Source: Porticoccaceae bacterium (GTDB taxonomy: Bacteria > Pseudomonadota > Gammaproteobacteria > Pseudomonadales > Porticoccaceae). Taken from it: 64,000 nucleotides of DNA. Positions 1 through 64,000 of this stretch are shown in pieces (position 1 is the stretch's first letter; each line of letters opens with the position of its first letter). Position numbers and translations under genes: made by a program. The notes beneath the pieces are model-generated. The model saw only the letters and a list, made by a program, of their open reading frames with translations. It was not told the DNA's origin and did no database searches. The stretch lies in NCBI GenBank assembly GCA_029248755.1, contig JAQWIR010000031.1, positions 1 through 64,000 of the forward strand, given 5' to 3'.

Positions 1-89
1 AGAGGTTTCGCACTAATTTTTTGATACTTCGTAATTGGCTTAGGTTCAAACAATATTACTGCCAGTATTTCTTTTAGAATTTCTAACAT
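1..89 (-). CDS. Partial ORF running off left edge (MLEILKEILAVILFEPKPITKYQKISAKP...)
   Basis: ATG at 89-87 overlaps the stop of the upstream 65-aa ORF (TAATG); open to the window edge. Confidence 0.4.
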   Translation of the reverse strand, partial: MLEILKEILAVILFEPKPITKYQKISAKP

Positions 90-286
90 TACGTTGCTAG
101 TCCAAGAAGAAAAAATACGGTTGAGAAATAAAGATCAGATACCAAATCAGGGGCATCTGGAAACCAATCAAGCAACGTGGGAACGGCTACCATACAAACA
201 AACACTACAGATAGGCATAACTCTAATGTTACTTCATTGAAACTGCCATTTTTACTATCCTTTTTCACAGTTATTGGTTGCCACAT
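89..286 (-). CDS. Small hypothetical membrane protein (65 aa, about two hydrophobic segments)
   Basis: ORF track; hydrophobic segments LCLSVVFVCMVAVPTLL and LYFSTVFFLLGLA. Confidence 0.5.
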   Translation of the reverse strand: MWQPITVKKDSKNGSFNEVTLELCLSVVFVCMVAVPTLLDWFPDAPDLVSDLYFSTVFFLLGLAT

Positions 287-376
287 AATCAGTAGAGGGT
301 AACTGCAACTTTCTTAAAAGAAATACCCTCAATACCGCTTTAATTAATAATCCCATTCATACTCTAGATTAAATTA

Positions 377-679
377 TTACCATGAATAATTGGGGATTGG
401 AGGCTGAAACGGAATGTGTATATAATTGTGTATATAAGGCACGGGAGGGGTAAAGCTGCCGACGTTCATAGACACCCATGGCATCATTGCTCTACCCTCA
501 ACTGCCTGCATTTCCTGATTAGAAAGTAAATCAATTTTAGCAGAATCTTGTGTGCTTATAGTTAACTCCTCGAAGGCAAAAGCCATATCCTCGTTGTTTA
601 AATTTTCGGCAATCGCATGTTGTGCGGAAAAACCTGCCAAAATCATTGTCATTAATAAAGTTTTAAGTTTAGTACTCAT
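377..679 (-). CDS. Secreted small protein with double-glycine-like motif and Pro/aromatic-rich tail
   Basis: Sec-type signal (MSTKLKTLLMTMILAGFSAQHAIA), then LLSNQEMQAVEGR, then PWVSMNVGSFTPPVPYIHNYIHIPFQPPIPNYSW. Confidence 0.65.
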   Translation of the reverse strand: MSTKLKTLLMTMILAGFSAQHAIAENLNNEDMAFAFEELTISTQDSAKIDLLSNQEMQAVEGRAMMPWVSMNVGSFTPPVPYIHNYIHIPFQPPIPNYSW

Positions 680-737
680 AACATAATCCTTATGTTGTTT
701 GATTGATAAAAAAAGTTTTTGAAGTATCTTTATTAAT

Positions 738-751
738 TTATGACGTCATAA
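738..751. promoter_or_regulatory. 14-bp perfect palindrome TTATGACGTCATAA between two ORFs
   Basis: Read directly; lies in the 679-775 intergenic gap. Confidence 0.4.
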
Positions 752-774
752 TTTCACCTCCCTGCAATTGTTAA

Positions 775-1713
775 TTAATCCTTTAATTTATAGAGCCAAC
801 CCATATTTGCCTGTGCTCCACTATTCCCACTAATATCATTACTAATAGTTAGATTGATCGTTAGCTTTTCGCTACTGGCGTAACCCAAACCAAATTCCAA
901 ATCGGTTTTTGATGTGCGAATACCTACCCCTTTGTGATCAATTCTGTCTTTACTACGAAATTTAAATTGCATGCCACCCGTTAGGGTAACTTCGTTATTA
1001 ACGGCAAAACTAACTTTGGGGTTAATAAATAGAAGGTCACCTGGATCGAGATCTTTCTCATTGGCTTTTCTTCGCCAGCTATGGCGGTAGCCTGTAGTGA
1101 GCGATAAGACCACTGGGTCTATAGACCTGTAGGTAGTAAAACCAATTTGTCCTGTTTTAAGATGCACGTATTCGGAACCATCGACAGCGGTATTTTCGGC
1201 GAGCGCTAGTTCGGCAAAACCTAAAAGTGCTGGACTATCGGTGTCCTCAGAAAACTGATGATTTACGCCAATCATAAACTGACTAAGCTGCTCTGATTCA
1301 AAGCTATTCGAACCATTGCCGACATGAAGGCGAGTATCATTAGCGGTTGCAGTTAAGCGGCTATAGAGTTCAGTTTTTTTGCTTAGACCATATCGACCAC
1401 CCAAGGTAAGAGTGAATATGTCACTATTTTGCCGTTGTTCGCCAACAACTACAGGAAGCCGCACAAAATTATTGTTGCCAGTATCTATATCATCAAAATA
1501 TACACTGACTTTGTTTCTATCTGCGTTGGCATAGCCAATATTAAAGCTCAGTCGGAATTGATTCTTTTTGGTCAGTAAATCTTCAACAGTTAGTGGTAAA
1601 TCAGCGAAAGATTTAGCTGCAAAAAACTGTATTAGCAAAATTAGAGTCAAGAACCTTTTAGAACTGCTCTGTTCAGATTTACTCTTATCTTTGTGTCTTA
1701 ACATAACAATCAT
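775..1713 (-). CDS. Outer-membrane beta-barrel (transporter-like) protein
   Basis: 312 aa; signal-like N-terminus, alternating amphipathic strands, conserved-looking start LPLTVEDLLTKKNQFRLSFNIGYANADRN. Confidence 0.6.
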   Translation of the reverse strand: MIVMLRHKDKSKSEQSSSKRFLTLILLIQFFAAKSFADLPLTVEDLLTKKNQFRLSFNIGYANADRNKVSVYFDDIDTGNNNFVRLPVVVGEQRQNSDIFTLTLGGRYGLSKKTELYSRLTATANDTRLHVGNGSNSFESEQLSQFMIGVNHQFSEDTDSPALLGFAELALAENTAVDGSEYVHLKTGQIGFTTYRSIDPVVLSLTTGYRHSWRRKANEKDLDPGDLLFINPKVSFAVNNEVTLTGGMQFKFRSKDRIDHKGVGIRTSKTDLEFGLGYASSEKLTINLTISNDISGNSGAQANMGWLYKLKD

Positions 1714-1968
1714 CCATGTTCTTTAGCATCTGAATTTTTAGACACGACAAACCATATATAAGGTCTAAAACCAATTTAAGGGTTCAATTTATTTGAAGGG
1801 CTGTAATACCGTGACTTCGCAACTGGGTTTAACCAATTTGACCTCGACAGATTCCCACACGACTTAAATAATGTGGTTCAAAAATTTGTTAGGCATTTGA
1901 GTCGTTAAAGCCTAATACTTCTAACATTAGTACAAAAGATAAGAGCCGTTTGAAAAAAAATTCATTTG

Positions 1969-1984
1969 TGTGAACTGCTTCACA
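1969..1984. promoter_or_regulatory. Candidate CRP-family site TGTGA-N6-TCACA
   Basis: TGTGAACTGCTTCACA, perfect half-sites, AT-rich flanks; about 255 bp upstream of the barrel ORF. Confidence 0.55.
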
Positions 1985-2119
1985 TAAATAAATTTGATGG
2001 GATTGATTGGGAGGGTAGTCAACTGCGATGGCATAGGGATTGGTGCTTATCAGTCAATAGGCTGAACGCAGCCCTTCGAACTGGCGAGGGTTCTCACCCC
2101 TCCAGTTTCTTTTAGGCAA

Positions 2120-2147
2120 CAAAAAGCCCCCTAAAAAGGAGGCTATT
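2120..2147 (-). terminator. [14 protein letters not shown] terminator of tRNA-Ser
   Basis: On - strand AGCCTCCTTTTTAGGGGGCTTTTTG. Confidence 0.75.
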
Positions 2148-2238
2148 TGGCGGTGAAGGAGGGATTCGAACCCTCGATACGCTCTTAACGTATACTCCCT
2201 TAGCAGGGGAGCGCCTTCAGCCACTCGGCCACTTCACC
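2148..2238 (-). tRNA. tRNA-Ser (anticodon GCT)
   Basis: RC: GGTGAAGTGGCCGAGTGGCTGAAGGCGCTCCCCTGCTAAGGGAGTATACG...GGTTCGAATCCCTCCTTCACCGCCA; long variable arm, encoded CCA. Confidence 0.95.
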
Positions 2239-2361
2239 ATAAACTGTTACTCTGGTATTTTTATCTTTATCGATAAACGCTCCCAGGTCGCGCGTTGCTG
2301 CGAAGCTTTCGCTTCTTGTCTCTTCGAGATCGCCCTTTGGGCGCCCAAAATTGAAATCTTG

Positions 2362-2384
2362 TCAGCCACTCGGCACTTTCAGGA
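2362..2384 (-). repeat. Partial copy of the tRNA-Ser 5' end
   Basis: RC ctgaaaGTGCCGAGTGGCTGAC versus tRNA GTGAAGTGGCCGAGTGGCTGAA. Confidence 0.6.
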
Positions 2385-2589
2385 TAAAAGTCTATCCTAA
2401 CTGGATATAAGCATCCAGATTACATTTCGATATTTGGTTCTTTTTTGGGTAGCTAATTATATTCTTAAATACAAAAAAAGATAACTTACGCAATCTTAAA
2501 TAGTTTTCATTGTTTGAATATAAAGCTGGACCTGAAGACCGACCGATTTATGCGGCGGCATGATATCACATCGACAGAAAAATCAAAGT

Positions 2590-2787
2590 TTATTCATCGT
2601 CAGATGTTGATTTATCGGAATCATTTTCGTTTTGAATACGCTGGTATATTTCTTCTCTGTGTACTGCAACTTCTTTGGGTGCGTTTACCCCGATCCTTAC
2701 TTGGTTGCCTCTTACACCGAGAACTGTGACGTTTACATCATCTCCAATAACGAGAGTCTCTCCTACTCTTCTTGTAAGAATTAACAT
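2590..2787 (-). CDS. csrA: Carbon storage regulator CsrA
   Basis: [51 protein letters not shown]. Confidence 0.97.
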
Positions 2788-2939
2788 ACTTTACTCCTTA
2801 AAATCCCTTAAAAACATTATCATTGGTATAAACTTTTATGCAAGACTGGTAATTACAGTCATGCTCTTTATTGTAGCACCTAAATTCTGTACGACACTAA
2901 CAGTTTTTTGTATCAATTATATTTGAAAAAAAACTTCAT

Positions 2940-4163
2940 CTATGAGTCTGCATCAAGCCCGAAACCTGTATGTAACGTGCGCACTGCCAATTCTAAATAA
3001 CGCTCTTCTACAACGACTGCAATCTTAATTTCAGAGGTAGTGATCAGTTGAATATTGATGTTTTCTGCGGCTAAAATTTCGAACATTTTTGCGGCTACAC
3101 CTGCATGAGATCTCATGCCGACACCTACGATAGAAACTTTTGCAATTGCATCATCTGTTTCTACTTCTTGCGCACCCAAATCTTTGGCGATTTGATTGAG
3201 TAAGTTATGTGCAGCTGGTAGGTCATTGCGATGAACAGTAAAGGTTATTGTGGCAGAGTTATCTTTGGCGACATTTTGTACGATGACATCAATTTCTATA
3301 TTTGCGTCACTGATAGGGCCCAGTACTTTGTAGGCCACTCCCGGTTGATCGGGAATGCCGCGAATGGTAAGTTTTGCTTCATCGCGATTGAATGCTATAC
3401 CTGATACTACTGCTTTTTCCATTAGATCATCTTCCTCTAAAGAAATTAATGTGCCTGGGCCCTCTTCAAAACTGGATTTTACGCGAAGTGGTACCTTGTA
3501 TTTACCCGCAAATTCTACTGAGCGAATTTGTAATACCTTTGAACCTTGACTGGCCATTTCTAGCATTTCTTCAAAGGTGATTTTTTCTAGTCGCTGAGCT
3601 TCACTAACAACCCTTGGATCGGTTGTGTAGACCCCATCAACATCAGTGTAGATCTGGCATTCATCTGCCTGTAATGCGGCCGCTAGTGCTACTGCTGTAG
3701 TATCTGAACCGCCACGCCCCAATGTAGTGATATTGCCGCTTTCATCGGAACCTTGAAACCCTGCAACTACAACTACCCGACCTGCATTTAGATCATCCTG
3801 CATTTTGTGGCCATCTATTTCTTTGATTCTGGCTTTTCCATGGGAGTTATCTGTCAGTATACGAACCTGACTTCCTGTATAGGATTTAGCTTCAATGCCA
3901 ATTTTATGCAGCGCCATACACAAAAGAGCGATAGTGACTTGCTCCCCGGTACTCACTAGAACATCCATTTCTCTTGCCGCTGGTTGTTCTTCAATTTCTT
4001 TCGCTAGTCCAATCAGTCTGTTTGTTTCTCCGCTCATTGCAGAGACAGCAACTACTATCTGATCACCTTGCTTATGGGATTTTGCTACCCGCGCAGCAAC
4101 CGCACGGATTCTTTCGATCGAACCCACTGAGGTGCCGCCATATTTTTGAACTATTAAACTCAT
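2940..4163 (-). CDS. lysC: Aspartate kinase
   Basis: 407 aa; VQKYGGTSVGSIERI and C-terminal ACT repeats. Confidence 0.96.
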   Translation of the reverse strand: MSLIVQKYGGTSVGSIERIRAVAARVAKSHKQGDQIVVAVSAMSGETNRLIGLAKEIEEQPAAREMDVLVSTGEQVTIALLCMALHKIGIEAKSYTGSQVRILTDNSHGKARIKEIDGHKMQDDLNAGRVVVVAGFQGSDESGNITTLGRGGSDTTAVALAAALQADECQIYTDVDGVYTTDPRVVSEAQRLEKITFEEMLEMASQGSKVLQIRSVEFAGKYKVPLRVKSSFEEGPGTLISLEEDDLMEKAVVSGIAFNRDEAKLTIRGIPDQPGVAYKVLGPISDANIEIDVIVQNVAKDNSATITFTVHRNDLPAAHNLLNQIAKDLGAQEVETDDAIAKVSIVGVGMRSHAGVAAKMFEILAAENINIQLITTSEIKIAVVVEERYLELAVRTLHTGFGLDADS

Positions 4164-4234
4164 ACTTGTCGCGCTATATTTTAAGGGCGCAAATTAAACA
4201 GCAATTTGCTTGTAAAGTTAAGATTTTTTTTAAT

Positions 4235-6832
4235 CTAGGCTAAATTTGCCTCGACCCAAGCCGCTACTGACTCAAGTGCCTGTGGTAAATTTTTGAGATC
4301 AGAGGCTGCGCCCATTGCCATATCGGGCCTTCCACCACCTTTACCATCAAGTTGTGATGAAATATGTTTCATTAAATCACCGGCCTTAAGATCAGAGGTA
4401 AGATTATTGGTTACCCCCGCAACCAGCGATGCCTTATCACCCTCTTTGGCAACCAAGAAAAATACGCCTTTTTCAATTTTTGAGCGCACTTGGTCGGCCA
4501 CTGATTTAAGGCTTTTTGCATCCGCTCCATCGACAATGGTCGATAATACTGTAATGCCATTTATCTGCTGTGCTGATGACATTATGTCTGTACCGGATGA
4601 ATTAGCTAATTTTTGCTTAAGCTGATCAATTTCTTTTTGCATTTGACGATTATCTTCCATCATCTGACGCACTTTTTCAGTGATCTTGGCTTTAGCTACT
4701 TTGGCAATTTCTGCCACCTTTTCAACGGTATCCTGCGTTTGCTCACAAAAGGCTAATGCGGCCTGACCTGTGACTGCCTCTATACGACGCACGCCTGATG
4801 CAACACTACTTTCTGAGGTTATTTTAATCAGACCTATATCGCCTGTACGCTTAACATGGATTCCTCCACAAAGCTCTACGGAGAAATCACCACCCATAGA
4901 TAAAACTCTGACTTCATCACTGTATTTTTCGCCAAATAATGCCATTGCACCCTGCTCCTTTGCTTGATCCATGGACATCAATTGAGTGCTTACTTCTGTG
5001 TTGCGTAAAATTTCACGATTAACCATTTGCTCTACTTGTCTTAATTGTTGAGCTGTTACTGCTTGATGATGAGAGAAGTCAAAACGTAATTTTTCGCTAT
5101 CGACCAATGAGCCTTTTTGCATTACGTGCTCACCCAATATTTGACGCAATGCTTCATGGGCTAGATGCGTTGCAGAATGGTTAAGTGTAATTGACTGCCT
5201 TAAATTTTTATCAACCTGAGTACTTACTTTTTCACCAGCACTGATCGTACCTGATAGCACTCGACCTATATGCAAGCTGTGCTCAGCAGATTTTTTACAA
5301 TCAAGTATTTCAATTTTCGCTTTACTGGTTGTTAGATAGCCTGAATCACCTACCTGACCGCCAGATTCTGCATAAAAAGATGTCTTATCTAATACTATAG
5401 CTACATCCATGCCCTCTGAAGCTGATTCAATTTGCTTACCCTCTGTGTAAAGACCAACTATGGTTCCGTTTTCTTTGAGGGTTGTGTAACCGCTAAAATC
5501 TGTACTGCCATCTAGACGGATACTGTCGGTGTAGTCTATATCAAACTGACTGGCTGAACGTGCTCTGGCACGTTGCTGATCCATACAACTCTCGTAGCTT
5601 TTTAAATCTAAGCTATAACCTCTTTCACGAGCAATATCATTGGTTAAATCTGTCGGGAATCCATAGGTATCATAAAGTGTAAATATTAGCTCACCCGGTA
5701 GAACATCACCTTTAAGGTCTTTTAGTGCTAAATCGAGAACACCCATGCCTTTATCTAGAGTTCTTGCGAACTGCTGTTCTTCTGCCTTGATCGCCTTTGC
5801 AATTAAATCAGCTTTTTCTATAAGTTCAGGATAGGCATCACCCATAACTTCCCCTAAGGGAGCAACTAAATTATGGAAAAATACACCTTTAGCCCCTAGC
5901 TTGTGGCCATGGCGCAAGGCGCGGCGAATAATTCGACGTAAGACATAGCCTCGTCCTTCATTGGATGGCTGAATGCCATCGGCGATCAGGAAGGCACAGG
6001 AGCGAATATGATCAGCTAAAACCTTTAATGATGCATTGTCAGGATCTTTGCACTGGGTAATCTTAATGGCAGCAGTAATTAAATGTTTAAATAGATCGAT
6101 GTCATAGTTGTTGTGAACACCTTGCATCACGGCTGCAACACGCTCTAGACCCATTCCAGTATCAATTGAGGGCTTGGGCAAGGCTGTCATCTCACCTGAG
6201 CTGTCTCGCTCGTACTGCATAAACACCAGATTCCAAATTTCAATGTAGCGATCGAGATCATCATTTTCGCTACCCGGGGGACCCCCAGGTATATGCTCAC
6301 CATGGTCCCAAAAAATTTCGGTGCTTGGACCACAGGGCCCTGTATCACCCATTTGCCAAAAGTTATCTTCATCAAGTCTGGATAAACGGGCAGGATCAAC
6401 GCCAATTTCATTAACCCAAATATCGGCTGCCTCATCGTCACTAATATGAACAGTAACCCATAGACGTTCTTTGGGGAGGTTTAATTCTTCGGTTAAGAAC
6501 TCCCATGCAAATCTGATAGCATCTTGTTTAAAGTAGTCACCAAAACTAAAATTGCCCAGCATTTCAAAAAAAGTGTGATGCCGAGCGGTGTATCCTACAT
6601 TTTCTAAATCATTATGCTTGCCGCCTGCTCTGACACAGCGCTGTGATGACGTTGCTCGACAATAGTCACGCTTTTCTGCCCCTAAAAATACGTCTTTAAA
6701 TTGCACCATACCGGCATTGGTAAAAAGCAGCGTTGGATCATTACCTGGCACCAGACTACTACTCGGCACTTTACTATGTTGCTTGGAAGCAAAGTAGTTA
6801 AGGAATGCATCTCTAATTTCAGCACTTTTCAT
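4235..6832 (-). CDS. alaS: Alanyl-tRNA synthetase
   Basis: 865 aa; SSLVPGNDPTLLFTNAGMVQFKDVFLG; C-terminal GGGRPDMAMG. Confidence 0.98.
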   Translation of the reverse strand: MKSAEIRDAFLNYFASKQHSKVPSSSLVPGNDPTLLFTNAGMVQFKDVFLGAEKRDYCRATSSQRCVRAGGKHNDLENVGYTARHHTFFEMLGNFSFGDYFKQDAIRFAWEFLTEELNLPKERLWVTVHISDDEAADIWVNEIGVDPARLSRLDEDNFWQMGDTGPCGPSTEIFWDHGEHIPGGPPGSENDDLDRYIEIWNLVFMQYERDSSGEMTALPKPSIDTGMGLERVAAVMQGVHNNYDIDLFKHLITAAIKITQCKDPDNASLKVLADHIRSCAFLIADGIQPSNEGRGYVLRRIIRRALRHGHKLGAKGVFFHNLVAPLGEVMGDAYPELIEKADLIAKAIKAEEQQFARTLDKGMGVLDLALKDLKGDVLPGELIFTLYDTYGFPTDLTNDIARERGYSLDLKSYESCMDQQRARARSASQFDIDYTDSIRLDGSTDFSGYTTLKENGTIVGLYTEGKQIESASEGMDVAIVLDKTSFYAESGGQVGDSGYLTTSKAKIEILDCKKSAEHSLHIGRVLSGTISAGEKVSTQVDKNLRQSITLNHSATHLAHEALRQILGEHVMQKGSLVDSEKLRFDFSHHQAVTAQQLRQVEQMVNREILRNTEVSTQLMSMDQAKEQGAMALFGEKYSDEVRVLSMGGDFSVELCGGIHVKRTGDIGLIKITSESSVASGVRRIEAVTGQAALAFCEQTQDTVEKVAEIAKVAKAKITEKVRQMMEDNRQMQKEIDQLKQKLANSSGTDIMSSAQQINGITVLSTIVDGADAKSLKSVADQVRSKIEKGVFFLVAKEGDKASLVAGVTNNLTSDLKAGDLMKHISSQLDGKGGGRPDMAMGAASDLKNLPQALESVAAWVEANLA

Positions 6833-6865
6833 AATTATTTCCGATGTCTTGAACCAGTATTTATT

Positions 6866-7222
6866 TTACAAATTGTCTTCTGAAAACGTTGCTTTAGAAC
6901 CTTTATTTGCCAATATATGAAGGTGGAGGTGAAAGACAGTTTGGCCTGCACCTTCTCCATTATTAACTACCAATCTAAATGCTTCACTCACCCCGGCCAT
7001 TCTCGCCACTTCTCCAGCTACCCACATAAGGTGACCCATAAGCGCGCGATCACTGTGTTTTGCATCTGCCAACTTTACAATTGGAAGTCGGGGTATTACT
7101 AACATATGGACTGGGGCCTGTGGCGATATATCGTTGATCACAATACATTGATCATCTTCATACAAAATATCTGCAGGTAAATCCCTGTTGATTATTCGTG
7201 TAAAGAGACTTTCTTCACTCAT
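6866..7222 (-). CDS. HIT family protein (HinT-like)
   Basis: 118 aa; histidine triad QTVFHLHLHIL. Confidence 0.93.
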   Translation of the reverse strand: MSEESLFTRIINRDLPADILYEDDQCIVINDISPQAPVHMLVIPRLPIVKLADAKHSDRALMGHLMWVAGEVARMAGVSEAFRLVVNNGEGAGQTVFHLHLHILANKGSKATFSEDNL

Positions 7223-7270
7223 ATTGCTTTCCCGTTAAGTAATAGTTTTACAGCGACTTATAGAGTCTAT

Positions 7271-7465
7271 TTAATTGTTATTAGATCTAAGCTTTTCGTC
7301 AGTATTTAGGACTCTAGCTTCTGTTTCTAGCATCACTGGAATTCCTTCCCGAATAGGGTAGGCAAGCCCACTGGCACGGCATACCAGCTCGTTGGCTTGT
7401 GAGTCATATTCAAGAGCCCCTTTACTGACTGGGCATACCAAGATACTGAGTAATTTCTTATCCAC
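7271..7465 (-). CDS. Trm112/YcaR family protein
   Basis: [21 protein letters not shown]...[13 protein letters not shown]. Confidence 0.92.
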
Positions 7466-7542
7466 GTTAAAATTCCATAAAAAAACGCCGTTAGTGTACG
7501 CAAATTAGCGAGAAACTACCATTCCAAGATTGTTTTAAAGTT

Positions 7543-8379
7543 TTACTTTTGTACTGGAAGAGTCTGCAACACAAGCTGTGGATCGATCCGCTGATCCAGC
7601 CAATTCATACGCCAGTCCAAATGGGGACCAGTGGCGCGGCCTGACGATCCAATTTTGGCGATAACCATACCTGGGGTTACTTGCTGTCCTTGTGTTACAA
7701 GTATCTGGCTTAGATGCAAAAAAGTAGAACTTAAACCATGACCATGATCGAGTATTAAGGTACCACCAGAGTAAAACATGTCATTATGAACCAATGTAAT
7801 AATCCCACCGGCCGGGGCTATGACAGGCGTTCCTGTGGGGGCGGCGTAATCAATACCATAGTGCGGACTTTTGGGGACGCCATTATAAAATCTCTGGCTG
7901 CCATATACGCCCGTTATAGGTCCGCTTGAAGGTTCAATAAAACCAGCTGTAAAGTCATCCTGATTACTGACAAGTTGCCTAGCCTGTCTAACTGATGCTG
8001 CATCTTGTTGTATACGATTTAAATGTTCTTTTGAGGGGTTGACGGTTTTCTGTGGGACACCTTCAATTTTTTGAATGGCATAATCTCTAGCAGCTATATT
8101 TAGCAGTATATTTCTTTCACCCAATTTATCATGAACCGTAATTTCAACCTCAGACGGCTCATTTCGACCAAAGCCTAAAAGAAATTGATTTTTATTGTTT
8201 ATTTTTAGAGATTTACCTTTGTAGCTTACTGTTTCACCCTCAGCTAGCTGGCCAAGGACTAAACCGCCCTGTTCAAATGTACCTACAAATTTGGGATCAT
8301 CAGATGCGCTTAAATTGGCACTCAAAATAAGACAGCTAACAATAATTAAAACAAGGCATTTAGTATGGCAAACCAACAT
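7543..8379 (-). CDS. M23 family metallopeptidase (LytM)
   Basis: HYGIDYAAPTGTPVIAPAGG...LILDHGHGLSSTFLHLS; signal peptide. Confidence 0.92.
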   Translation of the reverse strand: MLVCHTKCLVLIIVSCLILSANLSASDDPKFVGTFEQGGLVLGQLAEGETVSYKGKSLKINNKNQFLLGFGRNEPSEVEITVHDKLGERNILLNIAARDYAIQKIEGVPQKTVNPSKEHLNRIQQDAASVRQARQLVSNQDDFTAGFIEPSSGPITGVYGSQRFYNGVPKSPHYGIDYAAPTGTPVIAPAGGIITLVHNDMFYSGGTLILDHGHGLSSTFLHLSQILVTQGQQVTPGMVIAKIGSSGRATGPHLDWRMNWLDQRIDPQLVLQTLPVQK

Positions 8380-8472
8380 AATTCATATTTCCATATATAT
8401 ATTTAATGACAAGATCTGACTAAAAGGTTATCCCAAAGGATACAAAAAGGGAAAGATTATTATAGAAGAAAG

Positions 8473-8931
8473 CTAATCATTGAGGGCATGCTTGATTTGA
8501 TCAAAACTAAACCCTCTGTATTGGAGGAACCTCATTCGCTTGGCTTTTTCTTTGGGATCGACTTGATGATCATTACCGAACTTAAGCGCTGCTGTATCTC
8601 GTGCCAATTCAAACCAGTCTACATCAGCTTGCGCCAGTAATTGGTCGATAAGTGCCGTTTCTGCTCCGCGACTTTTTAGGTCTAGTCTTATTCTTGTAAA
8701 ACCCTGACCTCTTGCAATCCGTGATCTTATAAATGCTTCGATAAACCGAGAATCAGACTGCAAGTTTTCTGCGACTAGTTGATCTAATACATCTGGAATT
8801 AGTGACGAGTTATCAAATTTCTCTTTGAGCTTTGTTGCCAGCTGACTTCGAAGATACTCACGTCCTGCCAATATTCCCATTGCAGTTATGCGTATTTTAC
8901 TGGGCTTTATTTGTGGCTGCTTTTCTTCCAT
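8473..8931 (-). CDS. recX: Regulatory protein RecX
   Basis: Downstream of recA; ILAGREYLRSQLATKL and RFIEAFIRSRIARGQGFTRIRLDL; start likely MEEKQPQ rather than the track start at 8985. Confidence 0.9.
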   Translation of the reverse strand: MEEKQPQIKPSKIRITAMGILAGREYLRSQLATKLKEKFDNSSLIPDVLDQLVAENLQSDSRFIEAFIRSRIARGQGFTRIRLDLKSRGAETALIDQLLAQADVDWFELARDTAALKFGNDHQVDPKEKAKRMRFLQYRGFSFDQIKHALND

Positions 8932-9011
8932 TAAAAAACACCTGATATCAGTGTAAGTGTGGTGAGCATAATTTATGCGCACCACACTTGTCTGTGATTA
9001 TATGTCTGTGA

Positions 9012-10034
9012 TTATGCTTTTTGCGGCTTATTTTTGGCCGGTGATAAGTGTCCCAACTCTTTGTCACGAATTTGTGCTTCTATCTCAGCGGCTACTTCTG
9101 GGTTTTCGGTTAAATATACACCTACGTTTGCTTTACCCTGACCAATTTTACTTCCTTTGTAAGCATACCAAGCACCAGACTTATCAATAAGTCCGTGTTT
9201 TACACCTAAATCGACCAACTCTCCGTTACGGTTAATGCCTTTGCCGTACAGAATTTGGAATTCGGTCTGCTTAAATGGCGGCGATACTTTATTTTTTACA
9301 ACCTTGACTCGGGTTTCGTTACCTATAACTTCATCGCCCTCTTTAACCGCACCAATACGACGTATATCTAGACGAACAGAAGAGTAGAATTTAAGCGCAT
9401 TACCGCCTGTGGTTGTTTCGGGGTTGCCAAACATCACACCAATCTTCATTCTGATTTGGTTGATGAAAATAACAAGGCAATTAGCTGCTTTAATATTACC
9501 TGTTAACTTGCGCAGCGCTTGAGACATAAGTCGTGCTTGAAGGCCCACATGGTGATCGCCCATTTCACCCTCAATTTCTGCGCGAGGTGTCAACGCAGCA
9601 ACAGAGTCGACAACAAGAACATCACAGGCACCAGACCTAACCAGCATATCCGTTACTTCCAGTGCTTGCTCACCTGTATCCGGTTGTGAAACTAAAAGGT
9701 CGTCAACTTTAACGCCTAATTTTTCTGCGTAAACTGGATCTAATGCATGCTCTGCATCGACAAATGCGCAGGTACCGCCTGCTTTTTGTGCCTCTGCAAT
9801 AACCTGAAGGGTTAATGTAGTTTTACCCGATGACTCCGGGCCATAAATTTCAACCACACGACCTTTTGGGAGGCCGCCAATGCCTAGGGCTATATCTAAA
9901 CCAAGGGATCCAGTCGATATGGATGGTACTGCTTCACGTTCATCTTCACCCATACGCATAACAGTACCCTTACCAAATTGTCTTTCAATTTGACCTAAAG
10001 CTGCTTCGAGTGCCTTTTCTTTATTTGCATCCAT
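9012..10034 (-). CDS. recA: Recombinase RecA
   Basis: 340 aa; [41 protein letters not shown]. Confidence 0.99.
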
Positions 10035-10106
10035 TATCTTTTCCTCATTAACTGTTTGTTCGACTGATTTAACTGTTTTAGCTGTGGTTTTTTCACTCAG
10101 TATTTA

Positions 10107-10126
10107 TACTGTATGTTCGTACAGTA
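10107..10126. promoter_or_regulatory. LexA (SOS) box upstream of recA
   Basis: TACTGTATGTTCGTACAGTA, consensus CTGT-N8-ACAG. Confidence 0.92.
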
Positions 10127-10131
10127 TACTA

Positions 10132-10629
10132 TCAGTTTAGTTGATGCAAGAGTTCTTGCAAAGAAATTTTAATTACCTGTTCTCTGACTGCCTGACGGTC
10201 TCCCTGCAACTGGTATTGCTCGACTCTGGTTGTTTCAGGGGTTATCCAACATACCCAAACGGTTCCAACAGGTTTCTCCGCTGAACCACCATCGGGTCCA
10301 GCTATACCACTAACAGCTATTGCGTAATTCGCGCCTGATGAATGAATTGCACCCACAGCCATCTGTTCAACAACCTGCTCACTCACCGCACCATAGGCGT
10401 CTAATGTTTTTTGAGATACATTAAGAAGCTGTTTTTTCGCTCTATTAGCGTAAGTGATATAGCCATACTCAAACCATTGAGAACTTCCAGCTACAGCGGT
10501 GATAGCTTCAGCTATACCACCACCCGTACAAGACTCTGCTGTGGTTATTTTTGCTTTCTTTTGGAGCAACTGATTGCCCACCCGCTCGGCGATAGAGGCG
10601 ATCAATTGACTATTGGCGAATGCTGACAA
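10132..10629 (-). CDS. pncC: CinA C-terminal family / nicotinamide-nucleotide amidohydrolase
   Basis: 165 aa; TTAESCTGGGIAEAIT, AVSGIAGPDGGSAEKPVGTVW. Confidence 0.93.
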   Translation of the reverse strand: MSAFANSQLIASIAERVGNQLLQKKAKITTAESCTGGGIAEAITAVAGSSQWFEYGYITYANRAKKQLLNVSQKTLDAYGAVSEQVVEQMAVGAIHSSGANYAIAVSGIAGPDGGSAEKPVGTVWVCWITPETTRVEQYQLQGDRQAVREQVIKISLQELLHQLN

Positions 10630-10815
10630 AAATATTTCCTCTTTTTACCTTTTTTACCCTATAGTTTACCTAAACTTTCAAGAAATGGTTTAGCCAAATG
10701 GTTATTCTTAAAGAAAATAATTCCTTTGGTCTAATTTGAATGGTCTTAGACCCTCAGTCTGTACTAAACTCTCCTTATTAATGAACTAGCAACCTAGCAT
10801 AAGAAACTTTAATCC

Positions 10816-13401
10816 ATGAGCAGCAATTTCGAAAATCAAACTCATACCCCGATGATGCAACAGTACCTTAGCATTAAGGCCGAACACCCCAATGATTTGG
10901 TGTTTTATCGTATGGGCGATTTTTATGAATTGTTTTTTGATGATGCTAAAAAAGCCAGCCAACTGCTAGATGTCACACTCACTGCTCGCGGCAAGACTAA
11001 CGGCAATCCCATTCCAATGTGTGGTGTTCCATTTCATGCGGCAGAAAACTACTTTGCCAAGCTGGTAAAACAGGGGGTTTCCGTTGCAATTTGTGAACAA
11101 ATTGGTGATCCAGCTACGAGTAAAGGGCCTGTAGAGCGAGCCGTTGTAAGAGTGCTTACGCCGGGTACACTCAGCGATGAAGCACTGCTCGATGATCGAT
11201 CTGATAATCTTTTAGCCGCTATCCATTTATTCAAAGGACAATACGGTATTGCCACTCTAGATATGAGTAGTGGCCGTTTTCAGTTACTGCAAGCTAAACA
11301 CGAAGATGCGCTTCATAGCGAAGTGCAAAGACTCAATCCAGTAGAAATTCTAATTTCAGAAGATTTACCCCGCTTAGATTGGCTAAAAAACCGAACCGGT
11401 CTGCGAAATCAACCGCCCTGGTTGTTTGATCATGATGCCGCCAATCGACTACTTAATCAGCAACTGGGTACAAAAGATTTAAATGCCTTTGGTTGCAGTC
11501 ATCTTCCTCTTGCCATTTGCGCTGCCGGCTGTCTTCTTCAATATGCCAAAGATACTCAGCGTGGCAATCTTCCGCACATTCATAGCATCAGCGTCGAAAA
11601 TAGCGAAGATGGAGTGGCATTAGATGCCGCTAGTAGACGCAATCTTGAGCTAGATACTAATCTAAATGGCGGGCCGGAGAATACTCTCTTTGATGTACTT
11701 AATAACACGGCTACTAGTATGGCAAGTCGTCTGCTTCGTCGCTGGCTAAACCGTCCTCTAAGACAAATTACTGAACTTGAAGCAAGACAACAAAGTATTG
11801 CCAAACTGCAAAATAACTATCTGTATGAAGATTTAAATGGCCATCTAAAACAGGTGGGTGATATGGAGCGCATTCTCACTCGAGTTGCACTGCATTCGGC
11901 GCGTCCACGAGATTTAACCCGTCTACTTTCTTCAATCGCTGTATTGCCGCAAATAAAATCAGCACTCAAAGGGATTGAACTGCAACATCTTCAAAACTTA
12001 CTCGATGCTGCAAAACCATTACCCCATTTAGTTGAATTATTAGAACAAGCAATTATCGAAAACCCTCCTATGGTTATTCGTGAAGGCGGTGTTATTGCCG
12101 ATGGTTATGACGCAGAATTAGACGAACTTCGTGCACTTAATACTAATGCCGGTGAGTTTTTACTGGCGATGGAAGAGCGTGAAAAACAAGCAACCGGTAT
12201 TTCAAATCTAAAAGTAGGCTACAACCGAGTGCATGGTTACTATATTGAAATTTCCCGCGGTCAAAGTGACAAAGCGCCGGTGGAATATATTCGCCGTCAG
12301 ACATTAAAAAATGCTGAGCGCTTCATAACGCCTGAGTTAAAAGAGTTTGAAGACAAGGCCCTAAGTGCCAAAAGTCGCGCCCTCAGTAGAGAAAAGCAAC
12401 TCTATGCCGAACTTTTAGAGACATTAAACCAAGACCTGCAGTGCCTACAAAATTGTGCCTCGGCCATTTCCGAAATCGATCTTTTAGCCACACTGGCAGA
12501 GCGCGCGCACAGCTTAAATTTCTGTCAGCCCGAATTAACTGAACAGCCAGGTATAGATATTCAAGGTGGACGCCATCCAGTGGTAGAACAGGTTCTATCA
12601 GAGCCTTTTGTTGCCAACGACCTACAGATGAATTCCGATCGTAAAATGCTGATTATTACCGGCCCTAATATGGGCGGTAAATCAACCTATATGAGACAGG
12701 CGGCCTTAATAGTTTTAATGGCTCAGATTGGGAGTTTTGTGCCAGCTGATTCAGCAAAAATTGGATTAGTGGATCGTATCTTTACCCGTATAGGCTCATC
12801 CGATGATTTAGCCGGTGGACGCTCTACGTTTATGGTAGAAATGATGGAAACCGCCAATATTCTTCATAATGCCACGGAAAACAGTCTAGTTCTTATGGAT
12901 GAAATAGGACGTGGCACAAGCACCTTTGACGGACTTTCTCTGGCTTGGGCCTGCGGCTATCACTTAGCAGAAAAAGTAAAAGCCTTCACTCTATTTGCCA
13001 CGCACTATTTTGAGCTTACCAGCTTACCTGAGACAGTCGATGGAACAATAAATATTCATTTAGACGCAACAGAACATAAAGATAGTATTGTATTTTTACA
13101 TTCTATTCAGGAAGGTCCCGCCAACCAAAGTTATGGCCTACAAGTAGCCAAACTGGCCGGAATTCCTCAAGAGGTAGTGAAACTAGCAAAAATTGAACTT
13201 CAGCGTCTTGAGCAAAAAAATCTTGCGTCAGATGCAAAACAGCAACATAAACCTAGCACCCCCCAAACAGATCTTTTTGCATCCCCTGAGCCCTCAGAGC
13301 TAGACACAATGATGGAAGATATCCAACCGGATGAGCTATCACCTAAGGATGCATTAGATACACTTTATAAACTAAAGCGCGCTAGTAACCGTAGCAATTG
13401 A
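10816..13401 (+). CDS. mutS: DNA mismatch repair protein MutS
   Basis: 861 aa; [47 protein letters not shown]. Confidence 0.99.
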
Positions 13402-13512
13402 CTAACAGCGACAAATAGCCAATTAATATTATTAAAGTATAAGTTCACAGATGCCAACTAACTGCTATAATGCCGCGCCTAAATTGACTGCTATATCAAG
13501 AGATTTGAAACC

Positions 13513-13836
13513 ATGACCTTTATCGTTGGTGAAAATTGCATTAAATGCAAATACACAGATTGCGTAGAAGTGTGCCCCGTAGACTGTTTTTACGAAGGCC
13601 CAAACTTTCTCGTTATTCACCCAGACGAATGTATCGATTGCGCACTGTGCGAACCAGAGTGTCCTGCAGAAGCAATTTTTGCAGAAGATGAAATACCCGA
13701 AGGCCAAGAAGCGTTCCTCCAAATAAACGAAGAACTCGCCGATGTATGGCCCAATATTTCAGAACAAAAAGCGCCTGCACCAGAGGCCGCCGAATGGGAT
13801 GGCATCGAAGGCAAAATTAAATACCTCGAACGCTAA
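13513..13836 (+). CDS. fdxA: 7Fe ferredoxin FdxA
   Basis: [21 protein letters not shown]...[16 protein letters not shown]. Confidence 0.95.
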
Positions 13837-13865
13837 TTTAAGATACACTTTATAAACAACTTCCA

Positions 13866-13942
13866 GCACCCGTAGCTCAGCTGGATAGAGTAGGTGGCTT
13901 CGAACCACTTGGTCGGGGGTTCGAATCCCTCCGGGTGCACCA
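13866..13942 (+). tRNA. tRNA-Arg (anticodon TCG)
   Basis: GCACCCGTAGCTCAGCTGGATAGAGTAGGTGGCTTCGAACCACTTGGTCGGGGGTTCGAATCCCTCCGGGTGCACCA. Confidence 0.95.
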
Positions 13943-13944
13943 TA

Positions 13945-14010
13945 CAACAAACCCTCAGCCATAGGCTGGGGGTTTTTTTGTATGTTCATCTGGAGATTAG
14001 GATCGAACCC
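13945..14010. repeat. 66-bp direct repeat, copy 1 (contains tRNA-Arg terminator)
   Basis: caacaaaccctcagccataggctgggggtttttttgtatgttcatctggagattaggatcgaaccc. Confidence 0.95.
13949..13979 (+). terminator. [14 protein letters not shown] terminator after tRNA-Arg
   Basis: CCCTCAGCC-ATA-GGCTGGGGG-TTTTTTT. Confidence 0.85.
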
Positions 14011-14095
14011 CTAGTTCGAGCCGAGCGTGAAGCGCGAGACATCGCCAAAGCAAAGCGACGGCGACCCCAACGGGGTGAGCGGCATAGCCGCGAAT

Positions 14096-14114
14096 AATCC
14101 CGACCGGTGCACCA
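14096..14114 (+). repeat. 19-nt remnant of tRNA-Arg 3' end
   Basis: aatcccgaccggtgcacca versus tRNA tail aatccctccgggtgcacca (16/19 identical by eye). Confidence 0.75.
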
Positions 14115-14126
14115 CCCAACCAAAAG

Positions 14127-14192
14127 CAACAAACCCTCAGCCATAGGCTGGGGGTTTTTTTGTATGTTCATCTGGAGATTAGGATCGAACCC
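14127..14192. repeat. 66-bp direct repeat, copy 2 (182 bp from copy 1)
   Basis: Identical to 13945-14010 by direct reading. Confidence 0.95.
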
Positions 14193-14338
14193 GACGACTG
14201 CAAGGCAAAAAATACCATTTCGTTTTTAAACTTAAGTACTTATACTTCACACCCCTAGAAATATAGCCTCCAACCAATAGTATTAACCAATAAACTCACA
14301 GGTTTTTATGGCGAGCCTCAAACGAGAACAGAACAAAC

Positions 14339-15235
14339 ATGAACCTAGCAAAAACACTTTTCATCTTTGGCGTAACCATTGCTTTAAGTTTTAGCACTCT
14401 AGCTTACAGCGATCAAATCACCTTAAAAAATGGCGATACTCTGCAAGGGGCTGTAACTGCTGAAACAGACGTTTACATCACATGGAAATCCGATAATTTT
14501 GGCGAGCTACAGATCCCAAAAGATCAGGTTATATCAATTAGCCCGCCGCCCGAAACCGAAAAAGTGATAACAACCCTAGCCAAAAAGGATACTCTTAAGG
14601 GCAGTATTGGACTCTCTGGCTCATACCTAGGCGGCAATCAAGAGCGTGACGATCTAGAGCTAGACATTGGTTTTACTTTTGACAAGGGTAAAGCTGCCCA
14701 TCAGGCAACTATTAATTATGAAACACTCGGCCAAGATGACGAGCCTACCATTAATGACTATGGCATTGCTTACGGCATAGATTGGTTAATCAATGATAAC
14801 TGGTATTTGGGTAACAATTTCTCGTACGGTGCTGATGACAAGCGTCAAATTGATCAGTCCGTTTCCTTTGGTACCAATATGGGCTACCAGTTTTGGAAAA
14901 ATGATACTGGTCACTTATCGACAGAAATTGGATTTGCATGGATTAATGATACCTTATTTAGCTCAATCAGCGATGAGAGGCTCACTTGGGCTTGGTCTGG
15001 TGATTACCAGAAACAACTGATAAAAAAAGTGTCGTTTTCTTATTCACATCAATTGAATGTTTCGATTAAAGACTCAGAAAATACGCAATTAAACGCAGAT
15101 ATTGGGATTATTATTCCAGTCACCGATAAGTTGGATACAAAAATTACTTGGGACTGGTCATTTGATAACCAACCTGAAGAAGGCAATGAAACAATCGATC
15201 GTAAAATTAGGTTTGGCATCAATTACACCCTTTAA
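14339..15235 (+). CDS. DUF481 (YdiY-like) outer-membrane family protein
   Basis: Signal peptide, DQITLKNGDTLQGAV...GSIGLSGSYLGGNQERDDLELD. Confidence 0.85.
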   Translation: MNLAKTLFIFGVTIALSFSTLAYSDQITLKNGDTLQGAVTAETDVYITWKSDNFGELQIPKDQVISISPPPETEKVITTLAKKDTLKGSIGLSGSYLGGNQERDDLELDIGFTFDKGKAAHQATINYETLGQDDEPTINDYGIAYGIDWLINDNWYLGNNFSYGADDKRQIDQSVSFGTNMGYQFWKNDTGHLSTEIGFAWINDTLFSSISDERLTWAWSGDYQKQLIKKVSFSYSHQLNVSIKDSENTQLNADIGIIIPVTDKLDTKITWDWSFDNQPEEGNETIDRKIRFGINYTL

Positions 15236-15247
15236 TAACAGGGGCTC

Positions 15248-15862
15248 CTACCAAAACCATCCCTTAGTCGCCTGATCCAACTTATCTCTACAACCCTTAA
15301 GCTGAACACCATACATTTCTGTCTGACGCTTTACCTTGGAAGCCACCTTAATTAGGTTAGGTTTTTTCTTAAAGCTGCCTCTAGAGTAACCACCCCAACC
15401 TTCGTGATAAGCCAAATACTGCTTGTAGGCATCCCACTTTGAAATCCCTAACCGCTTACTACTCTTATTGGTATACCAACCAATAAAATTAATGGCATCA
15501 CTAAAATCGTCGCGGTCATGACTCCAATTCCCCGTATCTTTGCGGTAATCATTCCAAGCTGGATTTTGTGCCTGAGCATAACCATAAGCAGAGGATTTTC
15601 TGGGAAGGGGAATAAAAAAGAATGTGGGGCGTTTTGGTCGAACCTTTGCTCTAAAAGTCGATTCTTGCTTCATAATTGCCATAGTGACATGAATCGGCGT
15701 ACCCCAACGCTTTTCTGATTTTTTAGCACTCTTGTACCAATCAGTTTCACCATAAAAGATCGAACAGAGGTCATCAACTTTTTTAGGCTGATAAGTAGAA
15801 CAACCCGCGATAAATATAATGAAGCTGAAAATTAATAACCGACCCAAAATGATTCTCCGCAT
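15248..15862 (-). CDS. Transglycosylase SLT-like lipoprotein
   Basis: Lipobox IFIAGCS; AIMKQESTFRAKVRP, SSAYGYAQAQNPAWNDY. Confidence 0.82.
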   Translation of the reverse strand: MRRIILGRLLIFSFIIFIAGCSTYQPKKVDDLCSIFYGETDWYKSAKKSEKRWGTPIHVTMAIMKQESTFRAKVRPKRPTFFFIPLPRKSSAYGYAQAQNPAWNDYRKDTGNWSHDRDDFSDAINFIGWYTNKSSKRLGISKWDAYKQYLAYHEGWGGYSRGSFKKKPNLIKVASKVKRQTEMYGVQLKGCRDKLDQATKGWFW

Positions 15863-15898
15863 CAGAAAAAGCTTAAGATAAAATAAGTTTAGATGGTC

Positions 15899-16762
15899 TT
15901 AACCCCAGATGGAACTTGTTTTTTGGTCTTTTACCAAAGAAATTTTTTCGCGAGTAATAACAATTAGTTTTCGCTTATACAGCGCACCCAACGCATTTTT
16001 GTATTTTTTCTTGGACACTTTAAATTGACGATAAATAAGATCGGGGTCACTTTTATCGGTAAGGCTAGACTCACCACCAGAGGCTTTCAAAAGCGCCACA
16101 ATTTGATCCTCAAGACTACTATCACCCCCTGAAGAGTGCTGAGAGATAATTAAATCTATTTTGCCGTCTTCTCGAATTGCCTTAATAAATCCAGGTAAGC
16201 GCTCACCAATTTTAAGAGGACGAAATGCATCAACATGGAAAATTAGCCCCAGGTATTCATTGTTAATAAGCGCTTTGTAGCCGAGCTCGGTTTTATCAAA
16301 AATTCTTAAATCGACTGCTTGACGAGGCTCCAGTGTTTGCGACTCCTCTTCAAAATATCTGTTAAGCTTTGAAGAAGCCAAAATACGGTCAGTTTCATGA
16401 TCATGCAACACATAGACCATATAAGACTCACCCTCTTTCATTGGGTGTTGCTGTTCACTAAAGGGCACTAATAAATCTTTTGGTAAGCCCCAATCTAGAA
16501 AGGCCCCCACCCGATTGGTATCAATTACTTTTAACAACTCTACGCTGTTGACTGTAGCCTTTGGTGTTTCGGTCGTCGCAATCAAAAGATCATCTGAATC
16601 AAAATACAAGAAAACTTCTATCCAATCATCAATATCCAGACCATCAGGCACGTAGCGATTGGGTAACAATATCGTACCCTCTTCACCGCCATCCACATAA
16701 ACCCCATGGTCAGCAATTTTAACGACCTGAAGATTGTTGAATTTTCCAATTTCTATGGACAT
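15899..16762 (-). CDS. CvfB/YitL-like S1 RNA-binding protein
   Basis: IGKFNNLQVVKIADHGVYVDGGEEGTILLPNRYVP with tandem S1-like domains. Confidence 0.85.
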   Translation of the reverse strand: MSIEIGKFNNLQVVKIADHGVYVDGGEEGTILLPNRYVPDGLDIDDWIEVFLYFDSDDLLIATTETPKATVNSVELLKVIDTNRVGAFLDWGLPKDLLVPFSEQQHPMKEGESYMVYVLHDHETDRILASSKLNRYFEEESQTLEPRQAVDLRIFDKTELGYKALINNEYLGLIFHVDAFRPLKIGERLPGFIKAIREDGKIDLIISQHSSGGDSSLEDQIVALLKASGGESSLTDKSDPDLIYRQFKVSKKKYKNALGALYKRKLIVITREKISLVKDQKTSSIWG

Positions 16763-16946
16763 AAATTTAGTCTTTATGGGTTATTAAAAAAATGAAAACT
16801 AGATGAGTCTCCACAATAAATACAACCGCTGATGCAGGTTTCTTTAAAAGTCTTATATATCGGCATCATTAATAACATTGCAGCTGATAAATAAGGTCGC
16901 TATATTAGGTTGATAAACAAGATATGTATATAGCGTCAGAAAATGT

Positions 16947-16974
16947 TTGACAGCCAGTGCCAGTTAGGTAGAAT
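16947..16974 (+). promoter_or_regulatory. Sigma70-type promoter for the tRNA-Val/tRNA-Asp unit
   Basis: TTGACA-16 bp-TAGAAT just upstream of tRNA-Val. Confidence 0.65.
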
Positions 16975-16991
16975 GCCCCACTCTTTCCTGA

Positions 16992-17067
16992 GGGTGGTTA
17001 GCTCAGCTGGTAGAGCATCGCCCTTACAAGGCGAGGGTCACAGGTTCAATCCCTGTACCACCCACCA
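16992..17067 (+). tRNA. tRNA-Val (anticodon TAC)
   Basis: GGGTGGTTAGCTCAGCTGGTAGAGCATCGCCCTTACAAGGCGAGGGTCACAGGTTCAATCCCTGTACCACCCACCA. Confidence 0.96.
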
Positions 17068-17086
17068 AGAAAGAAAAGGTTATTAA

Positions 17087-17163
17087 GGACCGGTAGTTCA
17101 GCTGGTTAGAATGCCGGCCTGTCACGCCGGAGGTCGCGGGTTCGAGTCCCGTCCGGTCCGCCA
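17087..17163 (+). tRNA. tRNA-Asp (anticodon GTC)
   Basis: GGACCGGTAGTTCAGCTGGTTAGAATGCCGGCCTGTCACGCCGGAGGTCGCGGGTTCGAGTCCCGTCCGGTCCGCCA. Confidence 0.97.
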
Positions 17164-17208
17164 ATAACTATTAAAGGCTACTTCGAAAGAAGTGGCCTTT
17201 TTTATTGC
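17145..17208. repeat. 64-bp direct repeat copy 1: last 19 nt of tRNA-Asp plus terminator-like hairpin
   Basis: agtcccgtccggtccgccaataactattaaaggctacttcgaaagaagtggccttttttattgc. Confidence 0.95.
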
Positions 17209-17325
17209 GCGACTGAGCGTAAGGACGAGAACCCTGTTCGACAAACTAAGCCTACGGATGAGTTTGGACGCACAGCTTGACTGGGCGCCCCCTAGGGGTG
17301 AAAAAACCTTAAGGGTTTTTGAATC

Positions 17326-17389
17326 AGTCCCGTCCGGTCCGCCAATAACTATTAAAGGCTACTTCGAAAGAAGTGGCCTTTTTTATTGC
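17326..17389. repeat. 64-bp direct repeat copy 2 (181 bp from copy 1)
   Basis: Identical to 17145-17208 by direct reading, including the 19-nt tRNA 3' tail and T-run. Confidence 0.95.
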
Positions 17390-17684
17390 CCAGTAAAAAT
17401 CCAAATTTGTCATAACTGATACTAAAGCTATAATTTTAATCTTGTTAATCAGGCTAAAATGACCTTTTTTATGGCAAAACATCTAACAACAAAAGGTCCA
17501 TACATAACATGCAATCCGATAAAGTTTGTGATACTTTAAGTTTGTTATAAAAAATCTATGGCAAAATAATCCATGATTTTAAAAATTAAATAAAAAAATA
17601 ATAGCTATTTAGCCAAGGAAGAAAGAAAAGCAAAATGGATAAGCAGTTAAAGGAAATTTTACACTAAATAAATAGGGGAAGATT

Positions 17685-20387
17685 ATGAAACGTTTTAACA
17701 AAAAAAGTACTTACGTTTCGCTCGCAGTTTCAGCCTTTTTAGCAGCTGGATCTGCCATTGCGGAAATAGAAGAAATTACAGTTACAGCGACTAAAAGAGC
17801 CCAGTCTCTTCAAGATGTCCCATTAACTGTCTCAGTAACCAGTGCAGAAACCATTAAGCAATCAAGTATTGTTGATCTAATTGATTTGCAAACAGCGGTT
17901 CCATCATTGCGTGTTAACCAGCTTCAAAGCTCCGCTCAAACCAACTTTGTAATTCGTGGCTTTGGTAACGGTGCTAATAACCCAGGTATCGAGCCTGCTG
18001 TATTAGTTCTTATCGATGGTGTGCCAAGATCTCGTTCATCTTCTTCATTGGCTGATTTGCCTACTATAGAACGCGTAGAGGTATTAAGCGGGCCACAGTC
18101 TACCCTATTCGGTAAAAATGCCTCTGCTGGCGTTATTAGCATTACCACAAAAGCGCCCGAGGGTGAATTTGGTGGATTGATTGAAACCACTGTTGGCAAT
18201 TATGGCACCCAAATCGTTAAGGGAACTGTTACAGGCCCATTGGCTGACAATCTATCTTATCGCGTATCCGCCAGCTCTAATGAAAACGATGGTACCGCAG
18301 TAAACCTAATGGATAACAGTGCATTAAATAATCGTGATCGATCTGCATTTAGAGCACAACTAGCATGGGATGTTTCAGACAATTTATCAGCTAGAATGAT
18401 TTATGACCAAGATAAAATCGATGAAGCATGCTGTGTCACTGGCCCATTATTTAGAGGCCCGGCAAGTGAAGTTAGTGACGATATTGGTGGCGTAAGCTTA
18501 GCTCTGGACGCTACTCCTTGGGATCGTCAAATTTATATGAACTTTGAGCCATACAATAAGGTAGAAAATGATGGTATTTCACTTCATATAGAGAAAGACC
18601 TTGGTTATGCAACACTAACCTCGATCACTTCAGACCGAAGCACCGAAATGAATTCTAATTTTGATGCTGATTTCTCAAGTGCAAACTTGGTTCAAGAAAA
18701 TAAACTTGATTATAAGTTTGATACCTTTACCCAAGAATTACGACTTACTTCTAATAATGACTCCGACGTCCAATGGACCTTGGGAGCCTTTTATTCTGAT
18801 GAAACCACTTACAACAATAGAACAGTAGTATTTGGTGATCAAATTGGTCCCTACGCAGATGACTTAATTCTTAAACTTACCGCCGGTGAAAATGGTCTCG
18901 ATAGTATAGCTGAGGCCGTTGCTCAAGGTGCCGCACTTCAAGTTATTGCCGGCCAAATTGCTGCAGAAGCTGCTGAACTCGGCGTTGCTCTAACAGATGA
19001 GCAAGTTCAAACTCAAGCTACAACTCAATTTGGTGGTATTATTGCTAATTCTGGAATGGCTGGTGTCAATGGCGTACTAACTGCAGCTCAAGAACAAGGT
19101 GTGGCAGTAATGACTAGCGATCAAATGAGAGCTCAGTTCTTTGTTCCTGGTGGCGGCTCTACCGGCGAGATATTTGATATGGAATCTAAAACAGTCTCTG
19201 TTTTCGCTGATATTGAGTTTCCCGTGGCAGAAAACTGGAGAGCTAATATCGGCATTAACAAAACTCGAGATAAGAAAACTGTGGTTTCCGATGTAGGCGG
19301 CAATATTGTAGATTTTTTTGCGACCTTACCTTTAGCTACTGTTGATCCGAGACTTTTAGCGGTTCAATTCTTCCCACCATTTACTGATTACCCAAATGCC
19401 ACAGAAGATGGTATTTTCAAAACAGATGATCTTACTCACACACTTCGTTTAACCCACGATTTGAGTGAAAATACTAAAGCCTATGTATCACACTCTACTG
19501 GCTTTAAACCAACGTCTGTTAACTTGTCAGTAAATGCTGTAACTCGTCGAGCAGCGGAACCTGAATTTTCAGAAAACCTTGAGATGGGTTTAAAGCATAG
19601 CTATGAGCAAGGATATGTAAATATTGCTTTATTTGATCAAAATATCGAGAACTTCCAGTCCAATACATTCATTGGTAATGGCTTTCAACTTGTCAATGCC
19701 GGTGATCAAAGACACCGAGGTATTGAATTTGATATATCCCATCAATTAGATGATCAATGGAAGCTTGGCCTTTCTGCAATAAAAATCGATGCAGAATATG
19801 AAAGCTTTGTGAATGGGCCTTGTAGTGATGTAAATCTTCCTAATGGTGTGGTTGTATTCCCCTCTGTAGATTGTGACAATGTTCCACAAACCGATGAGAA
19901 TGGTGATACAGTCCTAGATGCTGCTGGCGAAGCTGTTATGGTTTCACGAAATTTTGCTGATCTTGAAGGGCAAGCCCCAGCTGGTATCCATGATTGGAGC
20001 GCAAACCTAAATGCGACCTATTCATTTAATGTAAGTGATGCTGTATCAAGCTTTTTAAGACTAGAATATGTCTATGAATCTGAGGTTCAGGTTGTTGAGA
20101 ATGTTCCAGCAGTTGTGGCACCTTTGTCTGCTTTATACAACAGCGCGGCATACTCTGTTGCTGAAGGTAATGCAAATATCCCTGCCACTCGCAGCACTAA
20201 AAACTTCAATATGAGCATGGGCTTCACTCATAACCCAAGTGGTATTGAAGTAATGCTATGGGGACGCAACTTGACTAACCATGAGTCATTGCTATCTGCA
20301 TTCCCAACCACTGCAGCCCCAGGAAGCTACGGCGGCTATCCTAATGCACCACGTACTTATGGTTTAACGGCTAGAGCAAGCTTCTAG
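17685..20387 (+). CDS. [13 protein letters not shown] receptor
   Basis: 900 aa; plug IEEITVTATKRAQSLQDVPLTVSVT; C-terminal barrel ending ARASF. Confidence 0.95.
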   Translation: MKRFNKKSTYVSLAVSAFLAAGSAIAEIEEITVTATKRAQSLQDVPLTVSVTSAETIKQSSIVDLIDLQTAVPSLRVNQLQSSAQTNFVIRGFGNGANNPGIEPAVLVLIDGVPRSRSSSSLADLPTIERVEVLSGPQSTLFGKNASAGVISITTKAPEGEFGGLIETTVGNYGTQIVKGTVTGPLADNLSYRVSASSNENDGTAVNLMDNSALNNRDRSAFRAQLAWDVSDNLSARMIYDQDKIDEACCVTGPLFRGPASEVSDDIGGVSLALDATPWDRQIYMNFEPYNKVENDGISLHIEKDLGYATLTSITSDRSTEMNSNFDADFSSANLVQENKLDYKFDTFTQELRLTSNNDSDVQWTLGAFYSDETTYNNRTVVFGDQIGPYADDLILKLTAGENGLDSIAEAVAQGAALQVIAGQIAAEAAELGVALTDEQVQTQATTQFGGIIANSGMAGVNGVLTAAQEQGVAVMTSDQMRAQFFVPGGGSTGEIFDMESKTVSVFADIEFPVAENWRANIGINKTRDKKTVVSDVGGNIVDFFATLPLATVDPRLLAVQFFPPFTDYPNATEDGIFKTDDLTHTLRLTHDLSENTKAYVSHSTGFKPTSVNLSVNAVTRRAAEPEFSENLEMGLKHSYEQGYVNIALFDQNIENFQSNTFIGNGFQLVNAGDQRHRGIEFDISHQLDDQWKLGLSAIKIDAEYESFVNGPCSDVNLPNGVVVFPSVDCDNVPQTDENGDTVLDAAGEAVMVSRNFADLEGQAPAGIHDWSANLNATYSFNVSDAVSSFLRLEYVYESEVQVVENVPAVVAPLSALYNSAAYSVAEGNANIPATRSTKNFNMSMGFTHNPSGIEVMLWGRNLTNHESLLSAFPTTAAPGSYGGYPNAPRTYGLTARASF

Positions 20388-20411
20388 TTTCAAGCCTAGT
20401 AAGTAAAATTA

Positions 20412-20439
20412 AAGGACGGGCATTGCCCGTCCTTTTTTT
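20412..20439 (+). terminator. [14 protein letters not shown] terminator
   Basis: AGGACGGGCATTGCCCGTCCTTTTTTTT. Confidence 0.9.
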
Positions 20440-20469
20440 TATCTTTTTTTGTCCGCTTGACATAAAAAC

Positions 20470-20498
20470 ATTGAATTTTTAGCAATCGCCCCCATCTA
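20470..20498 (+). promoter_or_regulatory. Candidate sigma32 heat-shock promoter for hslVU
   Basis: ATTGAAT-N12-CCCCCATCTA upstream of hslV. Confidence 0.55.
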
Positions 20499-20526
20499 AT
20501 TATTAAACCCAAAGAGGTAATTAAAA

Positions 20527-21072
20527 ATGGATCAATATCGAGGAACCACAATTCTGTCTGTGCGTCGCAATGGCAAAGTGGTTATTGGCGGTGATGGTCA
20601 GGTGAGTCTGGGCAACACTGTTATGAAAGGCAATGCGCGCAAAGTACGCCGCCTGTATAACGGCAAGGTTATCGCGGGATTTGCGGGTGGTACGGCAGAT
20701 GCCTTTACGTTATTTGAGCGTTTTGAAGCCAAACTTGAAATGCATCAGGGTCAGTTAACCCGTGCAGCGGTTGAGTTGGCTAAGGATTGGCGCACCGATC
20801 GCATGTTGCGCAAATTAGAGGCTCTGTTAGCGGTGGCTGATAGCGAGGCATCGTTAATTATTACCGGTAATGGTGATGTGATTCAGCCAGAAGACGATTT
20901 AATTGCTATTGGCTCCGGTGGCCCCTTTGCACAATCTGCCGCTAAGGCGCTGTTGGATAATACTGAGATGGATGCTCGCTCCATTGTTGAGCAGGGTCTT
21001 AGTATTGCCGGCGATATTTGTATCTATACTAATCACAATCGCACCATTGAAGAATTAGACTGTAAAGAATAA
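20527..21072 (+). CDS. hslV: HslV peptidase subunit
   Basis: [38 protein letters not shown]. Confidence 0.98.
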
Positions 21073-21082
21073 AGGTATTTGT

Positions 21083-22417
21083 ATGTCTCAAATGACTCCA
21101 AGAGAAATTGTTCATGAGCTAAACCGCCATATTATTGGTCAGGATGATGCAAAACGTGCCGTAGCTATTGCCTTGCGCAACCGTTGGCGCCGATCGCAAC
21201 TAGACACAGAAATGCGCAATGAAGTCACCCCTAAGAATATTCTAATGATTGGGCCAACGGGCGTGGGTAAAACTGAAATTGCCCGCCGCTTAGCCCGCCT
21301 TGCCAATGCGCCCTTTGTAAAGGTAGAAGCCACTAAGTTTACTGAGGTAGGCTATGTAGGAAAAGATGTTGAGTCCATTATTCGCGACTTAGTTGAAACA
21401 GCGGTTAAACAACGCCGAGAACAGGAGATCACTAAGGTAGAGCAGCGTGCTATAGATGCCGCTGAAGAGCGTATTTTAGATGCTCTACTTACGCCAGCTC
21501 GTGGCTCTGGCTCTGACGCTGAAGAAGAGAGAGACTCTACTACGCGCCAAGTATTTCGCAAAAAACTACGAGAGGGCTCTTTGGATGATAAAGAAATTGA
21601 AATAGAGCTCAGTCAAATATCCGCAGGGGTTGAGATTATGGCGCCCCCAGGTATGGAAGAGATGACCTCTCAGCTGCAAAATATGTTTAGCAATATGAAT
21701 AAGGGCGAAAAAGCGACTCGCAAAATTACTGTTGCTGACGCCATGAAACAGCTGAAAGATGAGGAAGCCTCTAAGTTAATTAACGAAGAAGAAATTAAAG
21801 CCAGTGCGGTTGAAGCCGCCGAACAAAATGGGATTGTTTTTCTTGATGAAATCGATAAGGTCTGTCGTCGCGGTGAGGCCGGTGGTGCCGATGTGTCGCG
21901 CGAGGGTGTTCAACGCGACCTATTACCTCTTATCGAAGGCAGTACGGTTTCGACCAAATACGGCATGATCAAAACCGATCATATTTTATTTATTGCCTCT
22001 GGGGCTTTTCACCTTTCTAAGCCCTCTGATTTAATTCCAGAACTACAGGGCCGATTACCTATTCGTGTAGAGCTTAACTCACTGGTGGTTGATGATCTTG
22101 AACGAATTCTTACTGAACCTAAGGCTTCATTAACCAAGCAATACTGTGCCTTGCTGGATACCGAAAATCTAACCGTTAATTTTAAAAATGACGGTGTAAG
22201 GCGCATTGCCGAGTTAGCGTTTGAAGTCAACGAAAGTACCGAAAATATTGGCGCACGTCGATTACACACTATTTTAGAGCGCTTGTTAGAAGAGATTTCT
22301 TTTGAGGCCTCTGATTTGGGTGCTAAAGACGAAACTATTATTATCGATAAAGCTTTTGTCGATCAAAACCTAAGTGAGCTAGCGCAGAATGAGGATCTTT
22401 CGCGCTTTATTCTTTAA
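21083..22417 (+). CDS. hslU: HslU ATPase subunit
   Basis: [34 protein letters not shown]; Walker A GPTGVGKT. Confidence 0.98.
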
Positions 22418-22426
22418 GGACGTTAG

Positions 22427-22807
22427 ATGATGTCCACGCCAATAAAAGTTGTAGTCGTCAAATCAAAAGATTGCCTTTTGATTGCCTACTCTGATGGTCA
22501 GGAATATAACCTGCCCGCTGAATTTCTGCGCGTTTATTCCCCAAGCGCCGAAGTTCGGGGTCACGGCGAAGGTAACGAAACTCTGCAATTTGGCAAACGC
22601 GAGGTAAAGATTTCTTCACTGGAGCAAGCGGGAAACTATGCGCTGCAAATTGTGTTTAACGATGGTCATGACTCTGGTATTTACAGCTGGGAATATCTTC
22701 AGCAATTAGCTGAGAATTATGACGAAAAATGGGCGAGATACCTTGAAAAAATCCACAATGCTGGACTCAGTCGCGACCAAGACTCCCAAGTTATTAAACT
22801 AATGTAA
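22427..22807 (+). CDS. DUF971 (gamma-butyrobetaine hydroxylase-like N-terminal) protein
   Basis: 126 aa; YNLPAEFLRVYSPSAEVRGHG, ...HDSGIYSWEYLQQL. Confidence 0.88.
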   Translation: MMSTPIKVVVVKSKDCLLIAYSDGQEYNLPAEFLRVYSPSAEVRGHGEGNETLQFGKREVKISSLEQAGNYALQIVFNDGHDSGIYSWEYLQQLAENYDEKWARYLEKIHNAGLSRDQDSQVIKLM

Positions 22808-22885
22808 CCAACACTTAAACCCTTCTTATTAATTGTTTACGTATCTATAGACTCGGATACCCTATTGGCTTAACTCTCGCTAGAA

Positions 22886-22940
22886 TTGCGCTACAATAGC
22901 GCTAAAACAGCGCTAAAACAGCGCTAAAACAGCGCTTCAA
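22886..22940. repeat. About 11-bp tandem repeats (agcgctaaaac) upstream of ubiE
   Basis: ttGCGCTacaatAGCGCTaaaacAGCGCTaaaacAGCGCTaaaacAGCGCTtcaat. Confidence 0.9.
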
Positions 22941-22960
22941 TTAAATGGAAACTATGGAAC

Positions 22961-23707
22961 ATGTCTGAAAAAACCACTGATTTTGGATACAAAAAAGTTA
23001 ATGTAGAAGAAAAGGCTGGCAAAGTAGCCGAAGTCTTTCATTCTGTAGCTGGCAATTATGATCTGATGAATGATCTGATGTCAGGTGGCATTCATCGTCT
23101 ATGGAAACGTGTCACTATTGAAATGTCAGGGGTTCGTCCGGGCCATCATGTTCTAGATATAGCGGGCGGCACCGGTGACTTAGCCGCCAAATTTTCGCGT
23201 ATTGTTGGGCCTGAGGGTACGGTAGTTTTGGCCGATATCAATGACTCTATGCTCAAAGTGGGGCGAGATAGATTGGTCGATCGAGGCATTACTGACAATG
23301 TGCGCTTTTCCCAAGCTGATGCCCAGCATCTGCCCTTTCCTGATAATACCTTTGATGTGATTACCATTGCTTTTGGCTTAAGAAATGTCACTGATAAAGA
23401 CATGGCATTGCGCTCTATGCTGAGAGTATTGAAGCCAGGTGGCAAACTACTCGTTCTTGAGTTTTCAAAACCACCCAATCCACTATTATCAAAAATTTAT
23501 GATGGCTATTCGTTTAATATATTGCCAAAGCTGGGTAAGTTATTTGCTAACGATGCTGATAGTTATCAATATTTAGCTGAATCTATTCGCATGCACCCCA
23601 ATCAAGAAACATTATTGCAAATGATGGATACAGCTGGCTTTGAAAATACCGATTACCACAATATGACCGGTGGTATTGTCGCTCTGCATCGCGGAGTAAA
23701 GCCTTAG
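22961..23707 (+). CDS. ubiE: Ubiquinone/menaquinone methyltransferase
   Basis: [35 protein letters not shown]. Confidence 0.98.
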
Positions 23708-24354
23708 TGATATTTGAAGCACTCCATACAACTGCAATCAATGGCCTAGAAACGGCTATTAATGCTGCTTTGAAATATGATCCTGGGACATTGCGCGATC
23801 TTTCAGAACTTGAGGGTCAGGTGCTGTTAATTGACTGTACTATGCCCAATATGCGCATTGCTATTGAATGTCGCCAACAGCAAATCACATTGCACTCTGA
23901 CTGGGAAGGTGAAGCGGCTGTTACCCTTCAAGGCTCTGTGATGGCACTGGCTAAAATGGCAGTAAATGCCTCTGATACAAGTTCTTTTTCTGGGTCTGGT
24001 GTTCAGCTATCGGGCAATTTAGAAACCCTTCACAAGCTCCATAAAATACTGTCAAAATTAAATATAGATTGGGATGGCGCACTAGCTGACCTCGTGGGTG
24101 ATATTCCTGCTCATATGATAGGATCTGCTGTTCGTAAATCAGCAGAAATATCCAGTGAAACCCTGCAAAGAGCCACCTCAGCCTTAACCGAAGTTGCACA
24201 GGAAGAACTGGAAATTATTCCCAGTCAAAATAGCTTTAAACAGTTTAAAAAAAATGTGCGTGAAATGGCATCTGATACCGATCGAATGATGGCTAGGTTC
24301 ACTGCATTGCGTGACAAAATAGATCAAGCTAATGATGGGAAGAATCAATCATGA
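23707..24354 (+). CDS. ubiJ: Ubiquinone biosynthesis accessory factor UbiJ (SCP2)
   Basis: Position between ubiE and ubiB; SCP2-like domain. Confidence 0.88.
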   Translation: MIFEALHTTAINGLETAINAALKYDPGTLRDLSELEGQVLLIDCTMPNMRIAIECRQQQITLHSDWEGEAAVTLQGSVMALAKMAVNASDTSSFSGSGVQLSGNLETLHKLHKILSKLNIDWDGALADLVGDIPAHMIGSAVRKSAEISSETLQRATSALTEVAQEELEIIPSQNSFKQFKKNVREMASDTDRMMARFTALRDKIDQANDGKNQS

Positions 24355-25955
24355 GCTCGTTAAGCCGCCTTGCGAAAATTTACTATGTTGTCGGCAAATA
24401 TCGACTCGATAACCTCATCGACAAAAGCCGTTTACCTCTAACCATTCGCATTGCCCTTGCGCCTACCAAACTCATCCGCCAAAGCAAGCTGTCTCGTGGC
24501 GAGTGTTTGCGTCGTGCACTTGAAGAATTAGGTCCTATTTTTATCAAATTTGGTCAGTTGCTTTCAACCCGACCCGATCTTGTAGCACCAGATATCTGCG
24601 CTGAAATTAAGCATCTACAGGACAATGTAGCGCCCTTTTCATCGGAGATATTTACCGCCAGTGTTGAAACGGCACTGGAAGGTAAAGTTGAAGACATTTT
24701 CGCTGAATTCGATAAAACACCACTGGCCACAGCGTCCATTGCACAGGTGCATAAGGCGAGCTTAAAAGACGGTACAGAGGTGGTAGTTAAGTCCATAAGA
24801 CCCAATATCGAAAAAACCATTAGCCGTGATATAGCGCTGCTTTTTATCATCGCTAAATTGATCGCTAAATACAGCATTGATGGCCCAAGACTAAAGCCTG
24901 TCGAGGTGGTTGAAGATTACGAAAAAGTGATTTTTGGTGAGTTAAACCTGCAATCAGAGGGCGCTAATGCGTCACTTTTAAAGCATAACTTTGAACATTC
25001 CCCGCTATTACATGTACCACAAATACATTGGCCCTACTCTAATCAAAATGTGCTGGTTATGGAGCGTATTAGCGGTATACCAGTGACCAATATCGATGAC
25101 TTGAAAGCAGCGGGAGTCAACTTCAAGAACCTTGCTGAGCGTGGTGTCGAGATATTTTTTACTCAGGTATTTGAACACAACTTTTTTCATGCTGATATGC
25201 ATCCGGGCAATATCTTCGTAGATGTTAAAAACCCAGAAAACCCACGCTATATCGCCATCGATTGCGCCATTATGGGGTCATTAACCCGCGAAGATCAGTT
25301 CTATATGGCGCGTAATCTAATGGCCATATTTAAACGTGATTACACACAGGTAGCAGAGTTACATGTACGCTCGGGTTGGGTACCCAAGGATACCTCCATA
25401 GCAGAATTTACAACGGCTATTCGCTCGGTATGCGAACCTATTTTTGAAAGGCCACTAGGAGAGATTTCTCTGGGGCATATGTTGGTGAGCCTATTTAGTA
25501 CCGCACGCCAATTTAATATGGAAGTTCAGCCCTCTTTGGTGTTATTGCAAAAAACCCTCCTTAATATCGAAGGTCTAGGACGACAGCTGTATCCAGAATT
25601 AGATCTTTGGGCCACGGCGCAACCCTACTTAGAAAAGTGGCTCAAAGACCGCTATTCACCCAAAGCCATTATCAAACAACTCAAAAATGATCTGCCTGAT
25701 CTACTAGAAAAGCTTCCACAGGTGCCACCCATGATTTTTCAAGCATTGGAAAATCTTCAAGTACCGGCATCTGAGCATCCAGAAGTAAAAGCTGAGATAC
25801 GCTCAAAACCCAAATTATTAGGCTCGACGGGGGCTGTTATTGCTGGTCTTGGTTTAGGCCTATTGGCAACACAGTGGATGCCAATGGCAGAATCGATGTT
25901 TGTAATAGGCTCGGTTATTACCGCAAGCGGCATACTATTGATGCTATTTCGATAG
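24351..25955 (+). CDS. ubiB: Ubiquinone biosynthesis kinase-like protein UbiB
   Basis: GPIFIKFGQLLSTRPDLVAPDI; ASIAQVHKASLKDG; HADMHPGNIFV. Confidence 0.97.
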   Translation: MSSLSRLAKIYYVVGKYRLDNLIDKSRLPLTIRIALAPTKLIRQSKLSRGECLRRALEELGPIFIKFGQLLSTRPDLVAPDICAEIKHLQDNVAPFSSEIFTASVETALEGKVEDIFAEFDKTPLATASIAQVHKASLKDGTEVVVKSIRPNIEKTISRDIALLFIIAKLIAKYSIDGPRLKPVEVVEDYEKVIFGELNLQSEGANASLLKHNFEHSPLLHVPQIHWPYSNQNVLVMERISGIPVTNIDDLKAAGVNFKNLAERGVEIFFTQVFEHNFFHADMHPGNIFVDVKNPENPRYIAIDCAIMGSLTREDQFYMARNLMAIFKRDYTQVAELHVRSGWVPKDTSIAEFTTAIRSVCEPIFERPLGEISLGHMLVSLFSTARQFNMEVQPSLVLLQKTLLNIEGLGRQLYPELDLWATAQPYLEKWLKDRYSPKAIIKQLKNDLPDLLEKLPQVPPMIFQALENLQVPASEHPEVKAEIRSKPKLLGSTGAVIAGLGLGLLATQWMPMAESMFVIGSVITASGILLMLFR

Positions 25956-26031
25956 GTTCATCCCTTTACATCCAATCTGTGACTGCCATAATGGCGCAAT
26001 TAAGTAGCAATAATTACTGTGGAGACTCAGT

Positions 26032-26415
26032 TTGAGTAACTTTCTCGACAAAATAACCTGGAATAGCGACGGACTTATTCCCGCTATCGCACAAGACCAT
26101 AAATCGGGAAGAATCCTGATGATGGCATGGATGAATGCCGAATCTTTAACCCTGACCGTTGAAGAGAACCGCGCCATTTACTGGTCGCGTTCGCGCCAAA
26201 AATTATGGCGTAAGGGCGAAGAATCAGGACATGTTCAACATATTAAAGAGATCCGACTCGACTGCGATAGCGATGTTATTATATTAACTGTTGATCAGGT
26301 GGGGGGTATCGCCTGCCATACAGGGAGAGAATCCTGTTTTTATTTCGTGCTTGAAGACGGCGAATGGGTCAGTGTCGACCCAGTATTAAAGAATCAAAAG
26401 GATATCTATTCATGA
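26032..26415 (+). CDS. hisI: Phosphoribosyl-AMP cyclohydrolase
   Basis: [43 protein letters not shown] start. Confidence 0.96.
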
Positions 26416-26738
26416 GTGATGCCGTATTAAAACAGCTGTTTGAGGTGGTTAAGTCACGCAAACAGTCCTCTGCTGACGAGTCTTACGTGGCTAGTCTTCA
26501 TGATAAAGGTCTTAATAAGATTCTTGAGAAGGTGGGCGAGGAATCTGTGGAAACTATTCTCGCCGCGCGCGATGCAGAACAGAGTGGCGATAACAGTAAG
26601 CTCGTTTATGAAACTGCCGATCTGTGGTTTCATAGCCTAGTGATGTTGTCCCATCTGGATATTGAAGTTGATGACGTAATCGATGAACTAGAAAGACGCT
26701 TTGGCCTTTCTGGTCTTAAAGAAAAAGCTCACAGATAA
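26412..26738 (+). CDS. hisE: Phosphoribosyl-ATP pyrophosphatase
   Basis: [24 protein letters not shown] at 26412 overlaps the hisI stop. Confidence 0.95.
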
Positions 26739-26751
26739 AAGGTAACTTATT

Positions 26752-26919
26752 ATGGGATTTGGCTGGCAAGAATTATTAATTGTTTTGGTGATTGTTGCGC
26801 TAATTTTTGGCACCAAAAAATTACGCAATATTGGCTCAGATTTAGGCGGCGCTGTTAAGGGCTTCAAGGATTCGGCTGCCGATGCTAAAGATCAGCAAAA
26901 GAAAGACGATTCCGAATAA
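26752..26919 (+). CDS. tatA: [14 protein letters not shown] translocase TatA (55 aa, absent from the ORF track)
   Basis: Translated by hand: [55 protein letters not shown]. Confidence 0.96.
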
Positions 26920-26948
26920 TCACCGCATAAAAAACCGCACCCTAATCT

Positions 26949-27230
26949 ATGTTTGATATCGGCTTTCTTGAACTTCTGGTTATAGCTCTAATCACACTGG
27001 TGGTCATGGGCCCTGAACGCCTGCCTGAGGCAATTAGAGCTATTAGCCTATGGATCGGCCGCTTAAAGCAGATATGGGCTAAAACACGCCAAGAAATCGA
27101 AAATGAAGTGGGCATGGATGATATCCGCCATCAGCTTCACAACGAAGAAGTATTACGCGACTTAGGCGAGCAAAAAGAACTGTTAGAGCAATCCATTGCT
27201 CAGCCTGACAAAGAGCCAACTAATGACTAA
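26949..27230 (+). CDS. tatB: [14 protein letters not shown] translocase TatB
   Basis: MFDIGFLELLVIALITLVVMGPERLPEAIR. Confidence 0.96.
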   Translation: MFDIGFLELLVIALITLVVMGPERLPEAIRAISLWIGRLKQIWAKTRQEIENEVGMDDIRHQLHNEEVLRDLGEQKELLEQSIAQPDKEPTND

Positions 27231-27954
27231 TGCACAAATAACCGCTGGTCAGTCATTGATGGCCCATCTATTAGAACTGCGAAATCGCCTTTTAAAAATA
27301 TTTGTTGCTGTGCTTATCGTATTCGCCATCCTGTTTCCATTTAGCGAATCACTCTACTTATATATTTCAGAACCATTAAGAGACTTTCTTCCCAGCGCAT
27401 CCACCATGATCGCTACCGAGATTACCTCGCCCTTTTTAACGCCATTTAAATTAGCATTGGTATCGGCGATGTTTATCAGCATGCCCTATATTCTCTATCA
27501 ACTATGGGCTTTTGTTGCGCCAGCGCTGTATCAACAAGAAAAGAAAATTGTTGTGCCGCTATTTTGTGCCAGTGTTATTTTATTCTATTCAGGTATGGCA
27601 TTTGCCTACTACCTAGTCTTCCCGCTAGTGTTTATGTTTTTTACTAGCGTAGCACCTGAGGGTATTAGCGTAATGCCCGATATTCGCGCCTATTTAGACT
27701 TTGTATTAAAACTGTTTATGGCCTTTGGCCTAAGTTTTCAAATTCCCATCGCTGTGGTTATTCTGTCCTGGCTGGGAACGGTAAACCCAGATAATCTAGC
27801 CAAAAAAAGACCCTATGTATTTGTATTGTGCTTTGTTTTCGGCATGTTGCTGACTCCACCGGATATTATTTCTCAGGTGTTGTTAGCCGTACCCATGTGG
27901 TTGCTATTTGAGGTGGGGATCTTATTTGGTCGCTTAGTCAGCAATAAAGCTTAA
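27223..27954 (+). CDS. tatC: [14 protein letters not shown] translocase TatC
   Basis: LMAHLLELRNRLLKIFVAVLIVF; six TM segments. Confidence 0.97.
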   Translation: MTNAQITAGQSLMAHLLELRNRLLKIFVAVLIVFAILFPFSESLYLYISEPLRDFLPSASTMIATEITSPFLTPFKLALVSAMFISMPYILYQLWAFVAPALYQQEKKIVVPLFCASVILFYSGMAFAYYLVFPLVFMFFTSVAPEGISVMPDIRAYLDFVLKLFMAFGLSFQIPIAVVILSWLGTVNPDNLAKKRPYVFVLCFVFGMLLTPPDIISQVLLAVPMWLLFEVGILFGRLVSNKA

Positions 27955-28296
27955 TGATAGTGAATTGACACAGTGACGCGTATTTTTAGGGGTAAAGCCT
28001 TCACCCTCAAATACATGGCCTAAATGGCCATCGCAATTAGCACAGAGAATTTCCACACGCCGACCATCTTCATCTATTTCACGCCTTACGGCACCGGCAA
28101 TTTCATCATCAAAACTAGGCCAGCCACAGCCTGAAGAGAACTTGCCCTGTGAGCGATAAAGCTCTGCATTACAGCGTTTGCACGCATAAATACCCGATAA
28201 ATAGTGGTCGTTGTATTCGCCAGTAAAGGGCATTTCAGTGCCCTTATGTTCAATAATACGATTTTCTTCTGGTGTTAATTGATTATATTTAGTCAT
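27934..28296 (-). CDS. msrB: Peptide-methionine (R)-S-oxide reductase
   Basis: GTEMPFTGEYNDHYLSGIYACKRCNAELY...GCGWPSF...RHCVNSLSL. Confidence 0.97.
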   Translation of the reverse strand: MTKYNQLTPEENRIIEHKGTEMPFTGEYNDHYLSGIYACKRCNAELYRSQGKFSSGCGWPSFDDEIAGAVRREIDEDGRRVEILCANCDGHLGHVFEGEGFTPKNTRHCVNSLSLSFIAD

Positions 28297-29033
28297 TATT
28301 CTGTCTGCCCTGTTTCAATAATATCATTCAGCTTTGACTGAAGATCTGGCTGTAGCTCGGGATAGCGGATGGCATACCACAATTGATCCATAATCCTCTG
28401 AAAGTTTCGAAGCATAATCTTAATATCACTCATGCTGTTATTGTCAGTTTGTTTATATTTAAAAATACGTAGATAATCAAATTGCGGGTGACCTAATAAG
28501 GCATATTCCCAATCAATAATAATCAAACCCTTATTTCCAAGAATAATATTTTCGGGGATTAGATCATGGTGACAGAGTACTGGGCGCCAGTCTTGTGTGT
28601 CTATAACTTGTGCTATCTGAGATATCTTTTGTTGAATCGACTTATTTAAGCAAAGAGCGTTAATCTGACTGCAGTACTCTTGGCAATAAGCATTATAATT
28701 ACGTACATGTAAATCGTTGCAGTCAATACTTTGGAGGGATTGCAGGGCATTTTCTATTTGTTTTTTTATACTGGGATCTGAAGTTTTAGCGCTGTCTAAG
28801 GCGAAACCTTCAATATATTCACTGACTAAAATGCTGCTATCAGAAAAATACACTTTGGGTACCAATCCCAAGGGATCAAGTTTTTTAAGGATAGTGATTT
28901 CAGTTTGTCGATTGACTCCTAATTGGCTCGCAACAGGGTTATTGATTCTAAGAACTGCTCGCTCAGAGCCGGCCTCAATAAGGTAACTGGTATTGGTAAG
29001 CCCGCCTTCAAGTTGCTTAACAACTTTGGGCAT
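28296..29033 (-). CDS. APH/choline-kinase-type phosphotransferase, likely thiamine kinase
   Basis: VLCHHDLIPENIILGNKGLIIIDWEYALLGHPQFDYL; last but one gene in a TPP-riboswitch gene string. Confidence 0.75.
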   Translation of the reverse strand: MPKVVKQLEGGLTNTSYLIEAGSERAVLRINNPVASQLGVNRQTEITILKKLDPLGLVPKVYFSDSSILVSEYIEGFALDSAKTSDPSIKKQIENALQSLQSIDCNDLHVRNYNAYCQEYCSQINALCLNKSIQQKISQIAQVIDTQDWRPVLCHHDLIPENIILGNKGLIIIDWEYALLGHPQFDYLRIFKYKQTDNNSMSDIKIMLRNFQRIMDQLWYAIRYPELQPDLQSKLNDIIETGQTE

Positions 29034-29079
29034 AGAGTGAAAAGGCGCCTGCCATCGACGCCAATTATCTAGGATTTTA

Positions 29080-29664
29080 TTAACTGGACTGCTGACTCTG
29101 TTCGAGATAAGCCTTTCTCCAAGCTATATAACCAATAACCGCCAAGACCAAATACAACATAAATAATACTGCGGTTTGATACAACTCGCGGTCGATATAT
29201 AAAAAGATCGAAACTGCATCGATAACAATCCAGTACAACCAATTTTCTAACACCTTGCGCGCCACCATAAAGGTGATGATTACACTACCCCAAGTGGTAA
29301 ATGAATCAATATAGGGCATTCTGGCATCGGTATTTTGCGACAATAGATAACCCGATATTGCAGACAAAACCAATACTAAGCCAATTGTAGTTAAATGATT
29401 TTTTAAACGCCAACGGCTTAGCTTAATGCCTTCGGATTTATTGCCGCCACACTGCCACTGATACCAACCATAGACCGCCATCACCATATAATAGGCATTG
29501 AGCGCCGATTCCATATAGAGGCTAACGTCGCCAAATATCCAAATATAGATACCGGTGCTTATGAATGCACAGTACCAACAGAGGCTATTTTCGCGCATCG
29601 CAAATAACAGATAAGCAATACCTAAAACAACCGCAACTGTTTCCAGCCCAAGCCATTCAAACAT
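29080..29664 (-). CDS. pnuT: PnuC-family transporter, likely thiamine transporter PnuT
   Basis: 194 aa PnuC-like, multiple TM; thiamine operon context. Confidence 0.85.
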   Translation of the reverse strand: MFEWLGLETVAVVLGIAYLLFAMRENSLCWYCAFISTGIYIWIFGDVSLYMESALNAYYMVMAVYGWYQWQCGGNKSEGIKLSRWRLKNHLTTIGLVLVLSAISGYLLSQNTDARMPYIDSFTTWGSVIITFMVARKVLENWLYWIVIDAVSIFLYIDRELYQTAVLFMLYLVLAVIGYIAWRKAYLEQSQQSS

Positions 29665-29918
29665 TATTTAAGTGCCTTATATCCAGGGATTACTTTCATG
29701 ACATAAACCGCCATATTAAATTCTTTATAGCAGTCGGCAATGGTTTTTTGCACTGCCTGCATTGCATGGTTGTACTCACCCTGAACCACAGTACTGGTTG
29801 GAAATGTGGTTATTACAAGATCATCAAACTGATTAATACGCTCGATAAAACCATCAATGGGAGGAATAAATTCCTCCCGATTGGGGTACATACTGATATC
29901 AATAGTGACTTCGATCAT
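29664..29918 (-). CDS. Thiamine-binding (YkoF/MTH1187-like) protein
   Basis: 84 aa; VTIDISMYPNREEFIPPIDGFIERIN...VVQGEYNHAMQAVQKTI. Confidence 0.7.
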   Translation of the reverse strand: MIEVTIDISMYPNREEFIPPIDGFIERINQFDDLVITTFPTSTVVQGEYNHAMQAVQKTIADCYKEFNMAVYVMKVIPGYKALK

Positions 29919-29947
29919 TAGATACCTATAATCTTGGTGTATTAGAC

Positions 29948-32023
29948 TTAAAAATCAGCACGCGCTGAAATACCTGCCACCTTTGGCGCACCTAACTGTT
30001 GGAATTCAGTTTCATCAAATCCAACACCTGAACGCGGATCAGCATCCCAGCCAGCGAAACCTCGAACGCCATAATCTTTATTGGTTGCGTTATTTACAAA
30101 GGCAGTTAACTCATAACCATCGGCAATATATGCCAATCGCGCATTGACCAACTTATATGCTTGCGATTGGTAATTGTGCGAGTCTGAGTAATAAAATTTA
30201 TCCTTGCCCTCTAATTCTAGCGTAGCTGAAAGCCTGTTGGTAAAGGCATATTGGGCAGAGGTAGCAAAGGTATATTCTGGCGCATGTGCTGCGGCTCTAT
30301 TGTCTAAGTTAAAAGCATCTGGGTCAGAAATATGTTCTGTGATCTTGGTTTTTAACAAGCCAAGGCTTGAAGTCAGGCTTAAACTATCATCTAACTGCCA
30401 TGTCATTTCCCACTCAACACCGTAACTATAGCCCTTGCCGGCATTAGTATTGAAATCTACAAAACTGGCTGCTCCACCATCATTAACAACTGCAGTCGAG
30501 GACTTTAACTGAAGGTCTTGGCGATCTGTATAAAAAGCGGTAATACGGTTAATCATATCGCGGTCAGGTGAATAAATTTTTCGACCAATTTCATAGTTCC
30601 ACTGATATTCAGTATCAAAGTGCCTATCTGACTCACTGGGCAAATTAACCTCACCATTATAGCCACCGGCTTTATAGCCCCTCGTTAAACTTAGATAGAT
30701 TAAATCATTAGTTTCAGTGGCCAACTCTAGAGCTAACTTACCACCTACTAGATTTTCATTATTTCTACCACCAATTTGGTTGCTATCAGAATAGTCTGAT
30801 TTCCACTTCTCAAAACGAAGACCAGAGGTTAAAGCAAGATTATCTTGCAGTGATGAGCTTACTTGGGCAAATACGGAAGAAGATGAAGTATCATATTGGC
30901 TAGTAAAAATCGAGTCATAGGTATAATCTCTAGTTAAATCAATAGTCGATTTTTGATGGTATACACCAATCAACCAATCACTGTCTGCAATTTGACCCTC
31001 AGGTCCTGAAACCCAGCGAATTTCAGCAGAATCTCGAGCAATATCGCGTGAATAATTATCAAATGCTTGATAGCCAGGTTGAAATTCGGGATCAGTCCAA
31101 TCTTCATCAAAACCATACTTAGCATCGGTACGATTAGAGGTAAAAATACTCTTTATACTGATAGCATCAGATTTTTCCCAGTTACTTTTAACCGCAAATG
31201 CTGTACTTTTTTGACGATCGTGGCCAGGCTGATCTGACATAGTCGTGCGGTTTTCATCTAGAGAAAACCCATCGTAGCCATTATCAATATCCAAATGCAG
31301 TGCAGTAAAATCAATGGTTAAATTATCAGCCGCTAAGTAACGCAACTTTAAACGTGAGGTTGCTTCATCGATATTATTAGTGTCTTTTCTATTTACTGTG
31401 GTGTTTTTAATAAACCCATCGGATGTGGTTTTTCCTACAGCAACCCTATATTGGAGCTGATCATCTAAGGAACCACCAACGGCGGCTTCGAGATTTGAGC
31501 TATTATAGCTACTGGCCGAATTTTTAATATAACCCTGACTGTCTGTAGATGGATCCACTGATTTAAGAGTAATAACACCCGCCAATGCATTGGCGCCAAA
31601 TCGAGTACCTTGAGAACCTCTAAGCACCTCTACCTGATCAATATCAAGTAGGGTTGCGGCTCCACCAAAACCAGTAAAATCTATTCCATCCACATAGGTA
31701 CCCACCGATGGATTTAATGGCGCAACAAACTGGCTGCGCTCACCAATACCTCGAATCTGGAAATATTTGCCTCTAGAAGCACCAGCGGCAAAATTAACAT
31801 TGGGCGCTAATGCCAATAATTCTTCTAGGTGACGACTATTTCGTTGATTAATCACCTTAGAATCAATCACTGAGATACTGGTTGGAATATTTTTTAATTG
31901 GGATTCACGAAAATCAGAGGTGACTATAACCTCTTCTAAATCAACTTCAGCAAAGGACGCAGGAATAATAAATAGTGAAGAAAGTATTAACTTAAAAATT
32001 ATAGTGTGTAGCAAAGGTTTCAT
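29948..32023 (-). CDS. [13 protein letters not shown] receptor, probable thiamine receptor
   Basis: 691 aa; plug VDLEEVIVTSDFRESQLKNIPTSISVID; preceded by TPP riboswitch. Confidence 0.92.
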   Translation of the reverse strand: MKPLLHTIIFKLILSSLFIIPASFAEVDLEEVIVTSDFRESQLKNIPTSISVIDSKVINQRNSRHLEELLALAPNVNFAAGASRGKYFQIRGIGERSQFVAPLNPSVGTYVDGIDFTGFGGAATLLDIDQVEVLRGSQGTRFGANALAGVITLKSVDPSTDSQGYIKNSASSYNSSNLEAAVGGSLDDQLQYRVAVGKTTSDGFIKNTTVNRKDTNNIDEATSRLKLRYLAADNLTIDFTALHLDIDNGYDGFSLDENRTTMSDQPGHDRQKSTAFAVKSNWEKSDAISIKSIFTSNRTDAKYGFDEDWTDPEFQPGYQAFDNYSRDIARDSAEIRWVSGPEGQIADSDWLIGVYHQKSTIDLTRDYTYDSIFTSQYDTSSSSVFAQVSSSLQDNLALTSGLRFEKWKSDYSDSNQIGGRNNENLVGGKLALELATETNDLIYLSLTRGYKAGGYNGEVNLPSESDRHFDTEYQWNYEIGRKIYSPDRDMINRITAFYTDRQDLQLKSSTAVVNDGGAASFVDFNTNAGKGYSYGVEWEMTWQLDDSLSLTSSLGLLKTKITEHISDPDAFNLDNRAAAHAPEYTFATSAQYAFTNRLSATLELEGKDKFYYSDSHNYQSQAYKLVNARLAYIADGYELTAFVNNATNKDYGVRGFAGWDADPRSGVGFDETEFQQLGAPKVAGISARADF

Positions 32024-32089
32024 ATTGGAGCCTCGATAACATTTGGTTAAGGAGACCCGGAATCAAAAGACGAGGGGGAGCAAATTACT

Positions 32090-32168
32090 AAGTCCTATTC
32101 CTACGCCGGCATAATCCGGATCAGGTTCAAAGGGTTCTTCTCAGGTTAAAATAACCGCCCCTTAGGCA
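32090..32168 (-). promoter_or_regulatory. TPP riboswitch (THI element)
   Basis: RC: GGGGCGGTTATTTTAACCTGAGAAGAACCCTTTGAACCTGATCCGGATTATGCCGGCGTAGGAA. Confidence 0.95.
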
Positions 32169-32350
32169 AGGTCAACTATATCATTGTCTAAGTATAGGAT
32201 TCAATAATTGGATTTTTTTAAATTTTACATGACAGTTTTGGCCTAATACTAAAGTATTAACTCTTATGGGCTATACAATTCTGATCAAAATTATAATAAC
32301 TTAATCAATGTGGCGTTAGTTATTTAAAAAATACTTGCGCGAACAATTAA

Positions 32351-32593
32351 ATGGATAAGAAACCAAGGGATTTAGTTATGGACGCTCATAAATATGAAGG
32401 AACATCATCCCCAATAAAAATGAATGCATTTGATATTGGCGACGATGACATGATAATGAACCAAGCAATTAGTCAGCTAGAGGCTGCTTTTGAACTAGGA
32501 CTAGCCGGTTTAAGGGAGTACTTAAATCAACTAGCCCCTGCTGATCGAGAAAAAGTTATTTTGACGATTACTGAAAGTATTCAAAAATACTAA
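32351..32593 (+). CDS. Hypothetical protein (80 aa)
   Basis: ORF track; no family recognised. Confidence 0.45.
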   Translation: MDKKPRDLVMDAHKYEGTSSPIKMNAFDIGDDDMIMNQAISQLEAAFELGLAGLREYLNQLAPADREKVILTITESIQKY

Positions 32594-32910
32594 TTCAAAT
32601 CCTCAGCCAACTTTGAAAAAAGTTTTTTGCGTTGATTGGGCCGAAGTGCACACATTTGCTTGTAAAGTCTTGTGACGGGATCACCGTCCTCGCGCACTTC
32701 TTCTGATTCTTGATAAAGTGCTTCTGGTTGTACGTTGAAAAAATTTGCAATACGAACAACAGATTCGCGGCGAGGTTCTTTTGTCTTCTCGTTTAAAATT
32801 CTATTTATAGTTGGCTGAGGCACTCCGCATCCGCGTGATAAACCGCTTTGAGAGACGCCATTTTCTCGCATTAATCTTGCCAATTGCTGGCTAATATCTT
32901 GTTTACTCAT
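32590..32910 (-). CDS. XRE-family HTH regulator
   Basis: SQSGLSRGCGVPQPTINRILNEKTKEPRRESVVRIANFF. Confidence 0.88.
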   Translation of the reverse strand: MSKQDISQQLARLMRENGVSQSGLSRGCGVPQPTINRILNEKTKEPRRESVVRIANFFNVQPEALYQESEEVREDGDPVTRLYKQMCALRPNQRKKLFSKLAEDLN

Positions 32911-33098
32911 AATTATTACCCTTCCCTGTACGTAATTTTATATATATAGCACCTAAAAAACCACCTTTTAGATGAATCTCACCTATTTCAAACAAATTAA
33001 AACTAATTTCCAATCGACTAATAAACATTTGCATTAACCCCATTTACTGAAATTTATTTATTACCACTAGCTAGTTAAAGCTACAAAAATACTTAGCT

Positions 33099-35033
33099 TT
33101 ATGACTTCAAATCATCCACTAAAACATCAACTACTGATGGATCAGCTAATGTCGATATATCTCCCAAATTATCAAATTCACCACAGGCTAACTTTCTTAA
33201 AATTCTTCGCATAATTTTTCCAGAGCGAGTTTTAGGTAATCCCGGTGCCCAACGAATCACATCTGGCTTTGCAATAGGTCCAATCTCAACAGCGCAAAGT
33301 GCTATTAGTTGTTTTTTAAGATTTTCATCAGGCTCGATACCTGACATAAGAGTAACAAAACAAAATATACCCTGACCTTTAATTTTATGAGGCGCACCTA
33401 CTACAGCTGCTTCTGCAACTGCGTCGTGAAGTACCAATGCACTTTCAACCTCAGCAGTCCCTAAGCGGTGACCTGATACGTTGAGAACATCGTCAACTCG
33501 TCCTGTAATCTAGTAATAACCATCTTCATCTCGCCGCGCACCATCGCCGGTAAAGTAGTATCCCGGGTAAGCACTAAAATAAGTATCTATACACCGCTGA
33601 TGATCGTTAAATACTGTTCTAATTTGACTTGGCCATGATTTTTTTATCATTAGTAACCCTTCACCCGCACCATCAACTTCTTTTCCTTCAGGATTTAATA
33701 TTGCTGGCTCAATGCCAAAAAAAGGTAATGTTGCTGATCCGGGCTTAAGCGCCATCGCACCAGGCAGAGGGGTTAACATATGAGCCCCTGTTTCGGTTTG
33801 CCACCATGTGTCCACTATGGGGCAACGAGATTCACCTACAACGCGATAGTACCAATCCCATGCCTCAGGATTAATGGGCTCTCCTACCGTTCCTAAAAGT
33901 TTGAGTGAACTTCTCGATGTTTTATTAACAAAATCGTCACCCGCCCCCATAAGTGCTCGAATTGCTGTGGGCGCGGTATAAAATTGATTAACCTGATGTT
34001 TATCGATAATTTGCCAGAATCTCGATGGATCTGGATAAGTAGGAACACCCTCAAACATTAATGTAGTTCCGCCATTGCAAAGCGGACCATACAAAATATA
34101 ACTGTGCCCAGTAATCCAACCGACATCTGCTGTGCACCAATAAATATCTCCCATTTTATAGTCAAAGGTATATTTATGTGTCATAGCTGACATTAACAGG
34201 TAACCAGCAGTTGTGTGGACTACGCCCTTCGGCTTTCCTGTAGAACCTGATGTGTAAAGTATAAAGAGTGGATCTTCAGAATCCATAATTTCAGGTTCAC
34301 AATCTGCGGATACAGCGTCAATCGCTTGTTGGTAATTAACATCTCGTCCTTCATGCCAATCGATTGCTGATGAAGTATGATTGACAACAATACAGCTATG
34401 TAAATTGGGACAACTTTTTAAAGCTATGTCTGTATTGGCTTTAAGAGGAATTTTTTTGCCGCCACGAACGCCTTCATCAGCAGTAATAATAAGACTGCAG
34501 TTAGAATCTAAAATTCTATCTTTGAGAGCCTCAGGAGAAAAACCTCCAAATACTACGGAATGAACAGCACCAATCCTTGCACAGGCCAACATGGCATAGG
34601 CCGCCTCTGGGATCATTGGCATATATATGCAAACACGATCACCTTTTTTTATGCCGCGCTGACGAAGAACATTACCTAGCCTTGAAACCTGCTCATGTAG
34701 TTCGCTGTAGGTAATATTTTCGTCATTTTCTGGCTCATCACCTTCCCATATAATCGCCGTGGTATTGGCATTTTTTTCAAGATGACGATCGATACAGTTG
34801 ACCGCGACATTTAATTTTCCATCAATAAACCACGAAGTTTCTGCAGTTTTAAATTCAACTTCGTTGAGCGACTTCCATGGCTTATGCCAATGAATGAACA
34901 GGTAAGATTGTTCTTTCCAAAAAGAATTTGGATCTTCAATTGATTGACGATACATAGACTGATATTTTTTCTTATCGACCCACGCATTTGCAGACAAATT
35001 CTCTGCAACTGAATAAACAACACTGTCAGACAT
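33099..35033 (-). pseudogene. acs: Acetyl-CoA synthetase interrupted by in-frame TAG (33510-33512)
   Basis: Two ORFs in one frame: ...[59 protein letters not shown]...TRSGKIMRR. Confidence 0.88.
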
Positions 35034-35225
35034 CTAAAAACCGCCACCCTAAATATAACTTATTATGTCGAGTTTATTTATTTTAAGCCCATACCTCAAC
35101 CAAATCATTGATTTTTAACAAAAACTAAACAGTATTGAATCAAACTAAGGCTTTAAGAAAGGCTACATAATTAATAATGAATTGAAATTACGCTTTTTTG
35201 ATATTTTGTATCGTAGATTAAATTT

Positions 35226-36065
35226 TTAGCCTATATACAAAGCTACACCCGTCGCCAGAACATCCAAAATCACCAAATGCACTATTCTAGAAGATAGCGT
35301 CACATGCTTAAAAGTATGTGAAATTATATTTTCTGAAAATTCAAAAATATCGGAAAATAAACAGAAATTGCTCAAATTAGAAAGCGAATTAGCTGTCGGC
35401 GTCAGTGAAATAATAGTGGAGTCCATTTTTTTTGCGGTTTGGGCGATATCAATTAACTCTTTGTTGCTATCTGTCTCAGAAATAATAAAAAACACGTCAT
35501 TTTCGCGTCCTTTAGAGGCAAGCATTTGCTGAATTAATATATCATCGTGGCTTGAGACAGGAAGATTAAATCTTAAGAATTTATTGGCGGCATCGCTTGC
35601 TACGATTGCTGAAGCGCCATGGGCAAAGAAATAGATTCGACGGGCCTGAACTAAACTTTCGACTATCTGATTGATATGTTGATGACTAATATTTTCTCGC
35701 ACTTTTGCTAGTCGACTAATAGTAGTATCAAATATTTTTGGAGTAAAACTGGCAACCTTATCTGATGGATCTATTTTGGGGTTAACATAACAAATCCCAT
35801 TGGCTAATGATCTAGCTAATCTAAGTTTTAAATCAGGGAACCCTTTTGCATTAAAACGCTTACAAAACCGATTAACACTAGGTTCACTTACCGCTGATTT
35901 TTTGGCTAAAGTTGCGATGCTGGATTCTGTCGCTAATTTTGGATCTGCAAGAATAGTTTTAGCGACCTTAGCTTGCGTTTTATTGAGTCGGGGTAATTCT
36001 TTTGAAATCACCTCAATAAGACTTTGATTTGACAGTTTTGGAATTATTTGGGAGTCACGATTCAT
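35226..36065 (-). CDS. hexR: RpiR-family regulator HexR
   Basis: HTH SIATLAKKSAVSEPSVNRFCKRFNAKGFPDLKLRLARSLA plus SIS domain; adjacent to gap/ED genes. Confidence 0.9.
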   Translation of the reverse strand: MNRDSQIIPKLSNQSLIEVISKELPRLNKTQAKVAKTILADPKLATESSIATLAKKSAVSEPSVNRFCKRFNAKGFPDLKLRLARSLANGICYVNPKIDPSDKVASFTPKIFDTTISRLAKVRENISHQHINQIVESLVQARRIYFFAHGASAIVASDAANKFLRFNLPVSSHDDILIQQMLASKGRENDVFFIISETDSNKELIDIAQTAKKMDSTIISLTPTANSLSNLSNFCLFSDIFEFSENIISHTFKHVTLSSRIVHLVILDVLATGVALYIG

Positions 36066-36289
36066 CTCAATCCTTAAGTTTAACGTGTAATTGTTATGGC
36101 GGATATATTAATTATCCCACCTACTTTGATGCCCTTAGTCCGCTTCCATTGCAGCACTAAACTTTAGAGTTTTTAGATTTAATATTGCCAATAGATATAA
36201 TAAACCCGTCTAAATGGACTTCTTTTTGTAATTATAAGCAAAAAAAACCGTTATCAATTGATTAAAATGCTGTTAAAAATTATAATTTT

Positions 36290-36304
36290 TGTAATTTTAC
36301 TACA
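36290..36304. promoter_or_regulatory. HexR-like operator upstream of gap
   Basis: TGTAATTTTACTACA, 19 bp before the gap ATG. Confidence 0.65.
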
Positions 36305-36322
36305 AAACAAGGTTTCCCTCTT

Positions 36323-37330
36323 ATGTTCAAAATAGCCATTAATGGTTTTGGCCGGATTGGTCGCAATATTGTCAGAGCTTATTATGAACGCCCTGAACTT
36401 CACGACAAACTTCAAATTGTTGCAGTTAATGATTTGGGCGATGTTGATATCAGCGCGCACCTTTTGCAGTTTGATACTGTTCATGGTCGCTTTAACCAAC
36501 AGGTTGAAGTGGGTAACAACAGAATGACTGTCAATGGCGATGAAATTAAATGGTTCTGTGAAAGAGACCCTGCCAACCTTCCTTGGGGCGATTTAGGCGT
36601 TGATGTGGTTCTCGAATGCACAGGGGTATTCACTAAAAGGGATAAAGCGGCTCTTCATATTGCCGGCGGTGCCAAGAAAGTTATTATTTCTGCACCTGGT
36701 TCTGGTGTTGATGCTACAGTTGTTCATGGTATTAATCATGATCAGTTAACTGCTTCTCATGAAATCATCTCTAATGCTTCATGCACTACGAATTGTTTGG
36801 CACCATTGGTAGCTCCTCTTCAGGAAGCTATGGGCATCGAATCAGGCTATATGACGACTGTTCATGCCTATACTAATGATCAACAGTTAAGTGATGTTTA
36901 TCACTCTGACGTATACCGCGCTCGGTCTGCTACTCAATCTATGATTCCTACTAAAACCGGAGCTGCGGTTGCGATTGCTGATGTAATACCGGAGCTTGCA
37001 GGAAAACTTGATGGTATGGCAGTTCGTGTACCAACCATTAATGTTTCACTTGTTGATTTAGTGTTTAATGCTGGTCGTGAAACAACGGTTGAAGAAGTTA
37101 ATCAAGTGCTTAAAACAGCCGCTGAAGGCGAACTGGGTAGTGTATTAAGCTACTGTGACCAACCTTTAGTTTCTGCAGATTTTAATCATATTGCCTACTC
37201 TAGTAACTTTGATTCTTTGCAAACGCGCGTGAACGGATCTATGGTTAAGGTGATGGCTTGGTATGATAACGAATGGGGTTTCTCAAATCGCATGCTTGAT
37301 AATAGCCTTGTACTCTTAACCGCGGACTAA
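36323..37330 (+). CDS. gap: Glyceraldehyde-3-phosphate dehydrogenase
   Basis: [29 protein letters not shown]. Confidence 0.98.
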
Positions 37331-37337
37331 TTTTTTT

Positions 37338-38783
37338 ATGCCAAGAAGAACCAAAATCCTTGCAACATTGGGGCCAGGAAGTAGTGATGAAAGCAACCTG
37401 ACCAAACTAATTCAGGCGGGAGTCAACGTTTTCCGCCTTAACTTTTCCCACGGCAGTGCCGAGGAACACACTGAGCGCGCCGTTACTATTCGAAAAATTG
37501 CCAAGTCACTGCAGATTCCTGTGGGTATACTTTGCGATATGCAGGGGCCGAAAATACGCATAGGTGGTTTTGCTAATGATGCAAAAATTGATCTTGCTGC
37601 AGATGATATTTTTAGCCTCGATAGCAATATGGACAAAGAAGCCGGAAATCAAGATTCTGTTTATATTGAACAGGAACTCCTTGAGGATATGAATGCAGGG
37701 GACAAGTTATTACTGGACGATGGACGACTCACGTTTGATATTTTAGAAAAATCATCGACTGTTGCACGCTGTAAAGTGGTTCAGGGTGGTGTGCTTTCTA
37801 GTAAAAAGGGGGTTAATAAGTTTGGTGGCGGCCTTTCTGCTGATGCATTAACACCTAAAGATAAGGCAGATATTAAAACTGCTGCAGCACTTAAAACTGA
37901 TTACCTCGCCATTTCTTTTGTTCGTGCAGCTGCGGATGTTGAGCTAACTAGACAGCTTCTTACAGATGCAGGTAGTAATGCTCATATTATTGCTAAGGTT
38001 GAGCGAGCTGAGGCTATTACAGAGGAATTTTTGCCTGGTATTATTGATGCCTCTGATGGTGTTATGGTTGCTCGTGGCGACTTGGGTGTTGAAATTGGCG
38101 ATGCGAACTTGGTTGCTGTTCAAAAGCAACTGATTGAAGCGGCTATGTCTGCTAATAAGGTGGTCATTACTGCAACTCAGATGATGGAGTCTATGATTAC
38201 AGCCCCTACTCCGACTCGAGCAGAAGTTTTTGATGTGGCAAATGCCGTATTAGACGGAACCGATGCTGTTATGCTCTCAGCGGAGACAGCAGTAGGTAGT
38301 TATCCTGTTGAAACAGTTACCGCTATGGCTAGAGTGATTGAAGGCGCTGAAAAGCACCCTTTAACTCAGCGATCAAAACATAGAATCGATGAAACCTTTG
38401 AGCGCATAGATGAATCCTTAGCCTTGTCTGCTATGTATGCAGCAAATCATCTAAAGGGCGTTAAAGCTGTAATTTGTATGACTGAAACTGGCTTTACGCC
38501 ATTATTAATGTCTAGAATTACCTCTTCGTTACCTATTTATGCTTTTGCTGAAAAAGCGGGTACCTGTGAAATTACAGCCCTTTACAAAGGCGTAGTTCCG
38601 GTTCCTTTCGAAACATCTTCCTTAAAGCCATCTGATATTAACCATTTGGCGGTTGAAAAGCTTCGCGAATATGATGCAGTGTGTGATGGTGATCTCGTGC
38701 TTATCACCAAGGGCGACTTTGTGAATGTTCAGGGTGGCACTAACACCTTAAAAATCGTTCGTGTAGGCGATATAATTCGCTAG
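37338..38783 (+). CDS. pyk: Pyruvate kinase
   Basis: RRTKILATLGPGS; MVARGDLGVEI; ATQMMESMI. Confidence 0.98.
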   Translation: MPRRTKILATLGPGSSDESNLTKLIQAGVNVFRLNFSHGSAEEHTERAVTIRKIAKSLQIPVGILCDMQGPKIRIGGFANDAKIDLAADDIFSLDSNMDKEAGNQDSVYIEQELLEDMNAGDKLLLDDGRLTFDILEKSSTVARCKVVQGGVLSSKKGVNKFGGGLSADALTPKDKADIKTAAALKTDYLAISFVRAAADVELTRQLLTDAGSNAHIIAKVERAEAITEEFLPGIIDASDGVMVARGDLGVEIGDANLVAVQKQLIEAAMSANKVVITATQMMESMITAPTPTRAEVFDVANAVLDGTDAVMLSAETAVGSYPVETVTAMARVIEGAEKHPLTQRSKHRIDETFERIDESLALSAMYAANHLKGVKAVICMTETGFTPLLMSRITSSLPIYAFAEKAGTCEITALYKGVVPVPFETSSLKPSDINHLAVEKLREYDAVCDGDLVLITKGDFVNVQGGTNTLKIVRVGDIIR

Positions 38784-38785
38784 TA

Positions 38786-38827
38786 AAAAAAATGCCCTCA
38801 GCAATTCTTGCAGAGGGCATTTTATCT
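38786..38827. terminator. Bidirectional terminator between pyk and pgl
   Basis: AAAAAAAATGCCCTC...GAGGGCATTTTAT. Confidence 0.85.
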
Positions 38828-38847
38828 TTCTTAAATACAACGTTTTT

Positions 38848-39537
38848 TTAACTTGCCCAATACACTGTCACTGGAACCTTTGATTGTTGCAGCACTGACC
38901 TAATTGGGAACTCTTTTACGTCATTTCCTGCTAGGGCTTGGTCAAGTACCTTTTGTTTGTTTTCGCCGCTTATATGAATAATAAGACGCTCTGTATCCAA
39001 TAAACGTGGCAAGGTCATACTTATACGCTCATGTGGGGCTGCTGTCGGAGTAACCGCAATACAACTGCGACCAGAGTTGAGATCAAGTCCTGATGCAAGA
39101 GCGGTAGCTCCAGGAAATAACGAGGCTGTATGACCATCGTCTCCCATACCAAGAATAACTACTGTGAACTGACCTTGTTTTGATAGTTCAGACTCAAGCT
39201 CAGGCTCACCATCAACGGCTGTGTCTGCGGCATTTTTAAGGGATAAAAACTGTGCGCAATGGGCTTCATTAATTAACAGATTTTCTCGGACTAATTTCTC
39301 ATTACTATCCTGATGATCGCTATCAACCCAACGTTCGTCTGCTAAGGTTACTGTCACTTTATCCCATTCCAAGTTTTGCTGAGAAAGCCTATGAAAGAAA
39401 CCCATGGGGGTTCTGCCACCTGACAAAATAAGTGATGCTTTACCATGCTTTTTAATTGCATTACTCAAGCGCTCACTAACCTCAGCTGATAAAGTATTAT
39501 CAAGGGCCGATGTGTTTTCGAATTGTTTTAATTCCAT
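38848..39537 (-). CDS. pgl: 6-phosphogluconolactonase
   Basis: ASLILSGGRTPMGFFHRLS; VILGMGDDGHTASLFPG. Confidence 0.96.
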   Translation of the reverse strand: MELKQFENTSALDNTLSAEVSERLSNAIKKHGKASLILSGGRTPMGFFHRLSQQNLEWDKVTVTLADERWVDSDHQDSNEKLVRENLLINEAHCAQFLSLKNAADTAVDGEPELESELSKQGQFTVVILGMGDDGHTASLFPGATALASGLDLNSGRSCIAVTPTAAPHERISMTLPRLLDTERLIIHISGENKQKVLDQALAGNDVKEFPIRSVLQQSKVPVTVYWAS

Positions 39538-39561
39538 ATTTTACTCCCGCTTAGTATGGCT

Positions 39562-41019
39562 TTAGGCTAAATACCAGCTTCGACCATCATTTTCTATTAG
39601 CGATTCAGATTTTCCTGGACCCCAAGAACCGGCACTATAATATTTTACATCCGCTTCATTATCAGACCATGCCTGCAACAGGTCGTCACACCACTGCCAG
39701 GATGCTTCTACTTCGTCACGACTAACAAATAGCCATTGATCACCATTTAAAACTTCTAATAGTAATCTCTCATAGGCATCGACTATCCTGCCATCATCAT
39801 TAGGATCGAGAAAATCAAGATTTAGAGTTCTTTTTTCAAGACTTGAGCGCTCTTTCATGCATTGTTTTTTAGATAACATTTCAAGCTGAATGCCTTCATT
39901 TTGCTGAAGTATAATAACCAATCGATTATTAGCTCCTGAATCATCATCAGAAAAAATTGCATGAGGATTATCTTTGTAAGTAATCACAATTTGAGTCACT
40001 TTTTCCTTCATTCTTTTGCCCGTACGAAGATAAAATGGAACGCCAGCCCAGCGCCAGTTATCGACGAATACCTTTAAGGCTACAAAGGTTTCATTATTAC
40101 TACTATTTTCTGCACTTCCCTCTTCTTCCATATAGCCGACCACTGGATCATCTGAGATCGAGCCTGCTGAGTACTGTCCGCGTACCGCATGATCAAAAAC
40201 ATTGTTTTTGTTAATGGGTGTCATAGCCTTAAGAAGTTTTACTTTTTCAGCGCGAATTTCATCAGCTTCTACCTTATTTGGCGGCTCCATAGCGACCAAA
40301 GAAAGTAATTGTAATAAATGGTTCTGAACCATATCACGCAACTGCCCTACGCCATCATAGTAGGTCCAGCGCCCTTCAATCCCTACAGTCTCTGCCGCTG
40401 TAATTTGGATATGATCAATGCTGCTATTATCCCATTGTGTATGAATGATTCGATTGGCAAATCGAAGTGCAAGCAGGTTTTGAACGGTCTCTTTGCCCAG
40501 ATAATGATCGATACGATAAATACCGCTTTCAGGAAAAAATTTACCTACGGTATCGTTCACTTCTTTAGAGCTCTCAAGATCGTGCCCAATAGGCTTCTCT
40601 AGAACAATTCGCGACTTTGCATCGATGCAATTGGCTTCGTCCAAATGCTGACAAATAATACCAAACATACTGGGCGGAGTGGCCATATAGAAAATAAGCG
40701 TGCGGCTCTCATCTGACCAGTCTTTGAGTGCATTGAACTGTTCTTTTTTGGAGAATTCGATACGTATATATTCAATGCGCTTTTTAAACCTAGACCATAC
40801 AGTATCACACCAATCATCGCCAAGATTGGTCTTTAAGGTCTCACCCATTTGCTCTACAAATTCTGCAGACTCGAGTTCCTGACGCGCAACAGCGGCAATG
40901 CGGGTATTGGCTGATAATAAATCAGCTTTATCTAGCTGAAAAAGTGCTGGAAATAGCTTTCGACGCGATAAATCTCCTCGCGCCCCAAATAAAACCAAAT
41001 CAATTTTATTACTACTCAT
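39562..41019 (-). CDS. zwf: Glucose-6-phosphate 1-dehydrogenase
   Basis: LVLFGARGDLSRRKLFPAL; YRIDHYLGKETVQNL. Confidence 0.98.
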   Translation of the reverse strand: MSSNKIDLVLFGARGDLSRRKLFPALFQLDKADLLSANTRIAAVARQELESAEFVEQMGETLKTNLGDDWCDTVWSRFKKRIEYIRIEFSKKEQFNALKDWSDESRTLIFYMATPPSMFGIICQHLDEANCIDAKSRIVLEKPIGHDLESSKEVNDTVGKFFPESGIYRIDHYLGKETVQNLLALRFANRIIHTQWDNSSIDHIQITAAETVGIEGRWTYYDGVGQLRDMVQNHLLQLLSLVAMEPPNKVEADEIRAEKVKLLKAMTPINKNNVFDHAVRGQYSAGSISDDPVVGYMEEEGSAENSSNNETFVALKVFVDNWRWAGVPFYLRTGKRMKEKVTQIVITYKDNPHAIFSDDDSGANNRLVIILQQNEGIQLEMLSKKQCMKERSSLEKRTLNLDFLDPNDDGRIVDAYERLLLEVLNGDQWLFVSRDEVEASWQWCDDLLQAWSDNEADVKYYSAGSWGPGKSESLIENDGRSWYLA

Positions 41020-41062
41020 TTTTTACCTCGTAGTTTATTACTACTACTTTATTATTGGCTTA

Positions 41063-41677
41063 CTATACAAGCGCCGATGCTTCGCGCGCTAGTTTTTCAA
41101 TTTCTTGCCATTGCTTTTCTCGAATATCTTTTGGTTTAGCAATCCATGACCCACCCACACACATTACGTTGGGTAGTGCCAAATAGTCCATTGCGTTACC
41201 TAGACCAATTCCACCTGTCGGGCAGAATTTGATATTTGGAAATGGCCCCGCCATAGCTTTCATTACGGGTGCACCACCAGCGGCTTCAGCAGGGAAAAAC
41301 TTGAAATTTTCAAGTCCATATTCCATCCCTCTCATTAATTCACTTACAGTTGAGATACCGGGAAGAAAAGGAACTGAAGACTGGCTACCTATGGATAATA
41401 ATTTATCTGTTGCACCAGGGGATATCATAAATTGACAACCCAGGTCTTCGGATAGCTTAATTTGTTCTTCACTGCAGACTGTGCCTGTTCCTACAATGGC
41501 TTCAGGAACATGCTTAATTATTTGGCGTATACCTTCCACCGCTGCTTCTGTACGAAGAGTCACCTCTAATACTTTTAGCCCACCAGCAACTAATGCATTA
41601 GCCAATGGCACTGCATCCTCAACCTGATCTAGGGTAATTACTGGGATAACTGGATTTCCCGCTAACATTTTTTGCAC
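41063..41677 (-). CDS. eda: KHG/KDPG aldolase
   Basis: GLKVLEVTLRTEAAVEGI; FFPAEAAGGAPVMKAMAGPFPNIKFCPTGGI. Confidence 0.97.
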   Translation of the reverse strand: MQKMLAGNPVIPVITLDQVEDAVPLANALVAGGLKVLEVTLRTEAAVEGIRQIIKHVPEAIVGTGTVCSEEQIKLSEDLGCQFMISPGATDKLLSIGSQSSVPFLPGISTVSELMRGMEYGLENFKFFPAEAAGGAPVMKAMAGPFPNIKFCPTGGIGLGNAMDYLALPNVMCVGGSWIAKPKDIREKQWQEIEKLAREASALV

Positions 41678-41687
41678 TTGTTACTCC

Positions 41688-42659
41688 TCAAAATTGTTTC
41701 AGTTTTTTTGCCGCACCCAGTAGTCCTAAATTTTCTCTAACTACAATAAAAATTGGAATTGGCTTTAAATAACTCACAAAGCGACCCTTTTCTTCAAACT
41801 TATGACGAAAATCACTTTTAATAAAAAAATCTATAAATCTTGGCACTACGCCGCCAGCAATATATATACCGCCTTTTGCACCATAGGTTAGAGCAAGATT
41901 ACCGGCAGCACTGCCCATTCCGGAGCAGAACATATTAAGCGACTGAAGGGCTAGCTCATCGCTTTTGGACTGTCCCGCAGCCGCAACTTCTGCTGGTGTC
42001 TTATGGACTTTTTCAATATCGTTAATTTTACAAAGGGATCTATAGATATTAAAAATTCCCTTGCCGGAAAGTAATCGTTCAAGAGACACTCTGCCATATT
42101 CTTCGCGAAGTACATCAACCACTGCAGCCATTCTATCAGTTGTGGGTGGATAATCTGCATGCCCGCCTTCTGAATCCATCACGAGATAGCTATTTTCTGT
42201 TGGTACTAAGCCTGCAACACCTAGACCTGTTCCTGCACCTAGTATACCAATTGGCTTGGAAGAAATCGGCTTATCACCACCCACCTGAACTAAGTCATTA
42301 TCACCTAACTCTGTTATACCATGAGCTACAGCTTCAAAATCGTTGATTACAAATAGTGTCTGGCATCCCAGAAGCTGCTTAAGCTGTGTCTTAGTAAAAT
42401 GCCAGTGACTATTAGTGAATGCAATCTCTTCAACATCTGCCGGACAGGCAACGGCGAAACAAGCGCTGACTGGTGCATTGTTCCATCCTGTAGCTTCGGC
42501 AATCTCTTTTAAAAGATCAACTACCAGCTCTGTAAATTCAGGGTGTTCTTCAACGGAATGGTGAAATTCGTATGAGCTTTCCAATTCTCCAACAGGGATC
42601 GCGGAAAACCGAGCATTGGTTCCGCCGATATCAGCAACAAGATTCCACTCAATAGTCAT
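41688..42659 (-). CDS. glk: Glucokinase
   Basis: LVADIGGTNARFSAI; ILGAGTGLGVAGLV. Confidence 0.96.
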   Translation of the reverse strand: MTIEWNLVADIGGTNARFSAIPVGELESSYEFHHSVEEHPEFTELVVDLLKEIAEATGWNNAPVSACFAVACPADVEEIAFTNSHWHFTKTQLKQLLGCQTLFVINDFEAVAHGITELGDNDLVQVGGDKPISSKPIGILGAGTGLGVAGLVPTENSYLVMDSEGGHADYPPTTDRMAAVVDVLREEYGRVSLERLLSGKGIFNIYRSLCKINDIEKVHKTPAEVAAAGQSKSDELALQSLNMFCSGMGSAAGNLALTYGAKGGIYIAGGVVPRFIDFFIKSDFRHKFEEKGRFVSYLKPIPIFIVVRENLGLLGAAKKLKQF

Positions 42660-42661
42660 TT

Positions 42662-44488
42662 TTAATTCTCAGGGTAAAGAAATGAAGCACCTTGCTCAGC
42701 ATCACTAATGTTTTTGCGATTAATGGCAAATATCTCTCGACCACAACCAATTTGACCGGCAACTGGTTGAGATGCCGACACTCGACTTTCGAGCTCATCT
42801 AGATCGCCTACATAAGCTAGCTCTCCAGTTACGGCATTTAACTTGATCATGTCACCATTTTGCAATTTTCCTAAAAGGCCTCCATCAAGAGCTTCAGGAA
42901 CTAAATGAATGGCAGCCGGCACCTTTCCGGACGCGCCGGACATACGACCATCTGTAACTAGAGCCACACTAAACCCTCGATCTTGTAGGGTGCCTAAAAA
43001 AGGTGTCAGTTTATGTAACTCTGGCATTCCTAACGCTTTTGGGCCCTGGAAACGAACAACAACAATACAATCTTTTTCAAGCTTTCCAGCTTTAAATAAT
43101 GGCTCTAAATCATCTTGGCTTTCAATGACCACTGCTGGGGCTTCTACAATTTGATTCTCTATAGCAACCGCCGAAACCTTTATGACACCGCGACCCAAAT
43201 TACCCTGCATCAAGCGCAAACCGCCCTCTGGGGAAAATGGTTTATCGACCGTAGTGAGTACTTCTGGATCTAATGGTTGTTGTGGAGATTCATTCCACTC
43301 AAGACCACCGTCACTGGTAAGTGTGGGCTCTTTGGTAAAGTCAGAGAAATTTTCTCCCCAGGCTGTTAGAGCGTCTGCATGCATATAGCCAGCGTCTAAT
43401 AATTGCCGGAACATACAGCTCGTTCCTCCAGCTGCATGGAAGTGATTAACATCAGCATGTCCGTTGGGGTAAACCTTGGCAAGGAGGGGAACTGTTGCTG
43501 AAAGATCAGAAATATCATCCCAATTAAGAATAATACCAGCAGCGCGCGCTATAGCGACAAGGTGCATGCTGTGATTTGTAGAGCCGCCTGAGGCCAGCAG
43601 GGCAACAGTACCATTCACTATAGCTTTCTCATCAATTACCTTACCTATAGGCCGGTAATCGTTACCTAACGCGGTAATACGAGCTACTTGATAACAGACT
43701 TCTTTGGTTAACCTATCACGAAGAGGGTTGTCTGGATTTACAAAAGAGCTTCCAGGAAGCTGAAGGCCGAGAGCCTCGAGCACCATTTGGTTGCTATTAG
43801 CTGTACCATAAAAAGTACAGGTACCATGGCTATGATAAGAATCTGACTCTGCTTGCAGAAGCTCTTCTCGCCCTATTTCGCCCTGGGCATATAGCTGACG
43901 AATTCGTTGCTTTTCTTTATTGGGAAGACCTGATTCCATAGGGCCTGCAGGCACGAATAAAGTGGGTAGATAACCAAACGAAAGAGCTCCCATCAGCAAA
44001 CCGGGAACAATTTTATCGCAAATTCCTAAGGCCAAGACGCCATCAAACATCTGATGTGATAGGCCGATAGCGGTACATTGAGCAATAACGTCTCGACTCA
44101 ACAAGCTAAGCTCCATACCGTCTTGACCCTGAGTAACGCCATCACACATGGCTGGTACACCACCGGCTACTTGTGCGGTACAACCCATTTCACGCATTGC
44201 CTGTTTTATTTGATCAGGATAAGTGGCATAAGGCTGGTGCGCTGATAACATATCGTTATAGGCAGTGACTATGCCGATATTTCCAGCCTGCATCATGCGC
44301 AAACTGTTTTTATCATCTTCACCACAGGCAGCAAAACCATGAGCCAAGTTACCACAACTTAATTTACCCCGCTCAGGGCGATTATTAAAATCTTCTTCTA
44401 ACTGACGCAAATAATCTGAGCGTAAGGCGGCACTTCGCTTTATAATACGCTCGGTTACAACTGCTATTTGGTTATTGAGATGACCCAT
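42662..44488 (-). CDS. edd: 6-phosphogluconate dehydratase (start trimmed to MGHLNNQ)
   Basis: [28 protein letters not shown]; the track start at 44524 overlaps a HexR-like site. Confidence 0.97.
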
Positions 44489-44516
44489 ATTGGCTCCGTA
44501 TAATTTAAGCGCCAAT

Positions 44517-44531
44517 TGTAACAAAATTACA
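44517..44531. promoter_or_regulatory. HexR-like operator upstream of edd
   Basis: TGTAACAAAATTACA. Confidence 0.7.
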
Positions 44532-44569
44532 AAAGTTAACCATATATAATGCCCAGAATGGTTGGTTTT

Positions 44570-44584
44570 TGTAATTTTATTACA
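44570..44584. promoter_or_regulatory. HexR-like operator in edd/pgi intergenic region
   Basis: TGTAATTTTATTACA, near-perfect palindrome. Confidence 0.75.
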
Positions 44585-44660
44585 AAAAACCTAAAGCATT
44601 ACTTAAAAGCTTAAAAAATTGACGTTTTAATTTTACTGACAACCACCGCGCTCAACAGGA

Positions 44661-46280
44661 TTGATACTAAAAATGAACAACACATCTTATATGCCGCTAA
44701 ATACTCCCGCTTGGAATAAACTAATAGAACTAGCTTCAAAAATACAAGCGTCTGCTACCCCAATCACCATAAAGCAATTGTTTGCAGATGATGCAGAGCG
44801 CGCTGAAAAATATTCTTTAACGTCAGGAGAGTTGAAGCTAGATTTCTCCAAGAACTTGATGGATGACCAAATTTGGGAGCAGTTAATCAATCTAGCACAG
44901 CAATCTCCTCTAACATCACATCGTGATGCTATGTTTTCTGGTGAAGCTATCAATACCAGTGAAAATCGAGCAGTGCTTCATGCTGCCTTAAGAGCAAACT
45001 CAACAGATGATCAGTCAACTGACGGAGCTCAAAGAGCGGCGCAAGTTGAAAAACAACTCAAAGCTGTTGAGCGCATCAGTAATGAAATTAGAGACGGTAG
45101 TTGGGTTGGCAGCACAGGAAAACCTATTACCGATATTATTAATATCGGTATTGGCGGCTCTGACTTGGGGCCTAAAATGGCCTGTACCGCCCTTGAAGAA
45201 TTTGCCCATGATTCAATCAATGTGCACTTTATCTCTAATGTTGATGGCGCCCAAATCCTAAGCACTCTTAAAAAACTTAATGCCGAGACCACTTTGGTCT
45301 CTATTGCCAGCAAGACCTTTACGACTCAAGAGACTATGCTTAACGCTAAAACTGCAATTCAGTGGTTTAGCGATGAGTTGGGGCTTGAGAATCCAAAAAA
45401 CACGAGTCACTTTATTGGCTTAACGGCTAATCCGTCGGCCGCTATTGCCTATGGGATTCCTGACAATCAAATACTTGAGTTTTCAGACTGGGTCGGTGGA
45501 CGCTACTCACTGTGGTCAAGCATTGGCTTATCTATTGCCATCAGTATTGGCTTTGACAACTTCAAACAGATGCTTGATGGCGCCAGAGAGATGGATCAGC
45601 ACTTTCAGAATGCACCTTTAGATAAAAATATGCCTGTTATCATGGGCCTGCTTGGCATTTGGTACAGTAATTTTCTCAACGCTCAATCAATTGCCATTAT
45701 TCCTTATTGCGAGCGCTTGGTTCTTTTGCCATCTTATCTGCAACAGTTGGATATGGAGAGCAATGGTAAGTCCACTAGCCTTGATGGAGCTCCAGTTAGC
45801 TACAACACAGGACCTATACTATGGGGCCAAACAGGAACAAATGGGCAGCATGCTTTTTTCCAACTATTGCATCAAGGCACAAGAACAGTTCCTATTGATT
45901 TTATTGCCGCCATTTCTGACAATCTTAGCAACCCCGAGCACCATGAGGTGCTTTTAGGCAATATGCTGGCTCAATCTTCAGCATTAATGGAGGGTCAAGC
46001 TGCACCTGAGGGCGAGCAACATCGTTTTTATCCCGGCAATAAGCCCTCTAATACACTTTTATTGGATGAATTATCGCCTAAAAACTTTGGCGCACTGGTT
46101 GCTCTTTATGAGCATAAAGTTTTTGTTCAAGGAAGTATCTGGAATATTAATTCATTTGATCAATGGGGCGTTGAGCTGGGTAAGAAAATGGCCAATAATC
46201 TGCTAGATAAAGAGTCTGGCGCGTCTGATATGGACCCATCGACTAAGGCCTTATTTAGCTATATCGAGGGGAAATCCTAA
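44661..46280 (+). CDS. pgi: Glucose-6-phosphate isomerase
   Basis: IGIGGSDLGPKMACTAL; DWVGGRYSLWSSIGLSIA; true start probably MNNTSYMPL. Confidence 0.97.
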   Translation: MILKMNNTSYMPLNTPAWNKLIELASKIQASATPITIKQLFADDAERAEKYSLTSGELKLDFSKNLMDDQIWEQLINLAQQSPLTSHRDAMFSGEAINTSENRAVLHAALRANSTDDQSTDGAQRAAQVEKQLKAVERISNEIRDGSWVGSTGKPITDIINIGIGGSDLGPKMACTALEEFAHDSINVHFISNVDGAQILSTLKKLNAETTLVSIASKTFTTQETMLNAKTAIQWFSDELGLENPKNTSHFIGLTANPSAAIAYGIPDNQILEFSDWVGGRYSLWSSIGLSIAISIGFDNFKQMLDGAREMDQHFQNAPLDKNMPVIMGLLGIWYSNFLNAQSIAIIPYCERLVLLPSYLQQLDMESNGKSTSLDGAPVSYNTGPILWGQTGTNGQHAFFQLLHQGTRTVPIDFIAAISDNLSNPEHHEVLLGNMLAQSSALMEGQAAPEGEQHRFYPGNKPSNTLLLDELSPKNFGALVALYEHKVFVQGSIWNINSFDQWGVELGKKMANNLLDKESGASDMDPSTKALFSYIEGKS

Positions 46281-46283
46281 GGC

Positions 46284-47219
46284 CTATTTTCGTAGTTCGC
46301 GGGGTAGAGAAAAACTAACTGTTTCGGTAACGCCATCAAGTTCCTTTGGTGGCTTAGCCCCAAGCTCAACCAACCTTTGAATAACGCCAGATACTAAAAT
46401 TTCTGGCGCTGAAGCACCCGCAGTCACTCCAATTGATTTTGCATGATTGATCCACTGTTTATTAATATCGTCTGCACCATCGATTAAGTAGGCATCACAA
46501 CCACAGCGTTCGGCTAATTCACGCAACCGATTGGAATTTGAACTGGCGGTTGATCCCACTACTAAAACCACATCTGCCTCAAGTGCTAGCTGCTTTACTG
46601 CATCTTGACGATTTTGTGTGGCATAACAGATGTCATCTTTACGTGGCCCTTCAATAGAGGGAAATTTTTTACGCAGGGCGTCAATTACTTTAGATGTATC
46701 GTCCATCGATAGTGTTGTTTGGGTTACAAAGGACAAACTGTCCGGACTTCTAACCTCTAAATTGAGTACGTCCTGTTCATCTTCAACCAAATATATATCA
46801 CCCCCAGCACTATGGTCGTATTGGCCCATAGTGCCCTCTACTTCTGGATGTCCCTCATGGCCTATCAGAATGCACTCCTTACCATCAGCGCTAAACTTAC
46901 TAACTTCTAAGTGTACTTTTGTCACTAGGGGACAGGTGGCATCAAAAACTTTTAGCTGACGACTTGCCGCTTCTTTTTGTACTTTTTGTGATACGCCATG
47001 AGCACTAAAAATAACCACTACGTTGTCGGGTATTTCATCAATCTCATCGACAAATACAGCACCGCGCTCACGCAATTGGTCCACTACAAATTTGTTATGC
47101 ACCACCTCATGACGAACGTAGACTGGGGCGCCAAACTGATCAAGTGCTAAATTAACAATATCAATAGCACGATCTACACCTGCACAAAAACCTCTTGGGT
47201 TTGCAAGTTTAATCTCCAT
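46284..47219 (-). CDS. ispH: HMBPP reductase (IspH)
   Basis: [36 protein letters not shown]. Confidence 0.98.
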
Positions 47220-47237
47220 AGATCATACCTCTTTGAA

Positions 47238-47678
47238 TCAGTGAACTAAGTGGGGGGCTACTTCGACAATATCTACCTTAAAGATAATATTGCGGCCCGC
47301 CAGTGGGTGATTAAAATCAACTTTTACGGAATCACCACCAATTTCTACAATAACACCAGGCAATTCACCCTCACCATTTTGAAAAGAGAACACATCACCA
47401 ATCTGAATAGATTCTTGATCGAAATTATCATGGGCTAGGTCCTGCATATTTTCTGGGTTTCTTTGACCAAAGGCATTTTCAGGAGATATTAAAAATTCAC
47501 CCTGATCGCCTGCTTTAAGACCTTTAAGTGGCGCTTCAAATCCTGGTAATAAATTGCCATCACCCAGCACAAATGTAGCGGGTTTATCTTCAAAATTTGA
47601 GTCTATTAGCTCACCATTTTCTAGCGCTAACGAAAAGCTCATAGTAACTTTAGTGCCCTGATCTATCGTCAAACTCAT
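47238..47678 (-). CDS. fkpB: FKBP-type peptidyl-prolyl isomerase (SlpA/FkpB-like)
   Basis: GELIDSNFEDKPATFVLGDGNLLPGFEAPLKGLKAGD; NHPLAGRNIIF. Confidence 0.95.
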   Translation of the reverse strand: MSLTIDQGTKVTMSFSLALENGELIDSNFEDKPATFVLGDGNLLPGFEAPLKGLKAGDQGEFLISPENAFGQRNPENMQDLAHDNFDQESIQIGDVFSFQNGEGELPGVIVEIGGDSVKVDFNHPLAGRNIIFKVDIVEVAPHLVH

Positions 47679-47687
47679 AATAAAATA

Positions 47688-48209
47688 TTAGCCCTTATTT
47701 TCACTCTTTGGATTGTCAGCAGACTGCTTTAAAAAACCTTCAATAAGAATAAGCACAGCACCTACTGTAATTGCGCTATCAGCAATATTAAACGCAGGGA
47801 AGTGCCTACCAGACCAATGAAAATCTAAAAAATCGACCACATAACCCAAAGCTATTCGGTCATAGAGGTTGCCCAGTGCACCACCTAAAATCAATGCCAG
47901 CGCTAAACCTTCTAACTTTTGCTGGGGCGATAGTCTGGTAATCCATACCAAGATAACCAAACTAACCAATGCAGCAAAAACACTAAAACCCCATCGTTGC
48001 CAGCCACCTTCATTGTTCAAAAAGCTAAATGCAGCACCAAAATTATGTACTCTCACTACGTTAAAAAAACTGTTTACTGCCTCTGATGCACCATAGACAA
48101 AATGATTAACAATCCATATTTTCGTAAGCTGATCAAACACAAACACCAATAGAGCTATGCTGAGTAACGTCAGTAATTGCTTAGAGGCTGAGAGGCTTTG
48201 ATTAGGCAT
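47688..48209 (-). CDS. lspA: Signal peptidase II (start trimmed to MPNQSLSA)
   Basis: [43 protein letters not shown]. Confidence 0.97.
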
Positions 48210-51024
48210 AGTGACGAGCCTCTCCCTGACCATCGATATTATCAATGCAGCGACCACAAACTGATGGGTGTTTATCATGACTACCTACATCATCAATATA
48301 GTGCCAACAGCGCGCACATTTATGGGCAGTAGATTTTTCAACTAATACTTTAAGACCCTCAATATGAGCATCTGCTGCATTACTGGGTGCATTACCTATG
48401 TCCACAAGCTCTGCTTTTGACGTGATAGTCACAAACCGCAATTCTTGACCTAACTTTGACAGTGATGCAAATAATTCAGTATCGGCAAAGATTTTAATAT
48501 CAGCCTCTAAAGAACCCTTAATCCCGCCCTGATTTCGCTGATCTTCAATGACTTTGTTAATCGCTTCTTTTGCTTGCAAAATATTGGCCCAATCCTGCTG
48601 GGTAATAGACTCTTCTTCAGCCAGTGACTGAAGCGGGTACCAGTTGGATGTAAATACATATTTTTCACGTTCGCCGGGCAAATGATCCCAGATTTCCTGC
48701 CCTGTAAAGCTAAGAATCGGCGCAATCCAACGAGAAAAAGCCTCCGCTATATGATAGAGCGCAGTTTGCGCTGATCTGCGGGGCAGGCTATCTTCTGCAC
48801 AGGTATAAATACGATCCTTAATAATATCTAAATAGAACCCACCCATATCTCTTACGCAGAAATTATGTAATTTTTGGTAAATCTGGTGGAACTGGAAATT
48901 ATTATAGTCATCAATTATTTACTCTTGTAGCTGTGAAGCACAGTCAATCGCCCACCGATCTAAAGCGAGTAAATCTGAATGCTCTACCAAATTTTTCTGT
49001 GGATCAAAACCATCAATATTTGAAAGAAAATAACGCGCTGTATTGCGAATTCTTCGGTAGGAATCGCCGGCTCGTTTTAAAATTTCATCGGACACGGTCA
49101 TCTCAGCACTAAAGTCAGCACTAGCGACCCACAGGCGTAAAACGTCTGCACCCAATTCATTAATCACCTTTTGCGGTGAGACTACATTACCAATGGACTT
49201 GGACATCTTGCGGCCATTTTCATCCACGGTAAAGCCATGAGTAAGAACAGCTTTGTAAGGCGCGGTGCCATTAATGGCAATTGCAGTTTTAAGGGAAGAC
49301 TGAAACCAACCTCTATGCTGATCTGAGCCCTCTAAATATAGATCCGCTGGATAAGTAAGCTCATCGCGAGCACCTATCACTGAGGCATGCGTTACCCCAG
49401 AATCAAACCATACATCGAGAGTATCGGTGACCTTTTGGTAATTATCTGCCTCTTCACCCAATAATTCAGCGGCATCAAGATCGTACCAAGCATCCATTCC
49501 AGACTGCTCAACCAACGTGGCAACCTGCTCAATAATATCTGCGGTGTTTGAGTGTAATTCACCTGTTTGTTTATGCACAAACAAAGCAATAGGCACACCC
49601 CAGGTTCGCTGTCTCGAAATACACCAATCGGGACTGGCTTCGAGCATGCCGCGAATTCTCGCCTCACCCCATTCCGGATGCCAATCCACCGACTTAATCG
49701 CTGATTTTGCTTTTTCCAATAAGCCATTTTGCTCCATGGAAATAAACCACTGTGGGGTTGCGCGGTAAATAAGAGGGGTTTTGGTTCGCCAACAATGAGC
49801 GTAGCTATGGGTTATCTTGCCACAGCTCATTAAACGACCATGGTCTGTTAGCACTTGATTGACCGCTTCATCTACTTTGTAGACATGCTGACCGGCAAAT
49901 AATTCGACATCATCCTTAAATACACCATTGTCCAAAATATAGTTAAGCGTGCTTATGCCATATTTATTAGAAACAGCAAAGTCATCTAAGCCATGATCAG
50001 GCGCAGTGTGCACACAGCCAGTACCTGCATCCGTTGTTACGTGATCACCCAGCAATACTGGAATTGAACGCCCATAAAAAGGATGTTGGGCCACAATGTT
50101 CTCTAGAGCTGCACCCTGACAACTTGCCACAACTTTATATTCTTCTAACTCTAGTCTTTGAGCAACCGATTCGAGTAGATCCGAACCACAAATTAGTTTG
50201 ACGGAACCCGCCTGAACTAGACTGTATTCAAGATCTGAACCTACACTGATTGCCTGACTGCTTGGAATAGTCCATGGTGTGGTAGTCCAAATAAGAAAAT
50301 TAATAGGTCCTTCACCAGCTAACCCACCAAAGGCAGCATCTAATACTGCCAGTTGGTCCTTGTCTTCTACTGGGTAGGCGACATCAATCGAAAATGAGGT
50401 CTTATCCTGATACTCTACTTCGGCTTCAGCAAGTGCTGAACCACCTACCACACTCCAATAAACTGGCTTATAGCCTTTTACAAGATGACCATTTTCCGCG
50501 ATCTTGCCTATAGCACGAATGATATTTGCCTCAACATCAAAGTTCATTGTCAAATAGGGATTATCCCAGTCACCAAAAACTCCTATTCGTACAAAGTCTT
50601 TACGCTGGCCTTCGACCTGACGCATAGCATAGTCACGACATTTTTGACGAAATTTGGAATACTCTACTTTAACCCCTGCCTTACCAATCTTCTTCTCAAC
50701 ATTATGTTCAATCGGTAGCCCATGACAATCCCAACCAGGAATATATGGCGCATCAAAACCACTGAGGGTTTTGGATTTAATCACAATATCTTTCAGGGTT
50801 TTATTAACCGCATGACCCAGGTGAATATCACCATTAGCATAGGGAGGCCCATCGTGAAGAATATATTTTTCACAACCGGCTCTAGCCTGCCTAATATGCT
50901 GATAAAGGTCATCATCCTGCCACTGCTTCAACATTGCCGGCTCGCGCTGTGCGAGATTAGCCCGCATTGGAAAATCAGTCTTGGGTAGATTTAATGTTGT
51001 CTTGTAATCAATGCTATCGGTCAT
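48202..51024 (-). pseudogene. ileS: Isoleucyl-tRNA synthetase interrupted by in-frame TAA (48919-48921)
   Basis: Same frame both sides: ...[53 protein letters not shown]...; KMSKS motif upstream, C-terminal CARCW...CGRC downstream. Confidence 0.85.
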
Positions 51025-51060
51025 ATTTTATTAAACTTTTTCCAATCTTTTTGTTTTGAT

Positions 51061-52020
51061 TTAAACGCTATTGCTAGCAAACCACTGTTTAATCATTATT
51101 ACATCATCACTAATACTGTCGGATAAATGCTCTAGACTCGTAAATTGTTGCTCGTCTCTAATTTTGTTCACAAATTCAACACTAATTCTTTGGCCATATA
51201 TTTGCCGATCAAAATCTAACAAATGCACTTCTAATATAGGTTTTTCAATATCGCCTATGGTCGGGCGAACTCCGACATTAGCAGCGCCTTTAAAACGACC
51301 CTCAATACCCTCAATATCTACCCATACAGCATAGACACCGGTCAAGGGTGCCCTAAACCGATTAAGATTAACATTGGCCGTAGGAAATCCCAACTCTCGA
51401 CCCAGCTGCTGACCAAAAGTTACTTTGCCATTAATTGAAAACGGCCGCCCTAATAATTTACTGACTTGATCAAAATCAGATTTATGAAGTAGTTGACGAA
51501 CTAATGTACTGCTTACTCTCTGGCTTTCAACTTCTACGGTTTGGGTATTTTGTACACTAAAGCCAAGATCCTGACCCATGGTTACTAAGGTATCGAAATC
51601 CCCTTTACGGTCACAGCCAAATCTAAAATCATCACCCACAATTAAGTGCCTGGTATTAACGCCATGCACTAATATATCTTGCACAAACTCTGTTGCAGTA
51701 AGACTACTAAGTTGGGCGTTAAACCGTAGACAAACTACTAAATCCATTCCAAAGTCGAGTAGCGCTTCTATTTTCTCTCGCAAACGCATCAATCTCGGCG
51801 GCGCGGTCTCAGCTGCAAAATATTCTTGGGGTTGAGGCTCAAACGTCATAGCAACCGCTAAACTATCTAAACTTTTTGCCTTATCGATAACCTGTTGCAA
51901 TATAGCCTGATGCCCTATGTGCACACCATCGAATGAACCAATAGTCACAACGGATTCTCGATTACAAAGTCGCGATTTATCTATGTCACGAATCAGGCTC
52001 ATTTTTGGCAGTTTTAACAC
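51061..52020 (-). CDS. ribF: Bifunctional riboflavin kinase/FAD synthetase
   Basis: VVTIGSFDGVHIGHQAIL; GRELGFPTANVNL. Confidence 0.97.
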   Translation of the reverse strand: MLKLPKMSLIRDIDKSRLCNRESVVTIGSFDGVHIGHQAILQQVIDKAKSLDSLAVAMTFEPQPQEYFAAETAPPRLMRLREKIEALLDFGMDLVVCLRFNAQLSSLTATEFVQDILVHGVNTRHLIVGDDFRFGCDRKGDFDTLVTMGQDLGFSVQNTQTVEVESQRVSSTLVRQLLHKSDFDQVSKLLGRPFSINGKVTFGQQLGRELGFPTANVNLNRFRAPLTGVYAVWVDIEGIEGRFKGAANVGVRPTIGDIEKPILEVHLLDFDRQIYGQRISVEFVNKIRDEQQFTSLEHLSDSISDDVIMIKQWFASNSV

Positions 52021-52140
52021 CTAACAAGGCACTCTTTAGTTAAGGTATCGAGTATACCTAGCAATCGCCAGAAAGGTAAGGTATTGCACCCAATTGGTGC
52101 CACAAAATTAATAGAAATATCAGTTTTATAAGCTGGCGGA

Positions 52141-53811
52141 TTATTTATTAGAATCATTGGTAGCTTTTGCTGGCCCACGCATATCCGACAACCTAAAACC
52201 AAACAAGAATAAGCCAGCCACAAAGGTTATAAATCCAGCACCACAAAGAAGGCCAATCGTTGATATTCGCTGCAACCAAGATTGCTGATAGAAAATCTCA
52301 CTACCACCCCAAAGATTAAGCATTTGAGTGAGTACCAATAACATGATTACCACTGAGCACATTAGACCTATAAAAAACTTTAACCATCCCTTAGAAGGCT
52401 GATAAATAGCTTTTTTGCGCAAACTCAAAAACAGCAATATGGCATTGATAAATGCTGATAACGAAGTCGCTGCCGCTAACCCTAAATGACCAATTTGCCA
52501 GTATTTATGCAACGGAATCACTAACATGAGATTAAACAGCATATTTAGTGCCATAGCGATAACACCAATGCGAACCGGTGTGCGCATATCCTGACGAGCA
52601 AAAAACCCAGGCGCTAACACTTTGATTAACATAAAGGCAATCAGCCCCGCCGCATAGGCCTTAAGACTGAGAGATGCCATACTCATATCGCGCAATGTCA
52701 TTACTTCACCATAGTAAAATAATGTCACTAAAATAGGTTCTGCTAAAAGTATCAGTGCCGCGGCTGCCGGCACCGCAACCACCAAAATCATTTTTAACGC
52801 CCAATCTAATGTTTGCGAAAAGGCTTGATTTGATTGGGCAATATGATGACGCGACAAATTGGGTAAAATGACCGTAGCTATAGCAATACCAAATACACCC
52901 AACGGCAACTCTGATAATCGATCAGAGTAATAAAGCCATGAAACACTGCCTGTCGGCAAGAAGGTGGCCAATACTGTATCCAGTAAAAGGTTAATCTGGC
53001 TGACTGAAACACCAAAAATAGCCGGCGCCATCAGTGCCAGTACTTTTTTAACCCCTGAATGCTGCCAATCCACCTTAGGCATTGGCAACATATGGATACT
53101 ACGTAAAAAGGGTAACTGAAAAATAAACTGTATTATACCGGCAAAAAGCACCCCCCACGCCAAGGCATAGGCAGGCTGATCAAATAATGGCGCACCTATT
53201 AAGGCGGCAACAATAAGCGTTACATTGAGTAATAAAGGCGTAAACGCAGGGACTGCAAAACGGTCGTAACTATTAAGCACAGCCCCGGCTAATCCAGTCA
53301 TTGAGATAAATAATAAATAAGGGAAGGTGATTCGAAGCATCTCTGAAGTTGCAGCAAATTTACTAGGATTATCCATATACCAACTTGGTGCAAATACAGC
53401 TGCCATTAATGGCGATGCAACCACAATAACCAGGGTAATAAATATTAGCGTTAGACCAAGATTACCCGCTACACGGCTCACAAGTTCTCTAACTGCCGCT
53501 ACACTGCCCTTTTCTCTATATTCACCCAGTATGGGAACAAAGGCCTGAGCAAAGGCACCCTCAGCGAATAGTCGACGAAAGAAATTCGGTATTTTAAAGG
53601 CCACGAAGAATACATCGGCTAATGCCTCAGCACCAATTACTCGCGCAAACACTACGTCCCGAGCTAATCCCAACAAGCGCGAAAGCATAGTAAAAAAGCT
53701 GACCACGCCGCTGGAGCGAAGTAGTCCATGATCTTTTTTCTGCTGTGTGGTTTCCTCAGTCAAAATATGTTCCGTAATTTCAAATTTGCACCCTAGTTTA
53801 ACGGTACTCAC
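52141..53811 (-). CDS. murJ: Lipid II flippase MurJ
   Basis: GVVSFFTMLSRLLGLARDVVFARVIGA; many TM segments; true start may be downstream of 53811. Confidence 0.96.
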   Translation of the reverse strand: MSTVKLGCKFEITEHILTEETTQQKKDHGLLRSSGVVSFFTMLSRLLGLARDVVFARVIGAEALADVFFVAFKIPNFFRRLFAEGAFAQAFVPILGEYREKGSVAAVRELVSRVAGNLGLTLIFITLVIVVASPLMAAVFAPSWYMDNPSKFAATSEMLRITFPYLLFISMTGLAGAVLNSYDRFAVPAFTPLLLNVTLIVAALIGAPLFDQPAYALAWGVLFAGIIQFIFQLPFLRSIHMLPMPKVDWQHSGVKKVLALMAPAIFGVSVSQINLLLDTVLATFLPTGSVSWLYYSDRLSELPLGVFGIAIATVILPNLSRHHIAQSNQAFSQTLDWALKMILVVAVPAAAALILLAEPILVTLFYYGEVMTLRDMSMASLSLKAYAAGLIAFMLIKVLAPGFFARQDMRTPVRIGVIAMALNMLFNLMLVIPLHKYWQIGHLGLAAATSLSAFINAILLFLSLRKKAIYQPSKGWLKFFIGLMCSVVIMLLVLTQMLNLWGGSEIFYQQSWLQRISTIGLLCGAGFITFVAGLFLFGFRLSDMRGPAKATNDSNK

Positions 53812-53979
53812 AATCTAGTCCAAGCGAATCTAGCACTTGAATGCGAATGGAAAAAAAATAATTCTGCTTAAACACTTAAAAAGTCTACTAAAAGCGCAAT
53901 ATTATGGTTGAATATCGCTAAATAACCCTGTATATTTCCGCGCCTTTACAGTGTTCCCTTAACTTAGGAGAAAGTACAA

Positions 53980-54249
53980 GTGGCTAATTCAGCACAAGCA
54001 AAAAAACGCGCTCGTCAAAACGAAAAAAGACGTCAGCATAATGCTGGCCTTCGCTCAATGGTTCGCACCTACATTAAGAAGGTTGATGCAGCCCTCGAAA
54101 GCGGCGATGCTACTGCAGCGCAAGAAGCTTATACTACGTCGGTTCCAGTGATCGACCGTATGGCTGATAAAGGAATTATCCACAAGAATAAAGCTGCGCG
54201 CCATAAGAGCCGCCTTAATACTAAGGTTAAAGCCCTAGCCGCTAAGTAA
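53980..54249 (+). CDS. rpsT: Ribosomal protein S20
   Basis: [35 protein letters not shown]. Confidence 0.99.
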
Positions 54250-54262
54250 TTTATTCTATGTG

Positions 54263-54291
54263 TAAAAAAACCGGCAGTTGCCGGTTTTTTT
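54263..54291. terminator. Bidirectional terminator after rpsT
   Basis: AAAAAAACCGGCAGTTGCCGGTTTTTTTA. Confidence 0.9.
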
Positions 54292-54318
54292 ATGCCTTAA
54301 ATTCGAAGCTTCACCGTT

Positions 54319-55716
54319 TTAAGACGTAATGTGCTCTGCAATAAACTGCTGTACCACCTGACTATCATTATCAAGCACCGTGTATTGCTCTTCCCTCTCA
54401 AAAAGATCTGCCATATGTGGCGGTAAAGCGGGATCTTCCGGATAACCTGCTTCTTTAACAGCATCTGGGAATTTTGCCGGATGAGCTGTAGCTAAAGTGA
54501 TCATTGGCGTTGATTTATTATTACTGCATGCCCGAGCTGCCGCCAAACCAATGGCTGTATGGGGGTCTAATAGATAGCCACTATCATCAAAAGTGGAGCG
54601 AATAACGTCAACCATACCTTGATCGCCACAACGATAGCTTGAAAAAAGCTTTCTTGCTTTAGCTAATGCTGTATCACTGAGTTTCATATGGCCATTTTTA
54701 GCATCGGCCATTAGCTTGGCAATTTGCTCGCCATCGCGATCATAAAGATCAAATAACAGACGCTCAAAGTTACTGGAAATCATAATATCCATACTGGGCG
54801 CTAAGCTTTGTTGAAGCGGCTGGGTGCTATGATCGTTTTCACTAATACAGCGATGCAAAATATCATTTTGATTGGTTGCAATCACTAGCTGCTCAATAGG
54901 TAGACCCATCTGACTGGCTAAATAGCCGGCAAAAATATCACCAAAGTTACCTGTAGGTACAGAAAATGATACTTTTTTATGAGGCCCTCCTAAGGCAAGA
55001 GATGCCCAGAAATAATAGACAATCTGCGCCATAATACGCGCCCAATTTATCGAATTAACCGCGGCTAATTGTCTATCCTCGGGTAAAAAGGACTGATCAG
55101 CAAAACTAGCTTTAACCATATTTTGGCAATCATCAAAATCACCATGTAGTGCTAAATTATGAATATTATCTGCCAATACAGTGGTCATTTGTCGGCGCTG
55201 CACCTCAGATACACGCTCATAGGGATGAAGAATAAAGATATCCAAATTCTTACAGTGTCGACAACCTTCAATGGCAGCAGAACCGGTATCACCAGAGGTG
55301 GCGCCCATAATGACTACTTTTTGGTCGCGCTTAGCGAGAATATAATCAAGCAAATTACCCAAAAACTGTAGTGCAAAATCTTTAAATGCCAGTGTTGGCC
55401 CCTGAAATAGTTCTAATATCCACTGATTGTGTCCAGCTTGAATCAGTGGTGCCACAGCTTCATGACGAAAGCCAGCATAGGATTTCTCTATCAACTGACG
55501 TAAGTCCTGTTCAGGAATTGATCCACCGACAAATGGTGTAATGATCTTGAGCGCTAACTCTTCGTAAGAAAGCACACTCCATGAGGCTATTTCTTCAATG
55601 CTAAATTTAGGCAATTGCTCTGGCACAAACAGACCGCCATCTTCAGCAAGACCGGTTAAAACCACATCTTCAAAACTTTTAGGCTCTACGCCGCCTCTGG
55701 TACTTATATATTTCAT
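54319..55716 (-). CDS. thrC: Threonine synthase
   Basis: MKYISTRGGVEPKSFEDVVLTGLAEDGGLFVPE; GATSGDTGSAAI. Confidence 0.97.
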   Translation of the reverse strand: MKYISTRGGVEPKSFEDVVLTGLAEDGGLFVPEQLPKFSIEEIASWSVLSYEELALKIITPFVGGSIPEQDLRQLIEKSYAGFRHEAVAPLIQAGHNQWILELFQGPTLAFKDFALQFLGNLLDYILAKRDQKVVIMGATSGDTGSAAIEGCRHCKNLDIFILHPYERVSEVQRRQMTTVLADNIHNLALHGDFDDCQNMVKASFADQSFLPEDRQLAAVNSINWARIMAQIVYYFWASLALGGPHKKVSFSVPTGNFGDIFAGYLASQMGLPIEQLVIATNQNDILHRCISENDHSTQPLQQSLAPSMDIMISSNFERLLFDLYDRDGEQIAKLMADAKNGHMKLSDTALAKARKLFSSYRCGDQGMVDVIRSTFDDSGYLLDPHTAIGLAAARACSNNKSTPMITLATAHPAKFPDAVKEAGYPEDPALPPHMADLFEREEQYTVLDNDSQVVQQFIAEHITS

Positions 55717-57030
55717 CTACTGATCCAAATGCTCTACTCGGATAAATTTAATACTGTCTCGCACAGTTTCAAGGTTCTCTATACGTTCAACTGCAGTACT
55801 TAGGTGTTTCTCTTTAGTGACATTGGTAACGATAATAACGTTCACATAGTCTTCACCTGCCGGTTGTTCTTTTTGCACTATAGCTTCAATACTGATTCCT
55901 GCATCACCCATAATACTAGTGATATCCGATAACACACCAGGTTTATCAAGCGCAGAAAAGCGCATATAAAAACTCGTTTCTATCTCTTCGATGGCTACTA
56001 TGTTGCGCTGCTCTAACTCTGACATAGGGCAACCTAAGGCATTGACCTTGACATCAGAGGGCATATCTAGTGTTCTCGCCACATCGATAATATCGGCAAT
56101 CACTGAGGATGCGGTAGGCTCTGCGCCCGCACCCGGCCCACAAAACAACGTGGTACCCACTGCATCGGCATTGACCATAACTGCATTAGCCACATCATTA
56201 ACGCCGGCAATCATACTTTTTTGCGGCACTAATGTCGGATGAACACGAAGTTCCACCCCTTGGTCTGTCTGTCTGGCAATACCTAAGTGTTTAATCGCAT
56301 AACCCAGCTCTTTGGCATAAGCGACATCTTGGGGCTCTAACTGGGTAATACCATCAGTATATAAGCCTTCCAAGGTCAGTGGCATCTCAAAGGCAATAGA
56401 CGCCAAAATAACCAGCTTATGGGCTGCATCTATACCTTCTACATCAAAAGTTGGGTCTGCCTCAGCGTAACCCTTCTCCTGAGCTTCAACTAGGACGTCA
56501 TTAAAATCACGTCCCTTGGTATCCATCTCGGTAAGAATAAAGTTTGTGGTGCCATTGATGATGCCGGCCACCCAATTAATTTGGTTAGCAGAGAGCCCTT
56601 CTCGCAGACCTTTGATGATGGGGATTCCGCCGGCAACAGCCGCTTCATAGGCAACAACCAGACCCTTAGACGCAGCAAAGGCAAATATTTCCATACCATG
56701 CTCAGCAATCAATGCCTTATTGGCTGTGACCACATGCTTATTATTTTTTAGTGCGGTCATCACTAAATCATAGGCAACGGTTGTGCCGCCAATTAATTCC
56801 ACCACAATATCTATGTCAGGATTTGTAGCGACTTCAAAAATATCTCGCACAACCTCTATATTAGAGATGTCGCAATCAGGATTATCTCTGCGCGCACCAA
56901 TCTGCCGTATATTAATATCGCAATTTGCACGATCGTTAATACTGCTTGAGTTGCGTAATATTACGTTTAATACTCCGGATCCCACAGTTCCTAAACCGCA
57001 GATACCAACTTGCACAGATCCCACGTTCAC
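55717..57030 (-). CDS. hom: Homoserine dehydrogenase
   Basis: GICGLGTVGSGVLNVI; GIINGTTNFILTEM; ACT domain. Confidence 0.97.
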   Translation of the reverse strand: MNVGSVQVGICGLGTVGSGVLNVILRNSSSINDRANCDINIRQIGARRDNPDCDISNIEVVRDIFEVATNPDIDIVVELIGGTTVAYDLVMTALKNNKHVVTANKALIAEHGMEIFAFAASKGLVVAYEAAVAGGIPIIKGLREGLSANQINWVAGIINGTTNFILTEMDTKGRDFNDVLVEAQEKGYAEADPTFDVEGIDAAHKLVILASIAFEMPLTLEGLYTDGITQLEPQDVAYAKELGYAIKHLGIARQTDQGVELRVHPTLVPQKSMIAGVNDVANAVMVNADAVGTTLFCGPGAGAEPTASSVIADIIDVARTLDMPSDVKVNALGCPMSELEQRNIVAIEEIETSFYMRFSALDKPGVLSDITSIMGDAGISIEAIVQKEQPAGEDYVNVIIVTNVTKEKHLSTAVERIENLETVRDSIKFIRVEHLDQ

Positions 57031-57202
57031 ACTCCAAAATTTAGTAATTTATCAGGCATTTATTTGCAAAAAAATGGCGGCAACAGTAAACACCAAATTG
57101 ATCTCTGTCAATGGCGCAATTCTATACTATTTGATAGGGATTTCGGGGTTATTTTTAAAGTTTTAGCTCAAAATTTATGGCAAAAGTACTAAGACCGATA
57201 GT

Positions 57203-58003
57203 TTAATCGCTAGAAAGCCCCAAAAGTTGAGCGAAATTTTCAGCAGGCTGATAGCCTGGAATAAGAGTGCCATCCATCAAAATGATAGCCGGCGTTCCAG
57301 TAACACCAATACTATTGCCAAAGGCATAGTGTTCTGCAATAGGATTGTTGTCACAAACTTCAACATCTACATCTTGACCGCTTTTTACCTTAGTGAGAGT
57401 CTCCTGCTGATCTTCTGCACACCAAGCTTTGGCAATCTTATTGTAGGACCCCGACGGAATTCCCGCCCTAGGAAAGGCAAGATACCTAACCTCTATACCC
57501 ATTGCATTAAGCTGAGGAACTTCTTGATGAAACTTACGGCAGTAGCCACAGTCAACATCAGTAAATACATTCATAATCGCTTTAGATTCGCCCTTAGGCT
57601 TAAATGTGATCATATCTTCTGTTGATCGCTTGGCAAATAATTGACGCCTCTTCTCTGTCTGCCTTATTTCGATAGTGCTGATAATCCCATTGGCCGTAAC
57701 CTGAAGTAAATCACCTTGAAATAAATATTCGCCCTCTTCATGAACAAATAAAAGGGGGCCATTTTTAACCTGCACCTCATACACATTTGGGATAGAGGAC
57801 ATGCCAAGAATTGAAAACTCAAGGTCTGGCCTTGCTGTTAGCAATTTTTTTAGAATATTGTTGGTATCTGGTTGAACAATGTTATTGCTCTTATCTGTAA
57901 CAGCAAGTTCTTCCGCATCTATTAAAGGAAATTGTGATGCGACAAAAAAACCACACAAGACCAACATAAACAACACAAAACCTGATTTAGGGGTAAATCC
58001 CAA
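57203..58003 (-). CDS. dsbC: Thiol:disulfide interchange protein DsbC
   Basis: NVFTDVDCGYCRKFHQEVPQL; signal peptide. Confidence 0.93.
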   Translation of the reverse strand: MGFTPKSGFVLFMLVLCGFFVASQFPLIDAEELAVTDKSNNIVQPDTNNILKKLLTARPDLEFSILGMSSIPNVYEVQVKNGPLLFVHEEGEYLFQGDLLQVTANGIISTIEIRQTEKRRQLFAKRSTEDMITFKPKGESKAIMNVFTDVDCGYCRKFHQEVPQLNAMGIEVRYLAFPRAGIPSGSYNKIAKAWCAEDQQETLTKVKSGQDVDVEVCDNNPIAEHYAFGNSIGVTGTPAIILMDGTLIPGYQPAENFAQLLGLSSD

Positions 58004-58098
58004 AATATTCTCCTAGAGATAACTAATTGAAAGCAGACAACCCTGTTTTGGGGTTGCCTGTATGAAGCCTATATGAAGTTTAGACTAAAATGTTGCAG

Positions 58099-58449
<351 letters not shown>

Positions 58450-58574
58450 TTATACAAAAAATTATTAGTTAATAGATATAAAGATACCTGTTATCTCATT
58501 ATATTGCATCTTTAGAGTAAATATTAAGTTTTAACTGACAATATAGCCAGTAACTTATCAATATTTTCTACAGG

Positions 58575-58603
58575 CAAAAAAAACCGGGGCACAAGGCCCC
58601 GGT
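58575..58603 (-). terminator. [14 protein letters not shown] terminator of amtB
   Basis: - strand ACCGGGGCCTTGTGCCCCGGTTTTTTTT. Confidence 0.9.
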
Positions 58604-58622
58604 AAGCTTGCAGAGCATAAAA

Positions 58623-59849
58623 TTAGCTTTTTGAGCTTGTGAATTCAGGATATGCTTCCATCCCGCATTCAGCCAAATCAACACCATTTGCTTCATCTTC
58701 TTCAGATACTCTGAGGCCGATAAGTGCCTTAATTACATACCAAGCGATAAAGCTTGTTACGAATACCCATACAAAGATGGTTGCAGCACCGATCAACTGA
58801 CCTGAGAAAGAAGAGCCATCGTTTGTCACTGGCACAAGTAATAGACCTAAAAGACCTACAACACCGTGAACAGAGATAGCACCTACAGGGTCATCAAGTT
58901 TCAGCTTATCAAGAGTAAGGATGCTAAATACGACCAATACGCCACCTAAGGCACCAAATAAGGTAGCTTGAAGAGCACTTGGAGTAGACGGTTCAGCAGT
59001 GATAGCCACTAGACCCGCTAGAGCACCATTAAGCGCCATAGTAAGATCAGCTTTACCAAAAAGAAGTTTTGCAACGATTAGTGCAGCTATAAGGCCACCA
59101 GAAGCAGCAGCGTTAGTATTCAAAAATACCATGGCTACAGCGTTAGCGCTTTCAACAGAAGCAGTGGCAAGTACTGAACCACCATTAAAGCCGAACCAAC
59201 CCATCCATAAAATGAATGTACCTAATGTTGCCATTGGTAGGTTAGCACCAGGGATAGCGTTAACTTCACCATTGGGACCATATTTACCCTTACGGGCACC
59301 TAGTAAAATAACACCTGCTAATGCGGCTGAAGCACCTGCCATGTGAACGATACCAGAACCAGCAAAGTCAGAGAACCCTAGATCACCTAGTGTGTAGAGA
59401 CCAAACACAGATGTACCACCCCAAGTCCAAGCACCTTCCATTGGGTAGATATAACCAGTCATTACTACAGTAAATAGCAAGAATGACCAAAGTTTCATGC
59501 GCTCAGCAACTGAACCAGAAACAATTGACATAGCAGTTGCTACGAATACAACCTGAAAGTAGAAGTCTGCAGCGGGCGCGTAAGTCCAGTCATCAGCAAC
59601 GCCATCACCAGAAATTCCAGTAAGGAAGGTGTCACCGCCGTACATGATTGCATAACCGCAAATCATATACATGGTACAAGCGATGGCAAACAAGGCGACG
59701 TTTTTAGTCAAAATTTCAGTGGTATTTTTGGAGCGAACTAAACCAGCTTCTAGCATAGAAAAGCCAGCTGCCATCCACATTACGAATGCACCGCACACCA
59801 AGAAATAGAATGTGTCTAGCGCGTATTGAAGTTGAAAGATATCAGTCAT
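58623..59849 (-). CDS. amtB: Ammonium transporter
   Basis: AAGFSMLEAGLVRSKNTTEILTKN; FSDFAGSGIVHMAGA. Confidence 0.97.
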   Translation of the reverse strand: MTDIFQLQYALDTFYFLVCGAFVMWMAAGFSMLEAGLVRSKNTTEILTKNVALFAIACTMYMICGYAIMYGGDTFLTGISGDGVADDWTYAPAADFYFQVVFVATAMSIVSGSVAERMKLWSFLLFTVVMTGYIYPMEGAWTWGGTSVFGLYTLGDLGFSDFAGSGIVHMAGASAALAGVILLGARKGKYGPNGEVNAIPGANLPMATLGTFILWMGWFGFNGGSVLATASVESANAVAMVFLNTNAAASGGLIAALIVAKLLFGKADLTMALNGALAGLVAITAEPSTPSALQATLFGALGGVLVVFSILTLDKLKLDDPVGAISVHGVVGLLGLLLVPVTNDGSSFSGQLIGAATIFVWVFVTSFIAWYVIKALIGLRVSEEDEANGVDLAECGMEAYPEFTSSKS

Positions 59850-59865
59850 TTTATATTTCCTCTAA

Positions 59866-60243
<378 letters not shown>

Positions 60244-60258
60244 TTAAACTAATTTACA

Positions 60259-60379
60259 AACTTCTACTGGTGAAATTAGGTTTAAATATCAAATCTAAAC
60301 TTCACCAGTAAAGAAGTTCATTGTTTAAATCTCCCAAGATTTAAAGTGCGTGTTAATGTATGTTTTTTCAATACGCACT
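60259..60379 (-). promoter_or_regulatory. Structured 5' leader of glnK-amtB with three successive hairpins
   Basis: Inverted repeats AGTGCGT/ACGCACT (60345-60379), TTTAAATCT-CCCA-AGATTTAAA (60324-60345), AACTTCTACTGGTGAA/TTCACCAGTAAAGAAGTT (60259-60318). Confidence 0.6.
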
Positions 60380-60388
60380 CAATGACAA

Positions 60389-60405
60389 TGCATTTAACAT
60401 GCCAA
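60389..60405 (-). promoter_or_regulatory. Sigma54-type (-24/-12) promoter for glnK-amtB
   Basis: RC TTGGCATGTTAAATGCA versus consensus YTGGCACGNNNNTTGCW; GG-to-GC spacing correct. Confidence 0.65.
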
Positions 60406-60498
60406 CTTTTCTAATGCGCTGTAAAATCATCATAAAAAGATAAAAACAGAAAAAAATTAGAAAAAAATAGATCAAACAAATATATTTTAAAAAAAATA

Positions 60499-60549
60499 TG
60501 CACCAATTTAGTTCGTTATTTTGTTTGTTAAGCACCTATTTGGTTAGGC
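60499..60549. promoter_or_regulatory. Two candidate NtrC enhancer sites
   Basis: TGCACCAATTTAGTTC (60499-60514) and GCACCTATTTGGTTAGGC (60532-60549), imperfect matches to TGCACC-N5-GGTGCA. Confidence 0.4.
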
Positions 60550-60612
60550 TTAAATTACTATGATAAGCCTTGTTAAATTTGCTACAGTTATGTCAGCAAG
60601 GAATATATAACT

Positions 60613-60861
60613 ATGAAACCAGACGACTTCTACCAACAATTAAAAAATCAACTTAATCAGGTTATGGCTGGATCTGAAAGCCTTAACGCTGAAGCTATGA
60701 CCTATCTTCAAGCCGCTAGCAATCAGTTATTTAATAAGCTTGATATTGTCTCTAGGGAAGAATTTGAAGCGCAAAAATCTGTACTTTTACGCTCGAGAGA
60801 TAAAATCACACAACTTGAAGCACAGTTAGCTCAGATGGAAAAGACACTTAAAGATTCATAG
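60613..60861 (+). CDS. ubiK: Ubiquinone biosynthesis accessory factor UbiK (YqiC)
   Basis: 82 aa; C-terminal coiled coil SREEFEAQKSVLLRSRDKITQLEAQLAQMEKTL. Confidence 0.85.
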   Translation: MKPDDFYQQLKNQLNQVMAGSESLNAEAMTYLQAASNQLFNKLDIVSREEFEAQKSVLLRSRDKITQLEAQLAQMEKTLKDS

Positions 60862-60894
60862 CGCCAAAATTTTTTTATACACAAGGGACAACGG

Positions 60895-62397
60895 ATGTCA
60901 CTTTCCATAGTTAACACACGAGCCAAATTGGGCCTGCAGGCGCCACTAGTGTCCGTTGAGGTTCATCTTTCAAATGGGCTACCAGCATTTAATATTGTTG
61001 GTCTTCCAGAGGCTGCCGTTAAGGAAAGTAAAGATCGAGTTCGCAGCGCTATTATTAATTCTAAGTTTGAATTTCCCAACCGCCGTATCACAGTTAATCT
61101 AGCACCCGCCGAATTACCCAAAGGCGGAAGTCGATTTGATTTAGCAATTGCAATCGGTATTTTGGCCGCTTCGGAACAAATCCCAAAAGAGCCACTGGAA
61201 AACTACGAATTTATTGCAGAGCTGGCATTATCCGGTGAAATTCGCGGTGTAGAAGCAATAATGCCCTCAGCAATGGCCTGTGCTGGGACGCAAAGGCAGT
61301 TAATTATTAGTGTGCACAATGCTGACGAGACATTATTAGTTGAATCATTAACTGTTTTGGCTGCAAATAATTTACTAGAAGTATCAGCCCATCTATATCA
61401 AACACAACTAATTTCCCCCTATGTTTCGCACCTGCCAAATAGTCTTCATCAATACCCCGAAATAAAGGATGTTATAGGCCAAAAACAGGCTAAACGGGCT
61501 TTAGAAATAGCGGCCTGTGGTGGCCACCATATGCTTTTATTCGGCCCTCCAGGCACGGGTAAATCGATGCTTGCAGGGCGTTTGGCTGGAATATTACCAC
61601 CGATGACTAAAAATGAGGCACTACAGGTTGCCTGTATCCACTCGATCGCCAACAAAAATACCGCCGAAAATAAACTTCAGCGACCCTTTCGCTCACCCCA
61701 TCACAGTGCTTCTGCAATTGCCGTAGTGGGCGGCGGGAGCTCACCGCAACCAGGAGAAATTTCTTTAGCTCATCAAGGAGTTTTGTTTCTCGATGAGTTA
61801 CCGGAGTTTCAACGATCTGTTTTAGAAGTACTGCGAGAGCCGCTTGAATCGGGCGAAATTCATATATCTCGCGCGTCAGCTCAGCTTACCTTCCCCGCCC
61901 AATTCCAGCTTGTAGCCGCAATGAATCCTTGTCCCTGTGGTTACATGGGTAGCCCAAAGTGTAGTTGCAGTGCCGAAAAAATCGCACGCTATCAAAGTAA
62001 AATATCCGGTCCTATTTTAGATCGTATTGATCTACATATACCGGTTAATAACATTGAAAATAGGCAACTTTTTCAGACGGAGAACCAGCAACAGGGTGAG
62101 TCAAACCAACAAATTAGTCGGCGTGTCATTGATGCGAGGGCAATACAAATGAGAAGACAAGGGATAATCAATGCTCGCCTTGATAACCAAACCCTAAAAA
62201 AAGTTTGTCCGTTGAACCAACAACAACAAGATTTTTTGGATCAGGCAATTAATAGCTACAATCTCACGGCTAGGGGCTTTCATCGTTTACTCAAAATAGC
62301 ACGCAGTATTGCCGACCTATCTGCAATAGAGGTGCCTGATATTCCTCAATATCAGGAGGCGCTTAGCTATCGAAATCAATTTAATACCACTAAATAA
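60895..62397 (+). CDS. comM: YifB/ComM family Mg-chelatase-like AAA+ ATPase
   Basis: VNTRAKLGLQAPLVSVEVHLSNGLPAFNIVGLPEAAVKESKDRVRSAI; MLLFGPPGTGKSMLA. Confidence 0.97.
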   Translation: MSLSIVNTRAKLGLQAPLVSVEVHLSNGLPAFNIVGLPEAAVKESKDRVRSAIINSKFEFPNRRITVNLAPAELPKGGSRFDLAIAIGILAASEQIPKEPLENYEFIAELALSGEIRGVEAIMPSAMACAGTQRQLIISVHNADETLLVESLTVLAANNLLEVSAHLYQTQLISPYVSHLPNSLHQYPEIKDVIGQKQAKRALEIAACGGHHMLLFGPPGTGKSMLAGRLAGILPPMTKNEALQVACIHSIANKNTAENKLQRPFRSPHHSASAIAVVGGGSSPQPGEISLAHQGVLFLDELPEFQRSVLEVLREPLESGEIHISRASAQLTFPAQFQLVAAMNPCPCGYMGSPKCSCSAEKIARYQSKISGPILDRIDLHIPVNNIENRQLFQTENQQQGESNQQISRRVIDARAIQMRRQGIINARLDNQTLKKVCPLNQQQQDFLDQAINSYNLTARGFHRLLKIARSIADLSAIEVPDIPQYQEALSYRNQFNTTK

Positions 62398-62478
62398 AAA
62401 AAGCTATGGGTTAATGGGTGATTAAATACTTAAAATTAGTAATAATCATCCAGACAACCAAATACTTGAGAAATACCA

Positions 62479-62805
62479 ATGTCCAACAAAGAATCGCGCC
62501 TTGTTTATTCAACTGAAACTGGTCGTGTTAAGCATAAAAATGAGCCTAAGCCACAGTTACAAGCCGATGGTATTATTCGTATACGCCGCGAAACTAAAGG
62601 CCGCAAAGGCAAAGGCGTAACCACTATCAGTGGGTTTGATTTGGATGCTGATCAATTAAAAGGCTTAGCTAAACAGCTTAAGAAGACCTGCTCAACGGGT
62701 GGCACCGTTAAAGACGGCATCATTGAAATTCAGGGCGATCATAGGGATCTGTTACAACAGCAATTGGATAAAATGGGTTATACCGTTAAATTGGCTGGTG
62801 GCTAA
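62479..62805 (+). CDS. SUI1/YciH translation-initiation-factor-like protein
   Basis: RRETKGRKGKGVTTISGFDLDADQLKGLAKQLKKTCSTGGTVKDGIIEIQGDHRD. Confidence 0.94.
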   Translation: MSNKESRLVYSTETGRVKHKNEPKPQLQADGIIRIRRETKGRKGKGVTTISGFDLDADQLKGLAKQLKKTCSTGGTVKDGIIEIQGDHRDLLQQQLDKMGYTVKLAGG

Positions 62806-62809
62806 TATT

Positions 62810-64000
62810 ATGACCTCTAAAACCATTCTGCCCTTTGCCAGCTGGCCTTCATCGTTAAGTGCGGACAAAGTGGCTAGCGCCGCGCCCAAAATAAGCCATA
62901 TTCAATCTAACAATAATCTCCTTACTTGGGTGGAAAGCAGACCTCTTGAGGGGGGAAGAAATGTCATTAATGGTCGTTCTGCAGACGGTAAGGTTAAAGA
63001 TTTAATACCTTCGCCTTTTAGTCACGCCAGTCGAGTGCATGAATATGGCGGTAGAGCTTATGCAGTCTCCAAAAATACGCTCTACTTTGTGAATGCCGCC
63101 GATCAGCGTATCTATCAGTTAGACATTGGCAAAAAAACACCAAAGGCTATTACCAAAGCCGGCCCCCGCTTTGCCGATTTGCTTGTCGATAACTTCAACC
63201 ATCAATTGATTGCCGTTTGCGAGCAGCATTATGATGGGGCTGAACCCGATAATTATTTAGTGGCGATTTCTTTGGATAAAGATAATCATCAGCTACAAAC
63301 TCTGGTTTCTGGGGCTGACTTTTATGCCTACCCGCGAATTAGCCCCAACGGAAAATCACTGTGCTGGATAGAATGGAATCACCCCCATATGCCATGGGAT
63401 AGCACCCAATTATGGACTGCAGATATAAACAACGGCAGAATAAACAATAAGAAACTGGTGGCGGGCGCTGAGGGCAATGAAGCTATCTTTCAACCTCAGT
63501 GGTCGCCAGATAACCAGCTGTATTATGTCTCCGACCGCAATAACTGGTGGAATATCTACTCGGCTACTAAGGGTATTGTTCTAGATATGCCGGCGGAATT
63601 TGCTACACCCCTGTGGCAATTTGGCATGTCGACCTATGATTTTATAGATACTAATACTATCGCCTGCCTGTGGACTAATCAGGCTGTTTGGCATTGCGGA
63701 TTTGTGGATATTGCCCGCGGTGAATTAAATACTGTGCAGTGCCCCTATCAATCCATGCAAGCTGCCTGTTGCCATGATGGTAGTTTGTATATGGTGGCAG
63801 GCGCATCGGATACTGCCGATGAGGTTGTAGCAGTTTCACAACATAACAATGTCGAGCCAGTATACTCGCCCTCTAGGCTTGATATAGAACCCAACAATCT
63901 TGCCATACCTGAATCTATCAACTTTGCCACAGCCAACAATGATCAGGTGCAGGCTTTTTTCTACCCGCCAACCCACAGCCAATTCGAGGGCGGAGATCAG
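62810..64000 (+). CDS. S9-family peptidase (prolyl oligopeptidase-like), 3'-truncated by window end
   Basis: Hand translation MTSKTILPFASWPSSLSADKVASAAPKISHIQSNNNLLTWVESRPLEGGRNVI...; open to edge, absent from ORF track. Confidence 0.85.
   Translation, partial: MTSKTILPFASWPSSLSADKVASAAPKISHIQSNNNLLTWVESRPLEGGRNVINGRSADGKVKDLIPSPFSHASRVHEYGGRAYAVSKNTLYFVNAADQRIYQLDIGKKTPKAITKAGPRFADLLVDNFNHQLIAVCEQHYDGAEPDNYLVAISLDKDNHQLQTLVSGADFYAYPRISPNGKSLCWIEWNHPHMPWDSTQLWTADINNGRINNKKLVAGAEGNEAIFQPQWSPDNQLYYVSDRNNWWNIYSATKGIVLDMPAEFATPLWQFGMSTYDFIDTNTIACLWTNQAVWHCGFVDIARGELNTVQCPYQSMQAACCHDGSLYMVAGASDTADEVVAVSQHNNVEPVYSPSRLDIEPNNLAIPESINFATANNDQVQAFFYPPTHSQFEGGDQ

Follow-up and report, generated by a model that had tools for sequence, protein, structure and literature searches.

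The repeat unit of 182 bp that follows the tRNA-Arg gene in this Porticoccaceae genome is, judged by its sequence, a relative of the RtT repeats of the Escherichia coli tyrT operon, with strong homology in the core. Since 1991 RtT has been regarded as an RNA by-product of a single tRNA operon in E. coli. The comparisons below suggest instead that RtT is a very small mobile element: we consider it probable that at the centre of the unit lies a mobile insert, non-autonomous and about 75 nt long, which favours T-loops and enters them without target duplication. The window analysed is a stretch of 64,000 nucleotides at the start of contig JAQWIR010000031.1, and it contains two loci of this kind, one behind tRNA-Arg and one behind tRNA-Asp.

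The intact host gene, tRNA-Arg(tcg), lies at 13866-13942 (ARAGORN; Rfam RF00005), and all parts of the locus are on the plus strand. It is followed by copy 1 of a 66-bp repeat (13945-14010), made up of an intrinsic terminator, AAACCCTCAGCCATAGGCTGGGGGTTTTTTT, which stands between the tRNA and its unit, and an inverted copy, now degraded, of the 3' part of the tRNA, CTGGAGATTAGGATCGAACCC, at about 13990-14010. Next come GTTCG (14014-14018), equivalent to tRNA positions 53-57 and the left half of an interrupted T-loop, then a hairpin-rich RtT-type core of about 77 nt (14019-14095), the putative mobile part, which is matched by both RF00391 and the tail-free model R1, and then a copy of tRNA-Arg positions 58-76 (14096-14114). 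Twelve bases separate this tail copy from copy 2 of the terminator and inverted arm (14127-14192), which we read as the relic of a further tandem unit without core; a congener (L180) has two complete perfect units and a like partial third. The initial annotation had reported 66-bp direct repeats at 13945 and 14127 with a period of 182, preceded at the second copy by a 19-nt remnant of the tRNA tail (16/19), and both observations stand: the two 66-nt copies are 100% identical at a spacing of 182, and the best downstream match to the last 19 nt of tRNA-Arg is 16/19 at 14096-14114, a score reached in 0 of 200 shuffles. The two hairpins that it placed before the remnant are also there in the order claimed, CCCC-AAC-GGGG at 14065-14075 and GCGGC-ATA-GCCGC at 14079-14091. 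Of the repeat stretch that it delimited as 13932-14192, the repeats are correct but the start is not, as the first unit copy begins at the end of the tRNA. It also lacked the inverted tail copy and two points that our data support, namely that the mobile part is the inner segment and not the tail, and that the known RtT repeats of E. coli belong to this family. The inverted arm scores 25 against its own tRNA versus a mean of 20.5 against foreign tRNAs, and a clean inverted copy, TGGTGCACCCGGAG, is found at the congener loci L178 and L179. The flanks of the core are tRNA tail and terminator, and not the ERIC consensus.

At the tRNA-Asp locus the parts follow one another in the same order and on the same strand. 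Behind tRNA-Asp(gtc) (17087-17163), whose tail 58-76 forms with the terminator the first copy of a perfect 64-nt repeat (17145-17208), the end of an inverted arm, GTTCG and the core occupy 17230-17325 (core about 17241-17325), and the tail (19/19) and terminator then recur at 17326-17389. The spacing is 181, so the period is nearly equal to that of the tRNA-Arg locus, as had been noted from the sequence.

The Rfam model of RtT (RF00391) aligns over its full length, positions 1-130, to 13981-14114 (28.7 bits, E 0.013), and the match ends exactly at the end of the 16/19 tail copy. The score falls short of the gathering threshold of 45 bits, and the unit is therefore not formally filed as RF00391 despite the homology of its core; on the tRNA-Asp unit the model gives no match. 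Because the Rfam model is biased by the tRNA tail sequence, we removed the tails from 43 cores from other genomes, those of E. coli included, and built the covariance model R1 from them. Its top match in the window is the Arg core (14013-14095, 42.7 bits, E 3.4e-8). The second-ranking match in the 64 kb is the Asp core (17235-17324, 12.6 bits, E 0.22), which is weak taken alone and falls in the predicted place and on the predicted strand. The hairpin pairs of the core show changes on both sides, which answers the call in the initial annotation for a covariance model of the inner segments and for co-variation within them. In an alignment of the Asp core with the core that follows tRNA-Lys in a congener, 67 of 80 aligned bases are identical, which none of 1,000 shuffles equalled. 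As R1 finds both loci and the Asp and Lys cores align in this way, a shared origin of the Arg and Asp loci is supported at the level of sequence.

A tail scan of this genome covered 30 tRNAs, 5 of which have too little downstream sequence, and extended the tail repeats beyond the two loci of the window. Four tRNAs carry the element: Arg, Asp, Ser(tga), which forms a third RtT locus with two units, and Pro, with a decayed fourth unit. Many contigs of the assembly end at or in tRNA genes (among them C4, C5, C12, C13, C16, C27, C33 and C40), so repeats near tRNAs may be under-represented in it. The proposal of one element family behind unrelated tRNAs also holds outside this genome, and it withstands the refuting condition set for it in the initial annotation. 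In the genus, 23 of the 50 congeners have R1 matches, and the tRNAs that the tail-free search finds as hosts there are of seven kinds (Tyr, Ala, Ser, Pro, Lys, Arg and Leu); in a sample of the phylum Pseudomonadota, R1 matches occur in 76 of 399 genomes, about a fifth, with the top scores, up to 78 bits, coming from a family outside the class. RtT matches at E<=0.01 are present in 81 of 369 genomes of the class. In the RtT search, 97 units at 84 tRNA loci carry the host's own 58-76 tail (Ser, Gln, Tyr, Arg, Glu, Val, Asp), and the tail-free search finds the same architecture behind Ala, Pro, Lys, Leu and Asp tRNAs and tmRNA, which brings the hosts to at least eleven kinds of tRNA and tmRNA. 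Cores stand directly behind the tmRNA gene ssrA at L218, L220, L230, L236, L239, L253, L261, L262, L327 and L344, and the flanks of ssrA-linked cores are the T-loop and tail of tmRNA. Core similarity was dropped as a tracker of either genome or host tRNA, as the signal is weak either way save for clear pairs: the nearest neighbour lies in the same genome in 11 cases versus 1.3 expected, and has the same anticodon in 20 versus 10 expected.

Across genomes, the flanks of the core are specific to the host and its position is fixed. The fold-back type of unit, with a host-matched inverted arm, accounts for 77 of 95 units; the arms score about 30 against the 35-nt 3' part of their own tRNA and about 19 against foreign ones (Wilcoxon p 9e-18, the units not being fully independent). 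In one genome (G015) tRNA-Gln and tRNA-Val are followed by cores with 94% identity, while the flanks of these cores differ and match the respective host. A rarer type is a direct tRNA copy with the core interrupting the T-loop, as in three complete tandem tRNA-Gln copies that precede an intact tRNA-Gln (L129 450-1360) and in complete tRNA-Ser copies at L274 and L340; tRNA-Arg and tRNA-Lys halves are found in this arrangement at L096, L122 and L128. The core, always in one orientation, parts position 57 from position 58 in both types. Of 84 loci, 40 show a further copy, after the last tail, of the stretch that follows the tRNA, and 20 keep the specific inverted arm at that place, a pattern that includes the window locus. 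Among core-free tRNAs, fresh inverted tail copies were seen behind none of only four controls. Four head-to-tail cores with little or nothing between them are found on the minus strand at L331 (489-813), so the core alone can also form arrays.

The core is also found away from tRNA ends. At L272 (genome G511, 1501-1581) a core of 62 bits lies in frame in hsdS, the gene for a type I restriction specificity subunit, where it adds exactly 25 codons, and hence 25 residues, flanked by KGL and NPNAP. Its target, GGTTTG^AATCCC, is a T-arm sequence by chance, and the site is empty in five homologues, from which the filled site differs by exactly 75 nt with no duplication. Among coding genes, insertion of the core was seen in hsdS only. 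Cores of 72-73 nt that match R1 also occur at one internal point, GATTCGGGTG^A, of repeats that we take to be of ERIC type from their likeness to the ERIC consensus; two genomes have at least 4 filled and 34 empty sites of this kind, and E. coli E2348/69 carries an unannotated ERIC with a core of 45 bits between rpiA and argP (L361 648-731). Cores were further observed in other dispersed non-tRNA sequences (L315-L320 and L268, G671), some with a conserved right flank, AACACAGGACGTGCGAG; the host is probably another repeat family. The T-loop rule does not cover every target, for the sites in ERIC, G671 and L320 lie outside T-loops.

A different reading of these data is that the unit is a gene for a structured small RNA, RtT acting as sRNA or attenuator, which is cut from the tRNA transcript, so that RNA pairing would be selected and the repeats would be gene amplification. 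The core hairpins are conserved with changes on both sides, the tyrT operon of E. coli is known to yield RtT RNA, RtT-family RNAs give Northern signals in Actinobacillus (PMC4986893), and the upstream arms of Tyr, Gln, Val and Glu units pair better with their own than with foreign tails. An RNA role of RtT units is thus possible. As an account of the unit as a whole we nevertheless find this reading unlikely, for an intrinsic terminator stands between tRNA and unit in 37 of 83 loci, the window locus included (0.8% in shuffles), and the core is also present in hsdS and ERIC, which are not tRNA operons. Several inverted arms also copy tRNA positions 44-48, which have no pairing partner in the unit; the arm was therefore copied from the tRNA and not merely selected for pairing with the tail. 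The stems, moreover, are almost purely Watson-Crick (9 G-T versus 1425 standard pairs in a strict count), and G-T pairs are not in excess of A-C mismatches (9 versus 5, p 0.21), a comparison that we dropped as a test of RNA versus DNA selection because mismatches are too few. In a table of E. coli sRNAs tested for effects on biofilm and motility, RttR caused no change (PMC4606813).

The reading of the core as a mobile insert would work as follows. An insert of about 75 nt with three to four hairpins, at the Arg locus 14019-14095, would enter precisely, in one orientation and without target-site duplication, chiefly at the 57/58 junction of the T-loop (GGTTCG^AATCC). In the sole copy of a tRNA such an insertion would be lethal, so the insert would survive in extra copies of the tRNA end, which consist of the direct 58-76 copy and, in most cases, an inverted copy of the 3' part paired with it. 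A possible source of the host-matching arms is fold-back copying from a template (template switching) at the terminator hairpin together with conversion from the tRNA, and whole units would multiply or shrink by tandem duplication and deletion; duplication of tail, terminator, inverted arm and core together would give the period of about 180 bp. The core itself would be moved by a candidate enzyme acting in trans. No transposition event was seen, and a search for a mobilising enzyme found none. For the Y1 transposase (PF01797), no match was obtained in this genome (89% complete) at E<=1e-4, and it is lacking in 27 of the 76 core-positive genomes. A requirement for it in cis was rejected on these grounds, and its co-occurrence with the core is positive in raw genome counts that ignore kinship (odds 2.0, p 0.007).

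Site-specific integration could also leave a copied tRNA end, the 58-76 copy being the displaced attB half of an integrase-type event at the tRNA 3' end and the unit a deleted or mini integrative element. The junction in the T-loop is crossover-like, and open reading frames that look integrase-like by eye lie directly behind the same tRNA-Arg in several congeners (L176, L182, L187, L188, L190 and L194), so that this tRNA end may serve two kinds of element. Integration of this kind is, however, a highly improbable source of the unit itself: there is no integrase in or beside it, and a search for a recombinase gene between the tail repeats found no reading frame of >=80 aa in the unit. Conserved, homologous cores stand behind many tRNAs, the insertions in hsdS and ERIC have no tail copies, the host-specific inverted arm and the duplicated terminator are left unexplained, and an element moving between tRNAs in this way would swap their acceptor ends. 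Local tandem duplication by replication slippage at the terminator and T-arm palindromes, with the similarity of the Arg and Asp loci due to chance, would fit the perfect local repeats, and such slippage is common at palindromes, but it is hardly credible given cores that are homologous across loci and genomes, which already contradicts chance similarity, and a junction that is always at 57/58.

Comparison of the fdxA/tRNA-Arg locus across the genus places the window copy in the history of the putative mobile insert. The element is intact, decayed, absent or tandem there: it persists in decayed form in the closest relative (L171) and several others, whereas in L174 it is absent and the terminator is directly followed by the gene found downstream in the window genome, and L180 has two perfect tandem units with 19/19 tails. 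On this comparison, the window copy is an ageing unit passed on by vertical descent, in a family with fresher members elsewhere, and since the locus is vertically inherited in close relatives, present-day activity at it is not implied.

We lean, with some reserve, towards a wider unification in which RtT, the ~70-bp insertion of ERIC and AaHKsRNA22 are one mobile element of about 75 nt. Such an element would target hairpin loops, foremost the T-loop of tRNA and tmRNA genes, would cause no target duplication, and could enter even protein genes in frame. If the three are indeed one element, it would rank with the smallest mobile DNAs on record, and the catalogued 'small RNAs' of one family, several of them annotated as such, would be footprints of a mobile insert with a fixed T-loop target. 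tRNA 3' ends would then be targeted by a new, very small type of element besides phages and islands, in an example of an element that targets an essential gene and yet leaves it functional, and the long-standing puzzle of the tyrT repeats would become testable. The literature searched holds neither a general account of tRNA tail repeats nor a link between the internal insertions of ERIC and RtT; within it, no earlier connection seems to have been made between RtT and a T-loop insert with further sites in hsdS and ERIC.

Among known systems, the palindromic elements of Rickettsia, compared by description and not by sequence, are likewise small palindromic inserts that lie in frame in protein genes (PMC10969869), and differ in their length of about 150 bp and their occurrence in Rickettsia. 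The lack of a Y1 transposase match at E<=1e-4 in this genome sets the unit apart from IS200/IS605 and REP-RAYT systems. MITEs such as ERIC resemble the core in being non-autonomous, short, hairpin-forming and dispersed, but those of ERIC type have terminal inverted repeats and TA duplications (PMC2759123), whereas the core, which shows no target-site duplication, does not have this combination. AaHKsRNA22 (RF02902, Aggregatibacter sRNA 22) shares the consensus order of the core, ACAAAAC-hairpin-GAACG-hairpin-CGGCCCC-AAA-GGGGCGAG-hairpin-GAGUA, and its model gives weak matches, all below the gathering score, on the Asp unit (17236-17337, 25.1 bits) and on ERIC-borne cores (L350, L361). Insertions of ~70 bp inside ERIC repeats, reportedly described by Wilson and Sharp (2006), differ from the window unit in their host, an intergenic palindrome, and in having no tRNA tail. 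In RtT itself, a tandem GA motif has been reported (PMC7657543), and Salmonella serovars are listed as differing in rtT RNA length in the manner of a tandem repeat (PMC2658671), in line with the tandem dynamics of the units. The tpr gene for a 'protamine-like protein' overlaps the RtT core in E. coli MG1655 (L059 688-777), and its coding claim deserves re-examination. The window unit differs from RtT of E. coli (tyrT/tyrV, rttR) in its host, tRNA-Arg, in the terminator between tRNA and unit, and in having one full unit plus a relic with a score below the gathering threshold; the two are alike in that E. coli repeats the tRNA-Tyr tail 58-76 at 178 bp (19/19), behind an upstream arm complementary to the tail and the same core as in the window unit.
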